Positions 1-62,898 of a stretch of DNA of 62,898 nt are shown one piece after another. The notes under the pieces were generated by a model that saw nothing but the letters and a program-made list of their open reading frames with translations, had not been told where the DNA came from and ran no database searches. Positions within the stretch are counted from its first letter, which is position 1. The number at the start of each line of letters is the position of its first letter. Both the position numbers and the translations under genes were made by a program. Source of the stretch: a bacterium (GTDB taxonomy: Bacteria > Zixibacteria > MSB-5A5 > WJJR01); contig JAKAKI010000045.1 of assembly GCA_021813505.1 (NCBI GenBank), positions 1-62,898 of the forward strand, read 5' to 3'.

Positions 1-240
1 AACGTCAAGCTAACAATTATCTCCGTTTTGGCAAGCTTCGGCGCTGGCAGGATCGGGGGAGCCGCAGGTCTGGCGACAAATGGCGGAGTTAGTCAGGCCT
101 GCACGGTGACCGATTCGGGCTGTTCACGCGTGTCAAGTCTGCACCTCAATGAGACTTCTATGCCATTCCGAATCAAGGGCTTCCGCACGCAGGCACCCGT
201 GCCATAGATCTCGCTCCGGCACGCCAAACCACGTCAGACC
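1..240. other. Left-edge stretch, no confident gene
   Basis: One plus-strand frame is open from base 1 to a TAG at 205-207 (about 68 codons) and could be the tail of a gene starting outside the window. The translated sequence resembles no family I recognise, and the other plus frames close early. The mutY stop lies at 241 on the opposite strand, so this is either a convergent gene end or plain intergenic DNA. Confidence 0.2.
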
Positions 241-1341
241 TCATCCGCGCTTGGAGCCGGTCGCTGGGCCACCAATCGCCGCGATGATCGCCCGGTTGGC
301 CGAAGGAAACGCCAGCGCATGTAACTCGCGCGGCCGCACCCAGCGCCAGTTCTCGCAGCCGATCTTTCTCGGCCGCCCGGAGAGATACCCACATTCAAAG
401 ACGTGCAGGCGCACCGTGTAGTGGCTGTAGGCATGACGGACAACCATCCGCTTGCGCCCAATCCTTACCTGGATGGCCAGCTCTTCTTCGATTTCACGCC
501 GGCAGGTCTCGGCCAGCGACTCTCGCGCCTGCTGTTTTCCTCCGGGGAATTCCCAGAGGCCCGGCAACAGGCCAGTCTCGAGCCGTTGCGCAATGAGAAT
601 CTTGCCGTCCCCGCGCCGGATGATTCCGCACGCGACCTGGACCTCCCTGCGGGTCACGCGTGCCTTCGGCAATCCATACTTCTCGGGATGCCCCTTTTCA
701 CATGCGCGGCAATTCTGCTTGAGAGGGCAGCTCGGACAATCGGGCAAGCGGGGCGAACAAATGAGCGCACCAACTTCGATGAGCGCATCGGTCCAGATGG
801 CACCGTTGCCAAACGTCATCAACTTTGAAAGCTCCCGACAAACCTTCGCGCGCACCGGCCCATTGCGAACACCGCCTGTGATGCCAAACAGCCTTGCCCC
901 CACTCGCGCAACATTGGCGTCAATCGCCGGGACGCGTGTGCCAAAACAGAAATTCGACACCGCGGCCGCGACATAATCGCCCACTCCCGGCAACGCTCGT
1001 ATCTCTTCGTACTCTGTGGGGAACACTCCCCCGTATTGCTCTCTAATGATCCACGCTGTCCGGTGCAAGTATCGGGCGCGGTGATAATACCCCAGCCCCT
1101 CCCACTCTTTCATCACATCATCGAGTGTCGCGCGCGCCAATGATTGTAGCGTGGGGAATCGCTTCAGGAATCGTGGATACCGTTTGATCCCCACCGCGAC
1201 CGTGGTCTGCACCAGCATGACCTCAGATACCCAAATTCGATACGGGTCGGTCTGGCCACGCCACGGCAACGACCGGGCATGTTTAGAGAACCAGCGCTGC
1301 AACCGGCTGTACAATGCACGGGATTCGGGGGCGGTTGGCAC
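241..1341 (-). CDS. mutY: A/G-specific adenine glycosylase MutY with intact Nudix-like C-terminal domain
   Basis: Base-excision repair enzyme that removes adenine mispaired with 8-oxoguanine. Visible in order: the SEVMLVQTT helix with the family's catalytic Glu (about residue 40), the helix-hairpin-helix LPGVGDYVAAA, the catalytic Asp in AIDANVARV (about 141), and a 4Fe-4S loop with spacing C-x6-C-x2-C-x5-C (about 195-211). The C-terminal third is a MutT-like domain containing a full Nudix signature (GKQQARE then REIEEE, about 268-287). The frame is open further upstream to 1476, but that part is the shadow of the preceding gene. I chose GTG at 1341 because it follows that gene's stop by 17 bases and has an AGAGAAAG ribosome site. 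That gives 366 residues, close to E. coli MutY (350). It is probably cotranscribed with the EamA gene. Confidence 0.93.
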   Translation of the reverse strand: MPTAPESRALYSRLQRWFSKHARSLPWRGQTDPYRIWVSEVMLVQTTVAVGIKRYPRFLKRFPTLQSLARATLDDVMKEWEGLGYYHRARYLHRTAWIIREQYGGVFPTEYEEIRALPGVGDYVAAAVSNFCFGTRVPAIDANVARVGARLFGITGGVRNGPVRAKVCRELSKLMTFGNGAIWTDALIEVGALICSPRLPDCPSCPLKQNCRACEKGHPEKYGLPKARVTRREVQVACGIIRRGDGKILIAQRLETGLLPGLWEFPGGKQQARESLAETCRREIEEELAIQVRIGRKRMVVRHAYSHYTVRLHVFECGYLSGRPRKIGCENWRWVRPRELHALAFPSANRAIIAAIGGPATGSKRG

Positions 1342-1357
1342 TGACGGCGCTTTCTCT

Positions 1358-1783
1358 CTAACGGGCCAGAAGCCAGATAGCAGCGATGGCAAGCACCAGA
1401 CCGAAGCCCTTGGAGAGCGAAAACGATTCCCCCAGAAACAAGACGCCGATTGCCGCGGTGACCACCAGTGAGCCAAGAAGTGTGATCGGACCCGCCGCGG
1501 ACAGCTCGCCCCGATGCCGGTAGATCGTGAAGTTCATCACACTGGCGAGACTGACACAGAGCCCGCCAACAATCGTGTAGATCAGTCCCGGCCGTGTGAC
1601 CTCGGCACTCCAGACCGGCTGACGCGCCACGGCCAGATAGGATACGATGCCCAGGATCGCCGCCACTTCGAGCCAGAACCCCCCAACTGCGTCAGGAATC
1701 TTTCCGGCTGCCAGCTTGGTAAACAGTGTATATGTGCCGCCAACAATCCCCACCAGAATGGAGAAAAGAAGCCATCGTTCCAT
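1358..1783 (-). CDS. EamA-family small drug/metabolite transporter-like membrane protein
   Basis: A 141-residue integral membrane protein with four to five hydrophobic helices and a glycine-rich pattern like a single EamA (DMT) repeat, about half the length of ten-helix DMT transporters. Single-repeat members usually dimerise. The substrate cannot be read from sequence. The frame is open to 2119, but ATG at 1783 is preceded by a strong GAGGAGG and begins directly at the first helix (MERWLLFSILVGIVGG), so I take that start. It lies just upstream of mutY on the same strand and diverges from apgM. Confidence 0.8.
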   Translation of the reverse strand: MERWLLFSILVGIVGGTYTLFTKLAAGKIPDAVGGFWLEVAAILGIVSYLAVARQPVWSAEVTRPGLIYTIVGGLCVSLASVMNFTIYRHRGELSAAGPITLLGSLVVTAAIGVLFLGESFSLSKGFGLVLAIAAIWLLAR

Positions 1784-1900
1784 CGGTAGTTCCTCCTCAG
1801 TCCACCGGCGCGCCGGGGCGCGGCAGTATGGCGCAATTTCGGCTGGCACGCTATGGCAAAACGCGGTATCATCGGTCGGACTGAGACGGAGGGGGCACAC

Positions 1901-3112
1901 GTGATCGAGCATACCGCCGAGTTGCTTGGGATCAAGAATGAACGCCGGATCATCTTCCTGGTCATGGATGGTCTCGGAGACCTGCCGTTTGGCAACCGTC
2001 TGTCGACACCGCTGGAAGCGGCGCGCAAACCCAATATCGAGGCGCTCCTGCCGCAATCGACGACCGGGCTTTTTGATCCGGTGGAACCGGGGATTACGCC
2101 GGGGTCGGGTCCCGGACATCTGGGACTATTCGGATATGACCCACGGAGTCATTTGATCGGGCGCGGGGTCCTGGAAGCGCTGGGCATCGATTTCCCCCTG
2201 CAGGATGATGACGTCGCCGCGCGCTTTAACTTTTGCACGCTCGATTCCAATCGCCGCATTACCGACCGCCGCGCCGGACGGATTTCTGATGACGAGAACC
2301 GGCGGCTGGTGGATAAGATCAATGAGCATCTTAGGATGTCGAACGACGTGGAAGTCATCGTCCGCAGCGTCTCGGAGCATCGAGGTCTGGTCGTATTGCG
2401 TGGCCACAATCTCGGCGGACGGGTCAGCGACACCGATCCGCAGACGCTAGGCGGTCAGCCGTTACCGGCGGGAGCACTAGATGCAGAATCACGAATTACG
2501 GCCGAGTGGCTGAATCGCTTCGTCACGGAGATCGAGCGGATTCTTCATGATGAAACCAAGGCGAACGGCGTGTTATTGCGCGGGATCGACAAGCGCCCGC
2601 CGATACCAAAAATCGCCAACCGTTTCCCGATCAATCCAGGTGCGATTGCCACATACCCAATGTACCGTGGAATCGCACGCTTAGTCGGCATGCACGTCTT
2701 CGATCCACCGGGGGACATCGCCAACTCAATGGCGGCGCCGAAGTCAGTACCCAGGGAATACGATTACCTATTTGTTCACATCAAGTACACTGACAAGGCG
2801 GGCGAGGACGGCGACTACGACCGAAAGGTCTCCGTGATCGAGGAAGTCGACCGGCACCTCCCCGAACTAATGAAGGCAAAGCCCGATGTCCTCGTGATCA
2901 CCGGCGACCACTCGACCCCGGCGGTCTTGAAGTCGCACTCGTGGCATCCGGTCCCGGCCATGATCTATTCACCGGGGACTGTGCTTCCCGATGGCTCCAA
3001 GACTTTCGGCGAACGCGCGTGTCAGGTTGGTGGCTTGGGCCGCCTACCAATGCGCCATCTCCTGCCCATTGCCCTGGCGCATGCACAGAAACTGGCGAAG
3101 TTCGGGGCGTGA
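1901..3112 (+). CDS. apgM: 2,3-bisphosphoglycerate-independent phosphoglycerate mutase, archaeal type
   Basis: Interconverts 3- and 2-phosphoglycerate in glycolysis, alkaline-phosphatase superfamily. The metal-binding Asp is seen in VMDGLGD (about residue 23). The phosphoserine loop reads GSGPGHLGLFGYDP: the Ser (about 69) is kept, while the Asp usual after it in archaeal proteins is Gly. Further metal ligands lie in VHIKYTDKAGEDGDYD and in the Asp-His of VITGDHSTP. The frame is open from an ATG at 1853, but GTG at 1901 follows GGAGG at ideal spacing, giving 403 residues, typical for the family. The gene stands alone on plus, divergent from the EamA gene. Confidence 0.9.
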   Translation: MIEHTAELLGIKNERRIIFLVMDGLGDLPFGNRLSTPLEAARKPNIEALLPQSTTGLFDPVEPGITPGSGPGHLGLFGYDPRSHLIGRGVLEALGIDFPLQDDDVAARFNFCTLDSNRRITDRRAGRISDDENRRLVDKINEHLRMSNDVEVIVRSVSEHRGLVVLRGHNLGGRVSDTDPQTLGGQPLPAGALDAESRITAEWLNRFVTEIERILHDETKANGVLLRGIDKRPPIPKIANRFPINPGAIATYPMYRGIARLVGMHVFDPPGDIANSMAAPKSVPREYDYLFVHIKYTDKAGEDGDYDRKVSVIEEVDRHLPELMKAKPDVLVITGDHSTPAVLKSHSWHPVPAMIYSPGTVLPDGSKTFGERACQVGGLGRLPMRHLLPIALAHAQKLAKFGA

Positions 3113-3135
3113 GGTGAGACAGAGGGACTACTTCA

Positions 3136-3792
3136 GTGAAAGTGCTTCGGAACAGCGTTCTCTTTGTGATCTACTGCTGCAGCCTGATGGCCGCTCAATC
3201 CTGCGAGAACCACAGTGCCAGTAATCAGAAATTGGAGGAACCTGCCCTCATCATATTCTCTGAGATAACGGAAGGCGTGAACATGATGACGGGGCGGCCC
3301 GAAATCGATTGTTGGCACATTGTCTATGGGGATACAACGACCGGGCCAGCTAGTGTTCTGGTCGTTATCCAAGACTCCGCTGGCGTCAGAACTGATAGCG
3401 AGTGGATGCTCCCCAAAGCAGTTCTCGCAGAATTGGTTTCAGATATCGAAGATGTCGGTCTCTTGAACATTCGCAGCGAGGACGTGATTCAAAGGAAGCG
3501 CATGGATTACAAGGGGAACAAGTCGCTGTCCGTTCGAATCGGGCAACGATCATGGGGTTATAAAGAAAGAGAACATGAGGGACACCCATCGCTGGCGACT
3601 GAAGCGACTTTTCTTGAGAAGAGAATATTCGACAGTGCCACATCCTTGATGGAGGAGGCGTTCAAACGTGCCACCTTCGTTCGTGATCTCAGCGAGGAAC
3701 AATCGAGAACGTTACTGGTCAGCAAGGTGGCTATGCAATTCATGTTGAACAGGAAGAATTTCAAATGGCCGTCCGTCCAGCCATTGCAATAG
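3136..3792 (+). CDS. Hypothetical lipoprotein or secreted protein
   Basis: 218 residues, no family recognised. The N-terminus is a signal sequence (MKVLRNSVLFVIYCCSLMAAQSC) whose Cys could be lipidated, though the lipobox (AQSC) is imperfect. The rest is a soluble alpha/beta protein with a helical C-terminus. The stretch is visibly richer in A and T than its neighbours, which may indicate recent acquisition. Its 3' end overlaps an in-frame extension of the next gene, but the preferred start of that gene lies beyond it. Confidence 0.6.
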   Translation: MKVLRNSVLFVIYCCSLMAAQSCENHSASNQKLEEPALIIFSEITEGVNMMTGRPEIDCWHIVYGDTTTGPASVLVVIQDSAGVRTDSEWMLPKAVLAELVSDIEDVGLLNIRSEDVIQRKRMDYKGNKSLSVRIGQRSWGYKEREHEGHPSLATEATFLEKRIFDSATSLMEEAFKRATFVRDLSEEQSRTLLVSKVAMQFMLNRKNFKWPSVQPLQ

Positions 3793-3821
3793 GCACGGCC
3801 AGTCCCTTTCGAGAGGTGCCC

Positions 3822-5078
3822 ATGAAACCAAAGCTTCTAATCCCCATCGTCGCCTCGTCTACATTGCTTCTAACTGCAAACCCATGCACAGCCGGCATCC
3901 GTTACGTGGGCAAGAACCTCCAATCATTCATCGATACCGCCAAACCCGGCGATACGTTGCGTCTCGCGGTCGGCGCCTTCGAAGCCACACCGGTGACGTT
4001 TATCGATTCCCTCTGCGGCAACTGCCAGGAACCGAAGACCCGGCATCAGGCCTCCTATGGTTTTCGCATCAAGGACAAATCTCTGTGGATCGTCGGCGCG
4101 GGTCCGGACAAAACGGTGCTCGTGACCAAGGCCGGCTACGGAGTCTTCTTCGACAACGCGGCCGAAGGCGGGATCCGGGGCGTGTCGATCACCGGCGGCA
4201 TTCGCGATACTTCGGGTCTGGCCACCGATGCCGGCATTGTCGTGCGCAATTCCCGCATCACCGTTGAGAACTGCTGGATCCGTGATAACACCCAGTATCC
4301 CGAATCGCTGATCGTCGGCATCGGCGGCGTCATGGGACGCGAAGGTGCCGAACTTTACGTGATCAATAACAAGATCACCAACAACACCTGGGATGGTGTC
4401 GCTCTGTATCGCGGCGCGACCGCGACCATCGCCGACAACATTATCCATCAGGGACGCGGCGCCGGCGTGGGCATCACCTGGGATGCCACCGCTACCGTTT
4501 TGCGCAATCAGGTCTCGCAGTTCTGGAAGGGAATCGGCTCGTTCGGCGCCACCCGGGTCATCTGCAAGAACAACGTCGTCTATCACTGCCTCGGCTGGGG
4601 AATCATCGCCACCGGAACCTCCTACATGGATTGCGCGAACAACCTGATCTTCCGCAACGGCAATTGCGGTTTCGGCCTTTGGGGACCCGATGTGCATGGG
4701 CGGTTGACCAACAATGTGATCGTGCTCAACGGCTGGCGCGATGAATGGGTCTGCCCGCGTGTCGGTGTCTGGAATCTCGGCCACCCGCTACTGACGCCGA
4801 TGTCCTACAACGTCCTTTGGGAGAATGTGCAAGGCGACTGGCGTGACATGCCCGACTACACGAATGAATTCAACAATGTGCACGTTGATCCACTATGGGA
4901 CACCCTGACATTCGTCCCTCAGCCCGGCTCCCCACTGATCGACAACGGCAATCCCGAGCTCACCGACCCGGATGGCACCCGTTCCGACATCGGCATCTAC
5001 GGCGGCCCCCAGGCATTCCGCAAACCGGTCCCGATCCCGCGAACTGCCCCGGTGGATACGCGGAAGAAGAAGAACTAG
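3822..5078 (+). CDS. Secreted right-handed parallel beta-helix repeat protein
   Basis: 418 residues with a Sec signal peptide (MKPKLLIPIVASSTLLLTANPCTAG) followed by a pectate-lyase-like parallel beta-helix. There are many repeating rungs of the type NNxIxxNxxxGVxL between about residues 100 and 350, and the C-terminus (SPLIDNGNPELTDPDGTRSDIGIYGG) is the usual end of this family in FCB and planctomycete genomes. A catalytic residue cannot be assigned. A polysaccharide-binding or -cleaving surface role is inferred. ATG at 3822 is chosen over an upstream in-frame start because it follows GAGAGG and begins the signal peptide. Confidence 0.8.
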   Translation: MKPKLLIPIVASSTLLLTANPCTAGIRYVGKNLQSFIDTAKPGDTLRLAVGAFEATPVTFIDSLCGNCQEPKTRHQASYGFRIKDKSLWIVGAGPDKTVLVTKAGYGVFFDNAAEGGIRGVSITGGIRDTSGLATDAGIVVRNSRITVENCWIRDNTQYPESLIVGIGGVMGREGAELYVINNKITNNTWDGVALYRGATATIADNIIHQGRGAGVGITWDATATVLRNQVSQFWKGIGSFGATRVICKNNVVYHCLGWGIIATGTSYMDCANNLIFRNGNCGFGLWGPDVHGRLTNNVIVLNGWRDEWVCPRVGVWNLGHPLLTPMSYNVLWENVQGDWRDMPDYTNEFNNVHVDPLWDTLTFVPQPGSPLIDNGNPELTDPDGTRSDIGIYGGPQAFRKPVPIPRTAPVDTRKKKN

Positions 5079-5367
5079 CAGAACGCGCGTGCCGTAGGGG
5101 CGCCCCTGCGTAGGCGCCCGTTTTGTATCCACGTGCAGAAACAACCGGTCGGCCACTCAGGGCCGTCCCAACGCGAAATCGCGTCACCCATCCCCCAAAA
5201 TTTGTCATCGCGCAATTCGATACGGCACGATTCCTGCCCCATTGGCCCCGGCGATGTCTTATACTGGCACCCTTCGGTCGGCCGCGCCGCAGAACGCCGG
5301 TACTGACCTGTTTGGAACTGAATTCACGAGTGAAGAAGCATAGGTGGATGGGAAAGGAGCGGAGAAA
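5079..5367. other. Intergenic region with a short inverted repeat
   Basis: About 290 bases without a supportable gene. Close to the preceding stop is a G/C palindrome (TAGGGGCGCCCCT at 5095-5107) of the same general look as the other intergenic palindromes here. The distal part is upstream of hbd and should contain its promoter, but no convincing -35/-10 pair is seen. Confidence 0.5.
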
Positions 5368-6228
5368 ATGGCCATTCGCAAAGTGGGAGTGGTGGGCTGC
5401 GGCCTGATGGGTTCCGGTATCGCTCAGGTGAGCGCCCAGGCCGGTTACGATGTGATCGTACGTGAAGTGACCGACGAGCTTTTCCAGCGCGGTTTCAAGC
5501 GCATCGCCGGATCGCTGGACAAATTCGTTGAGAAGCAAAAGATGACGGCGGCCGACCGCGATGCGGTGCTGGCGCGCATCAAAGGCACCACGAAACTCGC
5601 GGACATGAAAGACTGCGACTTGATCGTCGAGGCCGCCATCGAGAACTTCGAAGAAAAAACCAAAGTCTACCGCGAACTCGATGCCGCCTGCGGCCCGAAT
5701 ACAATCTTCTCCTCCAACACCTCGTCCCTGCCGATCGGCGACATGGCGGCAGTGACCAAACGCCCCGATCGTTTCTGCGGGCTGCACTTTTTCAATCCTG
5801 TCCCGCTCATGAAACTGGTCGAAGTCGTGCGTTCCATCGATACATCCGAGGCGACTTACCAGGCCGCGAAAGCATTCGCCGAATCGGTGGGCAAGACCGT
5901 GGTGACCGCGAAGGACACACCGGGCTTCGTCGTCAATCTCCTGTTGGTTCCCTACCTGCTCGATGCCGTACGCGCACTCGAAGCCGGTGTCGCCAGCAAG
6001 GAAGACATCGACAACGGCATGAAGCTCGGTTGCGGCCATCCCATGGGACCGCTCACCTTGCTCGACTTCGTTGGACTCGATACCACGTACTACATCGCCG
6101 AAATCATGTTCGCCGAATTCAAGGACACTCGTTACGCCGCGCCGCCGCTTTTGAAGCGCATGGTCAACGCGGGTTACAATGGCCGCAAAAGCGGACGCGG
6201 ATTCTACGATTACTCGGCGCAGGCTTGA
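5368..6228 (+). CDS. hbd: 3-hydroxybutyryl-CoA (3-hydroxyacyl-CoA) dehydrogenase
   Basis: NAD-dependent oxidation of 3-hydroxyacyl-CoA to 3-oxoacyl-CoA, or the reverse in butyrate formation. The N-terminal Rossmann fold carries GVVGCGLMGSGIA. The substrate/catalytic region HFFNPVPLMKLVEVV and the C-terminal helical-domain motif GFVVNLLLVPYL follow. 286 residues is the normal length of the single-domain enzyme. ATG at 5368 has a GGAGCGGAG site; an in-frame GTG at 5344 is less likely. It is followed 15 bases later by crt and then by acyl-CoA dehydrogenase, so the three form a fatty-acyl or butyryl-CoA module. Confidence 0.92.
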   Translation: MAIRKVGVVGCGLMGSGIAQVSAQAGYDVIVREVTDELFQRGFKRIAGSLDKFVEKQKMTAADRDAVLARIKGTTKLADMKDCDLIVEAAIENFEEKTKVYRELDAACGPNTIFSSNTSSLPIGDMAAVTKRPDRFCGLHFFNPVPLMKLVEVVRSIDTSEATYQAAKAFAESVGKTVVTAKDTPGFVVNLLLVPYLLDAVRALEAGVASKEDIDNGMKLGCGHPMGPLTLLDFVGLDTTYYIAEIMFAEFKDTRYAAPPLLKRMVNAGYNGRKSGRGFYDYSAQA

Positions 6229-6243
6229 GAGGAGTCAGGATCG

Positions 6244-7029
6244 ATGGCAAACTATGAAAATATCCTTGTCGAGATCGCCGCACCGCTGGCGACCGTGACG
6301 GTCAATCGCCCGAAAGTGATGAACGCGCTCAACGATCAGACGATTGCCGAGCTCGACAGCGCATTTGCATCGCTCGAACAAAACGACGCAGTCCGCGTGG
6401 TCCTTCTGACCGGATCGGGTGAGAAAGCATTCATCGCCGGGGCCGACATCAACGAACTCAAGGTCTGCGATGTTCCTGCCGGGATTCAGAAATCGATTCG
6501 CGGCCAGAATCTTTTGCATCGCATTGAGGATTCCCGGCTGATTGTGATCGCCGTCATCAACGGTTTTGCGCTCGGAGGCGGCTGCGAAATCGCGATGGCC
6601 TGCGATATCCGTCTGGCGGCCGACACCGCCCGCCTAGGACAGCCCGAGGTCGCGTTGGGAATCATCCCCGGTTACGGTGGCACCCAGCGCCTTCCGCGCC
6701 TCGTGGGCAAAGGCAAAGCTAAGCAACTCATCCTCACCGGCGACATGATCAATGGCGCCGAAGCGCATCGGATTGGACTGGTCGATGAAGTCTACCCGGC
6801 CGCTGAACTGATGGCCAAGGCCGCTGAGATGGCCACGAAGATCGCATCCAAAGGCCCGTATGCCGTTTCGACTGCGAAACGCTGCGTCAACCTGGGATTG
6901 GATGTCGACTTGAAGAGCGGATTGGAATACGAGTACACGCAGTTCGGCGTGATTTGCTCAACCAGCGACAAAACGGAAGGCTGCGCGGCGTTTCTGGAAA
7001 AACGGCCGCCCAGATTCTCCGGTCGATGA
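6244..7029 (+). CDS. crt: Enoyl-CoA hydratase / crotonase
   Basis: Hydrates 2-enoyl-CoA to 3-hydroxyacyl-CoA. 261 residues with the crotonase signature: FIAGADINEL (oxyanion hole), ALGGGCEIAMACD and the second catalytic Glu in LGQPEVALGIIPGYGGTQRLPR, so both catalytic glutamates are present. Starts 15 bases after hbd behind GAGAGGAG, so translation is probably coupled. Together with the flanking dehydrogenases it supplies three of the four beta-oxidation steps; a thiolase and Etf subunits are not in this window. Confidence 0.93.
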   Translation: MANYENILVEIAAPLATVTVNRPKVMNALNDQTIAELDSAFASLEQNDAVRVVLLTGSGEKAFIAGADINELKVCDVPAGIQKSIRGQNLLHRIEDSRLIVIAVINGFALGGGCEIAMACDIRLAADTARLGQPEVALGIIPGYGGTQRLPRLVGKGKAKQLILTGDMINGAEAHRIGLVDEVYPAAELMAKAAEMATKIASKGPYAVSTAKRCVNLGLDVDLKSGLEYEYTQFGVICSTSDKTEGCAAFLEKRPPRFSGR

Positions 7030-7040
7030 CCTTGCGGCCT

Positions 7041-7063
7041 AGGGGCGTATTGCATACGCCCCT
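7041..7063. repeat. Intergenic palindrome between crt and acyl-CoA dehydrogenase
   Basis: Perfect inverted repeat, arms AGGGGCGTAT and ATACGCCCCT with a 3-base loop, starting 12 bases after the crt stop. No T-run follows, so it is more likely a REP-like palindrome than a terminator, though the hairpin could attenuate or stabilise the mRNA. Confidence 0.7.
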
Positions 7064-7125
7064 TCAAGCCGGGGGCACTCTTCGCCGCCAGACCGTTATC
7101 CATCCGACACACAAAGGGGATCATC

Positions 7126-8271
7126 ATGGATTTCGCATTGTCAGAAAACCATTTGGCCATCCAGCAGGTCGCCCGCGAATTCACCGAAAAGAAGATTCTC
7201 CCCCGCGCGTCGGAGTTCGACACTTCCGGCAAGATGGATATGGATCTCGCGCGCGAAATGGGCGCGGCCGGTTTTCTCGGTGTGATCGTACCCGAGGAAT
7301 ATGGCGGCACCGGACTGGACACGCTGTCCTACGCCATCGTCATGGAGGAATTGGGACGCGGCTGCGCGTCGCATTCCACGATTGCCGGCGCGCACAACTC
7401 GCTCTTTGGCTACCCGGTCCTGACCTTCGGCACAGAGGAGCAGAAGAAGTTCTATCTGCCGTCCATCTGCTCCGGTGAGAAGTTCGCGGCATTTTCACTC
7501 ACGGAACCGGGCGCCGGCTCGGATGCCGGTTCGATCGAAACGACCGCTGCGGCCGACGGGGACGACTACATCCTCAACGGCAATAAGATCTTCGTGACCA
7601 ACGGCGCCTTCGCCGACTACATCATCGTCATGGCCAAGACCGACAAGAAAGCCGGAGCACGCGGCATCACCGCGTTTCTGGTGCACAAGGAAATGCGCGG
7701 CCTTGTGATCGGCCATATCGAAGAGAAAATGGGATTCCACGCCTCGCCCACAACGTCGCTCATTCTCGAGGATCTGCGTGTCCCCAAAGCCAACATTCTG
7801 GGCAAACTCGGTGGCGGGTTTCGGGTGGCCATGGAATCGCTCAATTCCGGACGTATTTCCGTTGCCGCCAGCGCCATCGGCATCGGCGCCCGCGCCTTTG
7901 AATTGGCGCTGAAATATTCCAAGGAACGCAAGCAATTCGAACAGCCGATCTCCTCGTTCCAACTGGTCCAAAATCATCTGGCCAACATGTACGCCCGTGT
8001 CGAATCCGCCCGCTGGCTGGTCTATAACGCCGCTTGGCGCAAGGATCAGGGGCTGGACTACGCCACCGAGGCCGCCATGGCGAAGGTCGTGGCTTCTGAG
8101 ATGGCCACTTACGTCACCCATCGCGCGATCCAGGTGCTGGGCGGCTATGGGTATCTGCGCGAGTACGAGGTGGAACGGCTCTACCGCGAGGCGCGTCTGA
8201 CCGAACTGTTCGAGGGCACCTCGGAGATTCAGCGCCTGGTGGTCGCGCGCGGCCTGATCAAACGCGGTTGA
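7126..8271 (+). CDS. Acyl-CoA dehydrogenase
   Basis: FAD enzyme forming trans-2-enoyl-CoA from a saturated acyl-CoA, passing electrons to Etf. 381 residues, the standard short-chain ACAD length. Visible: the FAD-contacting AAFSLTEPGAGSDAGS and IFVTNGAFADY segments, the ERKQFEQPISSFQ helix, and the C-terminal LTELFEGTSEIQR with the Glu that is the catalytic base in butyryl-CoA dehydrogenases. Substrate chain length is inferred as short from the base position and the hbd-crt neighbours. RBS AAAGGGGATC precedes the ATG. Confidence 0.92.
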   Translation: MDFALSENHLAIQQVAREFTEKKILPRASEFDTSGKMDMDLAREMGAAGFLGVIVPEEYGGTGLDTLSYAIVMEELGRGCASHSTIAGAHNSLFGYPVLTFGTEEQKKFYLPSICSGEKFAAFSLTEPGAGSDAGSIETTAAADGDDYILNGNKIFVTNGAFADYIIVMAKTDKKAGARGITAFLVHKEMRGLVIGHIEEKMGFHASPTTSLILEDLRVPKANILGKLGGGFRVAMESLNSGRISVAASAIGIGARAFELALKYSKERKQFEQPISSFQLVQNHLANMYARVESARWLVYNAAWRKDQGLDYATEAAMAKVVASEMATYVTHRAIQVLGGYGYLREYEVERLYREARLTELFEGTSEIQRLVVARGLIKRG

Positions 8272-8416
8272 CCTGCCACGGTAAATCGGTCTATTTTTGC
8301 TCGCATATGGTGGCACGGGCGGGGCGCTCGTGTATCACAGGCATGAACACAAGCCACGTAGTACCGGTGGCGGAGTAGATGTGAATAGAATGAGTAAGGT
8401 GCACTCACATGGACTC

Positions 8417-8620
8417 CAAGGGGCTGAAAGCCCCTTGTCCGCAACCCATCGTCTTGGTCTGCGGAACAACATGCGCCAACGCGGGCAAGGGATTTCCAAC
8501 CCCTTGCCGATTCCACGACGGCTTAACATCAGTTCTCGCGGACAAGGGGCTTCCAGCCCCTTGTGGATTTCACGGCAACCCGACCACCGCCCTCGCGGAC
8601 AAAGGGCTTTCAACCCCTTG
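8417..8620. repeat. Cluster of four related hairpins (REP/BIME-like)
   Basis: In the 396-base gap before the HMGL synthase, four palindromes lie at 8417-8437, 8485-8507, 8542-8564 and 8600-8620. All are versions of CAAGGGGCTTnnAGCCCCTTG, and the last three are preceded by CGCGG(A/G)C. Spacing start to start is 68, 57 and 58 bases. Arms carry compensating and non-compensating changes, so these are diverged copies rather than a fresh duplication. A fifth copy is at 25191. Apart from these, the gap contains only the downstream gene's ribosome site. Confidence 0.8.
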
Positions 8621-8667
8621 GTGCACGTTTGATTGGAACACGGACTGATCCGATTCTCGGAGGAACC

Positions 8668-9972
8668 ATGCCTGTCCCACTGGAACGAGACCTGATCTAC
8701 GACTGGAATAAACACCAGGCCGAAATCGTCCTCTCCCCCAAGAAAGTCGAACTGGACGACGAGACTCTTCGGGACGGGCTGCAGAATCCCTCAGTCACCG
8801 ATCCGCCTGTCGAGAAGAAGATCGAGCTTCTGCACATGATGCACGATCTGGGGATCGAATCGGTTAATCTCGGTCTCCCCGGCGCCGGGCCTCGCGCCCG
8901 TGCCGACATCACGCGCATGGCCGAGATCATCCGCGATGAAAGGCTCAATCTGTTCCCGAATTGCGCGGTACGAACCGTCAAGGCCGACATCACACCACTG
9001 ATTGAGATCGTCCAGCATACCGGCGTCGCCATCGAAGCCGCGACATTCATTGGCTCCTCGCCGATTCGCCAGTACGCCGAAGAGTGGACGATGGATCACA
9101 TCCTCAAGCTCTCCGTCGAGGCCGTCGATTACGCGGTGCAAAACGGCCTTCCCGTCATGTATGTCACCGAGGACACGACGCGCGCCCGCCCGGAGGACAT
9201 CCGCCGCATGTATACCGCGGCCATCCAGGCCGGCGCCAAGCGGATCGTCGTCTGCGATACCTGCGGCCATGCGATGCCGTATGGAGTGCGCAACCTCATC
9301 AGCTTTGTGAAACAGATCGTCGCCGATTCCGGCGAGGATGTGAAGATCGACTGGCACGGCCACTCCGACCGGGGGCTGGCGGTGGTCAATTCCCTCGCGG
9401 CCATCAAGGCCGGCGTCGATCGCGTCCACGCCACCGGGCTTGGTATCGGTGAACGTGTCGGTAATACCGCGATGGACTTGCTTCTGGTAAACATGAAACT
9501 CGATGGCATCACCGACCGCAACCTGACTCGTTTGGCCGAGTACACGCGCATGGTCTCGGAAATGTGTGATGTTCCAATGCACAACATGTACCCCGTCTTC
9601 GGCCACGATGCGTTCCGCACCGCCACCGGCGTCCACGCCGCCGCGGTCATCAAGGCCAAGAACAAAGGCGACGACTGGCTGGCCGACCGGGTCTACTCAG
9701 GTGTTCCGGCAGGGCTCTTCGGACTCAAGCAGAAGATCGAGATCGGCTTCATGTCCGGCGTCTCGAATATCGTCTACTGGCTGAAAGAACACGGCGTCGA
9801 ACCGGACAAGAAACTGGTCGACGAGATCTTCACCGCCGCCAAGCAGCACAACCGCATCATGACCGACGATGAGGTCTTCAACATCGTGCGTTACCACCAG
9901 TTCGCCTCCAGCAATCTGCCCACCGACACGCTCGACGAATGGACCAAGCAGATCAAAGGCCAGGGTGCGTAG
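8668..9972 (+). CDS. HMGL-family synthase (2-isopropylmalate / homocitrate / citramalate synthase-like)
   Basis: TIM-barrel enzyme condensing an acyl-CoA with a 2-oxoacid, or the lyase reverse. Family marks: ETLRDGLQNPS (metal Asp and catalytic Arg; ordinary LeuA reads TTLRDGEQ), the HxH metal pair in DWHGHSDRGLAVVN, and GIGERVGNTAMD. At 434 residues it lacks the C-terminal regulatory domain of leucine-feedback-controlled LeuA, although a helical C-terminal accessory region follows the barrel. No leuBCD neighbours are seen; it follows acyl-CoA genes, so the substrate is uncertain. ATG at 8668 sits behind CGGAGGAACC; the upstream in-frame extension is made of repeat DNA. Confidence 0.78.
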   Translation: MPVPLERDLIYDWNKHQAEIVLSPKKVELDDETLRDGLQNPSVTDPPVEKKIELLHMMHDLGIESVNLGLPGAGPRARADITRMAEIIRDERLNLFPNCAVRTVKADITPLIEIVQHTGVAIEAATFIGSSPIRQYAEEWTMDHILKLSVEAVDYAVQNGLPVMYVTEDTTRARPEDIRRMYTAAIQAGAKRIVVCDTCGHAMPYGVRNLISFVKQIVADSGEDVKIDWHGHSDRGLAVVNSLAAIKAGVDRVHATGLGIGERVGNTAMDLLLVNMKLDGITDRNLTRLAEYTRMVSEMCDVPMHNMYPVFGHDAFRTATGVHAAAVIKAKNKGDDWLADRVYSGVPAGLFGLKQKIEIGFMSGVSNIVYWLKEHGVEPDKKLVDEIFTAAKQHNRIMTDDEVFNIVRYHQFASSNLPTDTLDEWTKQIKGQGA

Positions 9973-9974
9973 GG

Positions 9975-10045
9975 TGGGCTTGGGGCAGCATACTTCATCG
10001 GTGGTCGACAGGTAGGGTGGGCTTTGCCCACCCCTTTGCCCACCA
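9975..10045. repeat. GTAGGGTGGGC-type palindrome, two partial copies
   Basis: Immediately after the synthase stop there is AGGGTGGGCTTGGGGC, and at 10012-10033 a full palindrome GTAGGGTGGGCTTTGCCCACC. The same unit recurs at 58811-58831 and 58854-58874, defining one dispersed family. Confidence 0.7.
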
Positions 10046-10125
10046 TCCCGCACGGTGAGCCAAGCTTTGAGAGTCGCACCTCAGAAATTCGACCATACAC
10101 TCGTAGATCCACACGGGTCCTCTGT

Positions 10126-11715
10126 ATGACCGCGCGTGGATTTAGACGATGGCTCGTCATCTTGCTTGTGAGTCTGGCTGCCGCCGCTCACGCCGGAGAG
10201 TCGGCCCGACGGATTGGCAGGATCACTGTCCAAGCCTTCAATGTCTACTCACCCGAAGAGACGGCAACAGGCTTGCCTTACCGCGCGATCAACGCGCTCC
10301 ATTTCCGCACCAAAGAATCAATCATCCGACGGTTCCTGCTCTTCAAAGAGGGCGATACGCTGGCGCCATATTTGGTGACGGAAAGCGAGCGTAATCTCCG
10401 CGCCCTCCCGTTTCTGAAATCGGTGGCCATCACGACTGGGCCTGACGGCGATACCGCGGCCAATGTCACAGTCACCACGCAGGACAGTTGGACCACCGAG
10501 CCCGCCGTGTCCTTTGCGCTCAAAGGAGGGGAAACCCTCTACGGTTTCGAACTGAAGGAGAAGAGTCTGTTCGGCACCGGACGCGCGCTTCTGTTCAACT
10601 ACGACAAGCAACTCGATCGCACGGTGCGTTCCCTGATCTATCGCGATCCCATCCTGATCGGCCCGTACTGGTATGGAGAGGCATTGTTCGCATGGCTTTC
10701 CGACGGCTGGGAGAAGGCCGGTTTGATTGAGCGGCCGTTCTACACATTCACCGCCGGTTGGGCGCTCAGGACATACTTCGACGATTCCCGCCAGAGCGCG
10801 TGGATCTACCAGGACGCCCGGGTTGTCTCGCAGTTCCGCCACGCGCACACGCAATTCCAGGGACAGGTGGGCGTGGCACTTTTAGCGTCCCAACGCCTGG
10901 CCCGCCGGCTGACTTTTGGATTCGACGGAATCGATGACCGATTCGATTCAACCCAGTACCACGCGGATAATCTCCGGCCGGCCAATCGCCGGTTCCGCTA
11001 CCTGACGCTTGGCTACGAAGATGTTGCGAACGACTACCTGAAACTGAATTACGTCAATCGTGACCAGCGATTCGAGGATATCAACCTGGGACATCAGTTG
11101 ACCGCAGTGGTTGGCGTCTCCCCCAGCGCGTTCGGCACGCCACGTTCGATCCTCAGATTCTCGATGGCCGGGCAGAAAGGCTTTCGGATCGCAGAACAGT
11201 CGTATCAATTGACCAGCGTGAGCTTCGAGTCACGCTGGGATCGCCGTCCCCAGAATGCCATTCTCACGGCGACTGCCGGCTGTGTCCTTAAGTTCGAATC
11301 CCCGATCTTGCAGACCACGGTTGCCCGGCTGCAATTCAAGCAGGGATGGAATCTGGACCTGGACAAGCAGTTCTACGCCGACGAGGAGTACGGACTACGC
11401 GGCTACCGACCGTATGTCTTCGCAGGGGACATGTCGCTAATCGCGAATCTGGAGCAGAGAATCTTCTATGGTCATGAGTTGCTGCAACTGGTCTCTCCCG
11501 GCCTCGCGCTCTTCTGCGACATCGGGGCGGCCGGCCGCTCCGGTCAATGGCGCAGCATGAATTTCAACACAGATGTTGGCGTCGGCCTGCGCCTCGGACT
11601 CCCAAGAGCCGCTCAACACAATGTCATCAGGATCGATTTCGCCTACGCCCTCCGCCCCGACCCGCTTGGCAGAAAAGGCTGGCTGATCTCAATCGCCTCG
11701 AAGCAGGCGTTCTAG
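10126..11715 (+). CDS. Omp85/BamA-like outer-membrane protein with POTRA region
   Basis: 530 residues. Signal peptide (RRWLVILLVSLAAAAHAGE), then one POTRA-like segment (about residues 60-135: FKEGDTLAPYLVTESERNLRALPFLKSV followed by a strand-rich TVTTQDSW), then an amphipathic beta barrel ending in Phe as outer-membrane proteins do. LRGYRPYVFAGDMSLIANLE, late in the barrel, matches the conserved LRGY loop and following strand of Omp85 proteins. Only one POTRA-like unit is visible, so this is not the full BamA (five) and may be a smaller translocase of the same superfamily. ATG at 10126 begins the signal peptide; the upstream in-frame extension runs into repeat DNA. Confidence 0.75.
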   Translation: MTARGFRRWLVILLVSLAAAAHAGESARRIGRITVQAFNVYSPEETATGLPYRAINALHFRTKESIIRRFLLFKEGDTLAPYLVTESERNLRALPFLKSVAITTGPDGDTAANVTVTTQDSWTTEPAVSFALKGGETLYGFELKEKSLFGTGRALLFNYDKQLDRTVRSLIYRDPILIGPYWYGEALFAWLSDGWEKAGLIERPFYTFTAGWALRTYFDDSRQSAWIYQDARVVSQFRHAHTQFQGQVGVALLASQRLARRLTFGFDGIDDRFDSTQYHADNLRPANRRFRYLTLGYEDVANDYLKLNYVNRDQRFEDINLGHQLTAVVGVSPSAFGTPRSILRFSMAGQKGFRIAEQSYQLTSVSFESRWDRRPQNAILTATAGCVLKFESPILQTTVARLQFKQGWNLDLDKQFYADEEYGLRGYRPYVFAGDMSLIANLEQRIFYGHELLQLVSPGLALFCDIGAAGRSGQWRSMNFNTDVGVGLRLGLPRAAQHNVIRIDFAYALRPDPLGRKGWLISIASKQAF

Positions 11716-11720
11716 AAATC

Positions 11721-11747
11721 ATAGGTCCAATAGGCCCTATAGGTCCT
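11721..11747. repeat. 9-bp repeat triplet, block 1
   Basis: Three perfect-register 9-mers (ATAGGTCCA, ATAGGCCCT, ATAGGTCCT). The stop codon of the four-helix-bundle gene on the minus strand (11737-11739) falls inside this block. Confidence 0.85.
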
Positions 11748-12300
11748 GTTCTTCTTTCCTTCGGGCGTCGGTCCGCGCCTTGTAAAGGCGCTCCGTGAAT
11801 CCGCCCTCCTTGAGAAAGGCGCGCTCCAACTGCCGGAGCTGCTGATCCAACAGGTAGCAGGTTTGGTGGATGAGGCAGATCACAGTGTTCGCCGCCTCTT
11901 CCGCTGTCGCCTCTTCGATATAGGCCCTATAAGTCCTATAGGACCTATCCTTGTCGTACGCCAGCCGCCTGACGGCCTGCGCCGTCGGGTGATCCTTCCC
12001 CCAAAGCGGCAGGTCCCTCTGCCGCAGGAAGTCCTGATAATCAAGTAGAAGCTCTTCCAAACTCGCCCGAGCCACTCCCACCAGTTTCAGTTCTGTCTTC
12101 TTCGATGTCCCCGAGGCCTGGCTCCCCTCGGCAATATTCTGCCGTCCGCTCCGCGCCGCCTGCACCATCTGATCATGAGTGCGTGATCGCCTCTCAATGA
12201 AGCGATCACAGAATTTGACGGTGGCGTCGTAAACCAGCTCCGACTGCTGGAACGATTTGAGGCCTTTGTAGCCCCCATGCGCTGGGATGATCTCTGCCAC
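11737..12300 (-). CDS. Four-helix-bundle protein (23S intervening-sequence-protein family, suffix-domain type)
   Basis: 187 residues, mainly helical. MVQAARSGRQNIAEGSQASGTSKKTELKLVGVARASLEELL is the signature region of the bundle proteins first described from 23S rRNA intervening sequences, and the length and C-terminus (CLIHQTCYLLDQQLRQLE) fit the subgroup with an extra suffix domain. Function is unknown; association with mobile or repeat DNA is known for relatives. The codons for SYRTYRAYIE are themselves made of the 9-bp repeat found outside both gene ends. Start is GTG at 12300, abutting repeat block 3; no good ribosome site is visible. Confidence 0.82.
   Translation of the reverse strand: MAEIIPAHGGYKGLKSFQQSELVYDATVKFCDRFIERRSRTHDQMVQAARSGRQNIAEGSQASGTSKKTELKLVGVARASLEELLLDYQDFLRQRDLPLWGKDHPTAQAVRRLAYDKDRSYRTYRAYIEEATAEEAANTVICLIHQTCYLLDQQLRQLERAFLKEGGFTERLYKARTDARRKEEQDL
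11920..11946. repeat. 9-bp repeat triplet, block 2 (inside the coding region)
   Basis: Three 9-mers (ATAGGCCCT, ATAAGTCCT, ATAGGACCT) inside the four-helix-bundle gene. Because the period is three codons, the reading frame is preserved and the block encodes the Tyr-Arg-Thr/Ala pattern. Confidence 0.85.
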
Positions 12301-12304
12301 GAGT

Positions 12305-12331
12305 ATAGGTCCTATAGGTCCAATTGGTCCT
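12305..12331. repeat. 9-bp repeat triplet, block 3
   Basis: Three 9-mers (ATAGGTCCT, ATAGGTCCA, ATTGGTCCT) directly upstream of the four-helix-bundle start, between it and coaX. The block lies where the ribosome site and promoter of the minus-strand gene would be expected. Confidence 0.85.
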
Positions 12332-12409
12332 ATTCTAAAGGCCCAGTGCGCAGCCCTCCAATCACTTTGTCCAAGAACTCACCTCGAAAAAGCGCTATAC
12401 TTCAGTGCC

Positions 12410-13180
12410 ATGCCCCTGCTCCTCACCATCGACATCGGCAACACAACCACGCAGATCGGCGCCTTTGATGGCGACCGTCTCGAGTTTTCATTCCGGCTGG
12501 CCTCGACCCACACACGCACACCCGACGAAGCCGCACTGCTGTTGCGCAATGTACTGTCCGACGCCGCAGTGCAACCGGCGTCAATCACGGGAGCTGTCGC
12601 CTGCTCCGTCGTCCCGGTGCTGACTCCGGTGATTATCGCAGCGGTGAACGCAACCTGCCGCCTGACTCCGATGCTCGTGTCGCCGCATCTGAAATTGGCC
12701 GTCCGTCTCTCAGTGCCCTTCCCCGACCAGGTTGGTGCCGACCGCATCGCCAATGCCGAGGGATTCTGGGTAGAGCATCATCGCTCCGGCATTGTGGTCG
12801 ATTTCGGCACCGCCACCACATTCGACGTGATCTCCGGCGACGGCGCCTACATGGGCGGCGCCATTACCCCCGGTCTCGAGACTTCAGCGGAACGCCTTTC
12901 CCAGAAGGCAGCCCAGTTGTTCAAAGTCGGAATCGAACCGCCCGCGTCGCCGATCGGTGTCACGACCGAAGAAGCCCTCAAGTCCGGACTGTATTTCGGC
13001 GGGATTGGCGCGGTCGATGAAATCGTGCGCCGAATCTCGCTGGCGATGGGCGGCGACCCCAAGGTCATCGCTACTGGCGGACTTGCCTCAGTCATCTCCA
13101 AAGACTCCCAGACAATCCAAGCCGTCGACCCGATCCTGACCCTCAAGGGACTCCGGGCGATCTTCCAGGCCAATAGCTAA
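12410..13180 (+). CDS. coaX: Type III pantothenate kinase
   Basis: First step of coenzyme A synthesis, ATP-dependent phosphorylation of pantothenate. 256 residues, the usual length. Motifs of the ASKHA fold: TIDIGNTTTQIGAFDGD (phosphate 1), the conserved DxVGADRIANA region written DQVGADRIANA, VDFGTATTFDVIS (phosphate 2) and GGAITPGLETSAERLS. The frame is open further upstream to 12287 but that extension is encoded by the 9-bp repeat block, so I take ATG at 12410. Confidence 0.93.
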   Translation: MPLLLTIDIGNTTTQIGAFDGDRLEFSFRLASTHTRTPDEAALLLRNVLSDAAVQPASITGAVACSVVPVLTPVIIAAVNATCRLTPMLVSPHLKLAVRLSVPFPDQVGADRIANAEGFWVEHHRSGIVVDFGTATTFDVISGDGAYMGGAITPGLETSAERLSQKAAQLFKVGIEPPASPIGVTTEEALKSGLYFGGIGAVDEIVRRISLAMGGDPKVIATGGLASVISKDSQTIQAVDPILTLKGLRAIFQANS

Positions 13181-13299
13181 AATCGGGCAGCCTGTCTCAG
13201 CGCCCGTCAGGCTTCGCCATCCATCCAGAATTACAACTCATTGTAAGACAATATATTACCACTCGCAAGTCACTCGACCCGCTTCCCCCCAAAAAAAAT

Positions 13300-13329
13300 T
13301 TGCCTCGCCACCCTCGATTTTCGTATAAT
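13300..13329 (+). promoter_or_regulatory. Sigma70-type promoter of groESL
   Basis: -35 TTGCCT (13300-13305), 18-base spacer, perfect -10 TATAAT (13324-13329). The A/T-rich tract (13291-13300) just upstream could act as an UP-like element. The CIRCE operator starts 13 bases after the -10, so repressor would block the start site. Confidence 0.85.
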
Positions 13330-13342
13330 CGGCACCAGCCTA

Positions 13343-13369
13343 TTAGCACTCACCGCTTGCGAGTGCTAA
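13343..13369 (+). promoter_or_regulatory. CIRCE operator (HrcA binding site)
   Basis: Perfect inverted repeat TTAGCACTC-N9-GAGTGCTAA, identical to the consensus of the chaperone operator bound by HrcA. It lies about 87 bases before groES and overlaps the expected transcription start, predicting heat-inducible derepression of groES-groEL. hrcA itself is not in the window. Confidence 0.96.
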
Positions 13370-13455
13370 CAGGCTTTGTGAACTCGAAACGCAGGGTCGA
13401 ACTCAACTGAGTTTCAGATCAAGACAACCATAAGAGCAAGCAAAGGGAGGAAGAA

Positions 13456-13746
13456 ATGAACGTGAAGCCTCTGGCAGACCGAGTGGTAGTCAAACCGCTC
13501 GACACGGAGAAGGAAATCAAGAAGGGCGGAATCATCATCCCCGACACCGCCAAAGAGAAGCCGCAAGAGGGCGAAGTCATGGAAGTCGGCACCGGACGCC
13601 GCACCGAAGATGGCAAGATCGTTCCCCTCGAAGTCAAACGGGGCGACAAGGTGCTCTACGGCAAGTACTCGGGCACCGAAGTCACCATCGAGAACAACGA
13701 GTTTCTCATCATGCGTGAAGCCGACATCCTGGCTGTGGTCGGTTAA
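13456..13746 (+). CDS. groES: Co-chaperonin GroES
   Basis: 96 residues, full-length 10-kDa chaperonin forming the heptameric lid of GroEL. It starts [20 protein letters not shown], has the mobile loop ([19 protein letters not shown]) with the hydrophobic III tripeptide that binds GroEL, and ends [24 protein letters not shown] is strong. First gene of the CIRCE-controlled pair with groEL 53 bases downstream. Confidence 0.98.
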
Positions 13747-13799
13747 GACCGCGCACGCCAACGGTACCGCATCAATCATCAGACAGAGGAGATAGCAAT

Positions 13800-15452
13800 A
13801 TGGCAAAGATGCTCGAATTCTCAAGTGCGGCGCGGGACAAAATGAAAAGAGGCGTCGACCAACTGGCCAACACGGTCAAAATCACGCTGGGCCCCAAGGG
13901 CCGCAATGTCGTCATCGACAAGAAGTTCGGCGCCCCGACCATCACCAAGGACGGCGTCACCGTCGCGAAGGAAATCGAACTCGAAGACCACTTTGAAAAC
14001 ATGGGCGCCCAGATGGTCAAGGAAGTCGCGTCCAAGACCTCCGACATCGCCGGCGACGGCACCACCACCGCCACCGTGCTCGCCCAGGCAATCTACCGCG
14101 AAGGCCTCAAGAACGTCACCGCCGGCGCCAACCCGATGGGTCTCCAGCGCGGCATCGCGAAAGCCGTCGAGCTGATCGTGGCCGATCTCAAGCGTCAGAA
14201 GGTCGATGTCACCTCGAAGAACGAATACGCCCAAGTCGCGACCATCTCCGCCAACAATGACAAGACCATCGGCGATCTGATCGCCGACGCGATGGACAAA
14301 GTCGGCAAAGACGGCGTCATCACCGTCGAAGAAGCCAAGTCCACCGAGACCACCCTGGAATTGGTCGAAGGCATGCAGTTTGACCGCGGCTACATCTCCC
14401 CGTATTTCGTGACCGATCCGGAGGCGATGGAAGCTATCCTCGAAGATCCGGTCATCCTGATCCACGACAAGAAGATCGCGACCATGAAGGACATGCTGCC
14501 GCTTCTCGAGAAAGTTGCCCAGTTGGGCAAGCCGCTTCTCGTGATCGCCGAGGACGTCGAAGGCGAAGCGCTCGCCACCCTTGTCGTCAACAAACTGCGC
14601 GGTACCCTGCGCGTATGCGCGGTGAAAGCTCCCGGATTCGGCGACCGCCGCAAAGCCATGCTCGAGGACATCGCGATTCTGACCGGTGGCCAGGTCGTGT
14701 CTGAAGAACTCGGCTTCAAGCTTGAAAACACCGTCCTGTCACATCTGGGCAAGGCCAAGCGCGTGACCGTCGACAAAGACAATACAACGATCGTCGAGGG
14801 CACCGGCGCTTCCGACAAGATCAAGGGCCGCATCGGCCAGATCCGCAAGCAGATCGAAGAGACGACCTCCGACTACGACAAAGAGAAGCTGCAGGAACGT
14901 CTGGCCAAGCTGGCCGGCGGCGTGGCCGTTATCAATGTCGGCGCTGCCACTGAAGTCGAAATGAAGGAAAAGAAGGCGCGTGTCGAAGATGCGCTCCATG
15001 CGACCCGTGCCGCGGCCGAAGAAGGCATCGTCCCCGGTGGCGGCGTGGCCCTGCTGCGCGCCCTCAGTTCGCTTGAGAAAATCAACGGCAAGGGCGGCGA
15101 CGACGAAGCCATCGGTGTTAACATCGTCCGCAAAGCGCTCGAAGAGCCAATGCGCCTGATCGCCGAGAACGCCGGTGTCGAAGGCTCGATCGTGGTCAAC
15201 CGCGTCAAGTCTGAGAAGGGCAGCTTCGGTTACAACGCCCTGACTGACGTCTACGAGGACATGATCAAGGCCGGCGTCATCGATCCGACCAAGGTCACGC
15301 GGATCGCGCTGGAAAACGCGGCGTCGATTGCCTCGCTGCTTCTGACCACCGAAGCCATGATCACCGACAAGCCGGAGAAGAAGTCTGCTCCGATGCCCGG
15401 TGGCCCCGGCGGTATGGGCGGCATGGGCGGCGGCGGCTACGACGACTTCTAA
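13800..15452 (+). CDS. groEL: Chaperonin GroEL
   Basis: 60-kDa ATP-dependent chaperonin, 550 residues. Visible: [12 protein letters not shown] and [14 protein letters not shown] of the nucleotide pocket, the apical-domain region around [30 protein letters not shown], and a C-terminal Gly-Gly-Met tail ([13 protein letters not shown]) before YDDF. RBS AGAGGAGAT. A strong hairpin terminator follows at 15483. Confidence 0.98.
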
Positions 15453-15482
15453 ACCGTCTGCCAAATGCTCTGACAAGAACAC

Positions 15483-15515
15483 CCCCGCGCCGGCTTCCGG
15501 CGCGGGGTTTTGTTT
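15483..15515 (+). terminator. Rho-independent terminator of groESL
   Basis: 11-bp perfect G/C stem (CCCCGCGCCGG / CCGGCGCGGGG) with a CTT loop followed by TTTTGTTT. It lies between groEL and the convergent ATPase gene. Confidence 0.93.
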
Positions 15516-15522
15516 GATCGCT

Positions 15523-17031
15523 TCATCTCAAGAGCATGAGGGTGGAAAGCGGAAGCGCGACAATGCGCGGGTCGTCGACACCCGCATCATCAGTTTGTGT
15601 GATTAACAGCCCAAACGGAGCGTTGTTGACCTTCTTCTCAACGAATGTGCGCAGCCCCTCCGTGTCCCGCAGCGGGTCTATTCGCCTCTGATACTTCACT
15701 TCGAGAGGAATGCGCTTGGTGCCAATCGTGAGAACGAAATCAACCTCGGGTTCTCCTCCCCGCTCCGGCAGGTGGGCGATGTCCAGGCCCGAGATCGCGG
15801 ATAGAGTCGCCCCAACCACACTCTCCGCGATGTGACCCGCCAGGCTCGTCAAATGGGGCTGTTCCTCCAGCTTGTCTGGGTCAAGCGGGATGATCTCTTG
15901 GAGCCAACTCGCCCGCAGACCGTGGTCCGCCAGACAGATCTTGGAGTTCCCCCTCCTCTTCTTAAGGCGGATCTCCAATGGATCGATCAAGTACAGGAGC
16001 AGGGTCTCAGCAAGAAACCTCATATAGTGATCGATACGTTGAGGACCCACGTTGCCTGACAAAGCCCGCTGAGCCTCACGCGCCAGCACGCTCATTCCGG
16101 GCGACTGGCCAGCGTATCGGCACGCCAGGCGGAACACTTCCTGCAGGAGATGCTCATCACGTTTCCGGCCCCTCTCTCCAACGCGCAGGTCATGCTGGAT
16201 CACGCGCCGGATTACATTCTCGTTCAACTGATCCGCCAACTGGCCCCACGGTACGTCTGCCTTCTCGTGGACAAGCGGGTACCCGCCTCGTTCGGAAAAC
16301 GAGCGGAACGTCTCATCTCGCCCCGGCTTCTGCTGGAGACCGTGTACAACCAGGTCCTGCCAGAAGTCCCTTCGTGCAAGTGATTCCAACCCATTGTTAG
16401 GAAGGAAGGGTTTGCCCACGTCGATCGCATGGAAAATGCCGATCTCAGTGAGTGACAAAACACCCACTTCGATCGTTGTGATACGTCCTGCAAGGCTGTC
16501 CCGTCCTCTCTCGATTCTTAGAGCGGAGCTCCCCGTTACGAGCGCTTGTGTGGTTGAGGCATCAACCAGGGACTTCAACTGAGGTGCCCAACCCTCGATG
16601 TTTTGAACCTCATCAAAGAAGAGAAAGGCTGGCTTGCCCTCGTGGGCGGCCTCGTTGAGCGTCTTTCGCAGAATAGCTCCCTCAAACCAATCTACCAATC
16701 GCGGAATGGGTTCCGGAAGGCCCGACAACTCTGCGAGCTCATCGCACTGCACGCGAAAGAGCCGGTCGGGGGAGATTCCCGACGCGAGCAGATCCTGCAA
16801 CACATGACGCTGCGCAATTGTCTTGCCGATCTGACGCGGGCCACGGACCACGATAATCGGGGCCAGACGTGTCGTAAGTCGCTTGTGGATGGCACTCACC
16901 AGGTGCCGCCGTGTAACAGGCAGGAGCGGCATCGGGAGGCCTTCCCACCACGGGTTCATGCGACGCAGGTCTCTCACCAAGCCGTCCGTGAGTTTCATCT
17001 CGGAAAAAAGGAATGGGTCGCGCTTGGTCAA
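15523..17031 (-). CDS. ATP-binding protein of the AAA / DUF4143 family
   Basis: About 500 residues in the usual two-part layout: an N-terminal P-loop ATPase (Walker A VVRGPRQIGKTIAQ, Walker B FLFFDEVQNIEGW, sensor LVTGSSAL) and a C-terminal DUF4143 region with a degraded PD-(D/E)XK-like fold (EVDFVLTIGTKRIPLEVKYQ). Cellular role is undefined; relatives are scattered, often transferred and sometimes compared to toxin-antitoxin-like ATPases. Start uncertain: TTG at 17031 has GGAGG at 8 bases, ATG at 16998 begins MKLTDGLVRDLRR, and the frame extends to a GTG at 17067. Convergent with groEL, probably an independent insertion. Confidence 0.85.
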   Translation of the reverse strand: MTKRDPFLFSEMKLTDGLVRDLRRMNPWWEGLPMPLLPVTRRHLVSAIHKRLTTRLAPIIVVRGPRQIGKTIAQRHVLQDLLASGISPDRLFRVQCDELAELSGLPEPIPRLVDWFEGAILRKTLNEAAHEGKPAFLFFDEVQNIEGWAPQLKSLVDASTTQALVTGSSALRIERGRDSLAGRITTIEVGVLSLTEIGIFHAIDVGKPFLPNNGLESLARRDFWQDLVVHGLQQKPGRDETFRSFSERGGYPLVHEKADVPWGQLADQLNENVIRRVIQHDLRVGERGRKRDEHLLQEVFRLACRYAGQSPGMSVLAREAQRALSGNVGPQRIDHYMRFLAETLLLYLIDPLEIRLKKRRGNSKICLADHGLRASWLQEIIPLDPDKLEEQPHLTSLAGHIAESVVGATLSAISGLDIAHLPERGGEPEVDFVLTIGTKRIPLEVKYQRRIDPLRDTEGLRTFVEKKVNNAPFGLLITQTDDAGVDDPRIVALPLSTLMLLR

Positions 17032-17217
17032 GAAGTGCACCTCCTTCGCCAAAACAAAGTACAGCACTGCGGTCTATCATTCAAGAGTGCATACCAATGA
17101 GGGGCTGGGGTTGGGATAGTTGCCGGTTGGTGGCAGTCGATGGGCCGAGCATGGCCCGAACTTCTGCCCTGCCCCCCACCCTCCCGATTAGCTATACTTC
17201 ACCCAGGAGGTGTGGGC

Positions 17218-18186
17218 ATGAAATGCATCGGTTCGATTGCACGCCTGGCCGTGGCGTTGTCTGTTGTCTTGGCTGCCAGCAGTTGCGGGAAGCAGACGCA
17301 ACAACAGGCTAAATCGCAGAGCAAGACCGCGGCATCGGGGAAGATCACTGTCGGTGTTTCGCTGCTCACCCGCACTCACCCATTCTACCAGGATCTGGAG
17401 GCGGGGCTTAAAGAGGCAGCGGCGCAGAATGGCTATGAGCTTCTGGTCACCGCCGGGGAGTTCGACGTCGCCAAGCAGAAAGACCAGGTCCAGGACTTCA
17501 TTGTCCGCAAAGTCGACGCCATCATTCTCTCCCCCTGTGATTCCAAGTCAATCGGCACTTCGATTCGCGCCGCCAACGACGCCGGCATCCCGGTGTTCAC
17601 TGCCGACATCGCCTGCCTTGCCGACGGTGTCAAGGTCATCTCGCATGTCGCATCGGACAACATTGCCGGAGGTGCTCTGGCGGCTCAGGCGGTTGTCAGA
17701 GCCATCAGAGGCACCGGAGAGGTGGCGATCATCGATCATCCCGAAGTCGAGTCGGTGATCCAGCGCGTCAAGGGATTCGAGGATGAACTGGCCAAGGCGC
17801 CGGACGTCACGATTGTCGCAAAGCTCTCCGGACACGGCACCAAAGACCAGGCATTCCGTACTGCCGAGGACATCCTGCAGGCCCATCCCAATCTGGCCGC
17901 AATCTTCGGCATCAATGACGATTCCGCGCTGGGCGCACTGGCCGCCGTCGAGAAGGCGGGCAAGGTCGGTCGCGTCACGATTATCGGTTTCGACGCGGTC
18001 CCCGAAGCCCGCGCCGCCATCCAGGCCGGAAAAATCTACGCGGATGTGATCCAGCAGCCGCAACTGATCGGGCAGAAAACCATTGAGGCAATAAAGACCT
18101 ATTTCGCCGGCGGCACTGTCGCGCCAACAGTCCTGATTCCCTGCGCCCTGTTTGGCCCAGAGAGTGCAGAAGTATCCACCAAGTAG
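17218..18186 (+). CDS. Sugar ABC transporter substrate-binding lipoprotein (RbsB/periplasmic-binding family)
   Basis: 322 residues. Lipoprotein signal with lipobox ASSC, a Gln/Lys/Ser-rich linker, then a type I periplasmic binding fold: ITVGVSLLTRTHPFYQDLEAGLKEAA, IILSPCDSKSIGTSIRAANDAGIPVFTADI, and INDDSALGALAAVEKAG, characteristic of ribose/galactose-type binders. The sugar cannot be read off. ATG at 17218 has AGGAGG upstream and starts the signal peptide. A TATACT hexamer sits about 25 bases ahead, but its -35 is poor. First gene of an importer operon whose last member is a GH38 enzyme, so a mannose-like sugar is an inference. Confidence 0.9.
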   Translation: MKCIGSIARLAVALSVVLAASSCGKQTQQQAKSQSKTAASGKITVGVSLLTRTHPFYQDLEAGLKEAAAQNGYELLVTAGEFDVAKQKDQVQDFIVRKVDAIILSPCDSKSIGTSIRAANDAGIPVFTADIACLADGVKVISHVASDNIAGGALAAQAVVRAIRGTGEVAIIDHPEVESVIQRVKGFEDELAKAPDVTIVAKLSGHGTKDQAFRTAEDILQAHPNLAAIFGINDDSALGALAAVEKAGKVGRVTIIGFDAVPEARAAIQAGKIYADVIQQPQLIGQKTIEAIKTYFAGGTVAPTVLIPCALFGPESAEVSTK

Positions 18187-18255
18187 TCAAGACAAGCTGC
18201 AATGACGTCTCTGCGAACGACACTGGAGAATGCCGCAGTTCTGCTGATCGTGTCT

Positions 18256-18278
18256 CCCCTCTCCCTCTGGGAGAGGGG
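18256..18278. repeat. CCCTCTCCC palindrome between importer genes
   Basis: Perfect 10-bp stem (CCCCTCTCCC / GGGAGAGGGG) with a TCT loop, ending 15 bases before the ATPase start. The G-rich right arm and following GGGGGTGAGGG are the only ribosome-site candidates for that gene, so folding could modulate its translation. Confidence 0.75.
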
Positions 18279-18293
18279 CAGGGGGTGAGGGCA

Positions 18294-19781
18294 ATGTCCA
18301 ATCCTGCCACCCAACCCCTGCTCACCATGACCGGCATCGGGAAATCGTTTCCCGGTGTCCAGGCTGTAAACAACGCCTCGTTCGATCTTCGACCCGGTGA
18401 AATCCTCGCGCTCGTCGGCGCCAATGGTGCCGGCAAGAGTACCCTGATCAAAATCCTCACCGGCGTTCACCGGGCCGACACTGGTGCGATCACGGTGGGT
18501 GGCAATCCGGTGTCGATTCACTCACCATCCGATGCGCAGCGCCTCGGCATCGCCGCCATCTATCAGGAGCTGATGCTGGTACCCGGCTTGACCGTGCACG
18601 CCAACCTGTTCCTCGGTCGCGAGCGCACGAAGCACGCGTTCGTGGATTCCGAATCTGAGCGGACGCTGGCCATGCGCCAATTTCAGAAGCTGGGTGTGAA
18701 TATCAATCCCGATGCGCTCATCAAGGACCTGACCGTCGCGGAGCAGCAGTTGGTCGAAATCGCGCGCGCCCTCATGACCGAGGCGCGCATTCTGGTGATG
18801 GACGAGCCGACCGCCGCCCTCACGCCACGCGAAGTCGAAATCCTTTTCGGCATCTTAAGAGAGCTGGCCAATCAACAGGTGGGCGTGATCTTCATTGGCC
18901 ATCGGCTCGACGAAATCCTGGCGATTGCCGATCGCGTGACGATCATGCGCGACGGCGCGACGATCACGACCTGCCGCGCCTCCGAACTCTCCCGCCAAAG
19001 CCTGATCGAACAGATGGTGGGCCGTTCGCTGACGGAGGAATTTCCCAAAGCGCCGCCACCGGAGGAGGCAATCCGCTTCGAAGTGCGGCATTTAAGCGGC
19101 GGCATGATTCGTGATGCCTCGTTCACCGTCCGGCGCGGCGAGGTTCTCGGCCTGACCGGCCTGATGGGCGCCGGACGCACCGAGCTCGCCCGTCTGATCT
19201 TCGGAGCAGATCGCAAGGATCAAGGCGAGATAATTCTCGACGGTGATGAACTTCGCGTGGACTCCCCCCAGTCGGCGATCAAGAAGGGTATCTGCCTTTT
19301 GACCGAGGATCGCAAATCGCAGGGTCTGGTACTGAAAGCAACGGCAAAGGAGAATTTCGCTCTGCCCAATCTGCACTTCTGGTCGAAGCTGAGTTGGATC
19401 GATGGTAAGAAAGAGTCATCAAGATTCCTCAAGCATGTCGACCTGCTGCACATCCGCCTCTCTGGTCCTGATCAACGCGCCGAGGATCTCTCCGGCGGCA
19501 ATCAGCAGAAGCTTCTCGTGGCGCGCTGGCTGGAGTCCCAATCACAAGTCGTCATCTTCGACGAGCCCACTCGCGGGATCGATGTCGGTGCCAAGTATGA
19601 AATGTATCTTTTGATTCGCGAGCTTGCAGTCCAGGGCAAAGTCGTGATCATGATCTCCTCCGAGCTGCCCGAAGTCCTGGGCATCAGCCACCGCATTCTG
19701 GTCATGCGTGACGGGCAAATTTCCGGTGAACTGGATCCGTCCGTCGCAACCCAGCAGGATATCATGGCCTTGGCAGGATAG
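18294..19781 (+). CDS. Sugar ABC transporter ATPase, two fused nucleotide-binding domains (RbsA/XylG/MglA type)
   Basis: 495 residues, the family's usual double-ATPase size. Domain 1: Walker A GANGAGKST (about 42-50), signature-like LTVAEQQLVEIARAL, Walker B ILVMDEPTAALT. Domain 2: a degenerate Walker A GLMGAGRTE, signature LSGGNQQK, Walker B VVIFDEPTRGIDVG. The degenerate second P-loop is normal for this class. Energises the adjacent permease. ATG at 18294 is preferred to an in-frame GTG three codons upstream. Confidence 0.93.
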   Translation: MSNPATQPLLTMTGIGKSFPGVQAVNNASFDLRPGEILALVGANGAGKSTLIKILTGVHRADTGAITVGGNPVSIHSPSDAQRLGIAAIYQELMLVPGLTVHANLFLGRERTKHAFVDSESERTLAMRQFQKLGVNINPDALIKDLTVAEQQLVEIARALMTEARILVMDEPTAALTPREVEILFGILRELANQQVGVIFIGHRLDEILAIADRVTIMRDGATITTCRASELSRQSLIEQMVGRSLTEEFPKAPPPEEAIRFEVRHLSGGMIRDASFTVRRGEVLGLTGLMGAGRTELARLIFGADRKDQGEIILDGDELRVDSPQSAIKKGICLLTEDRKSQGLVLKATAKENFALPNLHFWSKLSWIDGKKESSRFLKHVDLLHIRLSGPDQRAEDLSGGNQQKLLVARWLESQSQVVIFDEPTRGIDVGAKYEMYLLIRELAVQGKVVIMISSELPEVLGISHRILVMRDGQISGELDPSVATQQDIMALAG

Positions 19782-19796
19782 CTCCTTTGTGACGTT

Positions 19797-21161
19797 ATGC
19801 CGGCAACAGTGAGCCACCGAGCCTCGTCTCCTTCGCTGTCGCGCTTTGTCGCCGACTATGGCATGCTCGGCATTCTCATTTTGCTCTGCATTCTCTTCTC
19901 CGTTTTGACACTGCAGGATCAGCACCCGGCCGGCGCCGATGCCGCTGGCGCACTTTACGCCGCGCTGTCCCCAGCGGAACGCACGGAGGATATTCTCATC
20001 GTTTGTGGCGACAATGCGCAGGACCAGGCATTCGCCGACGAACTTCAGACTCGTCTGAGGCAGTCTGGAAACGCGCGTGTCCGAATCCTCGCCGGCGATC
20101 CACCCTCCGTTCGTGCACAGCTTGAGGCCTTGGCAAACTCTGCCCCGGGGTTGAGCCTAATCGCAACCACCCAAGGTTTCGCCCCCGTCGTACAAACGAT
20201 TACATCCGAAATCCCAGCTTATTCAACCGCCCGTGTCTTAACACCGCCATCCTACCGCTGGCCGACTTTTCTCTTGGCCGACAATGTGCGCAATGTCGCC
20301 AATCAGATCACGGTGATCGCGATCATCGCCATCGGGATGACCATGGTGATCATCACGGCCGGAATCGATCTGTCGGTAGGTAGTCTGATTGCGTTGTCGG
20401 CCGTGGTGACGGCGTGGCTCATCGGCAATGCGGGTGGCGACACCGCCTCCGGCGCGATCATGCTTCTCTCTGGCCTGGCCGGTATCCTGCTTTGCGGTGC
20501 GATCGGGGGCTTCAGCGGACTGATGATCACCCGCTTTCGCATCCCCCCGTTTATCGCCACCCTGGCGATGATGCAGGTGGCCGCCGGAGTGGCGTACATC
20601 ATTTCGCAGGGAAAACCGATCTATCAGATTCCGGGAGGATTCGTTCTGCTCGGCCGGGGCGCGGAACCACTTCTGCGTGTCCCGTACGCGGTTCTTCTCA
20701 TGCTGATTCTCTACGCCATGGCCCATGTCGTCATGACCCGCACGACATTGGGCCGATACATCTATGCCGTCGGCGGCAATCCCGAGGCAGCGCGCCTGGC
20801 CGGTATCAGGGTTGGCGGAATTCTGCTGCTGGTCTACACCCTCTGCGGTCTGCTTGCCGGGCTCGGCGGTGTGCTGATGGCCTCCCAACTCAAGAGCGGC
20901 GCGCCAACCTACGGACTGACATACGAACTATATGTGATTGCCGCCGTGGTGGTCGGCGGGACCAGCCTGAGCGGGGGCGAAGGACGCATCATTGGGACAC
21001 TGATCGGCGCCCTGACTATCGCGGTCATCCAAAACGGCATGAATCTGACCAACGTCGAGACATACACCCAGAAAGTCGTCTTGGGACTCGTCATTCTCGG
21101 CGCGGTCCTGCTCGATCGGCTAAAACAGCAGGGAATCAGATTGAAGATGCGACGTACCTGA
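19797..21161 (+). CDS. Sugar ABC transporter permease (RbsC family) with extra periplasmic domain
   Basis: 454 residues, longer than the usual 320-340. The C-terminal two thirds is a normal RbsC-type core: IGMTMVIITAGIDLSVGSLIAL, the FRIPPFIATLAMMQVAAG segment, GRYIYAVGGNPEAARLAGI (the ATPase-contact loop) and multiple helices. Between the first helix (about 21-40) and the core (from about 156) lies a soluble insert of about 115 residues that looks alpha/beta (DILIVCGDNAQDQAFADELQ), probably periplasmic. Starts 15 bases after the ATPase gene. Confidence 0.9.
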   Translation: MPATVSHRASSPSLSRFVADYGMLGILILLCILFSVLTLQDQHPAGADAAGALYAALSPAERTEDILIVCGDNAQDQAFADELQTRLRQSGNARVRILAGDPPSVRAQLEALANSAPGLSLIATTQGFAPVVQTITSEIPAYSTARVLTPPSYRWPTFLLADNVRNVANQITVIAIIAIGMTMVIITAGIDLSVGSLIALSAVVTAWLIGNAGGDTASGAIMLLSGLAGILLCGAIGGFSGLMITRFRIPPFIATLAMMQVAAGVAYIISQGKPIYQIPGGFVLLGRGAEPLLRVPYAVLLMLILYAMAHVVMTRTTLGRYIYAVGGNPEAARLAGIRVGGILLLVYTLCGLLAGLGGVLMASQLKSGAPTYGLTYELYVIAAVVVGGTSLSGGEGRIIGTLIGALTIAVIQNGMNLTNVETYTQKVVLGLVILGAVLLDRLKQQGIRLKMRRT

Positions 21162-21201
21162 TTACTCGAGGATTTTCAATTCGAATCGGAGGGAGACAAA
21201 C

Positions 21202-24200
21202 ATGAAACGGATCACAGTCGCCGCTTTCGCGCTGGTCATCGGAATAGCGACGCTTGGCATTGCTCAGAAACCGCCTGATCGCACTCCTACGCTCAACGTG
21301 GTGGCCACCGCACATCTCGATACTCAATGGCGCTGGACAATCCGCAACACGATCGAGGAATATGTCCCGGCAACGTTTCGTCTGAATTTCAAACTCATGG
21401 ACCGCTATCCGCATTACGTCTTCTCCTTTGAAGGCGCCTTCAAATACATGCTCCTAAAGGAATACTACCCGCTGGAATTCGAGCGCCTGAAGCCCTACAT
21501 CGCGAGCGGCCAATGGCGACTGGCCGGCAGTTGGGTCGATGCCGTCGACGTGAATATCCCCTCATTCGAATCGCTGACACGCCAGGCGCTGTACGGCAAC
21601 GGATACTACAAGCGCGAATTCGGCAAGACGAGCCGTGACATCATGCTGCCCGACTGTTTTGGCTTCGGATTCGCTCTGCCGTCGATCGCCGCCCACTGCG
21701 GTCTTAAGAGCTTCTCCACGCAGAAGCTCACCTGGGGTTCGTCGGTCGGCGTGCCGTTCGACATCGGCATCTGGGAGGGTGTCGACGGGTCGACATTGGT
21801 CGCGGGAATCAACCCAGGATCCTACTCCGATCCAATCACGGTGGATTTGACCACAGACACCGCGTGGTACAACATGATTGACCGGGACGGGAAGAAGTCG
21901 GGACTCTACGCCGGCTACAAGTATTTCGGCGTCGGCGATATCGGCGGTGCCCCCGATTCCGCCTCCGTCGAATGGCTGGAGAAAGCGCAACTCAAGCTGG
22001 GACCACTCAAAGTGCGCAGCATCGGATCCGATGATCTGGTGGAGATCGCGGCGTCCGCCGGCAATGTCGAACTCCCCCGGTACAAAGGCGAGTTCCTGAT
22101 GACCCGCCACGGCGTCGGTTGTTACACCTCGCAAGCGGCCATGAAACGATGGAATCGCAAAAACGAGCAACTCGCCGACGCCACTGAACGCGCGTCGGTG
22201 ATCGGACAGTTGCTGGGTACCATGGCCTATCCCCGCCAACAGCTGCGCGACACCTGGGTACGGTTTCTCTGGCATCAGTTCCACGACGACCTGACCGGGA
22301 CCAGCATTCCCGAGGCGTACGAATACTCCTGGAACGATGAGATCCTCTGCCAGAATCGTTTCGCCGGAATGCTGCGACATGCCGTCGAAGCCACCACACC
22401 CGCTCTCGACACCCACGGCAAAGGCACTCCAGTCGTCGTGTACAATCCGCTGGCCATCGACCGTGAAGATGTTGTGCAAGCGACTGTGGGTTTCAACCCT
22501 CTCGCCCCGACAACTGTCAGAGTGATCGATCCGGCAGGAAAGGAAGTCCCGTCACAGGTGCTCCACGCCCACAGCGATAGCCTCACTGTGCTGTTCCTGG
22601 CACACGTGCCGTCGGTGGGATATGCTGTCTACGATATCCTTCCCGCGGAACCAACCGGCAACTCCTCAACCGAACTGACAGTCACGCGCAATACTCTTGA
22701 GAACAAGCGGTACCGGGTCAAGATCGATGAGAATGGCGATGTGTCATCGATTATCGACAAACTCGCCAAACGCGAATTGCTTTCCTCACCACTGACCTTT
22801 CAGACGCTGTTCGATAAACCCAAACGCTGGCCGGCGTGGGAGATCGACTACTCCGACATCATGGCCAAGCCGGCAGATTCGGCGCACTTTCACGTCCAAA
22901 CCCGCGTGGTCGAGAATGGTTCGGCGCGTGTCGGCATCGAAGTCACCCGGAACTTTGGGAATTCCTCAATCCGAACTGTCGTTCGCCTCGCCGCCGGAGC
23001 AGCCGGTGACCGTGTTGAATTCGACAACGAGGCTGACTGGTATGAGCGTGCCACCATGCTCAAGGCCGCCTTCTCGCTGGCCACACCCAATGACAGTGTC
23101 ACCTACGACATTGGCCTGGGGACAATCAAACGCGGACTGAACCACGAAAAGTTATACGAAGTCCCTGGCCAGCAATGGGCGGACATGACTTCGCGCAGCG
23201 GAGATTATGGCGTCGCCATCCTCAATGACTGCAAGTACGGTTGGGATCATCCGATCGACACAACATTGCGCCTCACGTTGATTCACACACCCGGCGTCTA
23301 CGACAGTTGGGCATGGGTGGGCGATCAGAAGTCGATGGACAACGGACATCACGAGTTCCTCTTCGCCGTCTACGGCCACAGCAACGGCTGGCGCGACGGT
23401 GGCGTGCCGTGGCAGGCTGCCCGTCTCAACCAGCCGCTCATCGCATTCCAGACTCCGCCCCATCACGGAACGCTCGGGAAGGAATACTCGCTGGTCAATG
23501 TCGACCAGGCATCCCAGCCGCAGTTGATGATAAATGCCATCAAGCTGGGTGAGCTGGGCGACGAGGTTGTCGTCCGGGTGCGGGAGCTCCTCGGGAGGCC
23601 GTTGCCGGCAGCAAGCCTCCGATTCGCACGTCCAATCCTCTCCGCTCATGAGATCAACGGCGTGGAAGAACCATTGCGGCCGGCGGATATCAAGGATGGC
23701 GAACTCAACTTGTCCCTTACTCCATACCAGCCTAAGGCCTTTGCCCTGACCCTCGCTCCAGGCAAGAAAGCCCTTGCCGACGAGCAAAGGAATCAACCCG
23801 TAACGCTGCCGTACGACATTGATGGAGTCAGCACTGACGCCGATCGGCGCGATGGCGATTTCGATGGCATGGGCAACACAGTATCGGGTGATCTGTTGCC
23901 GGACACGCTGATGCTCCTTGACGTTCCGTTTGCATTTGGCCCAAAATCACCGAAGGCGCCAAATGCCGTGCGCTGTGCTGGCCAGTCAATCGCCATTCCG
24001 GAGGGGAATTTCAATCGCCTGTACGTGATTGCTGCCGCGGTCGGCGGACCGGCGGCCGGGACATTCCAGATAGGAGATCACCGGCAGGAAGCCGTCCTCC
24101 CCGATTACGCCGAACGTCTTGGTCAATGGGACAATCGCATGGTGAGCGGGCAACTTCATGAGCAAGTGGATCAGATTGCGCCGGGATACATCAACACGGC

Positions 24201-25128
24201 TCCCGTCGCCTGGACCGGCACCCACCGGCACAGCGGCAGTGGCGAAAACGAGGCGTACCAGTTTACCAATCTCTTCCTCCTCGAATTCCCGTTGTCAGCC
24301 ACGGTGACGACGATCACCCTGCCGAATGAACCGCGAATCCGTCTGATGGCGATGACGGCAGTTGAAACCGCGAACGATGTTGTGCGCCCCGGTCGGCCCA
24401 TGACCGACGTGGCCAACGGTACCGTTGCCAATATCAGCGCAAGCCGGAACGCATTCTTGGATTCGCTCGAAGTGCGCATGACCTGCCCGATTCCCAAGGC
24501 CACTGTTTACTACACCGTCGATGGCACCGAACCATCCACCTCCTCGCCGGTTTACACAACACCACTCCGTGTCACCCAAACAACAACGGTTCGCGCCCGG
24601 GCCACTCTGGCCGGCGCCGATGACCATTACGTCTCCACCTCGACCTTCCAGAAGCTGATCCCGCGTGCCCCTCAGCCCGCCGAGAATCTCATTCCCGGTT
24701 TGGATGCGGCCTATTTCGAGGGGGAATGGTCCAAAGTCCCGAACTTCGACTCACTCACGCCGATCAAGAAGTTTGTGGCCGACACCGTGGCAATTCCTCC
24801 ATTCGCGCGCAAGGAGCTCTACGGACTAACCATGTCGGGGTATCTGAAGATCCCATCCGATGGATTGTATGACCTGTATCTGTCCTCCGACGACGGCAGC
24901 ACGCTGGTGATCGGCGATACTCTCTTGATCGACAATGATGGCTTGCACGGATCAGGCGATGTGATGGGGTCGGTCGCACTCAAGGCGGGTTACCACCCGA
25001 TCAAGCTGCGCATGTTCCAGGCGAAGGGGGATCAAGACCTTCGTCTGTCCATCGCCGGGCCGGGCATGAAGCGGCAGACGATTCCGAAAGCTCTGTATTT
25101 CCATTCGGAACCGGGAAAGAAGCAGTGA
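21202..25128 (+). CDS. Secreted GH38 alpha-mannosidase-like enzyme with chitobiase-type and PA14 domains
   Basis: 1308 residues. Signal peptide (MKRITVAAFALVIGIATLGIAQ), then a GH38 catalytic domain: metal-binding HLDTQWRW (His38, Asp40) and nucleophile Asp151 in LPDCFGFGFALPS, followed by the helical bundle (WVRFLWHQFHDDLTGTSIPEAYEYS, a further metal/substrate site). Large beta domains follow, typical of the family. Near 1090-1160 is a chitobiase/hexosaminidase C-terminal domain (YYTVDGTEPSTSSPVYTTPL) and at about 1175-1300 a PA14 domain (YLKIPSDGLYDLYLSSDDGS), both likely carbohydrate-binding. The downstream position after the importer suggests it frees mannose-type sugars for uptake. RBS CGGAGGGAG. 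Confidence 0.9.
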   Translation: MKRITVAAFALVIGIATLGIAQKPPDRTPTLNVVATAHLDTQWRWTIRNTIEEYVPATFRLNFKLMDRYPHYVFSFEGAFKYMLLKEYYPLEFERLKPYIASGQWRLAGSWVDAVDVNIPSFESLTRQALYGNGYYKREFGKTSRDIMLPDCFGFGFALPSIAAHCGLKSFSTQKLTWGSSVGVPFDIGIWEGVDGSTLVAGINPGSYSDPITVDLTTDTAWYNMIDRDGKKSGLYAGYKYFGVGDIGGAPDSASVEWLEKAQLKLGPLKVRSIGSDDLVEIAASAGNVELPRYKGEFLMTRHGVGCYTSQAAMKRWNRKNEQLADATERASVIGQLLGTMAYPRQQLRDTWVRFLWHQFHDDLTGTSIPEAYEYSWNDEILCQNRFAGMLRHAVEATTPALDTHGKGTPVVVYNPLAIDREDVVQATVGFNPLAPTTVRVIDPAGKEVPSQVLHAHSDSLTVLFLAHVPSVGYAVYDILPAEPTGNSSTELTVTRNTLENKRYRVKIDENGDVSSIIDKLAKRELLSSPLTFQTLFDKPKRWPAWEIDYSDIMAKPADSAHFHVQTRVVENGSARVGIEVTRNFGNSSIRTVVRLAAGAAGDRVEFDNEADWYERATMLKAAFSLATPNDSVTYDIGLGTIKRGLNHEKLYEVPGQQWADMTSRSGDYGVAILNDCKYGWDHPIDTTLRLTLIHTPGVYDSWAWVGDQKSMDNGHHEFLFAVYGHSNGWRDGGVPWQAARLNQPLIAFQTPPHHGTLGKEYSLVNVDQASQPQLMINAIKLGELGDEVVVRVRELLGRPLPAASLRFARPILSAHEINGVEEPLRPADIKDGELNLSLTPYQPKAFALTLAPGKKALADEQRNQPVTLPYDIDGVSTDADRRDGDFDGMGNTVSGDLLPDTLMLLDVPFAFGPKSPKAPNAVRCAGQSIAIPEGNFNRLYVIAAAVGGPAAGTFQIGDHRQEAVLPDYAERLGQWDNRMVSGQLHEQVDQIAPGYINTAPVAWTGTHRHSGSGENEAYQFTNLFLLEFPLSATVTTITLPNEPRIRLMAMTAVETANDVVRPGRPMTDVANGTVANISASRNAFLDSLEVRMTCPIPKATVYYTVDGTEPSTSSPVYTTPLRVTQTTTVRARATLAGADDHYVSTSTFQKLIPRAPQPAENLIPGLDAAYFEGEWSKVPNFDSLTPIKKFVADTVAIPPFARKELYGLTMSGYLKIPSDGLYDLYLSSDDGSTLVIGDTLLIDNDGLHGSGDVMGSVALKAGYHPIKLRMFQAKGDQDLRLSIAGPGMKRQTIPKALYFHSEPGKKQ

Positions 25129-25190
25129 CGGTCCGAGCTCGCCATCCCATGCTGTCTGGCGCATGGAGATGGCAACCAATCCTTTGCGGC

Positions 25191-25211
25191 CAAGGGGCTA
25201 CCAGCCCCTTG
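25191..25211. repeat. Fifth copy of the CAAGGGGCT palindrome
   Basis: CAAGGGGCT-ACC-AGCCCCTTG, perfect 9-bp arms, in the gap after the GH38 gene. Same unit as the four copies at 8417-8620. Confidence 0.8.
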
Positions 25212-25355
25212 CCATCCGGCAATTCTTTGGGGAACAGAAACGGCCCGGCGTGGTATAGGTTGTTGATTGTGCAACATCAGCGAGCGACGTATTATTTCTG
25301 CACCCAGACAATGGCTGGCGTGAGGGATCGGGCGAATAACGAGCGGAGGACGTTT

Positions 25356-26183
25356 ATGAAACAAACAATCAAATTCATCATTCTAATCGGCCTGATCAGC
25401 ATTCTCGCGATCGCGGGCTGCGGCACAAAAGAGCAGGAATCCGCCAAGGCGCCGGAGGTCGCGGGATCGCCCGAAGCACAACCCGGAAGTGCCGCCACCG
25501 ATGTGCGCCAGGACACAATCCCGGCGTCCACTCCTCCCACCGCGGAAGTAACTCCACCCAAGAAAGCCGAGCCTAAGAAACAGGAAGTCAAGAAGGCCGA
25601 ACCCAAGGCGGAACCCAAAGCGGAACCCAAACCCGAAGCACCGCGTGAGACCATGGTGTCTGTCCCGGCCGGTTCCTCAGTGACCGTGTCGTTGCTGACG
25701 CATTTGAGCACCGACTCCAACAAAGTCGGTGATCCCTTCTCGGCCAAGACCACTGAACCGATGGACATCAATGGCGTGACCGTATTCCCCGCAGGTTCCG
25801 TGGTCAGGGGCCACCTCACCGAAGTCGAGGAACCGCACCGCACCAAGGGACGCGCCAAGCTCGTCTTAAACGTGGAGAAGATCACCGCCCCCAATGGCAA
25901 GGTGTACGACCTCGAAACCAAGCCGATCGTCCTCGAGGCGAAAGGTGATGCCGTCAGCGATGCCGGCAAGGTCGCCATCGGCGGCGTCGCCGGCGGCGTG
26001 CTGGGAGCGCTGGTCAGCAAGGACAAGGCCAAGGGAGCCGCCATCGGCGCCGTCGCAGGTGCCGCCGCCGGGGGTGGCGTAGCACTGGCCACCAAAGGCA
26101 AACAGCTCGTCCTCGCCCCGGGCGAGACATTCGGCATGGAACTCGCCAAACCCGCCGAAGTGTCAGTCCCCGCCAAACCTTGA
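25356..26183 (+). CDS. Lipoprotein with Lys/Glu/Pro linker and C-terminal glycine zipper
   Basis: 275 residues. Lipobox IAGC after a hydrophobic signal (MKQTIKFIILIGLISILAIAGC), a low-complexity linker of repeated KKAEPK/AEPKAEPK units to about residue 100, a beta-rich domain (VSVPAGSSVTVSLLTHLSTDSNKVGDPF) resembling those of conjugation or surface scaffolds, and a glycine zipper (GGVAGGVLGALV, GAAIGAVAGAAAGGG) able to insert in membranes. Function unknown; an envelope anchoring role is inferred. ATG at 25356 follows GCGGAGGA; the longer open frame includes repeat DNA. Confidence 0.75.
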   Translation: MKQTIKFIILIGLISILAIAGCGTKEQESAKAPEVAGSPEAQPGSAATDVRQDTIPASTPPTAEVTPPKKAEPKKQEVKKAEPKAEPKAEPKPEAPRETMVSVPAGSSVTVSLLTHLSTDSNKVGDPFSAKTTEPMDINGVTVFPAGSVVRGHLTEVEEPHRTKGRAKLVLNVEKITAPNGKVYDLETKPIVLEAKGDAVSDAGKVAIGGVAGGVLGALVSKDKAKGAAIGAVAGAAAGGGVALATKGKQLVLAPGETFGMELAKPAEVSVPAKP

Positions 26184-26214
26184 CCGATCCGATCTCTCAG
26201 ATGAAAAGAACAAC

Positions 26215-26243
26215 CGCGCCGCAGGACCTGCGGCGCGTTTTGT
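26215..26243 (+). terminator. Rho-independent terminator
   Basis: 10-bp stem CGCGCCGCAG / CTGCGGCGCG with a 3-base loop followed by TTTTGTTT, ending the glycine-zipper lipoprotein transcript just before the convergent small membrane gene. Confidence 0.88.
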
Positions 26244-26254
26244 TTACAGGAAAC

Positions 26255-26455
26255 TCAAATCCGGCGCGGACCACCGAGAAGACGAGCCGGAAGCAGAAGG
26301 ATGGCCCGCAACAGTTCAAAGACCGCGTTGACCGTGATCCCGATCAGCCGGAACGGCAACAACAAAAGCCAGATGATCGGAAACAGCACCAGGGCCAGAA
26401 GCGCCAACGGCCAACATAGCAGGAACACCACACACCACAAAAGGAACCCTATCAT
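26255..26455 (-). CDS. Small hydrophobic membrane protein
   Basis: 66 residues, almost entirely hydrophobic with two predicted helices (LLWCVVFLLCWPLALLALVLFPIIW and a second after LLPFRLIG) and a basic C-terminus (GGPRRI). No family recognised. Start ATG at 26455 follows GGAGGGCG; a longer frame to 26524 exists. It lies downstream of birA on the same strand with about a 105-base gap and may be the last gene of the operon. Confidence 0.55.
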   Translation of the reverse strand: MIGFLLWCVVFLLCWPLALLALVLFPIIWLLLLPFRLIGITVNAVFELLRAILLLPARLLGGPRRI

Positions 26456-26560
26456 ATCACCGCGCCCTCCATCTGCGCCGCCTCTTAATACGATTTCGGA
26501 ACCCGGGAGTTCCTCAAATGTCACAAGGTCTTTTGGATTGCGGCGGCAAGACGCCGCACC

Positions 26561-27550
26561 TCATCGCAGCGTCGCCTCACCCGAATGGACGATCGTTTCC
26601 TTCTTTCCCTGCTTGATCACCAGCCCGCCGCTCTCGTCAATGGCGACCGCGACGCCGGCAATCTTCAGGCGTCCCTGACGCACGACAACCTTGTTCCCCA
26701 GAAGCAGTGAGCGGCGGCGATAATCAGCCAGGAGCGGGCTCAGGCCTTCCTGACGGAACCGGCGATAGATCGTTTCGAATCTCTGCAGAAACGCCCTGTA
26801 GAACGCCAGGCGTTCGACTGGTGCACCCTTCGCCATCGCCAGCGATCCAGCCGACTTGCGCAAGGCGGAGGGGAAGTCTTTAACAGCATGGGCCACGTTA
26901 ATCCCCACGCCGCAGACCGCGTAGTGTACCCGGTCAACTTCAGCCGACAGCTCCACCAGAACCCCGCAGACCTTTCGGCCCTTGATCAGCCCATCATTGG
27001 GCCACTTGAGTTTCACTTCCAGTCCAAGTTCCGTTTCCGCTGTTTCGGCAAACGCCAGCGCCGCCAAAAGCGACAAACCCGCTGCCTGCGCTGGAATCAC
27101 GGGCGGGCGAAGAATAATCGACGACCAGATTCCCATCCCCGCCGGCGAGTGCCAGTGACGGCCCAATCGCCCGCGCCCTTTCGTCTGCTCCTCCGCGACG
27201 ACGACCGTCCCCTCGGGCGCGCCATGTTCCGCCAGGTCAATGGCCGTTGCATTGGTCGATCCGATTCTCCGGTAGCAATGCAGATGGCGGCCGAAGGACC
27301 GTGTCTTCAAACCCGCCATGATCTCGATATCCGTCATGCGATCCGGCGTGGACGTCAGAACGAGCCGCTGATCATGATCGACTGCGATCACATACCCCAG
27401 TTCCTTCAGTGCTTCGAGCGCGCGCAGAAGCCGCGGCTTGCTGATATTCAGTTCCATCGCCAGCGCACCCATGGCGGGCGCGCGTTTGTGGCTGCGCAGC
27501 AGACCAATGACTTCGGTGGTGACAGGATCGGCCGATGGGGAGATCATCAT
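26561..27550 (-). CDS. birA: Biotin--[acetyl-CoA-carboxylase] ligase with N-terminal DNA-binding domain (BirA)
   Basis: Attaches biotin to carboxyltransferase carrier proteins and, in the bifunctional form, represses biotin genes. The N-terminal 70 residues look like a winged helix (MELNISKPRLLRALEALKELGYVI), then the catalytic core with the biotinyl-AMP loop KGRGRLGRHWHSPAG, LKWPNDGLIKGRKVCGVLVE and GVGINVAH, and the C-terminal SH3-like domain. About 329 residues, like E. coli BirA. ATG at 27550 overlaps the nadC stop in ATGA, indicating translational coupling; ATG 27562 is an alternative. Confidence 0.92.
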   Translation of the reverse strand: MMISPSADPVTTEVIGLLRSHKRAPAMGALAMELNISKPRLLRALEALKELGYVIAVDHDQRLVLTSTPDRMTDIEIMAGLKTRSFGRHLHCYRRIGSTNATAIDLAEHGAPEGTVVVAEEQTKGRGRLGRHWHSPAGMGIWSSIILRPPVIPAQAAGLSLLAALAFAETAETELGLEVKLKWPNDGLIKGRKVCGVLVELSAEVDRVHYAVCGVGINVAHAVKDFPSALRKSAGSLAMAKGAPVERLAFYRAFLQRFETIYRRFRQEGLSPLLADYRRRSLLLGNKVVVRQGRLKIAGVAVAIDESGGLVIKQGKKETIVHSGEATLR

Positions 27551-28443
27551 CGAGTCACCCACTTCATGCTGAAGTCAACCGCAGGCGCCGAGTGAGTGAT
27601 ACCACCCACCGAAATGAAGTCAACCCCGCACCGCGCAATGGATGCAACTGTCTTCGCGCTGACTCCACCCGATGCCTCAATCGTAACGCTGGCCTCGCTT
27701 GTTCGCTCAAACCGGCGGATCTTCCTGACGGCGGCTCGCAGCGCCCCAATGCTGAAGTTATCCAGAAGCAACCACCGGGCACCCAGCGCAAGTGCGACGT
27801 CGATCTCCGCTCGATGATGGATTTCACAGATGACCGGCTTCCGGCCCGCCCCGGCGAGCGCGCGGCGCATCGCCGTTTCCGCACTGCCCACTGCTCCCAC
27901 GTGCGTGTCCTTCACCATCAGCGCATCGTAAAGCCCCAGCCGGTGATTCACCGCGCCACCAATGATGGTCGCGCGCTTTTCAAGATAGCGCCAGCCAGGT
28001 GTGGTCTTGCGCGTGTCCAGTATCCGGGCGGTGCCCTGGGGCAGCAGGTCGGCCAGCGAACGTGTCGCAGTCGCAATCCCGGAAAGATGCGCCAGGAAGT
28101 TGATCGACGTGCGCTCTCCGGTCAGAAGCGCCGCCGCGCGTCCGCGTATCTGGGTGATCAATGCACCCGCACGAAATTCTGCGCCTTCGGCCACTTTCCA
28201 AGTGAACTGACATCGGGGATCCAACTGTCGAAACGTGCTCTCAAACGCGTCCACTCCCGCCAGCACTCCCGGCGATTTCGCAATCAGGTTCGCTCTTCCC
28301 CGAGTCGTGCCGGGACCCAGCGCCTTGACTGTCACGTCGCCGCGCCCGATGTCCTCAGCGAGCGCCTGTCTCACGAGTGAGTCAAGCTGACGGCGATAAG
28401 CACGGACCGGAATTTGAAATGGCGCATCAGCGATCTGCGGCAT
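27547..28443 (-). CDS. nadC: Nicotinate-nucleotide pyrophosphorylase (quinolinate phosphoribosyltransferase)
   Basis: Converts quinolinate and PRPP to nicotinate mononucleotide in NAD synthesis. 298 residues; ALAEDIGRGDVT at the N-terminus, LLTGERTSINFLAHLSGIAT, LDTRKTTPGWRYLEK, GLYDALMVKDTH (usually KDNH) and the phosphate-binding IEASGGV / DFISVGGITHS. The usual GGGxNHR reads GGAVNHR, a small deviation in the active site. Starts ATG 28443; its stop overlaps birA. Confidence 0.94.
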   Translation of the reverse strand: MPQIADAPFQIPVRAYRRQLDSLVRQALAEDIGRGDVTVKALGPGTTRGRANLIAKSPGVLAGVDAFESTFRQLDPRCQFTWKVAEGAEFRAGALITQIRGRAAALLTGERTSINFLAHLSGIATATRSLADLLPQGTARILDTRKTTPGWRYLEKRATIIGGAVNHRLGLYDALMVKDTHVGAVGSAETAMRRALAGAGRKPVICEIHHRAEIDVALALGARWLLLDNFSIGALRAAVRKIRRFERTSEASVTIEASGGVSAKTVASIARCGVDFISVGGITHSAPAVDFSMKWVTR

Positions 28444-28496
28444 TTTCGCTTCCTCTGAGGTGCAGAGTAATCACAATCGATCAGTTTTCACAGAGT

Positions 28497-29540
28497 CTAA
28501 TTTGAGTCCAACAACGGAAGCGGGCACCCCAACCCCCAATTGGGCACGGCATCAAACGCGACCTCTATGCCGGCATCTTGTGCCCACTGGTAGAGTCCCA
28601 CGCCCGCAATCATCGCCCCGTTGTCGGCACACAGATCGGGTGGGGGAACCACGGCCTGCCGCCCCGTTTTTTCGGCCCAAGCCATAACCATCCGTCGCCA
28701 GCGGCGATTGCGCGCCACACCACCCGCCAATCCGACAGTTCCAATCGACAAGTCCTCGGCCGCTCGAAACAAGTTGTCGCACAAAGCCTCGACCACAGCG
28801 ATCTCAAATGACGCCACCCAATCGGCGCGGTCAATCGGCGGACGCTTCCCCGATTGCCGCTGCTCCCAATCTTGCGCGGCGCTGGTCTTCACACCCGAGA
28901 ACGAAAAATCGTACCCTTGGCCATCGAACTTGGCGCGGGGAAATTTCACTGCCGCCGGATTCCCCGACTCGCCCGCCTGGTCCAACGCAGGACCGGCCGG
29001 GTAACCAAACCCCATCCATTTTCCGACTTTGTCCAGCGCCTCCCCCGCGGCATCATCGCGCGTCTGCCCCAGCGGCCGGAATACCCCCCTCCGCTCGACC
29101 AGAACCAGCGACGTGTGGCCGCCGGATGCAATCAACACCAGGTGGGGATATTCAATATCGGGGTCGGCCATCGCCGGCGTGTGCGCATGCCCCTCGAGAT
29201 GATTGACCGGAATTAGCGGAATGCGGCGTGGCTTGCTCAAGGCGCGTGCGTAGGCGACCCCGACCAGCAGGCATCCTACCAAACCCGGTCCCGCTGTCAC
29301 GGCGATCCCCGCCAGGTCGCCAACATCCAAATGGGCCGTATTCAGCGCCTCGTCCACGATCCCAGGCAGTCGCCCCGCGTGCTCGCGTGAAGCGAGCTCC
29401 GGGACAACACCGCCGTAGTCGGCATGTACCGTGTGCGAATAAACAATGTTCGAGAGGATCCGCCCGTCGGGCCCCACAACCCCGGCGGCGGTTTCATCGC
29501 AAGAGGTTTCAATTCCGAGAACTGGTCCGGGTGCGCCCAT
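28497..29540 (-). CDS. tsaD: tRNA N6-threonylcarbamoyladenosine biosynthesis protein TsaD
   Basis: Transfers threonylcarbamoyl to A37 of ANN-decoding tRNAs with TsaB/TsaE. 347 residues. ASKHA-fold motifs: VLGIETSCDETA, VVPELASREHAG, the metal-binding HxxxH in NHLEGHAHT, LIASGGHTSLVLV, FSFSGVKTS and LAGGVARNRRWR. ATG at 29540 or GTG at 29543; the start overlaps the end of ybbR by about 30 bases. Confidence 0.95.
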   Translation of the reverse strand: MGAPGPVLGIETSCDETAAGVVGPDGRILSNIVYSHTVHADYGGVVPELASREHAGRLPGIVDEALNTAHLDVGDLAGIAVTAGPGLVGCLLVGVAYARALSKPRRIPLIPVNHLEGHAHTPAMADPDIEYPHLVLIASGGHTSLVLVERRGVFRPLGQTRDDAAGEALDKVGKWMGFGYPAGPALDQAGESGNPAAVKFPRAKFDGQGYDFSFSGVKTSAAQDWEQRQSGKRPPIDRADWVASFEIAVVEALCDNLFRAAEDLSIGTVGLAGGVARNRRWRRMVMAWAEKTGRQAVVPPPDLCADNGAMIAGVGLYQWAQDAGIEVAFDAVPNWGLGCPLPLLDSN

Positions 29541-30474
29541 CACGCCACACGGTAACCGAATCGGGTGTGATCTTCAACACCCGTAATTGCGCAGGCACAT
29601 GCGTCCAAACCCGCCGCCGGGCGCCAGGCACATCCTTCGCCGACGCCACATAGCCAACCGAGACGGAGTCTGCCGTCAGGCGGGCCATGACCGATTCCGG
29701 TCCGCCTACCAATACACTCACGGTCGATGGCGATACCCCGATCGTGTCGGGAACATCCGGCATGGTGACCTGGACGAGCCGATCGCCGAACTCGCGCTGG
29801 ACATACGCCTCCACAATCCGGTGCAGATGAACCTTCGAAGGGGATATCCGAACGCCATACTCCGGCGGGGGGCTGAGTTCAATATCGCGATCCACCGTCG
29901 CGGACAAATCCGTCAGGCGAACACGGCGGGTGACGACAGACTTGATCCGATCCAGCACTGAGCGTGGTCCGGTCAAATCGACCGAATCCGGTGACCAAAT
30001 CTCCGGACCGACGCACACATGCCCCTGATCGGTCTCGAACGCACAGTTCGAGGCAACCGGTACCCTCTTTTGTGCCACGCGATCGATGACAAGGATCAGA
30101 TCGTCGGGACCGAGAACGTCCAGCACCTTGACCCCTTCAATGCCGGCAAGAGGGACATCTGTCAACGTCAACGGAACCGTCACGACACCCGGTTTGCGTG
30201 TTCGCGAAAGATCAATTGGCCAGCGAAGCTCCTGCCACAGTGTCGGCAACAGCAGTTTGCCCGTGCCGCGCATACGGGTGTCCACCCTGGCCAGAGGTGT
30301 TTCACTCAGAGTCAGTGAGTCTGGAAGATTGATGTAGGAGAATTCGAAGGGTACGTCGATCTCGTATTCGCGGTCGGTGGCGACATGAAACCAAAGCAGC
30401 ATCGCCAGGGCCAGGGCCAGCAGTTTCAGCCCCGGGTTATGGATGATCCTTCTGGGCGAGAGAATGCTGGTCAT
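29509..30474 (-). CDS. YbbR-like domain protein
   Basis: 321 residues. N-terminal membrane helix preceded by the typical HNPGLKLLALALAMLLWFHV, then repeated periplasmic YbbR domains (each a small beta unit with VPV/GPxSxLDxI patterns, e.g. VDLTGPRSVLDRIKSV, VLVGGPESVMARL). YbbR proteins usually accompany and regulate the c-di-AMP cyclase CdaA, but no cyclase gene adjoins it here; the upstream neighbour is lptB, 180 bases away. Confidence 0.85.
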   Translation of the reverse strand: MTSILSPRRIIHNPGLKLLALALAMLLWFHVATDREYEIDVPFEFSYINLPDSLTLSETPLARVDTRMRGTGKLLLPTLWQELRWPIDLSRTRKPGVVTVPLTLTDVPLAGIEGVKVLDVLGPDDLILVIDRVAQKRVPVASNCAFETDQGHVCVGPEIWSPDSVDLTGPRSVLDRIKSVVTRRVRLTDLSATVDRDIELSPPPEYGVRISPSKVHLHRIVEAYVQREFGDRLVQVTMPDVPDTIGVSPSTVSVLVGGPESVMARLTADSVSVGYVASAKDVPGARRRVWTHVPAQLRVLKITPDSVTVWRDGRTRTSSRN

Positions 30475-30524
30475 GAGTCACACAGAGTCGGCGCCTTCGA
30501 GCATTGCTCCTGATCTAGGTGTTG

Positions 30525-30580
30525 ATTGCACCGGCCTGGGAGGGCGAGGCTCCCGCCGAGCCATCTCACCTATGCCGAAC
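30525..30580. repeat. GGGAGGGCGAGGCTCCC repeat between lptB and ybbR
   Basis: A palindromic GGGAG...CTCCC unit followed by GCCGAGCC, a composition often seen in dispersed intergenic repeats. Single copy in this window. The rest of the 180-base gap shows nothing recognisable. Confidence 0.45.
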
Positions 30581-30654
30581 AACGATCCTGACCGCAGGCC
30601 TTGGGAGCCGCTCACATGATATCCGGATACCGTCCCTCGGCGCCACGAGACACC

Positions 30655-31419
30655 TCAATTCAAGCGGAATTTCTCTCCCAGGTAAATCTTTCGGGCCTCA
30701 GGATCATTGGCCAGGAACTCCGCCGTCCCTTCCTTCAGGATATCCCCATCGCACATGATGTAAGCCCGGTCCGTGATGGACAACGTCTCGCGGACATTGT
30801 GGTCGGTGATGAGAATCCCCAGTCCCTTCTGCCTCAGCTTGGCGACAATCGACTGAATGTCCTCGACCGCAATCGGATCGATCCCCGCAAATGGTTCGTC
30901 GAGCAGCATGAACTTCGGCCGTGTCGCCAGCGCGCGGGCGATCTCCACCCGGCGCCGCTCTCCCCCGGACAACTGATAGCCGCGATTCTTCGCGACGTGG
31001 GTGATATTGAGCTCCTCGAGCAATTCCATCAGCCGCTTCTTTCGTTCCGCCCGCGAAAGCCCCTGGGTTTCCAGCACGGCGAGGACATTGTCGGCCACGC
31101 TCATCTTTCGGAAGATCGACGGCTCCTGTGGCAGATATCCGATCCCCAGACGCGCACGCCTGTACATCGGCAAACGCGTAATCGGCTGCTCACCCAGCAG
31201 TACGTCGCCGGTCTCCGGCTTGATGAATCCGATTGTCATGTAGAAAGTGGTGGTCTTGCCCGCGCCATTCGGTCCGAGCAGTCCGACGATCTCTCCGGGG
31301 GCAATCGTCACCGAGACGCCGTTAACCACCCGGCGGCCACGGTATGACTTGACCAGTTCGTGCGTATGCAGGCGGGCGCCGTTGGGCGCACCAACCCCGC
31401 CGGGCTCGATCCCACCCAT
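30655..31419 (-). CDS. lptB: LPS export ABC transporter ATPase LptB
   Basis: Cytoplasmic ATPase energising lipopolysaccharide extraction from the inner membrane. 254 residues: Walker [20 protein letters not shown], the LptB-typical [19 protein letters not shown]-loop region, signature [17 protein letters not shown], Walker [14 protein letters not shown] and switch [11 protein letters not shown]. Here lptB directly follows the pilus secretin gene rather than lptA/lptC. It indicates an LPS-type outer membrane. Confidence 0.95.
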
Positions 31420-31471
31420 GATCTCAAGATCATGGCGGGGCGCCCGTCGATCAAGCGCTATCTGGCAGAGA

Positions 31472-32788
31472 TCACTCCGCCCTGGGAAGGATGTGCGGCG
31501 AAATGAATATCAGCAGGTCGGATTTCTTCTTTTCAATGGACGTGTGGCGAAAGAGTGATCCGAGAATGGGAATATCCCCCAGCAAGAATATCTTCCGGTG
31601 AGTCTCGATCTTGTTTTCACGCACCAGCCCGCCGATTACGAGGGTGGCGCCATCCAACACCCGCACCGTGGTCTTGACCGTGCGCCGTGCCGTAATCGGC
31701 CGTTCGTTGTTCGCCGGTCCGGTGAATCCTGTGATTTCCTCCACGATCGGCTCCACGTCGAGCGTCACCTGATTGGAATCATTCAACCGGGGTACGACCG
31801 TCAGGGTGATGCCCACCTCCAGGTCCTGGAAGGAAACGATATCCTGGATGATCCCGCCTTCATTGAGGCGGTTCAGCGTCTGCACCGGATAGGTCGTGGT
31901 CACCTTGATGGTGGCCTTCTCGTTTTCGAGAACCGTCACACGCGGATCGGATAACAGGCGTGAAGTACCGTTTTGCTGAAGCGCCTCGAGAAATCCCGTC
32001 ACTTGATCGACACTGAGTGTCCCGACCTGCCAGTTCCGGCTGTCTGCGAACTCGTGCCGGGCAGCGGGTCCTGCAACTTCTGTGGTTGTTGATGAATTCG
32101 ACGCGGTTTGGCTGGCGATGGTCGCCGAAAGCCGGGTCGGCCAGCTCAATCCCACTCCGATTTGATCGTCGATATCGGTCTCGACAAACTTGACACCGAT
32201 CTCGAACTGCGGCACAGGCACATCCAATGAATCAACCAGAGCTTCCAGGGCCGGCATCAGCGGCGTGGCTTCCGTAAGAACAAGCACCGGCCGCCCGGTG
32301 CTGACAGCCGCGCCTGATTCGATACCGGCAGCCGAAGATGCCGTGCTGACGACTTCGATCTTCCCCCGCGATGAAAGGACACTGGTCAGTACCTGCTTGA
32401 TAGCCTGCGGATCGGCATAGCGCAGGGTGATGACCTTATGGGTCAGCCCCTCCGGCGCATCCTTTCCCGGTGTCATCACGACCAGAACTTTATCGGTCCA
32501 AAAGTAAGAATACCCGTTGGCCTGCACGATGGTGTTGAGCGCAACCGGCCAGTCGACATTTGCAAGCTGGACATTAATGTCCCCTTTGACATCCGGCCCG
32601 GCGACGAGATTGAATCCGACCTGTTTCGCCAGGGCCGAAAGAACCGTCTGAATGTCGGTATTCGAGAATTGCAGACTAACCGCTCGTGGTCCGGGCTGGG
32701 CATGCGCGCTTTGCACACCAAGCAGGATCACCAGCGACAGGACCGATCGGGTCCACCGGCGAAGGTATCTCGATTTCCTCATGATCAA
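31472..32788 (-). CDS. pilQ: Type IV pilus secretin PilQ
   Basis: Outer-membrane pore for the pilus. 438 residues, short for PilQ: signal ([15 protein letters not shown]), one STN/N0-type domain ([29 protein letters not shown]), one N1-like domain ([21 protein letters not shown]), then the secretin barrel ([38 protein letters not shown] through [28 protein letters not shown]). AMIN domains found in many PilQ proteins are missing. Start ATG 32788 overlaps the pilP stop as ATGA. Confidence 0.93.
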
Positions 32789-33279
32789 TTCCCATCCCCC
32801 ATTGCCTTCGTCCCACCAGCCGATAGCGTGATGTGCCGGCGGTCGGTGACCCGCTCAAGCTCAACTTTATCCGCGGTAATCGCGTGCACCCGCCATTGGC
32901 CAACCTTGTCGCCAGGTTTCAGGATATTTCCACCGATGACGCACACCGGCTTGTCCCCGGCGGTCATTATCCCCTGAAGCACCGGCACAGCCACCGCTTC
33001 CGGGGGCGCATCGGACGACTTCGAGGTGGTGGTTGTCGGGGCGCAACGAAAGGGATCAACCGTCCATTCCGTCGCGAAGCTGGCGGTCGATGGCACCATC
33101 TGGACCGACACTGCAGCCGCCATGACCGGCGCGGCCGCTGCCTTAGTCGAGGCGGCCTCTGTCTTTTCCTGAAGTGCCGGTGACGCTCCGTAATGCTTCC
33201 ACGGCTGGTTATAGATGCCCCAGATAACCGCCAGAACGAGAATGGCGAAGATCACCTGTTTTCTCTTTTTCTCCGTCAT
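32785..33279 (-). CDS. pilP: PilP-like pilus assembly protein
   Basis: 164 residues: N-terminal membrane anchor (KRKQVIFAILVLAVIWGIYN), an Ala/Thr-rich linker, and a small beta domain (VPVLQGIMTAGDKPVCVIGGNILKPGDKVGQWRVHAI) like the C-terminal domain of PilP/GspC that contacts the secretin. Unlike classic lipoprotein PilP, it is anchored by a helix as GspC is. ATG at 33279 is the anchor start; the longer open frame is shadow. Assignment rests mainly on position between pilO and the secretin. Confidence 0.75.
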   Translation of the reverse strand: MTEKKRKQVIFAILVLAVIWGIYNQPWKHYGASPALQEKTEAASTKAAAAPVMAAAVSVQMVPSTASFATEWTVDPFRCAPTTTTSKSSDAPPEAVAVPVLQGIMTAGDKPVCVIGGNILKPGDKVGQWRVHAITADKVELERVTDRRHITLSAGGTKAMGDGN

Positions 33280-33280
33280 C

Positions 33281-33889
33281 TTAGAGCCCTGCTTTTCTGG
33301 GCAACTCACCCGGTCCGGCGACATTGAGGGTGAGGAGTATTGCTTTCCCGGTGAACGCGACTTGTTCACCGTCGTCGCTCCGACTCCACTGGCATGAGTT
33401 CCACGTTCGAAAATCCGGACGGTGTTCGATTTCATCCAGCCACGCACCCAAGGCAAAAAAGCTGCCTTCGGCCGATACGGCGAACACGAGCGTGTCCAGC
33501 CGAATCCCGCTGGGAACGGAGCCGCCACTCGAGTGGGCGACTCTGAGCAGACTCGGCAGTTCCGGTTCCGCTTGAGGACGCTCGAGACCCAGCCGTTGTC
33601 CCGCCTGGCGTATCACCGAGGCCAGTCCATCGATGTCTCGCGAAGAGCCGAAACTCGTCAGACACGAATCGAGCACGCGATGGCATGAGTCGACGGCCCG
33701 CAACACAGTGGGCACCTCACCCATCCGTTCTTTGATGGCGGCGAGCTCCCGGTCGCAATCCGCGTGCTCCTGTTGGGCAACGTTGATTCGCCGCGTGAAG
33801 ATCGGACGTAACGCCAGTCCCCACACCGACCACAGCGCGATGGCCAGCGCCACCCAGCGAGCCCATATCGGGACTTGGCGCATATTCAT
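33281..33889 (-). CDS. pilO: PilO-like pilus assembly protein
   Basis: 202 residues: one N-terminal helix (PIWARWVALAIALWSVWGLAL), a coiled-coil stretch (INVAQQEHADCDRELAAIKERM), and a C-terminal ferredoxin-like half (LDTLVFAVSAEGSFFALGAWLDEIEHRP) typical of PilO/GspM. ATG 33889 overlaps the stop of the preceding PilM-PilN gene (ATGA). PilO heterodimerises with PilN in the inner-membrane alignment complex. Confidence 0.8.
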   Translation of the reverse strand: MNMRQVPIWARWVALAIALWSVWGLALRPIFTRRINVAQQEHADCDRELAAIKERMGEVPTVLRAVDSCHRVLDSCLTSFGSSRDIDGLASVIRQAGQRLGLERPQAEPELPSLLRVAHSSGGSVPSGIRLDTLVFAVSAEGSFFALGAWLDEIEHRPDFRTWNSCQWSRSDDGEQVAFTGKAILLTLNVAGPGELPRKAGL

Positions 33890-35586
33890 TTGGCCGCTCC
33901 CTGTGTGGCGCCGGAAGGTCGAATCTCCACAACGAATGAGGCGTAGCGCTTCCCATGCCAATCGACAGCACGGTCGGACACAACCCGCGCCGATCCCTCT
34001 CCGGCAAATCGGTCGATGCGACTAATCCAAGCAGCATAGATCAATGAGTGCGGACGATCCGACGGGCTCAGCTTGCCCTCCAGCCTCGCGAAGGGCAGTG
34101 CACTTCCGGGTATCACTGATTCGGAAGACTCGAAACTCAGCGTCGCGAGTTCGGCACTAGCAGGAACCGTCGATGTGATAGATTTGACCAGCGGCATCCA
34201 GGGATGGGAACGCGCCGTAAGATCGCGATTGAAGGTACCGATTCCGGCAAGAAGTCCGGAAACTCGTTCGATTTCAGCGGCCGGGGCCGAATGTTGCAGG
34301 GAATACAATTCATGGGCCGCGTCTGACGCCGATCGGTTGGCCATGTCCAGTTGCATCCACAGGAGTACCGTCCAGGCCAGGAAGGATACGGCGGAGAAAA
34401 CAAATACCGCGCGCCCGATATTGTTGAATAGATGATGCGTCCGCGCCGCAACCAGCTTTGGCGGCGACAGATCGATGGTCGTCTGGCCGCTCGCCGCCAG
34501 GGCCGCTACTGTCAGTAGCCCTGGATTCGCGCGCACCCACTCACCCACCGGCGCCGCGAGCCGTTCCGTCAAAGGTTCAAGCGCATCGATCACGGCAACC
34601 GGCAACCCCAGTCGCTCCGGCCAGTCAGTGATCAATGGGGCAACTGCCTGGGGCAATCCCATCAATTCGAGCCTGTCCGGCGCAAACTGCGGATACGCCC
34701 CGGAGTGGAACTCGAGGGCATCGCCGATAGACCGGCCCATGTCCTTAAGCCAACTGGCCGCAACCGCAGGACCAGGTTCCGGCGCTGATCCAAGCCGTGC
34801 ATTCAAATCCTGTGTTGAACCCAGATCATACTGGAATTGCAGTTGGCCGTGCCGGAAGACCATGAAAGAACCACGGCTCATCGTCCAGATGGCACAGGCG
34901 ACGACCTGCTCATCACTGTCTTTGGCGAGAATGGCCGCCTTGCTCAGCGGACGATTGGCACCGGAAATCGTGACGCCTTCCAGCCGCCAGCCCGCGTCTT
35001 CGACAGCCCCCAGCACCGCTCCCGCATCTGCGCGAGGGACTGCTACAAGCGTCACGGTCAGATTCTTGTTTGGACCAGGGGCGAAACTGAACCCGAATAG
35101 CGCATCATCGGTCTTGAGTGAAAACGGAATCAGCTTCTGCCCCTCCCAGATTGCCGCCGCCAATCGCTGGCGCTTGGGGAGAAGGGGAAGCGAGAATTGC
35201 CTGACAACGCCACGGCTGGCGGACACCGCCACTTGGGCGCGAACTTTCCCGGATGGCTCGAATTCACGCAGAAGACTTGCGAGTTCAGTTCGCGAGGGGG
35301 TCTTCTCAAACTCGGCGGCCAAAATACGGTTCAGGGGCTGGCTTCGGCCCGAATGCGCCACACTGACAATGACGACATGGTTCCCGTCGAATTCAATTCC
35401 CGCAACCGACCCTTTACCGAAACGGCGCCCGTCGGTCCATTTCAGCACCGTGGGCTGGTTATTGTGCTCGCGGTCGTTTGCCTCGGGCCGGCGCAGCTCG
35501 ACGCTCATGGGCCTGAGCACTTGTGCCACGGGTTGCTCCACGTCAGAGGCGCCCAGGGGTGGCGTGATGGTGATTGGGTCAGGCAT
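33886..35586 (-). CDS. PilM-PilN fusion, type IV pilus inner-membrane platform protein
   Basis: 566 residues that combine two normally separate proteins. Residues about 50-370 are a PilM-like actin fold (SVAGIEFDGNHVVIVSVAHSG, AVSASRGVVRQFSLPLLP, EGQKLIPFSL). After about 390 a membrane helix (FVFSAVSFLAWTVLLWMQLDMAN) is followed by a periplasmic PilN/GspL-like domain (ELYSLQHSAPAAEIERVSGLL, MPLVKSITSTVPASAELATLSF). The layout resembles GspL of type II secretion. Gene order prepilins - pilMN - pilO - pilP - pilQ supports the assignment. Confidence 0.85.
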   Translation of the reverse strand: MPDPITITPPLGASDVEQPVAQVLRPMSVELRRPEANDREHNNQPTVLKWTDGRRFGKGSVAGIEFDGNHVVIVSVAHSGRSQPLNRILAAEFEKTPSRTELASLLREFEPSGKVRAQVAVSASRGVVRQFSLPLLPKRQRLAAAIWEGQKLIPFSLKTDDALFGFSFAPGPNKNLTVTLVAVPRADAGAVLGAVEDAGWRLEGVTISGANRPLSKAAILAKDSDEQVVACAIWTMSRGSFMVFRHGQLQFQYDLGSTQDLNARLGSAPEPGPAVAASWLKDMGRSIGDALEFHSGAYPQFAPDRLELMGLPQAVAPLITDWPERLGLPVAVIDALEPLTERLAAPVGEWVRANPGLLTVAALAASGQTTIDLSPPKLVAARTHHLFNNIGRAVFVFSAVSFLAWTVLLWMQLDMANRSASDAAHELYSLQHSAPAAEIERVSGLLAGIGTFNRDLTARSHPWMPLVKSITSTVPASAELATLSFESSESVIPGSALPFARLEGKLSPSDRPHSLIYAAWISRIDRFAGEGSARVVSDRAVDWHGKRYASFVVEIRPSGATQGAAK

Positions 35587-35601
35587 GGCCGGATGGAAGT
35601 C

Positions 35602-36762
35602 CTACACGGGCGTGAATGTGATCACCGAGCCGTCACTGAATGTTATGGTGAAACTGGTGCCGGTCATGTCCACCGCGCTCCCGCTACCCTCGTCCGCTGT
35701 TAGGAACCTCATCAGTTTGAGAGTGACTGTCGCTCCGGCCGCTATCGTTTGCGAAGGAGAAATTGGGGCTGTGTCTCCGCTGCCGGCACGGGGGTCGTTG
35801 TTGTTGAAGACCGTCGTTCCACCCCACTTGATGAACTCGTAGTACGCATTCGGGCTGTGGCTGTAGACCGCCCGCAGCGACGTGATGGTTACATTCGATG
35901 ATCCGGCATTGCGAATGTTGAATTGCACCGTATCGCCGGCGCCGGTGGCCTGTGCCGTCCCGCTCACATACTCGATCCCACTGCTGCCCACGCCTCCACC
36001 GGATCCGGCAAACGGACTTCCCGGCAGCCGGAAATTGACGAATGCCCCCGTCTTCGGCAGGGACGATGCCAAAGCATAGACTGTGTCCGCGGTCGCCCGA
36101 TACACCGCTGTAATCGTGTGATTTCCGATGGGTATCCCTGACATGGAAAACGCGCCACCGTTGTTCGGCGTCGTGGTGGCGCTCGTTGTGCTGCCGGTCC
36201 CATTGGGGTAGGTGATCCGCACGGTGATGGCAACACTGGAGTCCCCCGGCGGATTACCGGCGGCATCAGTGATCGTGCCGATGACAGGTGTGCTGGTCAA
36301 ATCCGTGGAAACGGACGCCGCCGATTTCGTCATCGCGGTGGTTCCGCCGCCGGTCGAGGAAATCGTGATTCCAGAGGCGAATGTGTACAGATTGCCCCAG
36401 GCATCCCGCTTGTAGCCGTCCGCGTCTTGCGTGAACCGCCGGCCCATGTATGGACCCTTCCAGGTCGCATACGAACCGGGATTTGTCATCAGGTTGTCCA
36501 GCGTCGACGGTACAGTTCCCACGTCGCCGACATAGCCGAAATCTGACCTTAGGCCATTGGCGTAGAGGCCGGGATTGCCCTCAATCGCCATAACCAGTTC
36601 GTCCATTTCTTCCTGGGTCTCCCGCACACGAGACTGATCGATACCGCTCTGCAGCGACCGCAGGGCCACTGTGGCCAGAATGCCGATGACGACGATCGTC
36701 ATCAGAATCTCGATCAGAGTGAAGCCGCGGCTTCTCCAGATCTGCTGCCGTGTGCGCGTCAT
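35602..36762 (-). CDS. Prepilin-like protein with large C-terminal beta domains
   Basis: 386 residues. Type IV prepilin leader and helix (RSRGFTLIEILMTIVVIGILATVALRSL; cleavage after Gly13, Glu at mature position 5), a GspG-like segment (DAWGNLYTFASG), then a 240-residue passenger. The first part (TPVIGTITDAAGNPPGDSSVAITVRI ... GNHTITAVY) resembles a carboxypeptidase-regulatory/B-type domain. The last is a beta sandwich rich in Ser/Thr/Gly. Far longer than ordinary pilins; perhaps a tip adhesin. Confidence 0.85.
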   Translation of the reverse strand: MTRTRQQIWRSRGFTLIEILMTIVVIGILATVALRSLQSGIDQSRVRETQEEMDELVMAIEGNPGLYANGLRSDFGYVGDVGTVPSTLDNLMTNPGSYATWKGPYMGRRFTQDADGYKRDAWGNLYTFASGITISSTGGGTTAMTKSAASVSTDLTSTPVIGTITDAAGNPPGDSSVAITVRITYPNGTGSTTSATTTPNNGGAFSMSGIPIGNHTITAVYRATADTVYALASSLPKTGAFVNFRLPGSPFAGSGGGVGSSGIEYVSGTAQATGAGDTVQFNIRNAGSSNVTITSLRAVYSHSPNAYYEFIKWGGTTVFNNNDPRAGSGDTAPISPSQTIAAGATVTLKLMRFLTADEGSGSAVDMTGTSFTITFSDGSVITFTPV

Positions 36763-36780
36763 ACCGCTGTCATCTCCTGG

Positions 36781-37218
36781 TCAAAACGTAATCGTGATGG
36801 CACTGCCTGAGCCGTTGCTTTGAATCGTCCGGGTGGGCGCGTCATACACGTACGCAGTACCCCAGGCATCCGTGAGGTACTCACCACCCGTGCTGTCCAC
36901 GTATGGTCCCTTCCATCCCACATGGGTGAACGGATTCCAGGCGGAGATGGTGTCGGGCTTTCGAGTTAGGTCCACCAGGGCCGATGGCGCGTAACCAACG
37001 TCGCCCTGAAATCCGCGGTCGCTGCTCTCATCCGATCCGGCAATGGCGCGGGCCAGCCGGCGCATCTCATCCTTTGTGGCTGTCGACTTGGAGGACGCGA
37101 TCATGGTGCCGATCACCGGAATGGCAACCGCCGACATGATCCCCAGAATCAAGATCACCATCACGAGCTCCATCAGCGTGAAGCCCCGGCGTGAGCGTTT
37201 CAGCCAGTTCGCTCTCAT
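36781..37218 (-). CDS. Prepilin (GspG/PilE-like minor pilin)
   Basis: 145 residues with prepilin leader and helix (RRGFTLMELVMVILILGIMSAVAIPVIG), a second amphipathic helix (KSTATKDEMRRLARAIAG) and a short globular head containing DAWGTAYVYD, similar to the DAWG/DPWG motif of GspG. Shares that motif and the WKGPY motif with the larger downstream prepilin, so the two are probably paralogues. Confidence 0.85.
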   Translation of the reverse strand: MRANWLKRSRRGFTLMELVMVILILGIMSAVAIPVIGTMIASSKSTATKDEMRRLARAIAGSDESSDRGFQGDVGYAPSALVDLTRKPDTISAWNPFTHVGWKGPYVDSTGGEYLTDAWGTAYVYDAPTRTIQSNGSGSAITITF

Positions 37219-37342
37219 ATCGCGTTCATACCAACAGGCGCATACCTGGAACCCAAGCGATGTCGCATCGACGGAGTACCGCTTCGGACTCCGCCGGGCG
37301 ACCGCTCAGACCGCACTCCGGGCATCGTGCCTGCCAGGCAGA

Positions 37343-37777
37343 CTACCAGTTGTTCTCACCGACCGAGCTGGTGTTGGGCCAGACTTCGCCGGTTGATGCT
37401 TTGTACGCCCAGCCACCGCGAGCACCCACCGTGGTGCCCTTGGTCACACCGGTCACAACCGAATCCGGAGCGTTCGAGTCCGACTGATACGGATTCTTCG
37501 GGAGCGACTGCGCCATCACGACGCCAACAGTTCGCACCGAATCGATGGGCGGCCATGTCGCCGTGCCCGTCTTTAAGGCGGTGTTGGCATAGTAGATCGA
37601 GATGGCCGAGCGAAGCCCGCCGAGTGCGCCCTTCGCTGCGGACACCTTCGCCTCCGTCACCATGTCCACATACTTCGGGATTGCCACAGCCGCAATGATC
37701 CCGAGAATCACGATGATGATGACCAACTCGATCAGCGTGAATCCTTTTCGGTCCTGATGAAGTCTCAGTTTCTCCAC
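37343..37777 (-). CDS. pilA: Major type IV pilin-like prepilin
   Basis: 144 residues: leader MEKLRLHQDRKG cleaved before FTLIELVIIIVILGIIAAVAIPKYVDM, then an alpha-beta loop (AKVSAAKGALGGLRSAISIYYA) and a compact head ending GWAYKASTGEVWPNTS. First prepilin after pilC, with a strong RBS (AAGGAGGAGG) before its GTG start and its own upstream gap with promoter-like sequences. These features favour it as the major subunit, but this is inference. Confidence 0.85.
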   Translation of the reverse strand: MEKLRLHQDRKGFTLIELVIIIVILGIIAAVAIPKYVDMVTEAKVSAAKGALGGLRSAISIYYANTALKTGTATWPPIDSVRTVGVVMAQSLPKNPYQSDSNAPDSVVTGVTKGTTVGARGGWAYKASTGEVWPNTSSVGENNW

Positions 37778-37877
37778 AGTGCCTCCTCCTTACTGATGTT
37801 CGCTGCCAAACTGGTGACACACTGTTCATTATATCGGCATGTCCCCGAATCACTTTCGTCTGCGTCACTCGCCGGAC

Positions 37878-37893
37878 AGCACATGCGGTGCCC
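37878..37893 (-). promoter_or_regulatory. Possible sigma54-type promoter upstream of the first prepilin
   Basis: On the minus strand GGGCACCGCATGTGCT keeps the GG-N10-GC spacing and most of the GGCAC / TGC elements of -24/-12 promoters, about 90 bases before the pilin GTG. Pilin genes are often RpoN/PilR controlled in other bacteria. A separate TATAAT lies at 37828-37833 without a good -35, so the assignment is tentative. Confidence 0.3.
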
Positions 37894-37951
37894 CCAAGGC
37901 AACAAAATCGAGCCGGGCCGTCATCAAACCCACCGGCCCTTTCCTTCTAAC

Positions 37952-39163
37952 TCATTGGTGGAAAATGGATATCAGATTCCACATAGGGAGCAGCACTGCC
38001 AACGCCAGAAGCAGCACGCCACCCGCGAGGAAGACGAGAATTAGAGGCTCTAACTTGTCGGCCAGGCGACGGACGTCGTATTCGACCTCCTGCCCGTAGT
38101 GCCGCGCCACCTCGGACATCATCCGCTCAACATCGCCGGATTCGAATCCGATTCCCAACATTTGGTAAACCAGATTCGGCATGACCGCATTGATGGGTGC
38201 GGCTGAGACCGGCGCCCCCTCCGATAGACGGTCCCGCATGGCCATCACTTCACGGCTCACCACCAGGTTTCCCACACCACCGGCGGCGGTCTCGAGCGCC
38301 GACGACGCCGGAACGCCGGCGCCATAGAGAATTCCAAACAGGCGTGTAAATCGAATCACGAGAACTTTCAGAAACAACTCGCCCACAAGCGGCATTCGCA
38401 GAATCCAGCCATCACGGCGAAGACGCCCGCTTTCCTTCTTCATCCAATTGCGCCATGCGAACCACCCGGCAATGCCGAGGATCGGGAACAGCCACCAGTA
38501 CGCTTGCATGAATCCCGCAACCGCGAGTAAGACGCGGGTGGGCATCGGCAGTTGGGCGCCAAAGTGGCTGTAGAATGACAGGAACTTCGGAACGACAAAA
38601 CCCACAATGAAGGCACCGGCGATTACCAGCGCGATCACTACCATCATTGGGTACCGTATAGACTTCTTCATCAACTGCTTTGTGTTCATCTCGCGCTCGA
38701 GATAATCGGCGGTCTGCTCGAGCACCGAATCGAGCCGGCCGGTCGCCTCACCCGTGCGCAACGCCCCAAGGAAGACAGGGTCAAACAGCCTGGGGAACTC
38801 CGCCATTGCATCCGAAAGGGTCGCGCCGCTCCCCACCATATCGCCGATCCCCCGAATCGCTGCGGCCACCGCCGGCTCACGAGTCTGTTCGGAGATCATG
38901 CCCAAAACTCTGAGAAGCGGAATCCCCGCCCGGAGCAACGACGCGAACTTTCGCGTGAACAGGATCTTCTCTTTGATCCCCCAACGCGCGGCTCCGCTGC
39001 CGATCCGCCAGCGGTCTGACAGATCGCGGACCGGCTTCATTTGCACCGGAATCAGTCCGCGCCGATCAAGTTCCGCGCCAACCGCGTCGATGGTCTCAGC
39101 GGTCAGCCGTCCCTTGACCGAGACTCCACTCTTATCACAGGCAATGAAGGTAAATTCGGACAC
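37952..39163 (-). CDS. pilC: Type IV pilus inner-membrane platform protein PilC (GspF family)
   Basis: 403 residues with the duplicated GspF domain. First copy around FTRKFASLLRAGIPLLRVLGMI ... FLGALRTGEATGRLDSVLEQTADYLERE, then membrane helices. Second copy around FTRLFGILYGAGVPASSALETAA ... MLGIGFESGDVERMMSEVARHY, with a final C-terminal helix. The platform transmits ATPase motion to pilin assembly. Starts GTG 39163, 38 bases after pilB. Confidence 0.93.
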   Translation of the reverse strand: MSEFTFIACDKSGVSVKGRLTAETIDAVGAELDRRGLIPVQMKPVRDLSDRWRIGSGAARWGIKEKILFTRKFASLLRAGIPLLRVLGMISEQTREPAVAAAIRGIGDMVGSGATLSDAMAEFPRLFDPVFLGALRTGEATGRLDSVLEQTADYLEREMNTKQLMKKSIRYPMMVVIALVIAGAFIVGFVVPKFLSFYSHFGAQLPMPTRVLLAVAGFMQAYWWLFPILGIAGWFAWRNWMKKESGRLRRDGWILRMPLVGELFLKVLVIRFTRLFGILYGAGVPASSALETAAGGVGNLVVSREVMAMRDRLSEGAPVSAAPINAVMPNLVYQMLGIGFESGDVERMMSEVARHYGQEVEYDVRRLADKLEPLILVFLAGGVLLLALAVLLPMWNLISIFHQ

Positions 39164-39201
39164 ACGACCTCAGCTACTGAAGCAACCCTGAGACTCACTG
39201 G

Positions 39202-40896
39202 CTACGAAACCATCTCCCACGATTCCGTCTGGCGTGGAATCACCCGCAGCACTTCCTCCGCCGTCGTTACACCGGCGGCAACCAGCGCCCGGCCTTGATG
39301 GATCAGACTGGAAAATCCGGTCTCGCGCAAATGATCGCGGAGCCGGGCCGCATTGTGCCCCTCGGCAATGAGCCCCCGCAACGCATCGGTGGCGCCGAAC
39401 ATCTCGTAGACGCCGATCTGGCCGGCATATCCTGTGCCACGGCAATGGCGGCAGCCAACGGCACGTTTCCAGTTTCCGACGTCTTCCAACACATCAAATC
39501 CGAGTTGATCACGAATCGCCTGCGACGGTTCAATCGGCGTGCTGCACTCTTTGCACAGACGGCGCACCAGGCGCTGCGCCACCACCGACCGCAACGCCGT
39601 CGCCACCAGGAACCGCTCGGTTCCCATGTCAATCAGACGGTGCGCGGCCGCGGCCGCGTCGATCGTGTGGATCGTTGAAAGCACGAGATGGCCCGTCATC
39701 GCCGCCCGCACCGCGATCTGCGCCGTGGTCACGTCGCGCACCTCGCCGACCATGATGATGTCCGGGTTCTGGCGCATGAGCGCCCGCAGGCAGATCGGGA
39801 ATGTCAGGCCGGCCTTCTCATTCACCTGTACCTGATTGACGATTGGGAATGCATACTCGACCGGATCCTCGACGGTCACGATGTTCTTCTCGGGGGTCAC
39901 GATCTCGCGAAGTGCGGCGTACAGCGTGGATGTCTTGCCGCTGCCGGTCGGGCCACTGATCAGAATCATCCCCTCGGTGGCCCGCAATTCGCCGCGCATG
40001 AAGGTCAATTGGGAGGGTGTCATCCCGATATTGTCCAGCGACATGTCCCAGCCCAGCCGGTTCAGAATCCGAATCACCACCTTCTCGCCATGCACAATCG
40101 GCAGCGTCGAAACGCGCAGATCGACACTCCGGCCCGCCGCCTCCATGCTGAATCGCCCATCCTGTGGGAGCCGTTTCTCGGAGACGTCCATTCCCGCCAT
40201 CACTTTGATGCGTGCCACAACCGCCGCGTGCATATGGGCGGGCGGAAGCGCTTCTTCCCGCAACACGCCATCAACCCGGAATCGCACCCGCAGAATATTC
40301 TCGTCGGGCTCGATATGCAGATCGGAAGCCTTTTGTTTGATCGCCTCGGTCAGAAGAACATCCACCAGCCGGACAACGGGAGCATCTTCGCCGGTTGCGA
40401 CGGCTGTCGCCGCTGGCGCTGTTGCGGAGATATCGCCGATCACGCGCTCGACGTTATCCGCGACCGAGTAGAATTGCGCAATCGCCGCGTCGATGTCTTC
40501 CGGCGTCGCGATGACGCGGTTGACCATCAGCCCGGTTTTGAAGCGGACTTCATCGATGGCGACAACGTCCAACGGGTCGGCCATCGCAACTGTCAGACGC
40601 TCGTTGATGCGGAATAGCGCGATCAGCCGGTGCTTCTTGGCGATGGGCAGCGGAATGATGTTGACGACCTCTGGATCGGCGATGAGTCCTTTGATCGTAA
40701 TCTTCGGAATCGCCAGCCGTTCACTCAGCACATCCATCAAGTCGGCCGGAGTGATTTTCCCGGTGCTGACCAGGATGTCCCCAAGACGTCGGCCCGTCAG
40801 CTTCTGCGCGTCCGTCGCCTCACGCAGTTGCTCGGTGGTTACCAGACCACGCGCCAATAGCAGATCACCGATACGCGGATGCTGAGTCTGAGCCAT
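39202..40896 (-). CDS. pilB: Type IV pilus assembly ATPase PilB
   Basis: 564 residues. N-terminal GspE-II/MshEN domain (RIGDLLLARGLVTTEQLREAT, LGDILVSTGKI), catalytic core with Walker A GPTGSGKTSTLYAAL, Asp box, Walker B IIMVGEVRDVTTAQIAVRAA and His box GHLVLSTIHTID, then a Zn tetracysteine (CKEC ... CRHC). This is the extension ATPase; no retraction ATPase pilT is in the window. ATG 40896 has GGGAG upstream. First gene of the minus-strand pilus operon. Confidence 0.95.
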   Translation of the reverse strand: MAQTQHPRIGDLLLARGLVTTEQLREATDAQKLTGRRLGDILVSTGKITPADLMDVLSERLAIPKITIKGLIADPEVVNIIPLPIAKKHRLIALFRINERLTVAMADPLDVVAIDEVRFKTGLMVNRVIATPEDIDAAIAQFYSVADNVERVIGDISATAPAATAVATGEDAPVVRLVDVLLTEAIKQKASDLHIEPDENILRVRFRVDGVLREEALPPAHMHAAVVARIKVMAGMDVSEKRLPQDGRFSMEAAGRSVDLRVSTLPIVHGEKVVIRILNRLGWDMSLDNIGMTPSQLTFMRGELRATEGMILISGPTGSGKTSTLYAALREIVTPEKNIVTVEDPVEYAFPIVNQVQVNEKAGLTFPICLRALMRQNPDIIMVGEVRDVTTAQIAVRAAMTGHLVLSTIHTIDAAAAAHRLIDMGTERFLVATALRSVVAQRLVRRLCKECSTPIEPSQAIRDQLGFDVLEDVGNWKRAVGCRHCRGTGYAGQIGVYEMFGATDALRGLIAEGHNAARLRDHLRETGFSSLIHQGRALVAAGVTTAEEVLRVIPRQTESWEMVS

Positions 40897-41079
40897 ACAC
40901 TCCCACCGCGAGACCACCCGTCCCGCAAACCACTCCCGAAGAGGGACAGTCCCCCTTCATTAGTGTATCGGCCTGTTGGGGAAAGTCTTGCGGGTGTGGA
41001 ACGCTCCGATTTGCTGGATGGCGGAGTTGGCCGCGAGCCGGCGAGGCGGGCATGCCGCGCCGGGCGATGTGGCGTGGTA

Positions 41080-41108
41080 TTGACGCTTCCTGAGCAAATG
41101 AATATACT
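41080..41108 (+). promoter_or_regulatory. Sigma70-type promoter of the S16-peptidase locus
   Basis: TTGACG (41080-41085), exact 17-base spacer, TATACT (41103-41108). The pair lies about 105 bases before the GTG at 41214. Otherwise the 317-base gap after pilB has no recognisable gene. Confidence 0.75.
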
Positions 41109-41213
41109 CTGAGAAAGCGGGTCCGTCGGCCATCTCAGAGCTTGTGGGTCCCATCACGAATCGAAGCCCCCCGCTTCAACGTAGCCAAGTGAATCCTCTC
41201 TCGTGGTGCGCTG

Positions 41214-42260
41214 GTGACAAACCTCCCGATTGACGATTCCAACCGTATTCGGCGGCTGGCCGATGTCATCCGCCGCTGGTGCCGGGGCCATGACATTCCT
41301 CCGGGTGAGGAGGATGAACTTAGCCACGTGCTGTCGATCTTCGTTATGGAAAGCGCCCTGTGCCGTCGGCGCCTGCGAGGTCTGAGCCGGGAACTGGGTT
41401 CTCAAATGGACGATGAGGGGCGGTCCATTGTGGGGCTGATCTTGGCCCGCAGCCCCCAGAATCGATTGGGCATCATCCTGGGTGATGTCCTTGACGCAGA
41501 CGATGCGACTCTCCTGGCGGAGTGCCGATCCCGAGTACGCACAGCGGCGGCGAACGACGCGTTCCACCAACTCCAGTCGACCGATCCAAATGGCTACAAG
41601 ATCCTCAAGAGCCTCGGAGATGCCATCCACGGACGCCCAGACCTGTTCGTACTCCTGCCCGAGGGGGGCAATCCAACAAACGTGACTGTCGTTCGCGATG
41701 GTCAGATCAGATCCGCACTCCCGGAAGTGACCGTCGATGAATTGCTGAGACTACTGCCGGGGATCTGTTCTCAGCACAAGTTCATGCCTGCCCGCGTAAA
41801 GGCTCTCCTGTCGACCATTGCCTCGGAGACACAGTGGTGCGCCGTTGTTCCCATCGCAACGCTGTTTGAAGCCTTTCGGTCGTCCGCCGGGGCGGCGATC
41901 CTGAGCGGGGCCGACGATGGTGCTTCACCCGCAGATCTCCCGCCACTATTGAAGCTGTCGATTGACCGGGCAGACGGCAAGGCGCGCGAAGCCTACCGCG
42001 TGCGGCTCGCGAAGAATGTCGCCGACGGACATTTCGTGGAGAAAGAGGCGCTCGCAATCCGCGGAGCGGTCGAAGCCATCCTGGAGGAGTGCGTCGCCAC
42101 CGGCCGGTGGCCGGGCGAAATGAAGGAGTACCTCAAGCTCCAGATTCCAGAATTGAGTGATGAACTGTACCATTCCCGGTACAAAGCGCGATTCCAATAT
42201 CTGGTTGGAACGGCGAAGTCGACCTTCTATTCCTGTCTGCAAAGGGAATACGTTGATTGA
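41214..42260 (+). CDS. Protein of unknown family, first gene of the S16-peptidase locus
   Basis: 348 residues, soluble, mostly helical, acidic, without signal peptide or membrane helix. I do not recognise the family. Early helical segment (LADVIRRWCRGHDIPPGEEDELSHVL), a segment LQSTDPNGYKILKSLGDAI, a middle VTVVRDGQIRSALPEVTVDELL, and a positively charged C-terminal helix region (YHSRYKARFQYLVGTAKSTFYSCLQREYVD). Because the next gene encodes an anti-sigma-type zinc finger, a sigma-like or adaptor role is possible, but no sigma region is clear. GTG start with weak ribosome site; the nearby promoter supports the gene. Confidence 0.6.
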   Translation: MTNLPIDDSNRIRRLADVIRRWCRGHDIPPGEEDELSHVLSIFVMESALCRRRLRGLSRELGSQMDDEGRSIVGLILARSPQNRLGIILGDVLDADDATLLAECRSRVRTAAANDAFHQLQSTDPNGYKILKSLGDAIHGRPDLFVLLPEGGNPTNVTVVRDGQIRSALPEVTVDELLRLLPGICSQHKFMPARVKALLSTIASETQWCAVVPIATLFEAFRSSAGAAILSGADDGASPADLPPLLKLSIDRADGKAREAYRVRLAKNVADGHFVEKEALAIRGAVEAILEECVATGRWPGEMKEYLKLQIPELSDELYHSRYKARFQYLVGTAKSTFYSCLQREYVD

Positions 42261-42322
42261 TTGTTTCTGCCGGAGTGCGAAGAGGCCACTATGACGAGTT
42301 CGAGTGTATTGAGGGCAGGGCG

Positions 42323-43156
42323 ATGATCTTCCGACAGGATTGTCCGAGCGGGGTTGAGTGGGATCGGTTCGTTCTCGATCCGTCGATGCCGGCGCGTACG
42401 GCAATGGAACGGCATCTTGAAATCTGCGCCTATTGCCGGCTCATCGTCGCCGAATCGAAGCGCGTGTGGAGCGAGGCGCTGGCGGGAATCACCCCCCAGG
42501 CTTCGGTCCGAGATCGAACAACTGGTACCGTTCTGCTTGAAGCCATACCCGGCCTGACGCCAATCCCGCGAGTTTCTGCGTTAGCAGCCAAGGGAATTTC
42601 GGGTGAGTCCGAACCGAATTCCCTGACGCTGGCGTCCCAGGACCGCACGGTCTGGCTGCATGTTGTGCGTGACAAGCACTCCCGCGATGTATGGTTATAC
42701 CTCCTTTCCGAGGAAAGTTCCGCCAACCCCGCCAATGCCATGGTGCGTCCATTCGGCATGGCCGAAACGTTCATTACCGATGAGCAGGGACGTGTTAATC
42801 TCGGTCCCGCAGCCTGGCCGACGGGCGGGACAATCAACGCTGAGGTCCTGTTCCCGAAGACGTCATTCCGGTTGAGCGAGGTGCGCGAGAAGGATCATCC
42901 CTCTGGGAAAGTGATCCTGAAGTCGGAATCCGGCGATGAAATCAAGCTGTCCTGGACGGGCGAGGAACATCATCGCCGCCTCACAGTCGAGGTTGCCCGC
43001 CTGAGCGGCATGTCCGCCAATGCACCAATCAAGCTGGCGGTACGCTCCACTGGCCAGACTCGTCCGCTCCACGTGGCGACCATACCGCTTCCGGGCACAA
43101 CCGGGCTGGACAGTGAGAGCGATTTGGCAACGCTGGAGATCTACATCTATCAATGA
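42323..43156 (+). CDS. zf-HC2 (anti-sigma-type zinc finger) protein
   Basis: 278 residues. The N-terminus has the zf-HC2 ligand pattern: Cys7, then His31-x3-Cys35-x2-Cys38 in ERHLEICAYC, the zinc module of many anti-sigma factors. The remaining 220 residues are beta-rich with no membrane helix (TVWLHVVRDKHSRDVWLYLLS, INAEVLFPKTSFRLSEV). A membrane-tethered anti-sigma would have a helix, so this is a cytoplasmic variant. ATG at 42323 follows GGGCAGGG; an in-frame TTG at 42257 would overlap the previous stop. Confidence 0.65.
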   Translation: MIFRQDCPSGVEWDRFVLDPSMPARTAMERHLEICAYCRLIVAESKRVWSEALAGITPQASVRDRTTGTVLLEAIPGLTPIPRVSALAAKGISGESEPNSLTLASQDRTVWLHVVRDKHSRDVWLYLLSEESSANPANAMVRPFGMAETFITDEQGRVNLGPAAWPTGGTINAEVLFPKTSFRLSEVREKDHPSGKVILKSESGDEIKLSWTGEEHHRRLTVEVARLSGMSANAPIKLAVRSTGQTRPLHVATIPLPGTTGLDSESDLATLEIYIYQ

Positions 43157-43200
43157 AACGCCCGGCACTCCGCCATCTCCAGAACAGGGCCGGACTCTGG

Positions 43201-43418
43201 AGCATAGGCCCTCGTGGCCGTCGCCGGATTCCGCTACCGCGCTTCGCCAAGACCGACGCCCCAGTGCCCACGAGCAACGGGCACAAGGCCCTATGCCACA
43301 GAAGCCGAACCTGGACTCGTAGCATAGGCCCTCGTGGCCGTCGCCGGATTCCGCTACCACGTTCCGTCAGAGTCGGCGCCCCAATGACCACCGACAACGG
43401 GCACAAAGCCCTATGCTA
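43201..43418. repeat. Two tandem 98-bp units with terminal inverted repeats, period 120 bp
   Basis: Copy 1 at 43201-43297 and copy 2 at 43321-43418, offset exactly 120 bases. Both begin AGCATAGGCCCTCGTGGCCG and end GGGCACAA(G/A)GCCCTATGC. The ends are inverted repeats of each other (AGCATAGG...). Internal sequence is about 80 percent conserved by eye. A third, left-end fragment is at 58768-58787. A non-autonomous MITE- or REPIN-like element is the simplest reading. The repeats sit between the zinc-finger gene and the peptidase gene. Confidence 0.85.
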
Positions 43419-43442
43419 CCGGGGCACTTGGGGGGCATCCCC

Positions 43443-45560
43443 ATGACCTCCATCCAATCCCTCGAATTTGAAGCCAGCCTCCTGCGCCGGTCCCTTCTTA
43501 ACGAAGTTCCGGAACACCAGATTCTTTGCATCCTGCGATTCTTCGCCAGGCTTCAGTCGTCGCCTGTCCTGACACGTCACCCGACGCTGGGTGAAGGTTA
43601 TGTGCGAGAATTCCTACCAACCATGGTGGAGGCAGTCTCGCATGCCGATCCATGCGATCTGCTCCCACAGGAAAAGGCCCAATTGCAGGCACTCCTGGGA
43701 TTTCTCGAGCCGCACTCAGGTTCGACCATCGCTCCCGAGGATATTCAGCGACTTGCCGGATACCATGAACGGGCGTCGTCGCGGGTCCTGCAGCTTCCAC
43801 CTCCGATTTCGAAGCAAGAGACAATACTGGCGGCACTTCTGGTCGAAGATGTCCCCGAGCTTGCGCTCGGACCGCGGGGGCGTCTTCTCTGGCTCAGTGT
43901 GCACGCCTCCGCATGCGACCGCGATGAACAACGGGATATTATCCATATCTTCAACCCCCACATCTACGCCGAAGGCCCGTTGGTGCGACAGGCTGAGCGC
44001 GCGGCTGGGGCGGCGCGTTCGTATTTGCGCCAACACTTTGGCCTGCCGATGGAGAGACGCTACCGGCTGGATTTCCGCGTCCTGCCAATCACCTCGCGGC
44101 TGACGGGAAACTCGATCGGGATCGCTTTCGCGGTCGGTGCTGTCATCGCCATAGCCAAACGGGAGGAACTGCGCGAGGCGTTCGCCGTGCAACCATCGGT
44201 CGCCTTCACCGGTGCTGTTGGCGCAGACGGCACCGTTGAACCAATCGACGGTGAAGGGCTGCGCTCCAAGCTCGAACGCGCCCATAACAATCGTCTCAAT
44301 TACGTGGCCATCCCGCGCGCACATGTAACCGAGGCCTACGAGACTGTCCGGGAATTGGAGCGCCGATCGCCGGGCCACACTTTGAACATCGTCGGCGCCG
44401 ACACCATTGACGCCATTCTCAATGACCGCAACCTGATCGACCGAGAGCACCGTCCGATCGTGGCATATACAGCCGCCCGCGTACGCAAGGGAATGAACAA
44501 CCCCAAAGTCGGCCTCCCCGTCCTGCTCTCACTCCTGGCCATCCTCGCCATCCTGATCATCCCCTGGATCACCAGCCGCCTTGACACCAACCCCGCCACG
44601 GTGGAGATCAAGGGCAAGGGCATCCTAGTCAAGAACCAGCACGGAAGAACCCTGTGGGGGAAGGAGTACCAGTGCGATTCGCTCTTTAGGGACACCGACG
44701 ACTGGCAAGTCTATGACCTGGATGGTGATGGAGAGAATGAGGTCCTGATCGAACCGCCGACCCGGTGTCCGTCGCCAGACAATCCCAAGCTGTTTGTCTA
44801 TTCCTCAGATGGTGCCCTGCGGTTCTCACGTGATTGTGCTATCTGGGATCAGTATCCCGGTGACAACGTCCCTCGCCTATGCTATGCGGCAGGGCCACTC
44901 GCTGTGATCCCCGATGACAGTGGTCCCGTGATCGTCACTATGGCCTCGGAGAATAACCCGTCCCGCGCTCATATCCGAACATGGACCGCCTCAGGTGATT
45001 CGACTGGATGGTATATCAACGCCGGAATTAGCAGCTTTCGACTCGCCCGCGACCTCGATGGAGACGGCACCAAGGAACTTCTCTTCACAGGTTATAACGT
45101 TAGAATGTCGGCCTCGGCTCTTTTTGTTTTGAAGACTGCGGGAAGCAAAGGCGTTTCCCCTCCGTACCACGACCCACAGTACGATCTGAGCCGGGTCACT
45201 CCCGGTAACCAACTGCACTACGTGATCTTCCACAGAACTGACCTCTCTGTCGCCGATACGTGTCCGTACAACGCACCCGGAGAATTCCGGAGCGAATCTG
45301 ACAGCAGCTTCCGAATGGACGTCTTGGATGGTCACGACACTACGGCACGTTGCCACGTTGAGTACTACCTGGACTGGAATCTGCGCGCAGTTCGTGTTGA
45401 CATCAGTGATGCATTCAGGGTCCGGCGTCAGCAAGCAGCCAACGATGGTCGCCTGCCACACATCGATTGGTCTCCGTACCTCAGGCATGTCCGCGACACA
45501 GTTACCTATTGGGCACCTGCTGGTTGGGTGACTGAAGCTCAGCGATGCCTTGCGAATTAG
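43443..45560 (+). CDS. Membrane protein with Lon-type (S16) peptidase domain and periplasmic FG-GAP-like region
   Basis: 705 residues. Residues 1-200: helical, unassigned. About 205-330: a Lon-protease-type S16 domain, matching Lon in TGNSIGIAFAVGAVIAI (Lon GPSAG) and VAFTGAVGADGTVEPIDGEGLRSKLERA (Lon VAMTGEITLRGxVLPIGGLKEKLLAA). The catalytic Ser would be Ser224 and Lys Lys276; spacing is 52 instead of the 43 of E. coli Lon because of an insert before VAFTG. There is no AAA domain. A membrane helix lies at about 355-377 and then an outside region with calcium-type DLDGDGENEV and DLDGDGTKEL motifs as in FG-GAP/VCBS propellers. ATG at 43443 chosen; an upstream in-frame ATG lies inside the repeat. 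Confidence 0.7.
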   Translation: MTSIQSLEFEASLLRRSLLNEVPEHQILCILRFFARLQSSPVLTRHPTLGEGYVREFLPTMVEAVSHADPCDLLPQEKAQLQALLGFLEPHSGSTIAPEDIQRLAGYHERASSRVLQLPPPISKQETILAALLVEDVPELALGPRGRLLWLSVHASACDRDEQRDIIHIFNPHIYAEGPLVRQAERAAGAARSYLRQHFGLPMERRYRLDFRVLPITSRLTGNSIGIAFAVGAVIAIAKREELREAFAVQPSVAFTGAVGADGTVEPIDGEGLRSKLERAHNNRLNYVAIPRAHVTEAYETVRELERRSPGHTLNIVGADTIDAILNDRNLIDREHRPIVAYTAARVRKGMNNPKVGLPVLLSLLAILAILIIPWITSRLDTNPATVEIKGKGILVKNQHGRTLWGKEYQCDSLFRDTDDWQVYDLDGDGENEVLIEPPTRCPSPDNPKLFVYSSDGALRFSRDCAIWDQYPGDNVPRLCYAAGPLAVIPDDSGPVIVTMASENNPSRAHIRTWTASGDSTGWYINAGISSFRLARDLDGDGTKELLFTGYNVRMSASALFVLKTAGSKGVSPPYHDPQYDLSRVTPGNQLHYVIFHRTDLSVADTCPYNAPGEFRSESDSSFRMDVLDGHDTTARCHVEYYLDWNLRAVRVDISDAFRVRRQQAANDGRLPHIDWSPYLRHVRDTVTYWAPAGWVTEAQRCLAN

Positions 45561-45814
45561 CTTGATTTCGCCTTCCACTCCGCAGTTCGATCGTAACCGA
45601 CCGATCTTCTGAAGGCAAGTCCCGTTCACACGGTGAGGGTACCCTGCCGGGTCCCAAGACCACCCCCAAGCTCTCAACTAACTCACTTTTTTTCTGCACT
45701 TCAATTCGGACGCCACTAATCAGACTTCAGAATGGACGTACCGCGGCTATCTAAGAGCTTCGACTCGTTCAATGCGTCCGCGTAACGAAAAGCAGCAAGG
45801 AGGAAAGACCGCTT

Positions 45815-47212
45815 ATGAGAACATCGATCATGCTTTGGCGTGGTGCTGCGTCAACACAGACGGCAAGAATGCCACAACCCAAAATCAGGAAGGTCGCTGC
45901 TCTTGCCATGGCATTTGTCTTTGGCGTGACAGGGACAGTGCTTCACCCTGGCGCATCCTTAGCAGCCGGAATGTGTTTTCAACCACCGGTGAAATACGCA
46001 AGTGGCTACAATCCAATGAGTCTATTTTCGGTGGACTTGAATATGAATGGCTTCCCCGACCTTTCGGTCATCAACAACTTCAACAGCTCCTCGTACTACG
46101 GTTTCTCGCTGTTGTGGAATACCGGAGAGGGGAAATTCCCAACCAGAGCTGAAGGCAGCGCCGGCAGCCAGCCGTATTCCGTCGCCTATGGCGATTTCGA
46201 CAATGACGGTTGCCTCGACCTTGCCGTGGCGAATGTTTACTCAGCCAACATCTCCGTGATGAAAGGAAACTGCAAAGGCGGATTCGAATCGCCGAAGAAC
46301 TTCGCCGTGGGACAGCATCCTCATGATCTTGTCGCGAGCGATCTTAACAAGGATGGGTGGGTGGACATCGCGGTAGCCAATGGATTTTCGGATAACTGTA
46401 CGATTCTACTTAACAACAAGGATACCGGCATCGCCTTCAGCACCACGACTTACCCGGCTGGTGATGGTTCCCACAATCTGGTGGCTGCAGACTTGAATGG
46501 TGACGGGTACGATGACCTTGCTATTGCAAACTACAACACTAATTTTGTCACGATCTTACTCAACAATGGAGACGGCACGTTTGCCGCAAGTCCGGACTAT
46601 GTGGTCGGAACGGCCCCCTACTCGGTTGTTGCGCGTGATTTGGACGGTGACGGGGACAGCGACCTGGCAATTGCAATGGTGCAAGGAGGGATCCCAGGCT
46701 CAGTCGCAATAGGTATGAATTACGGCAACGGATCATTCGCTACGCCGGTTTCCTATCCCGTTCTTGTGGACCCAATGAGTGTCGTCACCGCTGATCTCGA
46801 CATGGACAACGATCCCGATCTCGCTGTTGCCAACGGCGGATCAGATTCTATCTCAGTGTTGGTGAACAATGGGAGCGGGGCATTCCCGTCCACTATTCAT
46901 GTCCCCGTCGGATATCGCCAGGGTGATATTGTCGCTTCTGACCTGGATCGGGATGGCGACGATGATCTCGCAGTGACGTGTCCGTCAACTGACAGCGTCC
47001 TAGTCCTTGCCAGTTGCGTTAGTACGTGTGAGCCAGTGATCGTACTTGACCGTGGCGCGGACCTTAACTGCGATGGAATCGCCGGCGATGTGTTCGATGT
47101 CATAGCAGCCATTGATATTGCCTTTGGAGGAGGTGTAATCCCGCCATGTGCTGTTACGGATCGCGGCATGCCGACTCGCTTCACCGGAGGGTACTCAGCC
47201 CCACCCAGGTAG
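45815..47212 (+). CDS. Secreted FG-GAP/VCBS-repeat protein with dockerin-like tail
   Basis: 465 residues. Signal sequence about 26-51 (VAALAMAFVFGVTGTVLHPGASLAAG), then seven or so FG-GAP units with the repeated pattern VAxDLxxDGxxDLAVAN (e.g. VAYGDFDNDGCLDLAVAN, VARDLDGDGDSDLAIA) that form a calcium-binding beta propeller. The C-terminus ADLNCDGIAGDVFDVIAAIDIAFGG resembles a dockerin-type EF-hand repeat. Role unknown; surface or extracellular binding inferred. RBS AAGGAGGAAAG. It is the fourth gene of the locus, 254 bases after the peptidase gene, which gap shows no features. Confidence 0.85.
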   Translation: MRTSIMLWRGAASTQTARMPQPKIRKVAALAMAFVFGVTGTVLHPGASLAAGMCFQPPVKYASGYNPMSLFSVDLNMNGFPDLSVINNFNSSSYYGFSLLWNTGEGKFPTRAEGSAGSQPYSVAYGDFDNDGCLDLAVANVYSANISVMKGNCKGGFESPKNFAVGQHPHDLVASDLNKDGWVDIAVANGFSDNCTILLNNKDTGIAFSTTTYPAGDGSHNLVAADLNGDGYDDLAIANYNTNFVTILLNNGDGTFAASPDYVVGTAPYSVVARDLDGDGDSDLAIAMVQGGIPGSVAIGMNYGNGSFATPVSYPVLVDPMSVVTADLDMDNDPDLAVANGGSDSISVLVNNGSGAFPSTIHVPVGYRQGDIVASDLDRDGDDDLAVTCPSTDSVLVLASCVSTCEPVIVLDRGADLNCDGIAGDVFDVIAAIDIAFGGGVIPPCAVTDRGMPTRFTGGYSAPPR

Positions 47213-47292
47213 GGCTTTGGAGTAACTGTCATCTCACCGCCTAGTAGATTGGTTTTGCTCCTGCTGAAGTAGGGCTCCAGCAGGACACGAGG

Positions 47293-47342
47293 GGGAACAA
47301 CCCCGTCCCGCGTGGTTCTGCGCGGGGCGGGGTTCCCGTTTT
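47293..47342 (+). terminator. Probable terminator after the FG-GAP gene
   Basis: Long, nearly continuous hairpin (GGGAACAACCCCGTCCCGCG pairing with CGCGGGGCGGGGTTCCC) followed by GTTTTGG. The U-tract is short but the stem is strong. Confidence 0.7.
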
Positions 47343-47346
47343 GGTT

Positions 47347-47490
47347 GGTAGGGTGCGTCATTGACGCACCTACCCTTACCCCGGCGCGCCCGACTCCGGC
47401 ATCGCCGATACATGCCACGGGCGTCCACTCTTTTCATCAACCGCCTGTCTCGTGCCCGGAGGCAAAAGGTGCGTTGATAACGCACCCTAC
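47347..47490. repeat. REPIN-like element 1
   Basis: Palindrome GGTAGGGTGCGTC-AT-TGACGCACC-TACC at 47347-47374 and an inverted partner AGGTGCGTTGATAACGCACCCTA at 47467-47489 bound a 144-base unit. Internal GTGCCCGGAGGCAAAAGGTGCG is repeated in element 3. Confidence 0.9.
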
Positions 47491-47497
47491 CATTCGC

Positions 47498-47583
47498 GTA
47501 GGGTGCGTCATCGACGCACCTACTCTCACCCCGGCGCGCCCGATGCCCGGAGCCGAAGGGTGCGTTAATAACGCACCCTACCA
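47498..47583. repeat. REPIN-like element 2 (internally shortened)
   Basis: Palindromes at 47498-47523 and 47557-47583 bound an 86-base unit sharing CCCCGGCGCGCCCGA with element 1 but lacking its middle. It ends 44 bases before the transposase start. Confidence 0.9.
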
Positions 47584-47626
47584 GGAAATCTCTTGAGTAC
47601 ACTGATCTTGCACGGCACATTTCGAC

Positions 47627-48157
47627 ATGCCCGAATACAGGCGGGTCCGGATTCCCGGCGGGACATACTTCTTTACGGTGGTCACGCATGAGCGGCGTCC
47701 GATACTCTGCTCGCCCCAATCACGCGCCGCTTTGCGGCAGGCCATTGTCGATACACGACGTGACCGCCCATTCGTTTCCATCGCGTGGGTGCTGTTGCCC
47801 GATCACTTGCATACGATCTGGCAGCTACCTGAGGATGACGCCGACTATCCTACACGCTGGCGGTTGATCAAGGCACGGTTCTCTCGTTTGATTGGCCCCA
47901 CGCTCCTTCCCGTCGAAATCGTTGCCTCTCGCGACAAGCGGGCGGAACGATATGTCTGGCAGCGCCGGTATTGGGAGCATGTGATCCGCAACGAGGACGA
48001 CTTGAGGCGGCACGTCGATTACATTCACTACAACCCTGTGAAACACGGATTGGCAGCAGATCCCGAAGCGTGGCCATATTCGACATATCACAGGTACCAG
48101 TTCACCAATCCATCGCGAACAATGTTGCCACCCGAAGAATTGGAAATCCCCGAGTAG
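47627..48157 (+). CDS. REP-associated tyrosine transposase (RAYT, Y1/TnpA-REP)
   Basis: 176 residues, HUH/Y1 single-strand transposase of the REP family (old name: IS200-like Transposase_17). HUH histidines His60 and His62 in PDHLHTIWQLPE; nucleophile Tyr132 in RHVDYIHYNPVKHGL; VWQRRYWEHVIRNEDDL is the usual preceding helix. Intact length. Flanked by three copies of a palindromic element that are its probable substrates. The TAG stop (48155-48157) is supplied by the palindrome of element 3. No terminal-repeat IS structure is seen, in line with domesticated RAYTs. Confidence 0.95.
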   Translation: MPEYRRVRIPGGTYFFTVVTHERRPILCSPQSRAALRQAIVDTRRDRPFVSIAWVLLPDHLHTIWQLPEDDADYPTRWRLIKARFSRLIGPTLLPVEIVASRDKRAERYVWQRRYWEHVIRNEDDLRRHVDYIHYNPVKHGLAADPEAWPYSTYHRYQFTNPSRTMLPPEELEIPE

Positions 48158-48294
48158 GGTGCGTCATTGACGCACCTACCGTTTCGGAGGCACGCCCGAT
48201 TCGGCCCCGCTGAGGCATCCCTCGTCGTCCGCTCTTCTCAACAACCGCCTGTGCCGTGCCCGGCGGCAAAAGGTGCGTTAATAACGCACCCTAC
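48154..48294. repeat. REPIN-like element 3
   Basis: GTAGGGTGCGTCATTGACGCACCTAC at 48154-48179 and the inverted AGGTGCGTTAATAACGCACCCTAC at 48271-48294 bound a 141-base unit homologous to element 1. It supplies the stop codon of the transposase gene at its left end and of the radical SAM gene at its right end. Confidence 0.9.
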
Positions 48295-49295
48295 TTCTTT
48301 GTGGAATGCACCGCGGCATGGATCGGGCAGCCCACACGCTTCGCGAGCTCGGCCCCCGATTCCCATTTGCGGTAGCGATCAAATGACGAGGCGCGGCGGG
48401 CACAGCCGATTGTGCAGGAGGCTTCGCACCCCTTGCGTTGCGGAAAGTAGCGCGCGATCTCCGCGCGTCCGTATTCCAAAAGCGGGATGCCGGGGTCGCC
48501 ACGTCGCTGGCTGCAGTAAGAGACAATGCCGAATTCATCGATGTACAGATACCGTGAGCCGGCGCGGCATTTCCAGTTGCTGCGGCCTGTGTTGATCATC
48601 TCCCGCTCCCAGCCTTCGCCGAAACGGTGCCAGAGCGAACGGCGCCGGACGCTCCGCACGTGCGACAATAGCTGCATCAAGTCATCCCGATTGACCAACT
48701 CCGACTCGACCGACCCGCCGCCGTTGTGCAAAAGGCTGACCGTCATGTAGAATCCCAGCGAGCGGACTTCATCCACCAGCCGCCTGGTCTCTGCGGCGGG
48801 GACAGAACCCAGCACCGCGTTGATGTTAACTTTGAAAGTCGCGTGATCCCGCAACAGCTGCAATTTCGGTTTCAGTTTGCTCAGCGACTTCTCCGAGACC
48901 TCATCCGGTTCCATATTGTCGATGGAAACCTGAAGCAGCTCGAGCCCCGTGCGATTCAGCCGTTCGATCCGCTGTCTCGTCAGCGCATAGCCATTCGTGA
49001 TCGAGGTGCAGACCATCCCGTGCGAGACGATATGATCGATGACCTCTTCCAGATGGGGGTGCAAGAGCGGCTCCCCGCCGGTCAGGGTGACGATCCCATT
49101 TCCCAGTGAGGCAAGATGGTCAACACACTTCGTTAATTGCGACGTCTCGACCGGCGGCGAGTACTGATCGTACTCATTGCAGTACGCACAGGCCAGATTG
49201 CAGCGGCGGGTGACAACGAGTTGCGCGAGGATTGGCGTGTACGGATCGGCGACAGCCTTGAGGAGACGGCGCAGCGGATCCAGCTTTTTGCGCAT
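48291..49295 (-). CDS. Radical SAM protein with C-terminal SPASM-like cysteine cluster
   Basis: 334 residues. CNLACAYC gives the CxxxCxxC cluster that binds the SAM-cleaving 4Fe-4S centre (with GGEPLLHPHL and ITNGYALT of the core). The C-terminal part has further cysteines (WKCRAG, YCSQ, GCEASCTIGC) of SPASM/twitch type for auxiliary clusters. Substrate unknown; such enzymes modify peptides or proteins or prepare cofactors, and no substrate-like gene adjoins. ATG 49295 has AGGGAGGG; the longer frame to 49391 lacks one. The stop lies in the REP palindrome. Confidence 0.88.
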   Translation of the reverse strand: MRKKLDPLRRLLKAVADPYTPILAQLVVTRRCNLACAYCNEYDQYSPPVETSQLTKCVDHLASLGNGIVTLTGGEPLLHPHLEEVIDHIVSHGMVCTSITNGYALTRQRIERLNRTGLELLQVSIDNMEPDEVSEKSLSKLKPKLQLLRDHATFKVNINAVLGSVPAAETRRLVDEVRSLGFYMTVSLLHNGGGSVESELVNRDDLMQLLSHVRSVRRRSLWHRFGEGWEREMINTGRSNWKCRAGSRYLYIDEFGIVSYCSQRRGDPGIPLLEYGRAEIARYFPQRKGCEASCTIGCARRASSFDRYRKWESGAELAKRVGCPIHAAVHSTKK

Positions 49296-49470
49296 GAGAA
49301 CCCTCCCTGGTTTCGCCGGTGCCCTGTCACAGCAGGGCTGGGTGGCATCTCGCACCGCGCAACGCCCCGGCCACAACTGGCCGGAAGCCACACGGTTCGA
49401 TGCCCATTGCTTTCATGGTACGACCGTTTGACACTCCTGTCAACCCAAGCACCAAGATCATCAAGGTCTT

Positions 49471-49504
49471 ACAAGAAAGGCGGCCCGTGGATTCACGGGC
49501 CGCC
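49471..49504 (-). terminator. Rho-independent terminator of rplY operon
   Basis: On the minus strand an 11-bp stem GGCGGCCCGTG / CACGGGCCGCC with a 4-base loop followed by TTTCTTGT, located 30 bases after the rplY stop. Confidence 0.9.
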
Positions 49505-49534
49505 CAGGACAGCGCAATGGCGTAAACAATGCCC

Positions 49535-50257
49535 CTACTTCTCTTTGCCGCCTTTTTCCTTCTTGGCTTTCTTGTCACCACCGCCTTCGGCAGCCTCTTC
49601 GGTCTCCTTCTTCTCGGTGATCACTTCCGGAGCCCCTGCAGCGCTCTCGGCCGGAGCCGCCGCCGCTTCTGCGGTCGGCACCACTTCCTTGATCACCGTC
49701 GGCGGTACCACCGACGCCACCGTTCGGTCGCCCGGAGTGAGCACGCCGACGCGTTCCAGTTTGAGATCGCGGACGTGGAGACTGCCACCGATTCCGAGCG
49801 CGGTCACGTCGGCATCGATCAAATCCGGGATATCCGCCGGAAGCGATTCGATCTCCAGCTCACGCGTGATATGCTGGAGAATGCCGCCGAAATTCTTCAC
49901 ACCATCCGCGATCCCGGTCAGACGCACCGGCACGGTTACCCGGATCTTCCGGGTCGGCGAAATGTGCAGGAAATCGACGTGCAGAATCTCCTCGGTCACG
50001 GGATCGTGTTGCACGTCGCGCACCAAGGCCATCTCCGGTCCGCCGGCGCCACTATCGACGGTCAGGTCAACCAGAATGTGCTCCGAGGTTGACTTGTGGA
50101 GAATGGTCGTGATCTGATGGCGATTCAGACGCAAAGGCAGCGGGCTGGTGTGCTCCCCGTAAAGAATCCCGGGGATCGTTCCGGCCGCGCGTAACTTGCG
50201 GGCGGCTCCCTTGCCGGTGTCCTGGCGTTTGTAAACAGTCAGCGGTACTGCCTTCAT
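49535..50257 (-). CDS. rplY: 50S ribosomal protein L25/general stress protein Ctc
   Basis: 240 residues, the long Ctc-type L25 that binds 5S rRNA: N-terminal L25 domain (GAARKLRAAGTIPGILYGEH, FLHISPTRKIRVTVPVRL) and the TL5 C-terminal beta domain (LPADIPDLIDADVTALGIGGSLHVRDL). The tail is low-complexity and charged (KKETEEAAEGGGDKKAKKEKGG). Last gene of the prs operon. Confidence 0.96.
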   Translation of the reverse strand: MKAVPLTVYKRQDTGKGAARKLRAAGTIPGILYGEHTSPLPLRLNRHQITTILHKSTSEHILVDLTVDSGAGGPEMALVRDVQHDPVTEEILHVDFLHISPTRKIRVTVPVRLTGIADGVKNFGGILQHITRELEIESLPADIPDLIDADVTALGIGGSLHVRDLKLERVGVLTPGDRTVASVVPPTVIKEVVPTAEAAAAPAESAAGAPEVITEKKETEEAAEGGGDKKAKKEKGGKEK

Positions 50258-50290
50258 AATTCCAGACTCCTTTGTGAGCTGGCGTCGACG

Positions 50291-51322
50291 TTAGCCGGTG
50301 ATCCGGCCCACGTCACGCCCCGGTACTTTCCCCGCTTCACTCAGGCGGCGAGTGATATCTGTCATCTCCTCGGCCGGAGCAGAGAGGGAATCGAACAACT
50401 CTGAGATGGATTCCTCATGAGTAATGCGCCCGATCGCTTCAGCGAACAAAGGCGCGGTGGTTACGATTTCAATGTTGGCGGGCAGGTCACGCTGGGACAG
50501 ATCGATCGTGTCCGCGACGACCAGCCGCTTGATGGGCGAATTGCTGATCCGTTCCAGCGCCTTGCCCGAAAGCACCGGATGCGTGCAGCACGCATAGACG
50601 CAGAGCGAGCCGGCATCCTTGACCGCCTGCGCGGCCTGCGTCAGCGTCCCGCCGGTATCAACCATGTCATCCCGCAGGATGACGGTCTTTCCCTCGACAC
50701 TGCCGATGATGTTCAGGACTTCGGCACGGTTCGCCTGCGGACGGCGCTTATCGATGATGGCCAGCCCGCACGAGAGTGCTTTGGCGAAGGCCCGCGCCAT
50801 TTTAATCGAGCCGACGTCGGGCGAAACCACCACCGGACTCTCGACGCCCAGTTTGAAGAAGTACTCGTTGAACACGATTGACGAATACAAGTGGTCTGAC
50901 GGAATATCAAAGAAGCCTTGAATCTGCGAAGCGTGGAGGTCCATGGTCAGCACGCGGTCGGCGCCGGCCGTGGTGATCAGATTCGCCATGAGCCGCGCGG
51001 CAATGGAGACCCGCGGCTGATCCTTGCGGTCGGCACGCGCATAGCCGTAGTACGGAATCACCGCCGTGATGCGGCGCGCCGACGCCCGGCGCGCGGCCTC
51101 AATGAGCATCAGCAATTCGACCAGATTCTCCGCCGGCGTGTTGGTCGACTGGATGATGAACAAATCCGAGCCGCGGATGTTTTCGTCGATCTGAACGAAT
51201 ACTTCGCCATCGGAAAATCGCGTGACCGTGCAGGCGGTCAATTCGCGCCCGAGACGCTCTGCGATCTTCGAGGCCAGCGGCCGATTCCCGTTTCCGGCGA
51301 TGATCTTCAAACGGCTATCCAT
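50291..51322 (-). CDS. prs: Ribose-phosphate pyrophosphokinase
   Basis: Makes PRPP from ribose 5-phosphate and ATP for nucleotide, His/Trp and NAD synthesis. 343 residues: FSDGEVFVQIDENIRGSDLF, the catalytic flexible loop region PYYGYARADRKDQPR, RVLTMDLHASQIQGFF, and the PRPP-binding loop VILRDDMVDTGGTL. A C-terminal extension of about 25 residues beyond the usual 315 is present. Standard position between tRNA-Gln and rplY. Confidence 0.97.
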   Translation of the reverse strand: MDSRLKIIAGNGNRPLASKIAERLGRELTACTVTRFSDGEVFVQIDENIRGSDLFIIQSTNTPAENLVELLMLIEAARRASARRITAVIPYYGYARADRKDQPRVSIAARLMANLITTAGADRVLTMDLHASQIQGFFDIPSDHLYSSIVFNEYFFKLGVESPVVVSPDVGSIKMARAFAKALSCGLAIIDKRRPQANRAEVLNIIGSVEGKTVILRDDMVDTGGTLTQAAQAVKDAGSLCVYACCTHPVLSGKALERISNSPIKRLVVADTIDLSQRDLPANIEIVTTAPLFAEAIGRITHEESISELFDSLSAPAEEMTDITRRLSEAGKVPGRDVGRITG

Positions 51323-51358
51323 GGTTCCTACCGTTGGGTACCGCGTCCCGGCAATTGG

Positions 51359-51430
51359 CTGGGGCGCCAGGATTCGAACCTGGGAATGCGGGCTCCAAAG
51401 GCCCGTGTCTTACCGCTTGACGACGCCCCA
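51359..51430 (-). tRNA. tRNA-Gln (anticodon TTG)
   Basis: Acceptor stem TGGGGCG/CGCCCCA, D-arm with AAGCGGTAAG, anticodon stem CGGGC/GCCCG around loop CTTTGGA (TTG), T-arm CCAGGTTCGAATCCTGG, discriminator G. CCA follows directly in the genome (51356-51358 on the minus strand), so the 3' end is encoded. It lies between spoVG and prs. Confidence 0.97.
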
Positions 51431-51572
51431 GTCGGAATTCTCTGCGCCTTCGCCGTGCGCCTATTGATCAATTCCCAATTCATCGATACACACTATCGTT
51501 CCCAGCACGTTCTGACAGCCACTCCAGGGCCGCCGTGTACGAGCCCGCGTGATTACTCCGGATCTCTTTGGG

Positions 51573-51947
51573 TTAGCCAGCCGCCTGAGAGGGATAACTG
51601 GGTGCCCCGTCCGCATCGGATACCGCAAGATCATCCGCCGCATCATGGCCTTTCGCTGATCCCTTGGTATCGCTGCCGCGGCGGGAGGCCGCCGACTTCA
51701 GTTCCGTTTCGTATGCGCTCAATACTGCTTCCTCGATCTTCTGGCGCATCCGGTTGTTGATGGGATGCGCGACATCCTGATGCGTTCCGTCGCTGCGCTT
51801 GCGCGATGGCATCGAGACGAAATACCCGCTGTTCCCGTTGATGATCTTCAGTCCCCTAATCACGAATTCATCGTCGAATGTAACGTTCGCAAACGCCTTC
51901 AGTTTGTCCTCGTTTCGAAGCGTGACGCGCACCTCAGTGATTTCCAT
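51573..51947 (-). CDS. spoVG: SpoVG family RNA/DNA-binding regulator
   Basis: 124 residues. The core of about 85 residues is canonical: MEITEVRVTLRNEDKLKAFANVTFDDEFVIRGLKII and the basic motif GYFVSMPSRKRSDGTHQDVAHPIN, followed by a variable Ser/Asp/Ala-rich tail. Known relatives bind nucleic acids and act as global regulators. RBS GGGAGGACG. Located 63 bases after ispE. Confidence 0.96.
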   Translation of the reverse strand: MEITEVRVTLRNEDKLKAFANVTFDDEFVIRGLKIINGNSGYFVSMPSRKRSDGTHQDVAHPINNRMRQKIEEAVLSAYETELKSAASRRGSDTKGSAKGHDAADDLAVSDADGAPSYPSQAAG

Positions 51948-52010
51948 CGGGTCGTCCTCCCAGACAACGAACGGTCAAATGCGGGTTGACTGCTGCCTCA
52001 TGGTAACGAC

Positions 52011-52910
52011 CTATTGGACTACCAGCGCCAAGGGCGTTGTCACCGGGCGAGCTACTTCGACTCTCGCACCGGTACCTCCCCCACGCAGACTCTGCACGGT
52101 CTTCTCAGATGGCTGGCTCATGTACACGCCAAACACTGTGGGACCGCTGCCCGAAACAAAGACCCCTGCCGCGCCTTGCTCGCGTAACCTCCCTTGCCAC
52201 AACAAGATTTCCGGAGCCCGACGAAGCACCACCGCTTCCAAATCATTGTGGCTTCGTCGGAGAGCAGCAAGGAAGCCCTCCCGGTCGCGGCAATCATGAA
52301 AATTAGCCGCCTTAGCCCCTAAAGTCAAGCGCAAATCCCCGTACACGTCCCCGGCCGACACAAAAACGGGCGGAGTGACCAGGATTGCCCACCATTGCCG
52401 AAATAGCGAAATCGGGGTAAGCTCATCCCCCCGTCCCCGCCCCATCGCCGCCGATTCACCCAGAAAGAACCGAACATCGGCCCCGAGTTGGGCTCCCCAA
52501 GCTCCCAGTTCCCGAGGGGGTACATCAATACCGTACAACCGGGTCATGGCCAAAAGAGTGGCCGCCGCATCCGCGGATCCCCCACCCAGACCGGCTGCAA
52601 TTGGAATGGTTTTGCGAATTGAGATCGAAAGCGATGCCCGGATTCCCGCCGCCCGTTCGACAAGCCGGACCGCTCTCAATATCAGGTTGCCTTCATCGAG
52701 GGGAAATTCCCCCGGTCGGACACCGGCGCTGTCCACCTGCAGTTGCAGGGATACCCCCCCCGCAATCCGCCGGGTGAAGACCAGTTGATCATAAAGGTCA
52801 ACTGCTACAAATCGAGTCAGGATATCATGATACCCATCTGCCCGGCGACCCAGAACACGCAGTCCCAGATTCAATTTCGCCGGTGCCCAGATCTCACAAC
52901 GAGTTCGCAT
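52011..52910 (-). CDS. ispE: 4-diphosphocytidyl-2-C-methyl-D-erythritol kinase
   Basis: GHMP kinase of the non-mevalonate isoprenoid pathway. 299 residues: APAKLNLGLRVLGRRADGYHDI (substrate-binding, catalytic Lys), the glycine-rich ATP loop IPIAAGLGGGSADAAA, catalytic Asp in LGADVRFFL, and VSGSGPTVFG. ATG at 52910 follows the wzi-like gene by 4 bases, so the genes are coupled. Confidence 0.95.
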   Translation of the reverse strand: MRTRCEIWAPAKLNLGLRVLGRRADGYHDILTRFVAVDLYDQLVFTRRIAGGVSLQLQVDSAGVRPGEFPLDEGNLILRAVRLVERAAGIRASLSISIRKTIPIAAGLGGGSADAAATLLAMTRLYGIDVPPRELGAWGAQLGADVRFFLGESAAMGRGRGDELTPISLFRQWWAILVTPPVFVSAGDVYGDLRLTLGAKAANFHDCRDREGFLAALRRSHNDLEAVVLRRAPEILLWQGRLREQGAAGVFVSGSGPTVFGVYMSQPSEKTVQSLRGGGTGARVEVARPVTTPLALVVQ

Positions 52911-52914
52911 CAGC

Positions 52915-54459
52915 TCAGATTCCGAATGTCTTCCAGATCAATGTGGTCAGTTTTGCTAGAACGAAGGGACCGGATTGATTCTGTCCCAAAAGATTGCCGG
53001 CGTTGGTGATCCGCTGGTACCCTGTAGAGAAATCCAACACTAGATTCCCCCCCTTCTGCACGTGCGCCCCCACGCCAGCCGTGAACCGTCGCTGGACTAC
53101 GCCGGATGGGAACTTGATTCCCTTGGGCTCGGGGGTGTACTGCGGGCGCTCAATGCGATCTTCGCCGTTTCGCACAACTTCGAGAACTCCTGTCAGGTCC
53201 AAAAGGGCCGACTGGTGCCAACGCGGACGAAATGTCAGCCGGTCGGCATCCGTCCCGAGATTAGACCCGATCCCGACGGGCCGGCCAGAGAGAAAATCAG
53301 TGAAGTGCATATAGCGATTATGGGGGTAATCCTGGCCATAAACGAACGTGTTGACACGCTCATACTCCATGTTGACAAAGAGCCTGCCGGACGCCAGATC
53401 CGACCAGGCCAGTCCGGCCGAGAATCCAATTTGCTGCGGCTCGCTGTGGAAATCGATTTGGAAATCGTCGGCCATGAATTCGCCGTACAACTCGACTCCC
53501 GTCCTGGGGCGCCACGAGAACTCCAGATTCCAAAGTGGATTGTCGTTCACTTTGTTATTGAGCTGCTCCCAGTAGTACGGCAGCAGCGGGTTGAGATAAT
53601 TCCACTCCCAGGGACGTCCCACACCACCAAAAACCATCACCTCGGACACCGCCAGCTCCAGGTTGGTCCGGGGACGCCAGTCCAACCGGTGCGCCACGAG
53701 ATAACGATTCGCAAGCCCCTGCTCGGTTATCATGCGATCGAGCGCCGTCGCGTGAAACATGAAGGACCACTTCGACGCACGGTAGGAGGCGCGGAACCCG
53801 TCGAACGGCGGCGAGTGATCCGACACAAGCAGCACATCGACGGGGGAACGGCCCCAACGCCAATACTCCCGTCCGAGCGCGAGATGAAAACGCCCGCGAT
53901 GTAATGTCATCACCGCCTGCTCAACCCAGGCCGTAAACTTCTGTTTCCAATACTCCCCGTGGAATTGTGAATCCGCACGCCCATCGGAGTCGAATCGAAC
54001 ACGGGTTCGCGTGGAGAAGCCTCCGCCTGTGCCGAATGAACCAACAACATCGAATCCCACCCGGTTCTTCGCGTAGGCATGCCGGTACTGATCGGTGCGG
54101 GCGGTTGGGCCGCCGCCCAGGCGAACGTATTCTCCCTTCCGCTCGGAGCCGCTGCTATCGGCGGTAAGTTCCTCTGCGAATTCCTGCTTCAGCCGTTCTG
54201 TCCATATCCGCTGACTTTCGGTGAGCCGGTCTGTGTGGGACAGCAGTGACGAAAGTCCATCGACGATTTCACCACGCGTGTATGGCTTTGTATGCAGAAG
54301 AATGGCTGCGAACTCCCCTTGAGTGGACAACTCGAAGACCGCATCGTATATCCACGAATCCAAGGTCACATCTTGGTTGCAGCCTCCGGCGCCAAACACC
54401 GGGAAGCACACCAACAGACAGATTCCCGCAGTCAGGATTGCTGTTGCGTAGCGTCGCAT
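52915..54459 (-). CDS. Capsule assembly Wzi-like outer-membrane protein
   Basis: 514 residues with signal peptide (MRRYATAILTAGICLLVCFPVFGAGG) and a beta-barrel. Wzi-like features: N-terminal helical part (KPYTRGEIVDGLSSLLSHTDRLTESQRIWTERLKQEF), LGREYWRWGRS and PPFDGFRASYRASKWSFMFHA, WNYLNPLLPYYWEQ, and NRYMHFTDFLSGRPVG. Wzi helps anchor capsule at the surface, so a surface-polysaccharide role is inferred. Start ATG 54459 chosen over a longer frame to 54486. An unusual gene to head the ispE-spoVG-prs-rplY run. Confidence 0.72.
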   Translation of the reverse strand: MRRYATAILTAGICLLVCFPVFGAGGCNQDVTLDSWIYDAVFELSTQGEFAAILLHTKPYTRGEIVDGLSSLLSHTDRLTESQRIWTERLKQEFAEELTADSSGSERKGEYVRLGGGPTARTDQYRHAYAKNRVGFDVVGSFGTGGGFSTRTRVRFDSDGRADSQFHGEYWKQKFTAWVEQAVMTLHRGRFHLALGREYWRWGRSPVDVLLVSDHSPPFDGFRASYRASKWSFMFHATALDRMITEQGLANRYLVAHRLDWRPRTNLELAVSEVMVFGGVGRPWEWNYLNPLLPYYWEQLNNKVNDNPLWNLEFSWRPRTGVELYGEFMADDFQIDFHSEPQQIGFSAGLAWSDLASGRLFVNMEYERVNTFVYGQDYPHNRYMHFTDFLSGRPVGIGSNLGTDADRLTFRPRWHQSALLDLTGVLEVVRNGEDRIERPQYTPEPKGIKFPSGVVQRRFTAGVGAHVQKGGNLVLDFSTGYQRITNAGNLLGQNQSGPFVLAKLTTLIWKTFGI

Positions 54460-54720
54460 GGCGCGGACGGTAGTCGTTCGGGACACCGGTCGTCAATGTC
54501 AAACCCGAGGAAGGCACAACCGCCCGCCAGTTGTGGGCTTCTTCCCATCATGAGAAGAGGACAAGACCATTGCCGCTTCTGGTCGCTTCCGAGCCTGGCC
54601 ATTAACAGGCATTCCGCCATGCACTTACCCAGCCGACAATTGGTTCGCGGGCGCCGAGATTGGGCACGAATATTGCACCATCACGCTAAGCACAAGATCG
54701 ACAAATGCTTGTGATCAGCT

Positions 54721-55404
54721 ATGCGGATATCGGAAGCCTTCTATACCCTGGCATCGATTCGCCGGGCCAATACGCCTCAACGTCCGCGAAGTGGACAATC
54801 CCCCCAGACTCCCGAGGCTGGTCAGACTGCAGGTGTTGCAGGTTTCTTTGATGTCCCAAGCCAGAGCACTTCTTCAACGGGACCTGTCGCGCAACGCAGT
54901 CTGGCCGAGATGCTCCATCAGCACTTTGTTGAGGAGGTACGCCTGCGGGACCGCGACCACGATGGCTTGCTGAGCCAGGACGAATACGCCAGCACCCCGG
55001 AGGAATTCCGGGCACTCGACAGCGATTCGGATGGCCGCATCGGTGCGTTCGATCTGGTGCATGCCGCCCTGCAGCGAAATCGTGACCTCTCGGAAATCGT
55101 CGCGGGCCCCTGGGCTCCGATCTACGGCGCCATCATGAATTCGCCGCTCAAGGATAACGCCAGTCTGGACGCCGCCGCGCTGATGGGCGCACAGGAAGTC
55201 GTGAATCAGGAGCAGGAGATCGCCGATTCTTCGTGGATCAGGACTACTCAAGACGACGTGCCCGCAAGTTCAACCGTCGAAGGCATCATGAGTGATTTCC
55301 GGTCACGGCATGACAAGCTGGACCTGTTACGCGCCCGGTTGGATGACCTCGCGGCCCGCCTCGGCAGTACACCTCAGTACCAGCATGTCGACCATATGGC
55401 CTAG
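54721..55404 (+). CDS. EF-hand protein
   Basis: 227 residues. Two canonical EF-hand loops close together: DRDHDGLLSQDEY and DSDSDGRIGAFDL (about residues 77-114), so calcium binding is expected. The N-terminus is Ser/Gln/Pro-rich and disordered-looking, the C-terminus helical (RSRHDKLDLLRARLDDLAARLG, coiled coil). No signal peptide seen. Its 5' gap of 234 bases shows nothing definite. It precedes the HEAT/HD-GYP pair by about 53 bases and may share a transcript. Confidence 0.75.
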   Translation: MRISEAFYTLASIRRANTPQRPRSGQSPQTPEAGQTAGVAGFFDVPSQSTSSTGPVAQRSLAEMLHQHFVEEVRLRDRDHDGLLSQDEYASTPEEFRALDSDSDGRIGAFDLVHAALQRNRDLSEIVAGPWAPIYGAIMNSPLKDNASLDAAALMGAQEVVNQEQEIADSSWIRTTQDDVPASSTVEGIMSDFRSRHDKLDLLRARLDDLAARLGSTPQYQHVDHMA

Positions 55405-55457
55405 CGATACCACGCGTAATCCTCCTTCCACAGAACGCCGATAAAACGATTAACGAT

Positions 55458-57257
55458 ATGGGAGAGCGGAACTTCATCGATCTTGAGGCGAGTCCGGCGC
55501 CGGCAGCCATCGAACCGATGGAAGCGGTCGCGGGCGGAATACGCGAGTTCTGCTCCATGCTGGAGCGGACCGTCAAGACCGTGTGCCTGTACCCACCCAC
55601 CAACCCGCTCCCCGATGAATTCCGCCAAAAGCTCTTCGATGCCTTGACGCGTCAATTGGAACGCGGCGGACGATTCGCCCTCACGACGACCGATTCGAGC
55701 TTCCTGTCCGAAGGCACCCGTGTCTACGAGCGCCCTGGCACCGAGGAAAACCTCGCGTACCTGCTCTTCCGTGACGGCATTCGCGAAGTGGCCTTTGAGC
55801 CAGGTGTCGATCGCAGTGAATGCGACCGCTTTGTCGCCGTTCTCGTCGGCGCCTTCTCCGTGTCGGAAACCGCACACGACGTCGCCAACCGGCTGTGGGA
55901 AGCGGGACTCACGCACATTCGCCATTACACCGTCGACCGTGTCGTCAGCGGCACTTACATCGATATGGCCGACGATCGCCAACTCGCCGTGCGCCACGAG
56001 CGGTTCGTGCAACAAGGGACCGCAGAACCCGCCCCTGTCGCGGAGGCTCAACATCCCGGCGAACCGTCCACCCCCTATGAGGGGACTCAGCAGGAACGCT
56101 ACCGGTACGTCTCTCAGGTGTTTGGCGATATCGCCCAATTCTCCGACGACGACAAGGCACGTGTCTCGACATTGGCCGAGGGCGATGGACCCGGCGTCTC
56201 GGAACAAATCGGATTGGAGATTCTCTTCGAGATCACGCGCGGCACAGGCAGCCCGATGCTGATCGAGGAAGCCCTGGCTGTCATGGAGAAACAGTACGAT
56301 CGTTTCATCCAGACCGATGCCTGGGATCTCGCCCGCACCATCCTCGAAGGCTGGCGCAACCCGCCCGCGAACCTGACCGAAAGTGCCGCGAAACGTTTGC
56401 AGCACGCGCTCACTTATGCGTCGGAATCACGCCACTTCGAACGTCTGGCCAAGTATCTCAATGCCAACCCCGACACCGACCTCGGCCGCATTCAGGCGTT
56501 TCTCGAACTCTTCGATATGGCCGCGACCAAATCGATCACGTCCATGTTAAGCGATTTAGAACACCGCCCGACCCGACAGATGGTCTGCCGTTTCCTTGCA
56601 TCGCGCGGTGCCGGTGCGGTCGATCTGATCGGCTCCTTCGTGTATGACAAACGCTGGTACGTCGTGCGCAATATAGCGATGGTCCTGGGCGAAATCGGCA
56701 ACGAGCGGACGGTCGGCTACCTGCGCAAGGCGGCCGGCCATCAGGACAAACGCGTCCGGCAGGAGGCGCTGCGCGCGATCAAACGCGTCGAAGGACTCGA
56801 TGCCGCCAAGGTGTTGCTGTCGTTCCTGGACGATGACGAGATCGACATGCGATTGAATGCGCTTCGCGCTGTCAAGAGCGAGCACAGCGCCGCTTGCCTG
56901 CCCGAATTGAAGAAACGCGTCGAGGATCCTGCGCTGGTCGATTTTGAACCCGACGAAATTCGCGAACTCCTTATGGCCTATTCACGAACCGGCGGACCAG
57001 GCGCCACCGCGCAGTTGCTGCAATTGGCAAAAAAGTCGACCCTGTTCGCACGCCGCTGGATTCCGGTCAAACTCGCCGCCATCGAAGCGCTCGGCTCCTG
57101 CCGCAGCAGTGAGGCCCGCGCGCATCTCGAAATCATGGCGCAAAACCGCAACCGGGATATCGCGCAGACAGCCAAAGCCGCCCTGAAAGCCCGTTCCGCC
57201 AAGCGTCCGGCCTCCGCGACCGCCACCGAAGAGAAGACCGAGGATGCCCTGGTATGA
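55458..57257 (+). CDS. HEAT-repeat protein partnered with an HD-GYP protein
   Basis: 599 residues, soluble. N-terminal half unassigned (REFCSMLERTVKTVCLYPPTNPLP; FALTTTDSSFLSEGTRVYERPG); the same 'yxPxNp / FxxxxxSxxFLxxG' layout appears in the N-terminal region of the following HD-GYP gene, so the two may share an ancestral domain. C-terminal half consists of HEAT/PBS-type repeats (VRNIAMVLGEIGNERTVGYLRKAAGHQDKRVRQEALRAIKRV, DEIDMRLNALRAVKSEHSAACLPELKKRVED). The stop overlaps the next start. Confidence 0.78.
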   Translation: MGERNFIDLEASPAPAAIEPMEAVAGGIREFCSMLERTVKTVCLYPPTNPLPDEFRQKLFDALTRQLERGGRFALTTTDSSFLSEGTRVYERPGTEENLAYLLFRDGIREVAFEPGVDRSECDRFVAVLVGAFSVSETAHDVANRLWEAGLTHIRHYTVDRVVSGTYIDMADDRQLAVRHERFVQQGTAEPAPVAEAQHPGEPSTPYEGTQQERYRYVSQVFGDIAQFSDDDKARVSTLAEGDGPGVSEQIGLEILFEITRGTGSPMLIEEALAVMEKQYDRFIQTDAWDLARTILEGWRNPPANLTESAAKRLQHALTYASESRHFERLAKYLNANPDTDLGRIQAFLELFDMAATKSITSMLSDLEHRPTRQMVCRFLASRGAGAVDLIGSFVYDKRWYVVRNIAMVLGEIGNERTVGYLRKAAGHQDKRVRQEALRAIKRVEGLDAAKVLLSFLDDDEIDMRLNALRAVKSEHSAACLPELKKRVEDPALVDFEPDEIRELLMAYSRTGGPGATAQLLQLAKKSTLFARRWIPVKLAAIEALGSCRSSEARAHLEIMAQNRNRDIAQTAKAALKARSAKRPASATATEEKTEDALV

Positions 57258-58762
57258 TGCGAACGACCGATCAAATTTCCAATGCGCAAACCGGCGAGCA
57301 GACGGCCCTCGCCCTGGCGGTGCTTCGGACATTCCATGCGGCATTGAAAGCTGTCGCCGTTTACGAGGAAAACAACTCCGTTTACGTGGCCCGGCGCAAG
57401 GAACTCCTCGCGGCGCTGGAATCGGTTTTCAAGTTCACCGCGGAATGCGAGATTGTCTACCAGAACGACTACTTCTTCGTCAACGGCAACCGGCTCAACT
57501 ATGACCGTGACTTTCCTTTTGGCCGCGCCCTGGCGCTGCGATTCAAGGATATCAAGCTCGGGGGCATCACGTTCGCCTCGGCCGCTCCGGCGGGTTCCGT
57601 TGATCAGGCGCTTGTCGTTCTGGCGCACGCCGACTCCCGCGCCGCCGATCCATACGCTGCTCTGTTATCCTCTTGGAGCAGCCTGAACATCGACGGGATC
57701 TCGATTGCCCCGCTCTCATCCAAAGACGACGATCATCTCCGCGACGAGGAGGAAGGCGAAGCGGCCACCCGCGCCGTGCGCATGCGGCGGGCACAGGCTC
57801 TGTTCCAACGGTCCGAATCCGTTGTGCAGGAGTTCTGGGAACGCGCCCGCGACCGCAACTCGTTTGATGCTTCAGCCACCCGGCGCGTCGTGCACCAGTT
57901 GATCGACCAGATTGCCAACGACGAGGATACGCTTTTGGAATTCACCACCCTGAAGGACTTTGACGAGTACACGTACTACCACTGCGTCAACGTTGCAATC
58001 TACTCCATCGCCGTTGGGTTGCGGCTCGGGATGGATCGCGCGCGCCTGACGCAATTGGGGATGACCGCCCTCTTCCACGACATCGGCAAAGTCAAGCTCC
58101 CCCAGGACTTGATCAACAAGCCCGATGAGTTCGACGAAAACGACTGGCGCCAGATCCGGCAGCATCCAACGATGGGCGCATTGACGCTCGCGCGGATGCG
58201 CCAGATCGACGATCAAATCGGGCTGGCGATGGCCGGCGCCTTCGAACACCACCTGCGCATGGACGGCACGGGATACCCCGCCTGCTCCAGCAAACGCGAA
58301 CTGCATGTCTTTTCGCGCATCATCATGCTGTGCGACGTCTACGACGCCATGACCGCCGGCCGGGTCTATCACAAGAAACGCACCAGCCCCGACGAAGCCA
58401 TCCGGCGTATCCTCTACCGCGCCAAGGACTGGTATGATCCGCTGATCGTGAAGGCCTTCATCAATATGCTGGGCATTTTCCCGGTGGGCACCGTCGCCCG
58501 CCTCTCCGACGGCAGCATCGTAGTCGTTACGCGCAACGCCCCCGAAGATCCCTATGCCCCCGAAGTGCTGGTAGTGCGTGATCCCAACGGGGAACCGATG
58601 CGTCAGGAACTACGCCTCACCAGACGTGACGCAAATCCAGAAGGACCGGGATTGCACATCGCCGAAATTCTCGACGCTGTTACCGAGAAGATCAACATCC
58701 ACGAATACATCGCCGTCGTCGAACCCGCAAAACCCGTCGCCGAACCGGCCACGATCTCCTGA
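57254..58762 (+). CDS. HD-GYP domain protein, probable cyclic di-GMP phosphodiesterase
   Basis: 502 residues. Residues 1-200: a domain similar to the N-terminus of the preceding HEAT protein (VAVYEENNSVYVARRKELLAALESVFKF, QNDYFFVNGNRL). HD-GYP domain from about 205: His243, HD pair His275-Asp276 in LFHDIGKVKLP, DLINKP, and the HHxxxDGTGYP signature at 332-342, with LCDVYDAMTAGRVY following. All metal ligands visible are intact. No receiver or membrane segment. ATGATG start at 57254 overlaps the previous stop, so both proteins are made together. Confidence 0.9.
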   Translation: MMRTTDQISNAQTGEQTALALAVLRTFHAALKAVAVYEENNSVYVARRKELLAALESVFKFTAECEIVYQNDYFFVNGNRLNYDRDFPFGRALALRFKDIKLGGITFASAAPAGSVDQALVVLAHADSRAADPYAALLSSWSSLNIDGISIAPLSSKDDDHLRDEEEGEAATRAVRMRRAQALFQRSESVVQEFWERARDRNSFDASATRRVVHQLIDQIANDEDTLLEFTTLKDFDEYTYYHCVNVAIYSIAVGLRLGMDRARLTQLGMTALFHDIGKVKLPQDLINKPDEFDENDWRQIRQHPTMGALTLARMRQIDDQIGLAMAGAFEHHLRMDGTGYPACSSKRELHVFSRIIMLCDVYDAMTAGRVYHKKRTSPDEAIRRILYRAKDWYDPLIVKAFINMLGIFPVGTVARLSDGSIVVVTRNAPEDPYAPEVLVVRDPNGEPMRQELRLTRRDANPEGPGLHIAEILDAVTEKINIHEYIAVVEPAKPVAEPATIS

Positions 58763-58947
58763 ATCTGTAGCATAGGCCCTCGTGGCCGATCCAGACAGGC
58801 ACAGTGAAAGAGGGTGGGCAGAGCCCACCCTACTTGCTTGCCGCAAGGAATTCGTAGGGCGGGCTTTGCCCACCGGAACTCGCGGGAACGATTCAACGGC
58901 GGTTCTTCAACACGCCCCGGTGGCATGGGCATCCCGCCCATGCACCA
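58763..58947. repeat. Composite repeat region
   Basis: Between two convergent genes: a fragment TAGCATAGGCCCTCGTGGCC (58768-58787) of the element found in tandem at 43201, a palindrome AGGGTGGGC-AGA-GCCCACCCT (58811-58831) and a related GTAGGGCGGGCTTTGCCCACC (58854-58874). No T-run terminator is seen, so these hairpins may separate the convergent transcripts. Confidence 0.8.
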
Positions 58948-61521
58948 CTACTTAATAATAACAATCTTCCCGACCTGCGATCCCAGGCGGGAATCAACCC
59001 GGTAGATGTAGATTCCCGACGTCACCGGCTGTGCATTGCGGCTGATCAAGTCCCAACCGACCGACGAGGAATAGGTCGTTAGGAAACGGTCGGGATGATG
59101 AATCTCACGAATGAGGTCCCCCGCCAGTGTGTAGATCCGAATCGTGGCCGTGTCGGGCAGATTGATGAAATGAATGCGACGGTCGTATTCGGTCATTACA
59201 GGGTGGCCGTACCCCTCATACCCTTCAGCGAAGTAGTTCGTCCGATTCCCGAATGCGTCATTGTACGCAATCTTGTACGGATTCGGATACACCGACACCT
59301 TGATGCTGGAATCCTTCACGACATCGGCGGAGTAGATCGGCTGGCCGTATTGGCAATTGTTGGCAGGTGATGATTCCATCGGGTCGAGATTCTTCTCGTA
59401 GTCACCAAAATCGAATGTCGTAACCGCAAAATACAACGGCACCGACGCCTGAAGATTGCCCAGGTTCACTTCGTAAATCCCGTACGTCAGTGGCTCCCCC
59501 TCCACCACCGTGTCCCGCTCCGCCACCCGCTGGATGATATTGGTCTCCGGACGACCTTCATCCACATACTCATTGGCACGGTTGGCGGCCTCCGGGGCCC
59601 AGTACGAGAGCCTCTCGCGTAATGTAACTCCGACAATCTCCCCCTGCGCATTCCACGTCGTGTCCCAGAACGAATCCCGATACGCCTCATTCAGCGACGG
59701 TACCGCGTACTGGCGGGGATCGAATGCAGCTCCCAGCATCTGTTGCCATTCCACGGCTGTCTGTGGGTCGGATATCTGCCGCCAATCACCCGTGCCCGGC
59801 TGGTACGCCAGGCGCTTGTAGTCCTCGCGATCCCAACTCGCCACTAATGACAATTGATCATCGGTCCCAAATCGACCGGCATAGATGCGATACCCCTCAA
59901 AGTCGCGCTTACGGGACAGCGGGTCCTCTTCCAATTCGGTGAAAACCCCGTTCCAGCTCAGAATCGCTTTGCCAGGCTCAGTAACAAGCTTGAATTCTGG
60001 TCCGGGTGGCGCCTGGGGTCCGCGCCAGTCGGGAACACCGTCACCTTGGTAAAACACCGAGTCGCAACCGCCTCCATCCTCCCGACAGTTGACAAGGTAT
60101 GCCCGGCCGCGATTCCCGTCATGGTCGGTGTCCACACCGGGGTTATCGAACACCCAGTCCGCCCAGCGCGCGTTGGTGATGAGATCGGAAAAGTCGAGAT
60201 GATCGAGGTATGATTGTGGATTCGTCGGATCGAACCGCTCCGAGAAGTTCCGTGGATCGGTGTGGAAGTTGTTTCCGGCAATGAGCGCCACCGTGAAGGG
60301 AAGTGAATCTCCCGGCTGGATGGGCGGCAGCGGACCGTACGAGACCATGAAATGAGGGATCGCTCCGCCTGCCAGTTCACGGGCCTTTACACTGCCAAGT
60401 GGCGGGAGCCAACCACTTTGTGTTTGGTCGATCGCTGCGTACGCCTGATCATAGTCGATTTCGCCATTCATCATCATTCTGAAACGGCTACGGTCGCCGA
60501 GTGGAGTGCCGTTTGCCACGACAGATCCGGGTTGATTAAAACGTTGGCCGGGTCCCCAGTCAGTCCTATCATCCGGCTGCGCCCACCAGTTGTAGCTGAG
60601 CCTGGCGCCGGGAGACCCGCGCAGAACACGGACGCCCAGCACGCCAGTAACGCTCCACGGGACGAAGACGCTACCCTGGTAAGGGTCGCCGTCGTTGTCG
60701 GCCGCCCACGACAGATCAAAAGTGTCCAGCGTGCCGGGAACGATGCCCGGAACGGTCCTAACCAACCCTGTCATGTCATCGAAATCAGATCCTGAACTTG
60801 GTGGGCGATTGCCACCTCGTACGTACGCGTTGACTAGAAAGCCTACAGCGCCCGTGCTAATGGCTGCGTTTGTGATGTTCTTGATCCAATAATCAATAAT
60901 AATGAACCGTCTGGCGTAACTGTTCGACCAGGCATAGCTGGTCTGGTGAACCTCGATACCGATCGGTACGTGCCGCCGGTTGTCGACGGGGTCTACCGAA
61001 TTCGGATGGACGAACGTATCAGAAAATACTGCGTAGTATTCCTGCTCAGCCCTGGCGGGGGGGGCATAACGTGGAGATGACCTCAACGATGAGGATTCCA
61101 AAATGCCGGTGAACGGCCAAAAGCCGTAAGGAATCCCGCCAAAACCCAAAGCGGTGGCACTGACAGTTGTATCTGTAGTGCGGCCGCAACCGAAAATCAA
61201 GCTGGCGGAATTAAGATACTGGTTCGCAGACCGGGGAGGGAATTCGAATCGCGGCGTCCAGTCGATTCCCAGAAAGTCCTGGTCTCTGGTTGGAACAGCA
61301 CCCGTTCCAATGATCCCGGAATTGCTAAGCGTAACCCACACTTGTCCAGCATAATGCACGCGAGCTTCATAAACGGGGACGGCTAGCGTCTTCCAGGTCC
61401 CTGCTGTCTCTCGAGCGACATCCGCAAAGACAGTCGAAACACTCAGTAACAGGGCTGTCGCTCCAATAGACAGTCGACGAGTGTATCGATGGATGTCTAT
61501 CGTCAACCGGTCATCACTCAC
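58948..61521 (-). CDS. Large secreted protein with FlgD/Por-type C-terminal tail
   Basis: 857 residues. Signal peptide (RRLSIGATALLLSVSTVFADVA). The body is a long beta-rich protein with WDREDYKR and fibronectin-type spacing (PGPEFKLVTEPGKAILSWNGV), resembling large secreted FCB proteins of unknown function. C-terminus: VSVYPNPYKIAYNDAFG, IRIYTLAGDLIREI, WDLISRNAQPVTSGIYIYRV ... KIVIIK, the FlgD-Ig/Por-type sorting domain, consistent with type IX-like export (machinery not in window). GTG start; a homopolymeric C tract lies in the candidate promoter. Confidence 0.85.
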   Translation of the reverse strand: MSDDRLTIDIHRYTRRLSIGATALLLSVSTVFADVARETAGTWKTLAVPVYEARVHYAGQVWVTLSNSGIIGTGAVPTRDQDFLGIDWTPRFEFPPRSANQYLNSASLIFGCGRTTDTTVSATALGFGGIPYGFWPFTGILESSSLRSSPRYAPPARAEQEYYAVFSDTFVHPNSVDPVDNRRHVPIGIEVHQTSYAWSNSYARRFIIIDYWIKNITNAAISTGAVGFLVNAYVRGGNRPPSSGSDFDDMTGLVRTVPGIVPGTLDTFDLSWAADNDGDPYQGSVFVPWSVTGVLGVRVLRGSPGARLSYNWWAQPDDRTDWGPGQRFNQPGSVVANGTPLGDRSRFRMMMNGEIDYDQAYAAIDQTQSGWLPPLGSVKARELAGGAIPHFMVSYGPLPPIQPGDSLPFTVALIAGNNFHTDPRNFSERFDPTNPQSYLDHLDFSDLITNARWADWVFDNPGVDTDHDGNRGRAYLVNCREDGGGCDSVFYQGDGVPDWRGPQAPPGPEFKLVTEPGKAILSWNGVFTELEEDPLSRKRDFEGYRIYAGRFGTDDQLSLVASWDREDYKRLAYQPGTGDWRQISDPQTAVEWQQMLGAAFDPRQYAVPSLNEAYRDSFWDTTWNAQGEIVGVTLRERLSYWAPEAANRANEYVDEGRPETNIIQRVAERDTVVEGEPLTYGIYEVNLGNLQASVPLYFAVTTFDFGDYEKNLDPMESSPANNCQYGQPIYSADVVKDSSIKVSVYPNPYKIAYNDAFGNRTNYFAEGYEGYGHPVMTEYDRRIHFINLPDTATIRIYTLAGDLIREIHHPDRFLTTYSSSVGWDLISRNAQPVTSGIYIYRVDSRLGSQVGKIVIIK

Positions 61522-61682
61522 TCTGCCCTACAACCCGCCTGCAGAACCATCTGCCCCATTCCATAATTCAATGCCTGCGGCCCGATTACCACAGCTTGCT
61601 CGTCTATCGCTTGAGCCGATCCCCCTGCAGACCGCTCGTCTGCCGGATTCTGCAACGGATTTCAAGATTCCACTTGACATAG

Positions 61683-61710
61683 ATACTAGAGGGGGGGGGC
61701 AATTTGTCAA
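61683..61710 (-). promoter_or_regulatory. Candidate promoter with C9 tract in the spacer
   Basis: On the minus strand -35 TTGACA (61705-61710), 16-base spacer AATTGCCCCCCCCCTC, -10 TAGTAT (61683-61688). Nine consecutive C residues fill the spacer, and the whole is framed by the inverted repeat CTTGACA/TGTCAAG (61673-61711). About 160 bases upstream of the GTG at 61521. Confidence 0.5.
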
Positions 61711-61750
61711 GGTCAAAAATCGGCTAATCAGGCCAAGATTGGAGGTCTTC

Positions 61751-62338
61751 ATGTCGCGAAAGAGGATGCTGATGTCCGTGGGATTTGTCCTCGCTTTAGT
61801 CGCAGTGGTTCTCTCTGGATTTTGGCTCGGACACGTCTTCGGCAATCAACGTGCGCAAGAGCGCCAAACAGCGCGGCGTGCCGCACTGACACTCGAACTA
61901 CGCGAACACTCGCGTGGAATTTCAATTGGGAGTCCACCTCCCACGGGATTGGCTTGGTCAGTTACCGGGGATACGGTGCTTGAGTTCAAGGAGCTGCTAC
62001 CAGCGGGAGGAGTCATCCTGCTCGTAAGCCCTGGATGCGACCTGTGTGTCGGAGCGGCGGAGAAGTTACAACAATCACTTTCGCCGCTCCACCTCCGGAG
62101 TACACACGCCGTCCTTTTGGCGGACAGGGCCGCAGGAAGTGAGGATCTCAGCCACGCCCTGGAGAAGCACAGCATTGGCCTCAAAGTATACTGTGATCTG
62201 CAGGAGGTATTTCGAAGGGAATGCGGGGTTATGGCCAATCCCGCCTACTTCATTCTGAACAAGGCGGGAGCTGTCTTAGACATCGGGGCAGGTGTCCCCG
62301 ACAAATCTCGATTGGCAGTCCTCCTTTCGCAACGATAG
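61751..62338 (+). CDS. Membrane-anchored thioredoxin-fold protein
   Basis: 195 residues. N-terminal membrane anchor (MLMSVGFVLALVAVVLSGFWLGHVFG), then a short linker and an extracytoplasmic thioredoxin-like domain: VILLVSPGCDLCVGAAEKLQ carries CxxC (Cys96, Cys99), MANPAYFILNKAGAVL is the cis-Pro strand region (NPAYFIL). It resembles TlpA/redoxin-like proteins rather than full thioredoxin. Start ATG 61751 with GGAGG; upstream extension is not supported. The next gene encodes a Cys-rich secreted peptide, suggesting the two are a thiol-redox pair. Confidence 0.8.
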   Translation: MSRKRMLMSVGFVLALVAVVLSGFWLGHVFGNQRAQERQTARRAALTLELREHSRGISIGSPPPTGLAWSVTGDTVLEFKELLPAGGVILLVSPGCDLCVGAAEKLQQSLSPLHLRSTHAVLLADRAAGSEDLSHALEKHSIGLKVYCDLQEVFRRECGVMANPAYFILNKAGAVLDIGAGVPDKSRLAVLLSQR

Positions 62339-62387
62339 CATTGCCCAAACATGGCGTCATTCTCGCCCGAGAAAGGAGGTGATTCGA

Positions 62388-62537
62388 ATGTTGAGATTCT
62401 CACGCACACATGTGATGATACTTATGTTTCTGTTTGTATTCAGCTTTGCATTTGGCGTTGCTTATGAAAGGGCAGCCGCCAACGATGGTTGCCGGTGCGA
62501 ATGTCAGTATTATTGTCCCGTAGCCGGGATGTACTAG
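62388..62537 (+). CDS. Secreted 49-residue Cys-rich peptide
   Basis: MLRFSRTHVMILMFLFVFSFAFG leads a signal or anchor helix; after AAAN the short C-terminal part DGCRCECQYYCPVAGMY has four Cys in a ten-residue stretch. An exceptional ribosome site AAAGGAGGTGAT, complementary to the full 3' end of 16S rRNA, precedes the ATG, predicting high expression. No family recognised. It follows the thioredoxin-fold gene by about 50 bases. A hairpin terminator lies downstream at 62653. A lower G+C content than the neighbours is evident. Confidence 0.7.
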   Translation: MLRFSRTHVMILMFLFVFSFAFGVAYERAAANDGCRCECQYYCPVAGMY

Positions 62538-62652
62538 CCAGGTACGCGGAATCCGGATTGCAATACCTCGCCTTGCGCCGCTGACGTCATCTGTGCCCTT
62601 TGCAGGGCCGTCTAAGCAAGGCACAAGATTCGACACGCCATGTTTCGGGAAG

Positions 62653-62683
62653 GGCGCCGGGTCCGTTGGTCCGGCGCCTTTTA
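62653..62683 (+). terminator. Rho-independent terminator
   Basis: GGCGCCGG / CCGGCGCC stem with a 10-base loop followed by TTTTA. Ends the thioredoxin-fold/peptide transcript; the insertion element begins just beyond. Confidence 0.85.
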
Positions 62684-62685
62684 TT

Positions 62686-62898
62686 ACAGCTAACCCGGAT
62701 ATTTCACCAAAAAGGCTGGCGAAGCCTTTTAATCCTCTGATATTGAGTTTGTTGGAACCAAGAAGAGAGGGGGCTTCGCCGTGACGAAATGTAACCTGCC
62801 GACCGTGTCATTTCCAAGCTGTAAACGCCGGAAAGTGGAGGCGCATTTTGGCGGGGGTGCGGTATCGAGCGACGGGGGCGTGTTGCTGCTGCGACAGG
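62686..62898 (+). mobile_element. Left end of an IS1380-type insertion sequence (cut by window edge)
   Basis: CTAACCCGGATATTTCACC starting about 62691 resembles the outer ends of IS1380-group elements, and the transposase frame follows within 100 bases. The right end and target duplication are outside the window, so the exact boundary is unproven. Confidence 0.55.
62782..62898 (+). CDS. IS1380-family transposase, N-terminal fragment (runs off the window)
   Basis: GTG start at 62782 gives MTKCNLPTVSFPSCKRRKVEAHFGGGAVSSDGGVLLLRQ, still open at the edge. The FGGGxxSSDGGVLLLRQ segment is the characteristic N-terminus of IS1380 DDE transposases. Only 39 codons are visible, so intactness cannot be judged. 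Confidence 0.8.

Follow-up and report, generated by a model that had tools for sequence, protein, structure and literature searches.

Why do the repeats that surround a RAYT (TnpA-REP) gene also contain the stop codons of its neighbours? In the bacterial DNA analysed here (the window, a stretch of 62,898 nt), three palindrome-bounded elements accompany such a gene, and the TAGs at the edges of one of them end both the RAYT gene and a convergent radical SAM gene. The initial annotation proposed that insertion had trimmed or replaced the ends of these genes. The evidence favours a different answer, to which a probability of about three in four is assigned: the locus is a REPtron, consisting of a RAYT and three GTAG-hairpin REPIN copies, in which the copies have become fixed 3' of GTAG and the genes have kept their own TAG stops. 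The window comes from a draft genome of 95 contigs and 3.9 Mb (the source genome, G000). A second genome of the same genus (G001) provides the closest comparison.

Architecture of the locus

The features of the locus, from left to right, are as follows.

45815..47212, plus strand: FG-GAP repeat protein gene, the upstream landmark on the left; it stops short of E1 and is left untouched by the repeats.
47348..47490, plus strand: element E1, REPIN-like, 143 bp; GTAG and hairpin at 47348-47370, a spacer, then inverted hairpin and CTAC at 47468-47490.
47498..47581, plus strand: element E2, 84 bp, a copy with an internal deletion; over its left 46 nt it matches exactly the single REPIN that G001 has at this place.
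47627..48157, plus strand: RAYT (TnpA-REP) gene, 176 aa, with HUH and Tyr motifs; its stop TAG at 48155-48157 is the tag of E3.
48154..48294, plus strand: element E3, REPIN-like, 141 bp; its two outer GTAG tags contain the stops of the RAYT gene (plus strand) and the radical SAM gene (minus strand).
48291..49391, minus strand: radical SAM protein gene, 366 aa, Pfam PF04055, convergent with the RAYT gene; its stop TAG at 48293-48291 lies inside E3.

The description of three elements, bounded by palindromes in opposite orientation and placed around an intact RAYT with HUH and Tyr, was correct in the initial annotation, as was the observation that the palindrome-edge TAG ends both convergent genes; coordinates were right to 1-2 bases (143, 84 and 141 bp are found in place of 144, 86 and 141). 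The annotation had bounded all elements by one and the same palindrome. Tagged, inverted hairpins are indeed present at both ends, but their stems differ (CGTC versus CGTT): the left hairpin is GTAG-GGTGCGTC(ATY)GACGCACC, whereas the minus strand gives GTAG-GGTGCGTT(ATY)AACGCACC for the right hairpin; an identical TAGGGTGCGTC at both ends is thus not what is found. The shared interior of E1 and E3 is borne out by pairwise comparison (84% identity over full length), and E2 is, as proposed, an internal deletion, corresponding to an E1/E3-type unit minus about 59 bases. As single DNA strands, the elements fold better than 200 of 200 shuffles, with z-scores of -3.9 to -5.5 (E1, -4.2; E2, -5.5; E3, -3.9/-4.8). 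The motif TAGGGTGCGT, allowing at most one mismatch, occurs nine times in the window against 2.3 expected, and none of 100 shuffles reaches nine. These hairpins are GTAG REPs in the sense of short palindromes preceded by GTAG, in the form GTAG-GGTGCGTC(ATT)GACGCACC and variants. Units of two inverted REPs with a spacer, repeated at unrelated loci as is characteristic of REPINs, comprise E1-E3 and two further copies (C58a and C58b) in the source genome, and one copy in G001; the REPIN units of the two genomes are 59-92% identical over the unit. At 47262-47345, CTCCTGCTGAAGTAGGGCTCCAGCAGG precedes a strong inverted repeat rich in GC. This separate feature, which may be a terminator or some other small element, has a near-identical counterpart in G001 (L096), even though the neighbouring gene has diverged there at its 3' end.

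Between the same two genes, G001 carries one full REPIN and no RAYT; its radical SAM protein is 92% identical to that of the window, and the right tag of its REPIN again gives the radical SAM stop. Either the RAYT and the extra copies arrived in the lineage of the source genome, or recombination between direct REPIN copies removed the RAYT in G001. Derivation of the G001 REPIN by recombination between E1 and E3 was rejected: the left half is identical to E2, and the right half is not especially close to any copy.

The RAYT and its relatives

The RAYT gene is intact. Its product belongs to family NF047646 (201.9 bits, cut-off 80) and is homologous over residues 1-156 to E. coli TnpA-REP, PDB 4er8 (E=2e-40). 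The HUH motif, DHLH, aligns with EHMH of 4er8, and the catalytic tyrosine is kept (DYIHYNPVKHG aligned to DYIYINPVKHG). Palindromes flank the gene in opposite orientation, E1 and E2 upstream and E3 downstream. The family assignment, the 4er8 alignment and the three tagged-hairpin elements agree with the annotation, which paired the RAYT with several copies of a REPIN as its likely substrate. The window's RAYT departs from 4er8 in its C-terminal tail and in about 16 residues inserted near residue 92, and the REP that goes with it has a plain stem of 7-8 bp, whereas a bulge is described for E. coli REPs.

Nine RAYT-like genes above the cut-off are found in the source genome. The second strong RAYT (G000:C6, L035:3883-4543) is flanked by a different tagged palindrome, GTAGGGTGGGC..GCCCACC, of the form GTAG-GGTGGGC(TCT)GCCCACC; two RAYT/REP pairs with different stems thus coexist in this genome. 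Hairpins of the GGTGGGC type are carried by this RAYT and by those of G004 and G007, whereas the GGTGCGT type flanks RAYTs of Paracoccus (three), a gammaproteobacterium, a campylobacterotal metagenome-assembled genome (MAG) and one of two in Dolichospermum. Hairpin type therefore follows the RAYT in the set inspected. The overlap of repeat and stop codon is recurrent: the repeat's TAG is the RAYT stop in five of these six loci with GGTGCGT-type hairpins; over all 15 RAYT loci inspected, seven RAYTs end at the TAG of the hairpin downstream, and counting a looser hairpin at the second Dolichospermum RAYT makes eight.

Distribution of the repeat

Genome-wide counts were obtained by searching genomes for the pattern GTAGGGTGCGT-N3-8-ACGCACC, with the reversed pattern as control. 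Since the pattern demands GTAG, tagless copies are invisible to it. The initial annotation had proposed such a count, and the palindrome proves not to be confined to the locus. The 3.9-Mb source genome contains 18 tagged hairpins, mostly extragenic or at gene ends, and no match to the control; this is fewer than the more than 100 copies that are usual, though not strictly required, for GTAG REPs. Six are present in G001, 18 in G004 and four in G006, and zero in the other relatives searched. A scan of species genomes yielded at least 80 tagged-hairpin loci across many phyla; the matches listed include Rhodobacterales, Planctomycetota, Gammaproteobacteria, Cyanobacteria, Campylobacterota and others. 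Kangiella shandongensis (G058, L232) has tagged hairpins and no RAYT match at E 1e-8, which implies that REPs persist or arrive without a resident RAYT. In viral contigs, GTAG is the commonest tag on bare GGTGCGT hairpins (9/84); these bare hairpins are mostly chance occurrences.

Full REPIN units in the source genome number only five, one of them internally deleted. The two copies outside the locus, C58a and C58b, lie about 1.3 kb apart and are 92% identical with unrelated flanks, as expected of moved copies. Their likeness in different surroundings is only suggestive of replication via RAYT within the genome.

Two other arrangements were observed. Degenerate units whose arms resemble GTGCGT/GCGCACC are arrayed in tandem between rnpA-like and yidD-like genes (L032:2083-2600) and appear to derive from REPs. 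At L028:2027 and 5102, about 3 kb apart, the SurE 3' end, the hairpin and the following dockerin-like sequence are duplicated.

Gene ends at the repeats

If insertion into gene 3' ends had trimmed or replaced the last codons, with the repeat then supplying a new stop, homologues that lack the repeat should extend beyond it. The TAGs in frame with both the RAYT and the radical SAM gene are compatible with this, and it was the interpretation offered by the initial annotation. The homologues do not extend in this way. Four repeat-free members of the radical SAM family end within few residues of the window protein, in a tail that is poorly conserved, and truncation of this gene by the repeat is rejected on these grounds. 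The RAYT of G001:C35, which is 54% identical and has no adjacent repeat, has the same (D/E)IPE-stop C-terminal tail. The comparison was extended to further genes that end at the tag of a solo hairpin. (i) BFN ends at the same codon in 6/6 genomes (DFGKYSL-stop or DFGKYQL-stop). (ii) FumC ends in MIGPK-stop in G000, G001 and G002, where its 3' side in G001 has an apparently decayed hairpin and in G002 no hairpin. (iii) SurE is of equal length in 5/5. (iv) The end of LtaE agrees with that of its congener, and the end of an epimerase agrees to about one residue. (v) Kangiella PgpA ends within about two residues of its readable repeat-free homologues (two rows are misread at the N-terminus); these are too distant to reveal the stop that preceded insertion. 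Repeat-free homologues of the radical SAM gene, the RAYT and several other host genes thus end essentially at the same codon, the very outcome that the annotation had itself set against its proposal.

Two loci point the other way, their genes not having kept the ancestral ends. The dockerin gene at C58b (L105:6761) is a short ORF that stops mid-domain at a full REPIN and looks truncated by it, the one such case, and the CMD gene (L025) is an exception whose end looks rearranged relative to G001. Downstream of the CMD gene, the place of the source genome's REP is taken in G001:C140 (L179/L410) by another insertion with inverted repeats, GGAGGGCGAGGC...GCCTCGCCCTCC, which contains an N gap. Trimming as a general explanation is improbable, and it is already contradicted for the RAYT and radical SAM genes. 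As judged from these homologues, the repeats of the locus appear to sit on their neighbours' stops without having shortened either gene.

Stop codons and the origin of the tag

Conservation covers GTAG and the hairpin and nearly ceases upstream of the tag, where only a weak preference for pyrimidines is seen. In the 80 loci listed, drawn from many phyla, crude gene calls (greedy ORFs) identify 10 of the 78 non-coding tags as stop codons, far above the 0.3% expected for GTAG at a random non-coding position (P=4e-14) and similar to 36 of the 454 remaining non-coding GTAGs of that DNA (Fisher P=0.19). The source genome gives the same picture: 9 of its 18 tags are stops of recognisable genes, a count curated by eye and with homologue evidence that includes the segmental duplicate C33b and both ends of E3, against 0.5% for random insertion (P=9e-17) and 8 among the window's 23 other non-coding GTAGs (P=0.13). 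A special preference for stop codons beyond the availability of GTAG is unsupported, the tag rate being about that of other non-coding GTAGs. The simplest reading of this equality is that the GTAG was there before the repeat.

The following series of steps is proposed, the first two from homology. (i) What the RAYT most likely recognises is single-stranded DNA in which the GTAG-hairpin has folded. (ii) The enzyme would mobilise REP and REPIN copies in trans. (iii) New copies would become fixed directly 3' of a GTAG. (iv) Where the TAG is a gene's own stop, insertion would leave the protein intact and the repeat would appear to supply the stop. (v) The RAYT and radical SAM genes would accordingly end at the E3 tags at about their natural ends. 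If REPs sit 3' of a pre-existing GTAG, TAG stops would be harmless landing sites. The specific proposal that the REP tag is target-derived, with RAYT insertion using a GTAG already present, as IS200/IS605 elements use a fixed target tetranucleotide, and with TAG stops acting as harmless landing pads, would account for the tag as well as for the frequent overlap between REPs and stops. It is offered tentatively, at somewhat less than even odds.

A rather unlikely alternative is an element-borne GTAG: insertion would take place precisely at stop codons and convert TGA, TAA or TAG to TAG with the protein unshortened. The GTAG is an integral recognition and guide motif of known REPs; it is recognised within the REP, in a guide-like manner, by the TnpA-REP enzymes studied, which fits an element-borne tag at least as well as a target-derived one (PMC8266576). 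In repeat-free relatives, moreover, the homologous stop codon is TAG, TGA or TAA, a mixture that such conversion would account for. Exact targeting of stop codons would nevertheless need a separate reason, and a stop rate equal to that of ordinary non-coding GTAGs is what is expected of GTAG as a landing sequence. Least probable of all is the idea that the hairpins are host RNA elements (terminators, or structures that stabilise mRNA or tune translation) selected beside stops, their association with RAYTs being incidental. The hairpins do abut stop codons, and E. coli REPs at most 15 nt from a stop are reported to lower translation, according to work cited in PMC12306157. Against a host RNA element stand the lack of a T-run after the hairpins, the full-length REPIN copies with conserved spacers at unrelated sites (C58), the same hairpin types flanking RAYTs in several phyla, and the many tags that are not at stops. 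A secondary regulatory effect of the hairpins may exist.

Strain-level empty sites bear directly on the target-derived tag. Comparison of G000 with G001 at C36a, C2/CMD and the RAYT locus gave no clean empty site, owing to extra insertions, an N gap and divergence. An accessory Paracoccus TetR gene had no homologue at E 1e-50 in 124 congeners. In 450 kb of E. coli MG1655 with about 70 REP tags there was no clear stop-codon case; TAG stops are rare there, which makes that genome uninformative. Should the tag be part of the target, REP insertion specificity becomes testable from such sites, and the position of REPs on stop codons follows from the choice of target and does not signal regulation or gene damage. 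Should it not be, the locus is an ordinary low-copy REPtron in a little-studied lineage.

Comparison with known systems

The REPtron reading places the locus among described arrangements. RAYTs with HUH and Tyr motifs between opposite GTAG palindromes are known from earlier work (Nunvar 2010, PMC2817692; Di Nocera 2013, PMC3733652; Corneloup 2021, PMC8266576), and the locus shares these traits. REPs very near or directly after the RAYT stop codon, as found here, were described by Nunvar 2010 (PMC2817692), and GTAG REPs often give TAG stops to flanking ORFs (Di Nocera 2013, PMC3733652). The GTAG is recognised by the TnpA-REP enzyme and guides cleavage between C and T, and the spread of REPs is described as poorly understood (PMC8266576). 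What is modestly new here is the argument from homologues that the TAG stands where the gene naturally stops; this opens a target-derived tag to testing. Known GTAG-REP REPtrons usually have more than 100 copies, whereas this genome is low-copy, with 18 tagged hairpins. REPINs were defined as two inverted REPs with a spacer that form a long single-strand hairpin and occur at unrelated sites (Bertels & Rainey 2011, PMC3116915), as they do here; the present units differ in the length of the full unit (about 141-143 bp) with a conserved spacer, in numbering only five in the genome, and in their unequal end stems (CGTC versus CGTT). The locus is an ordinary, well-formed, low-copy REPtron with REPIN units in a known arrangement.
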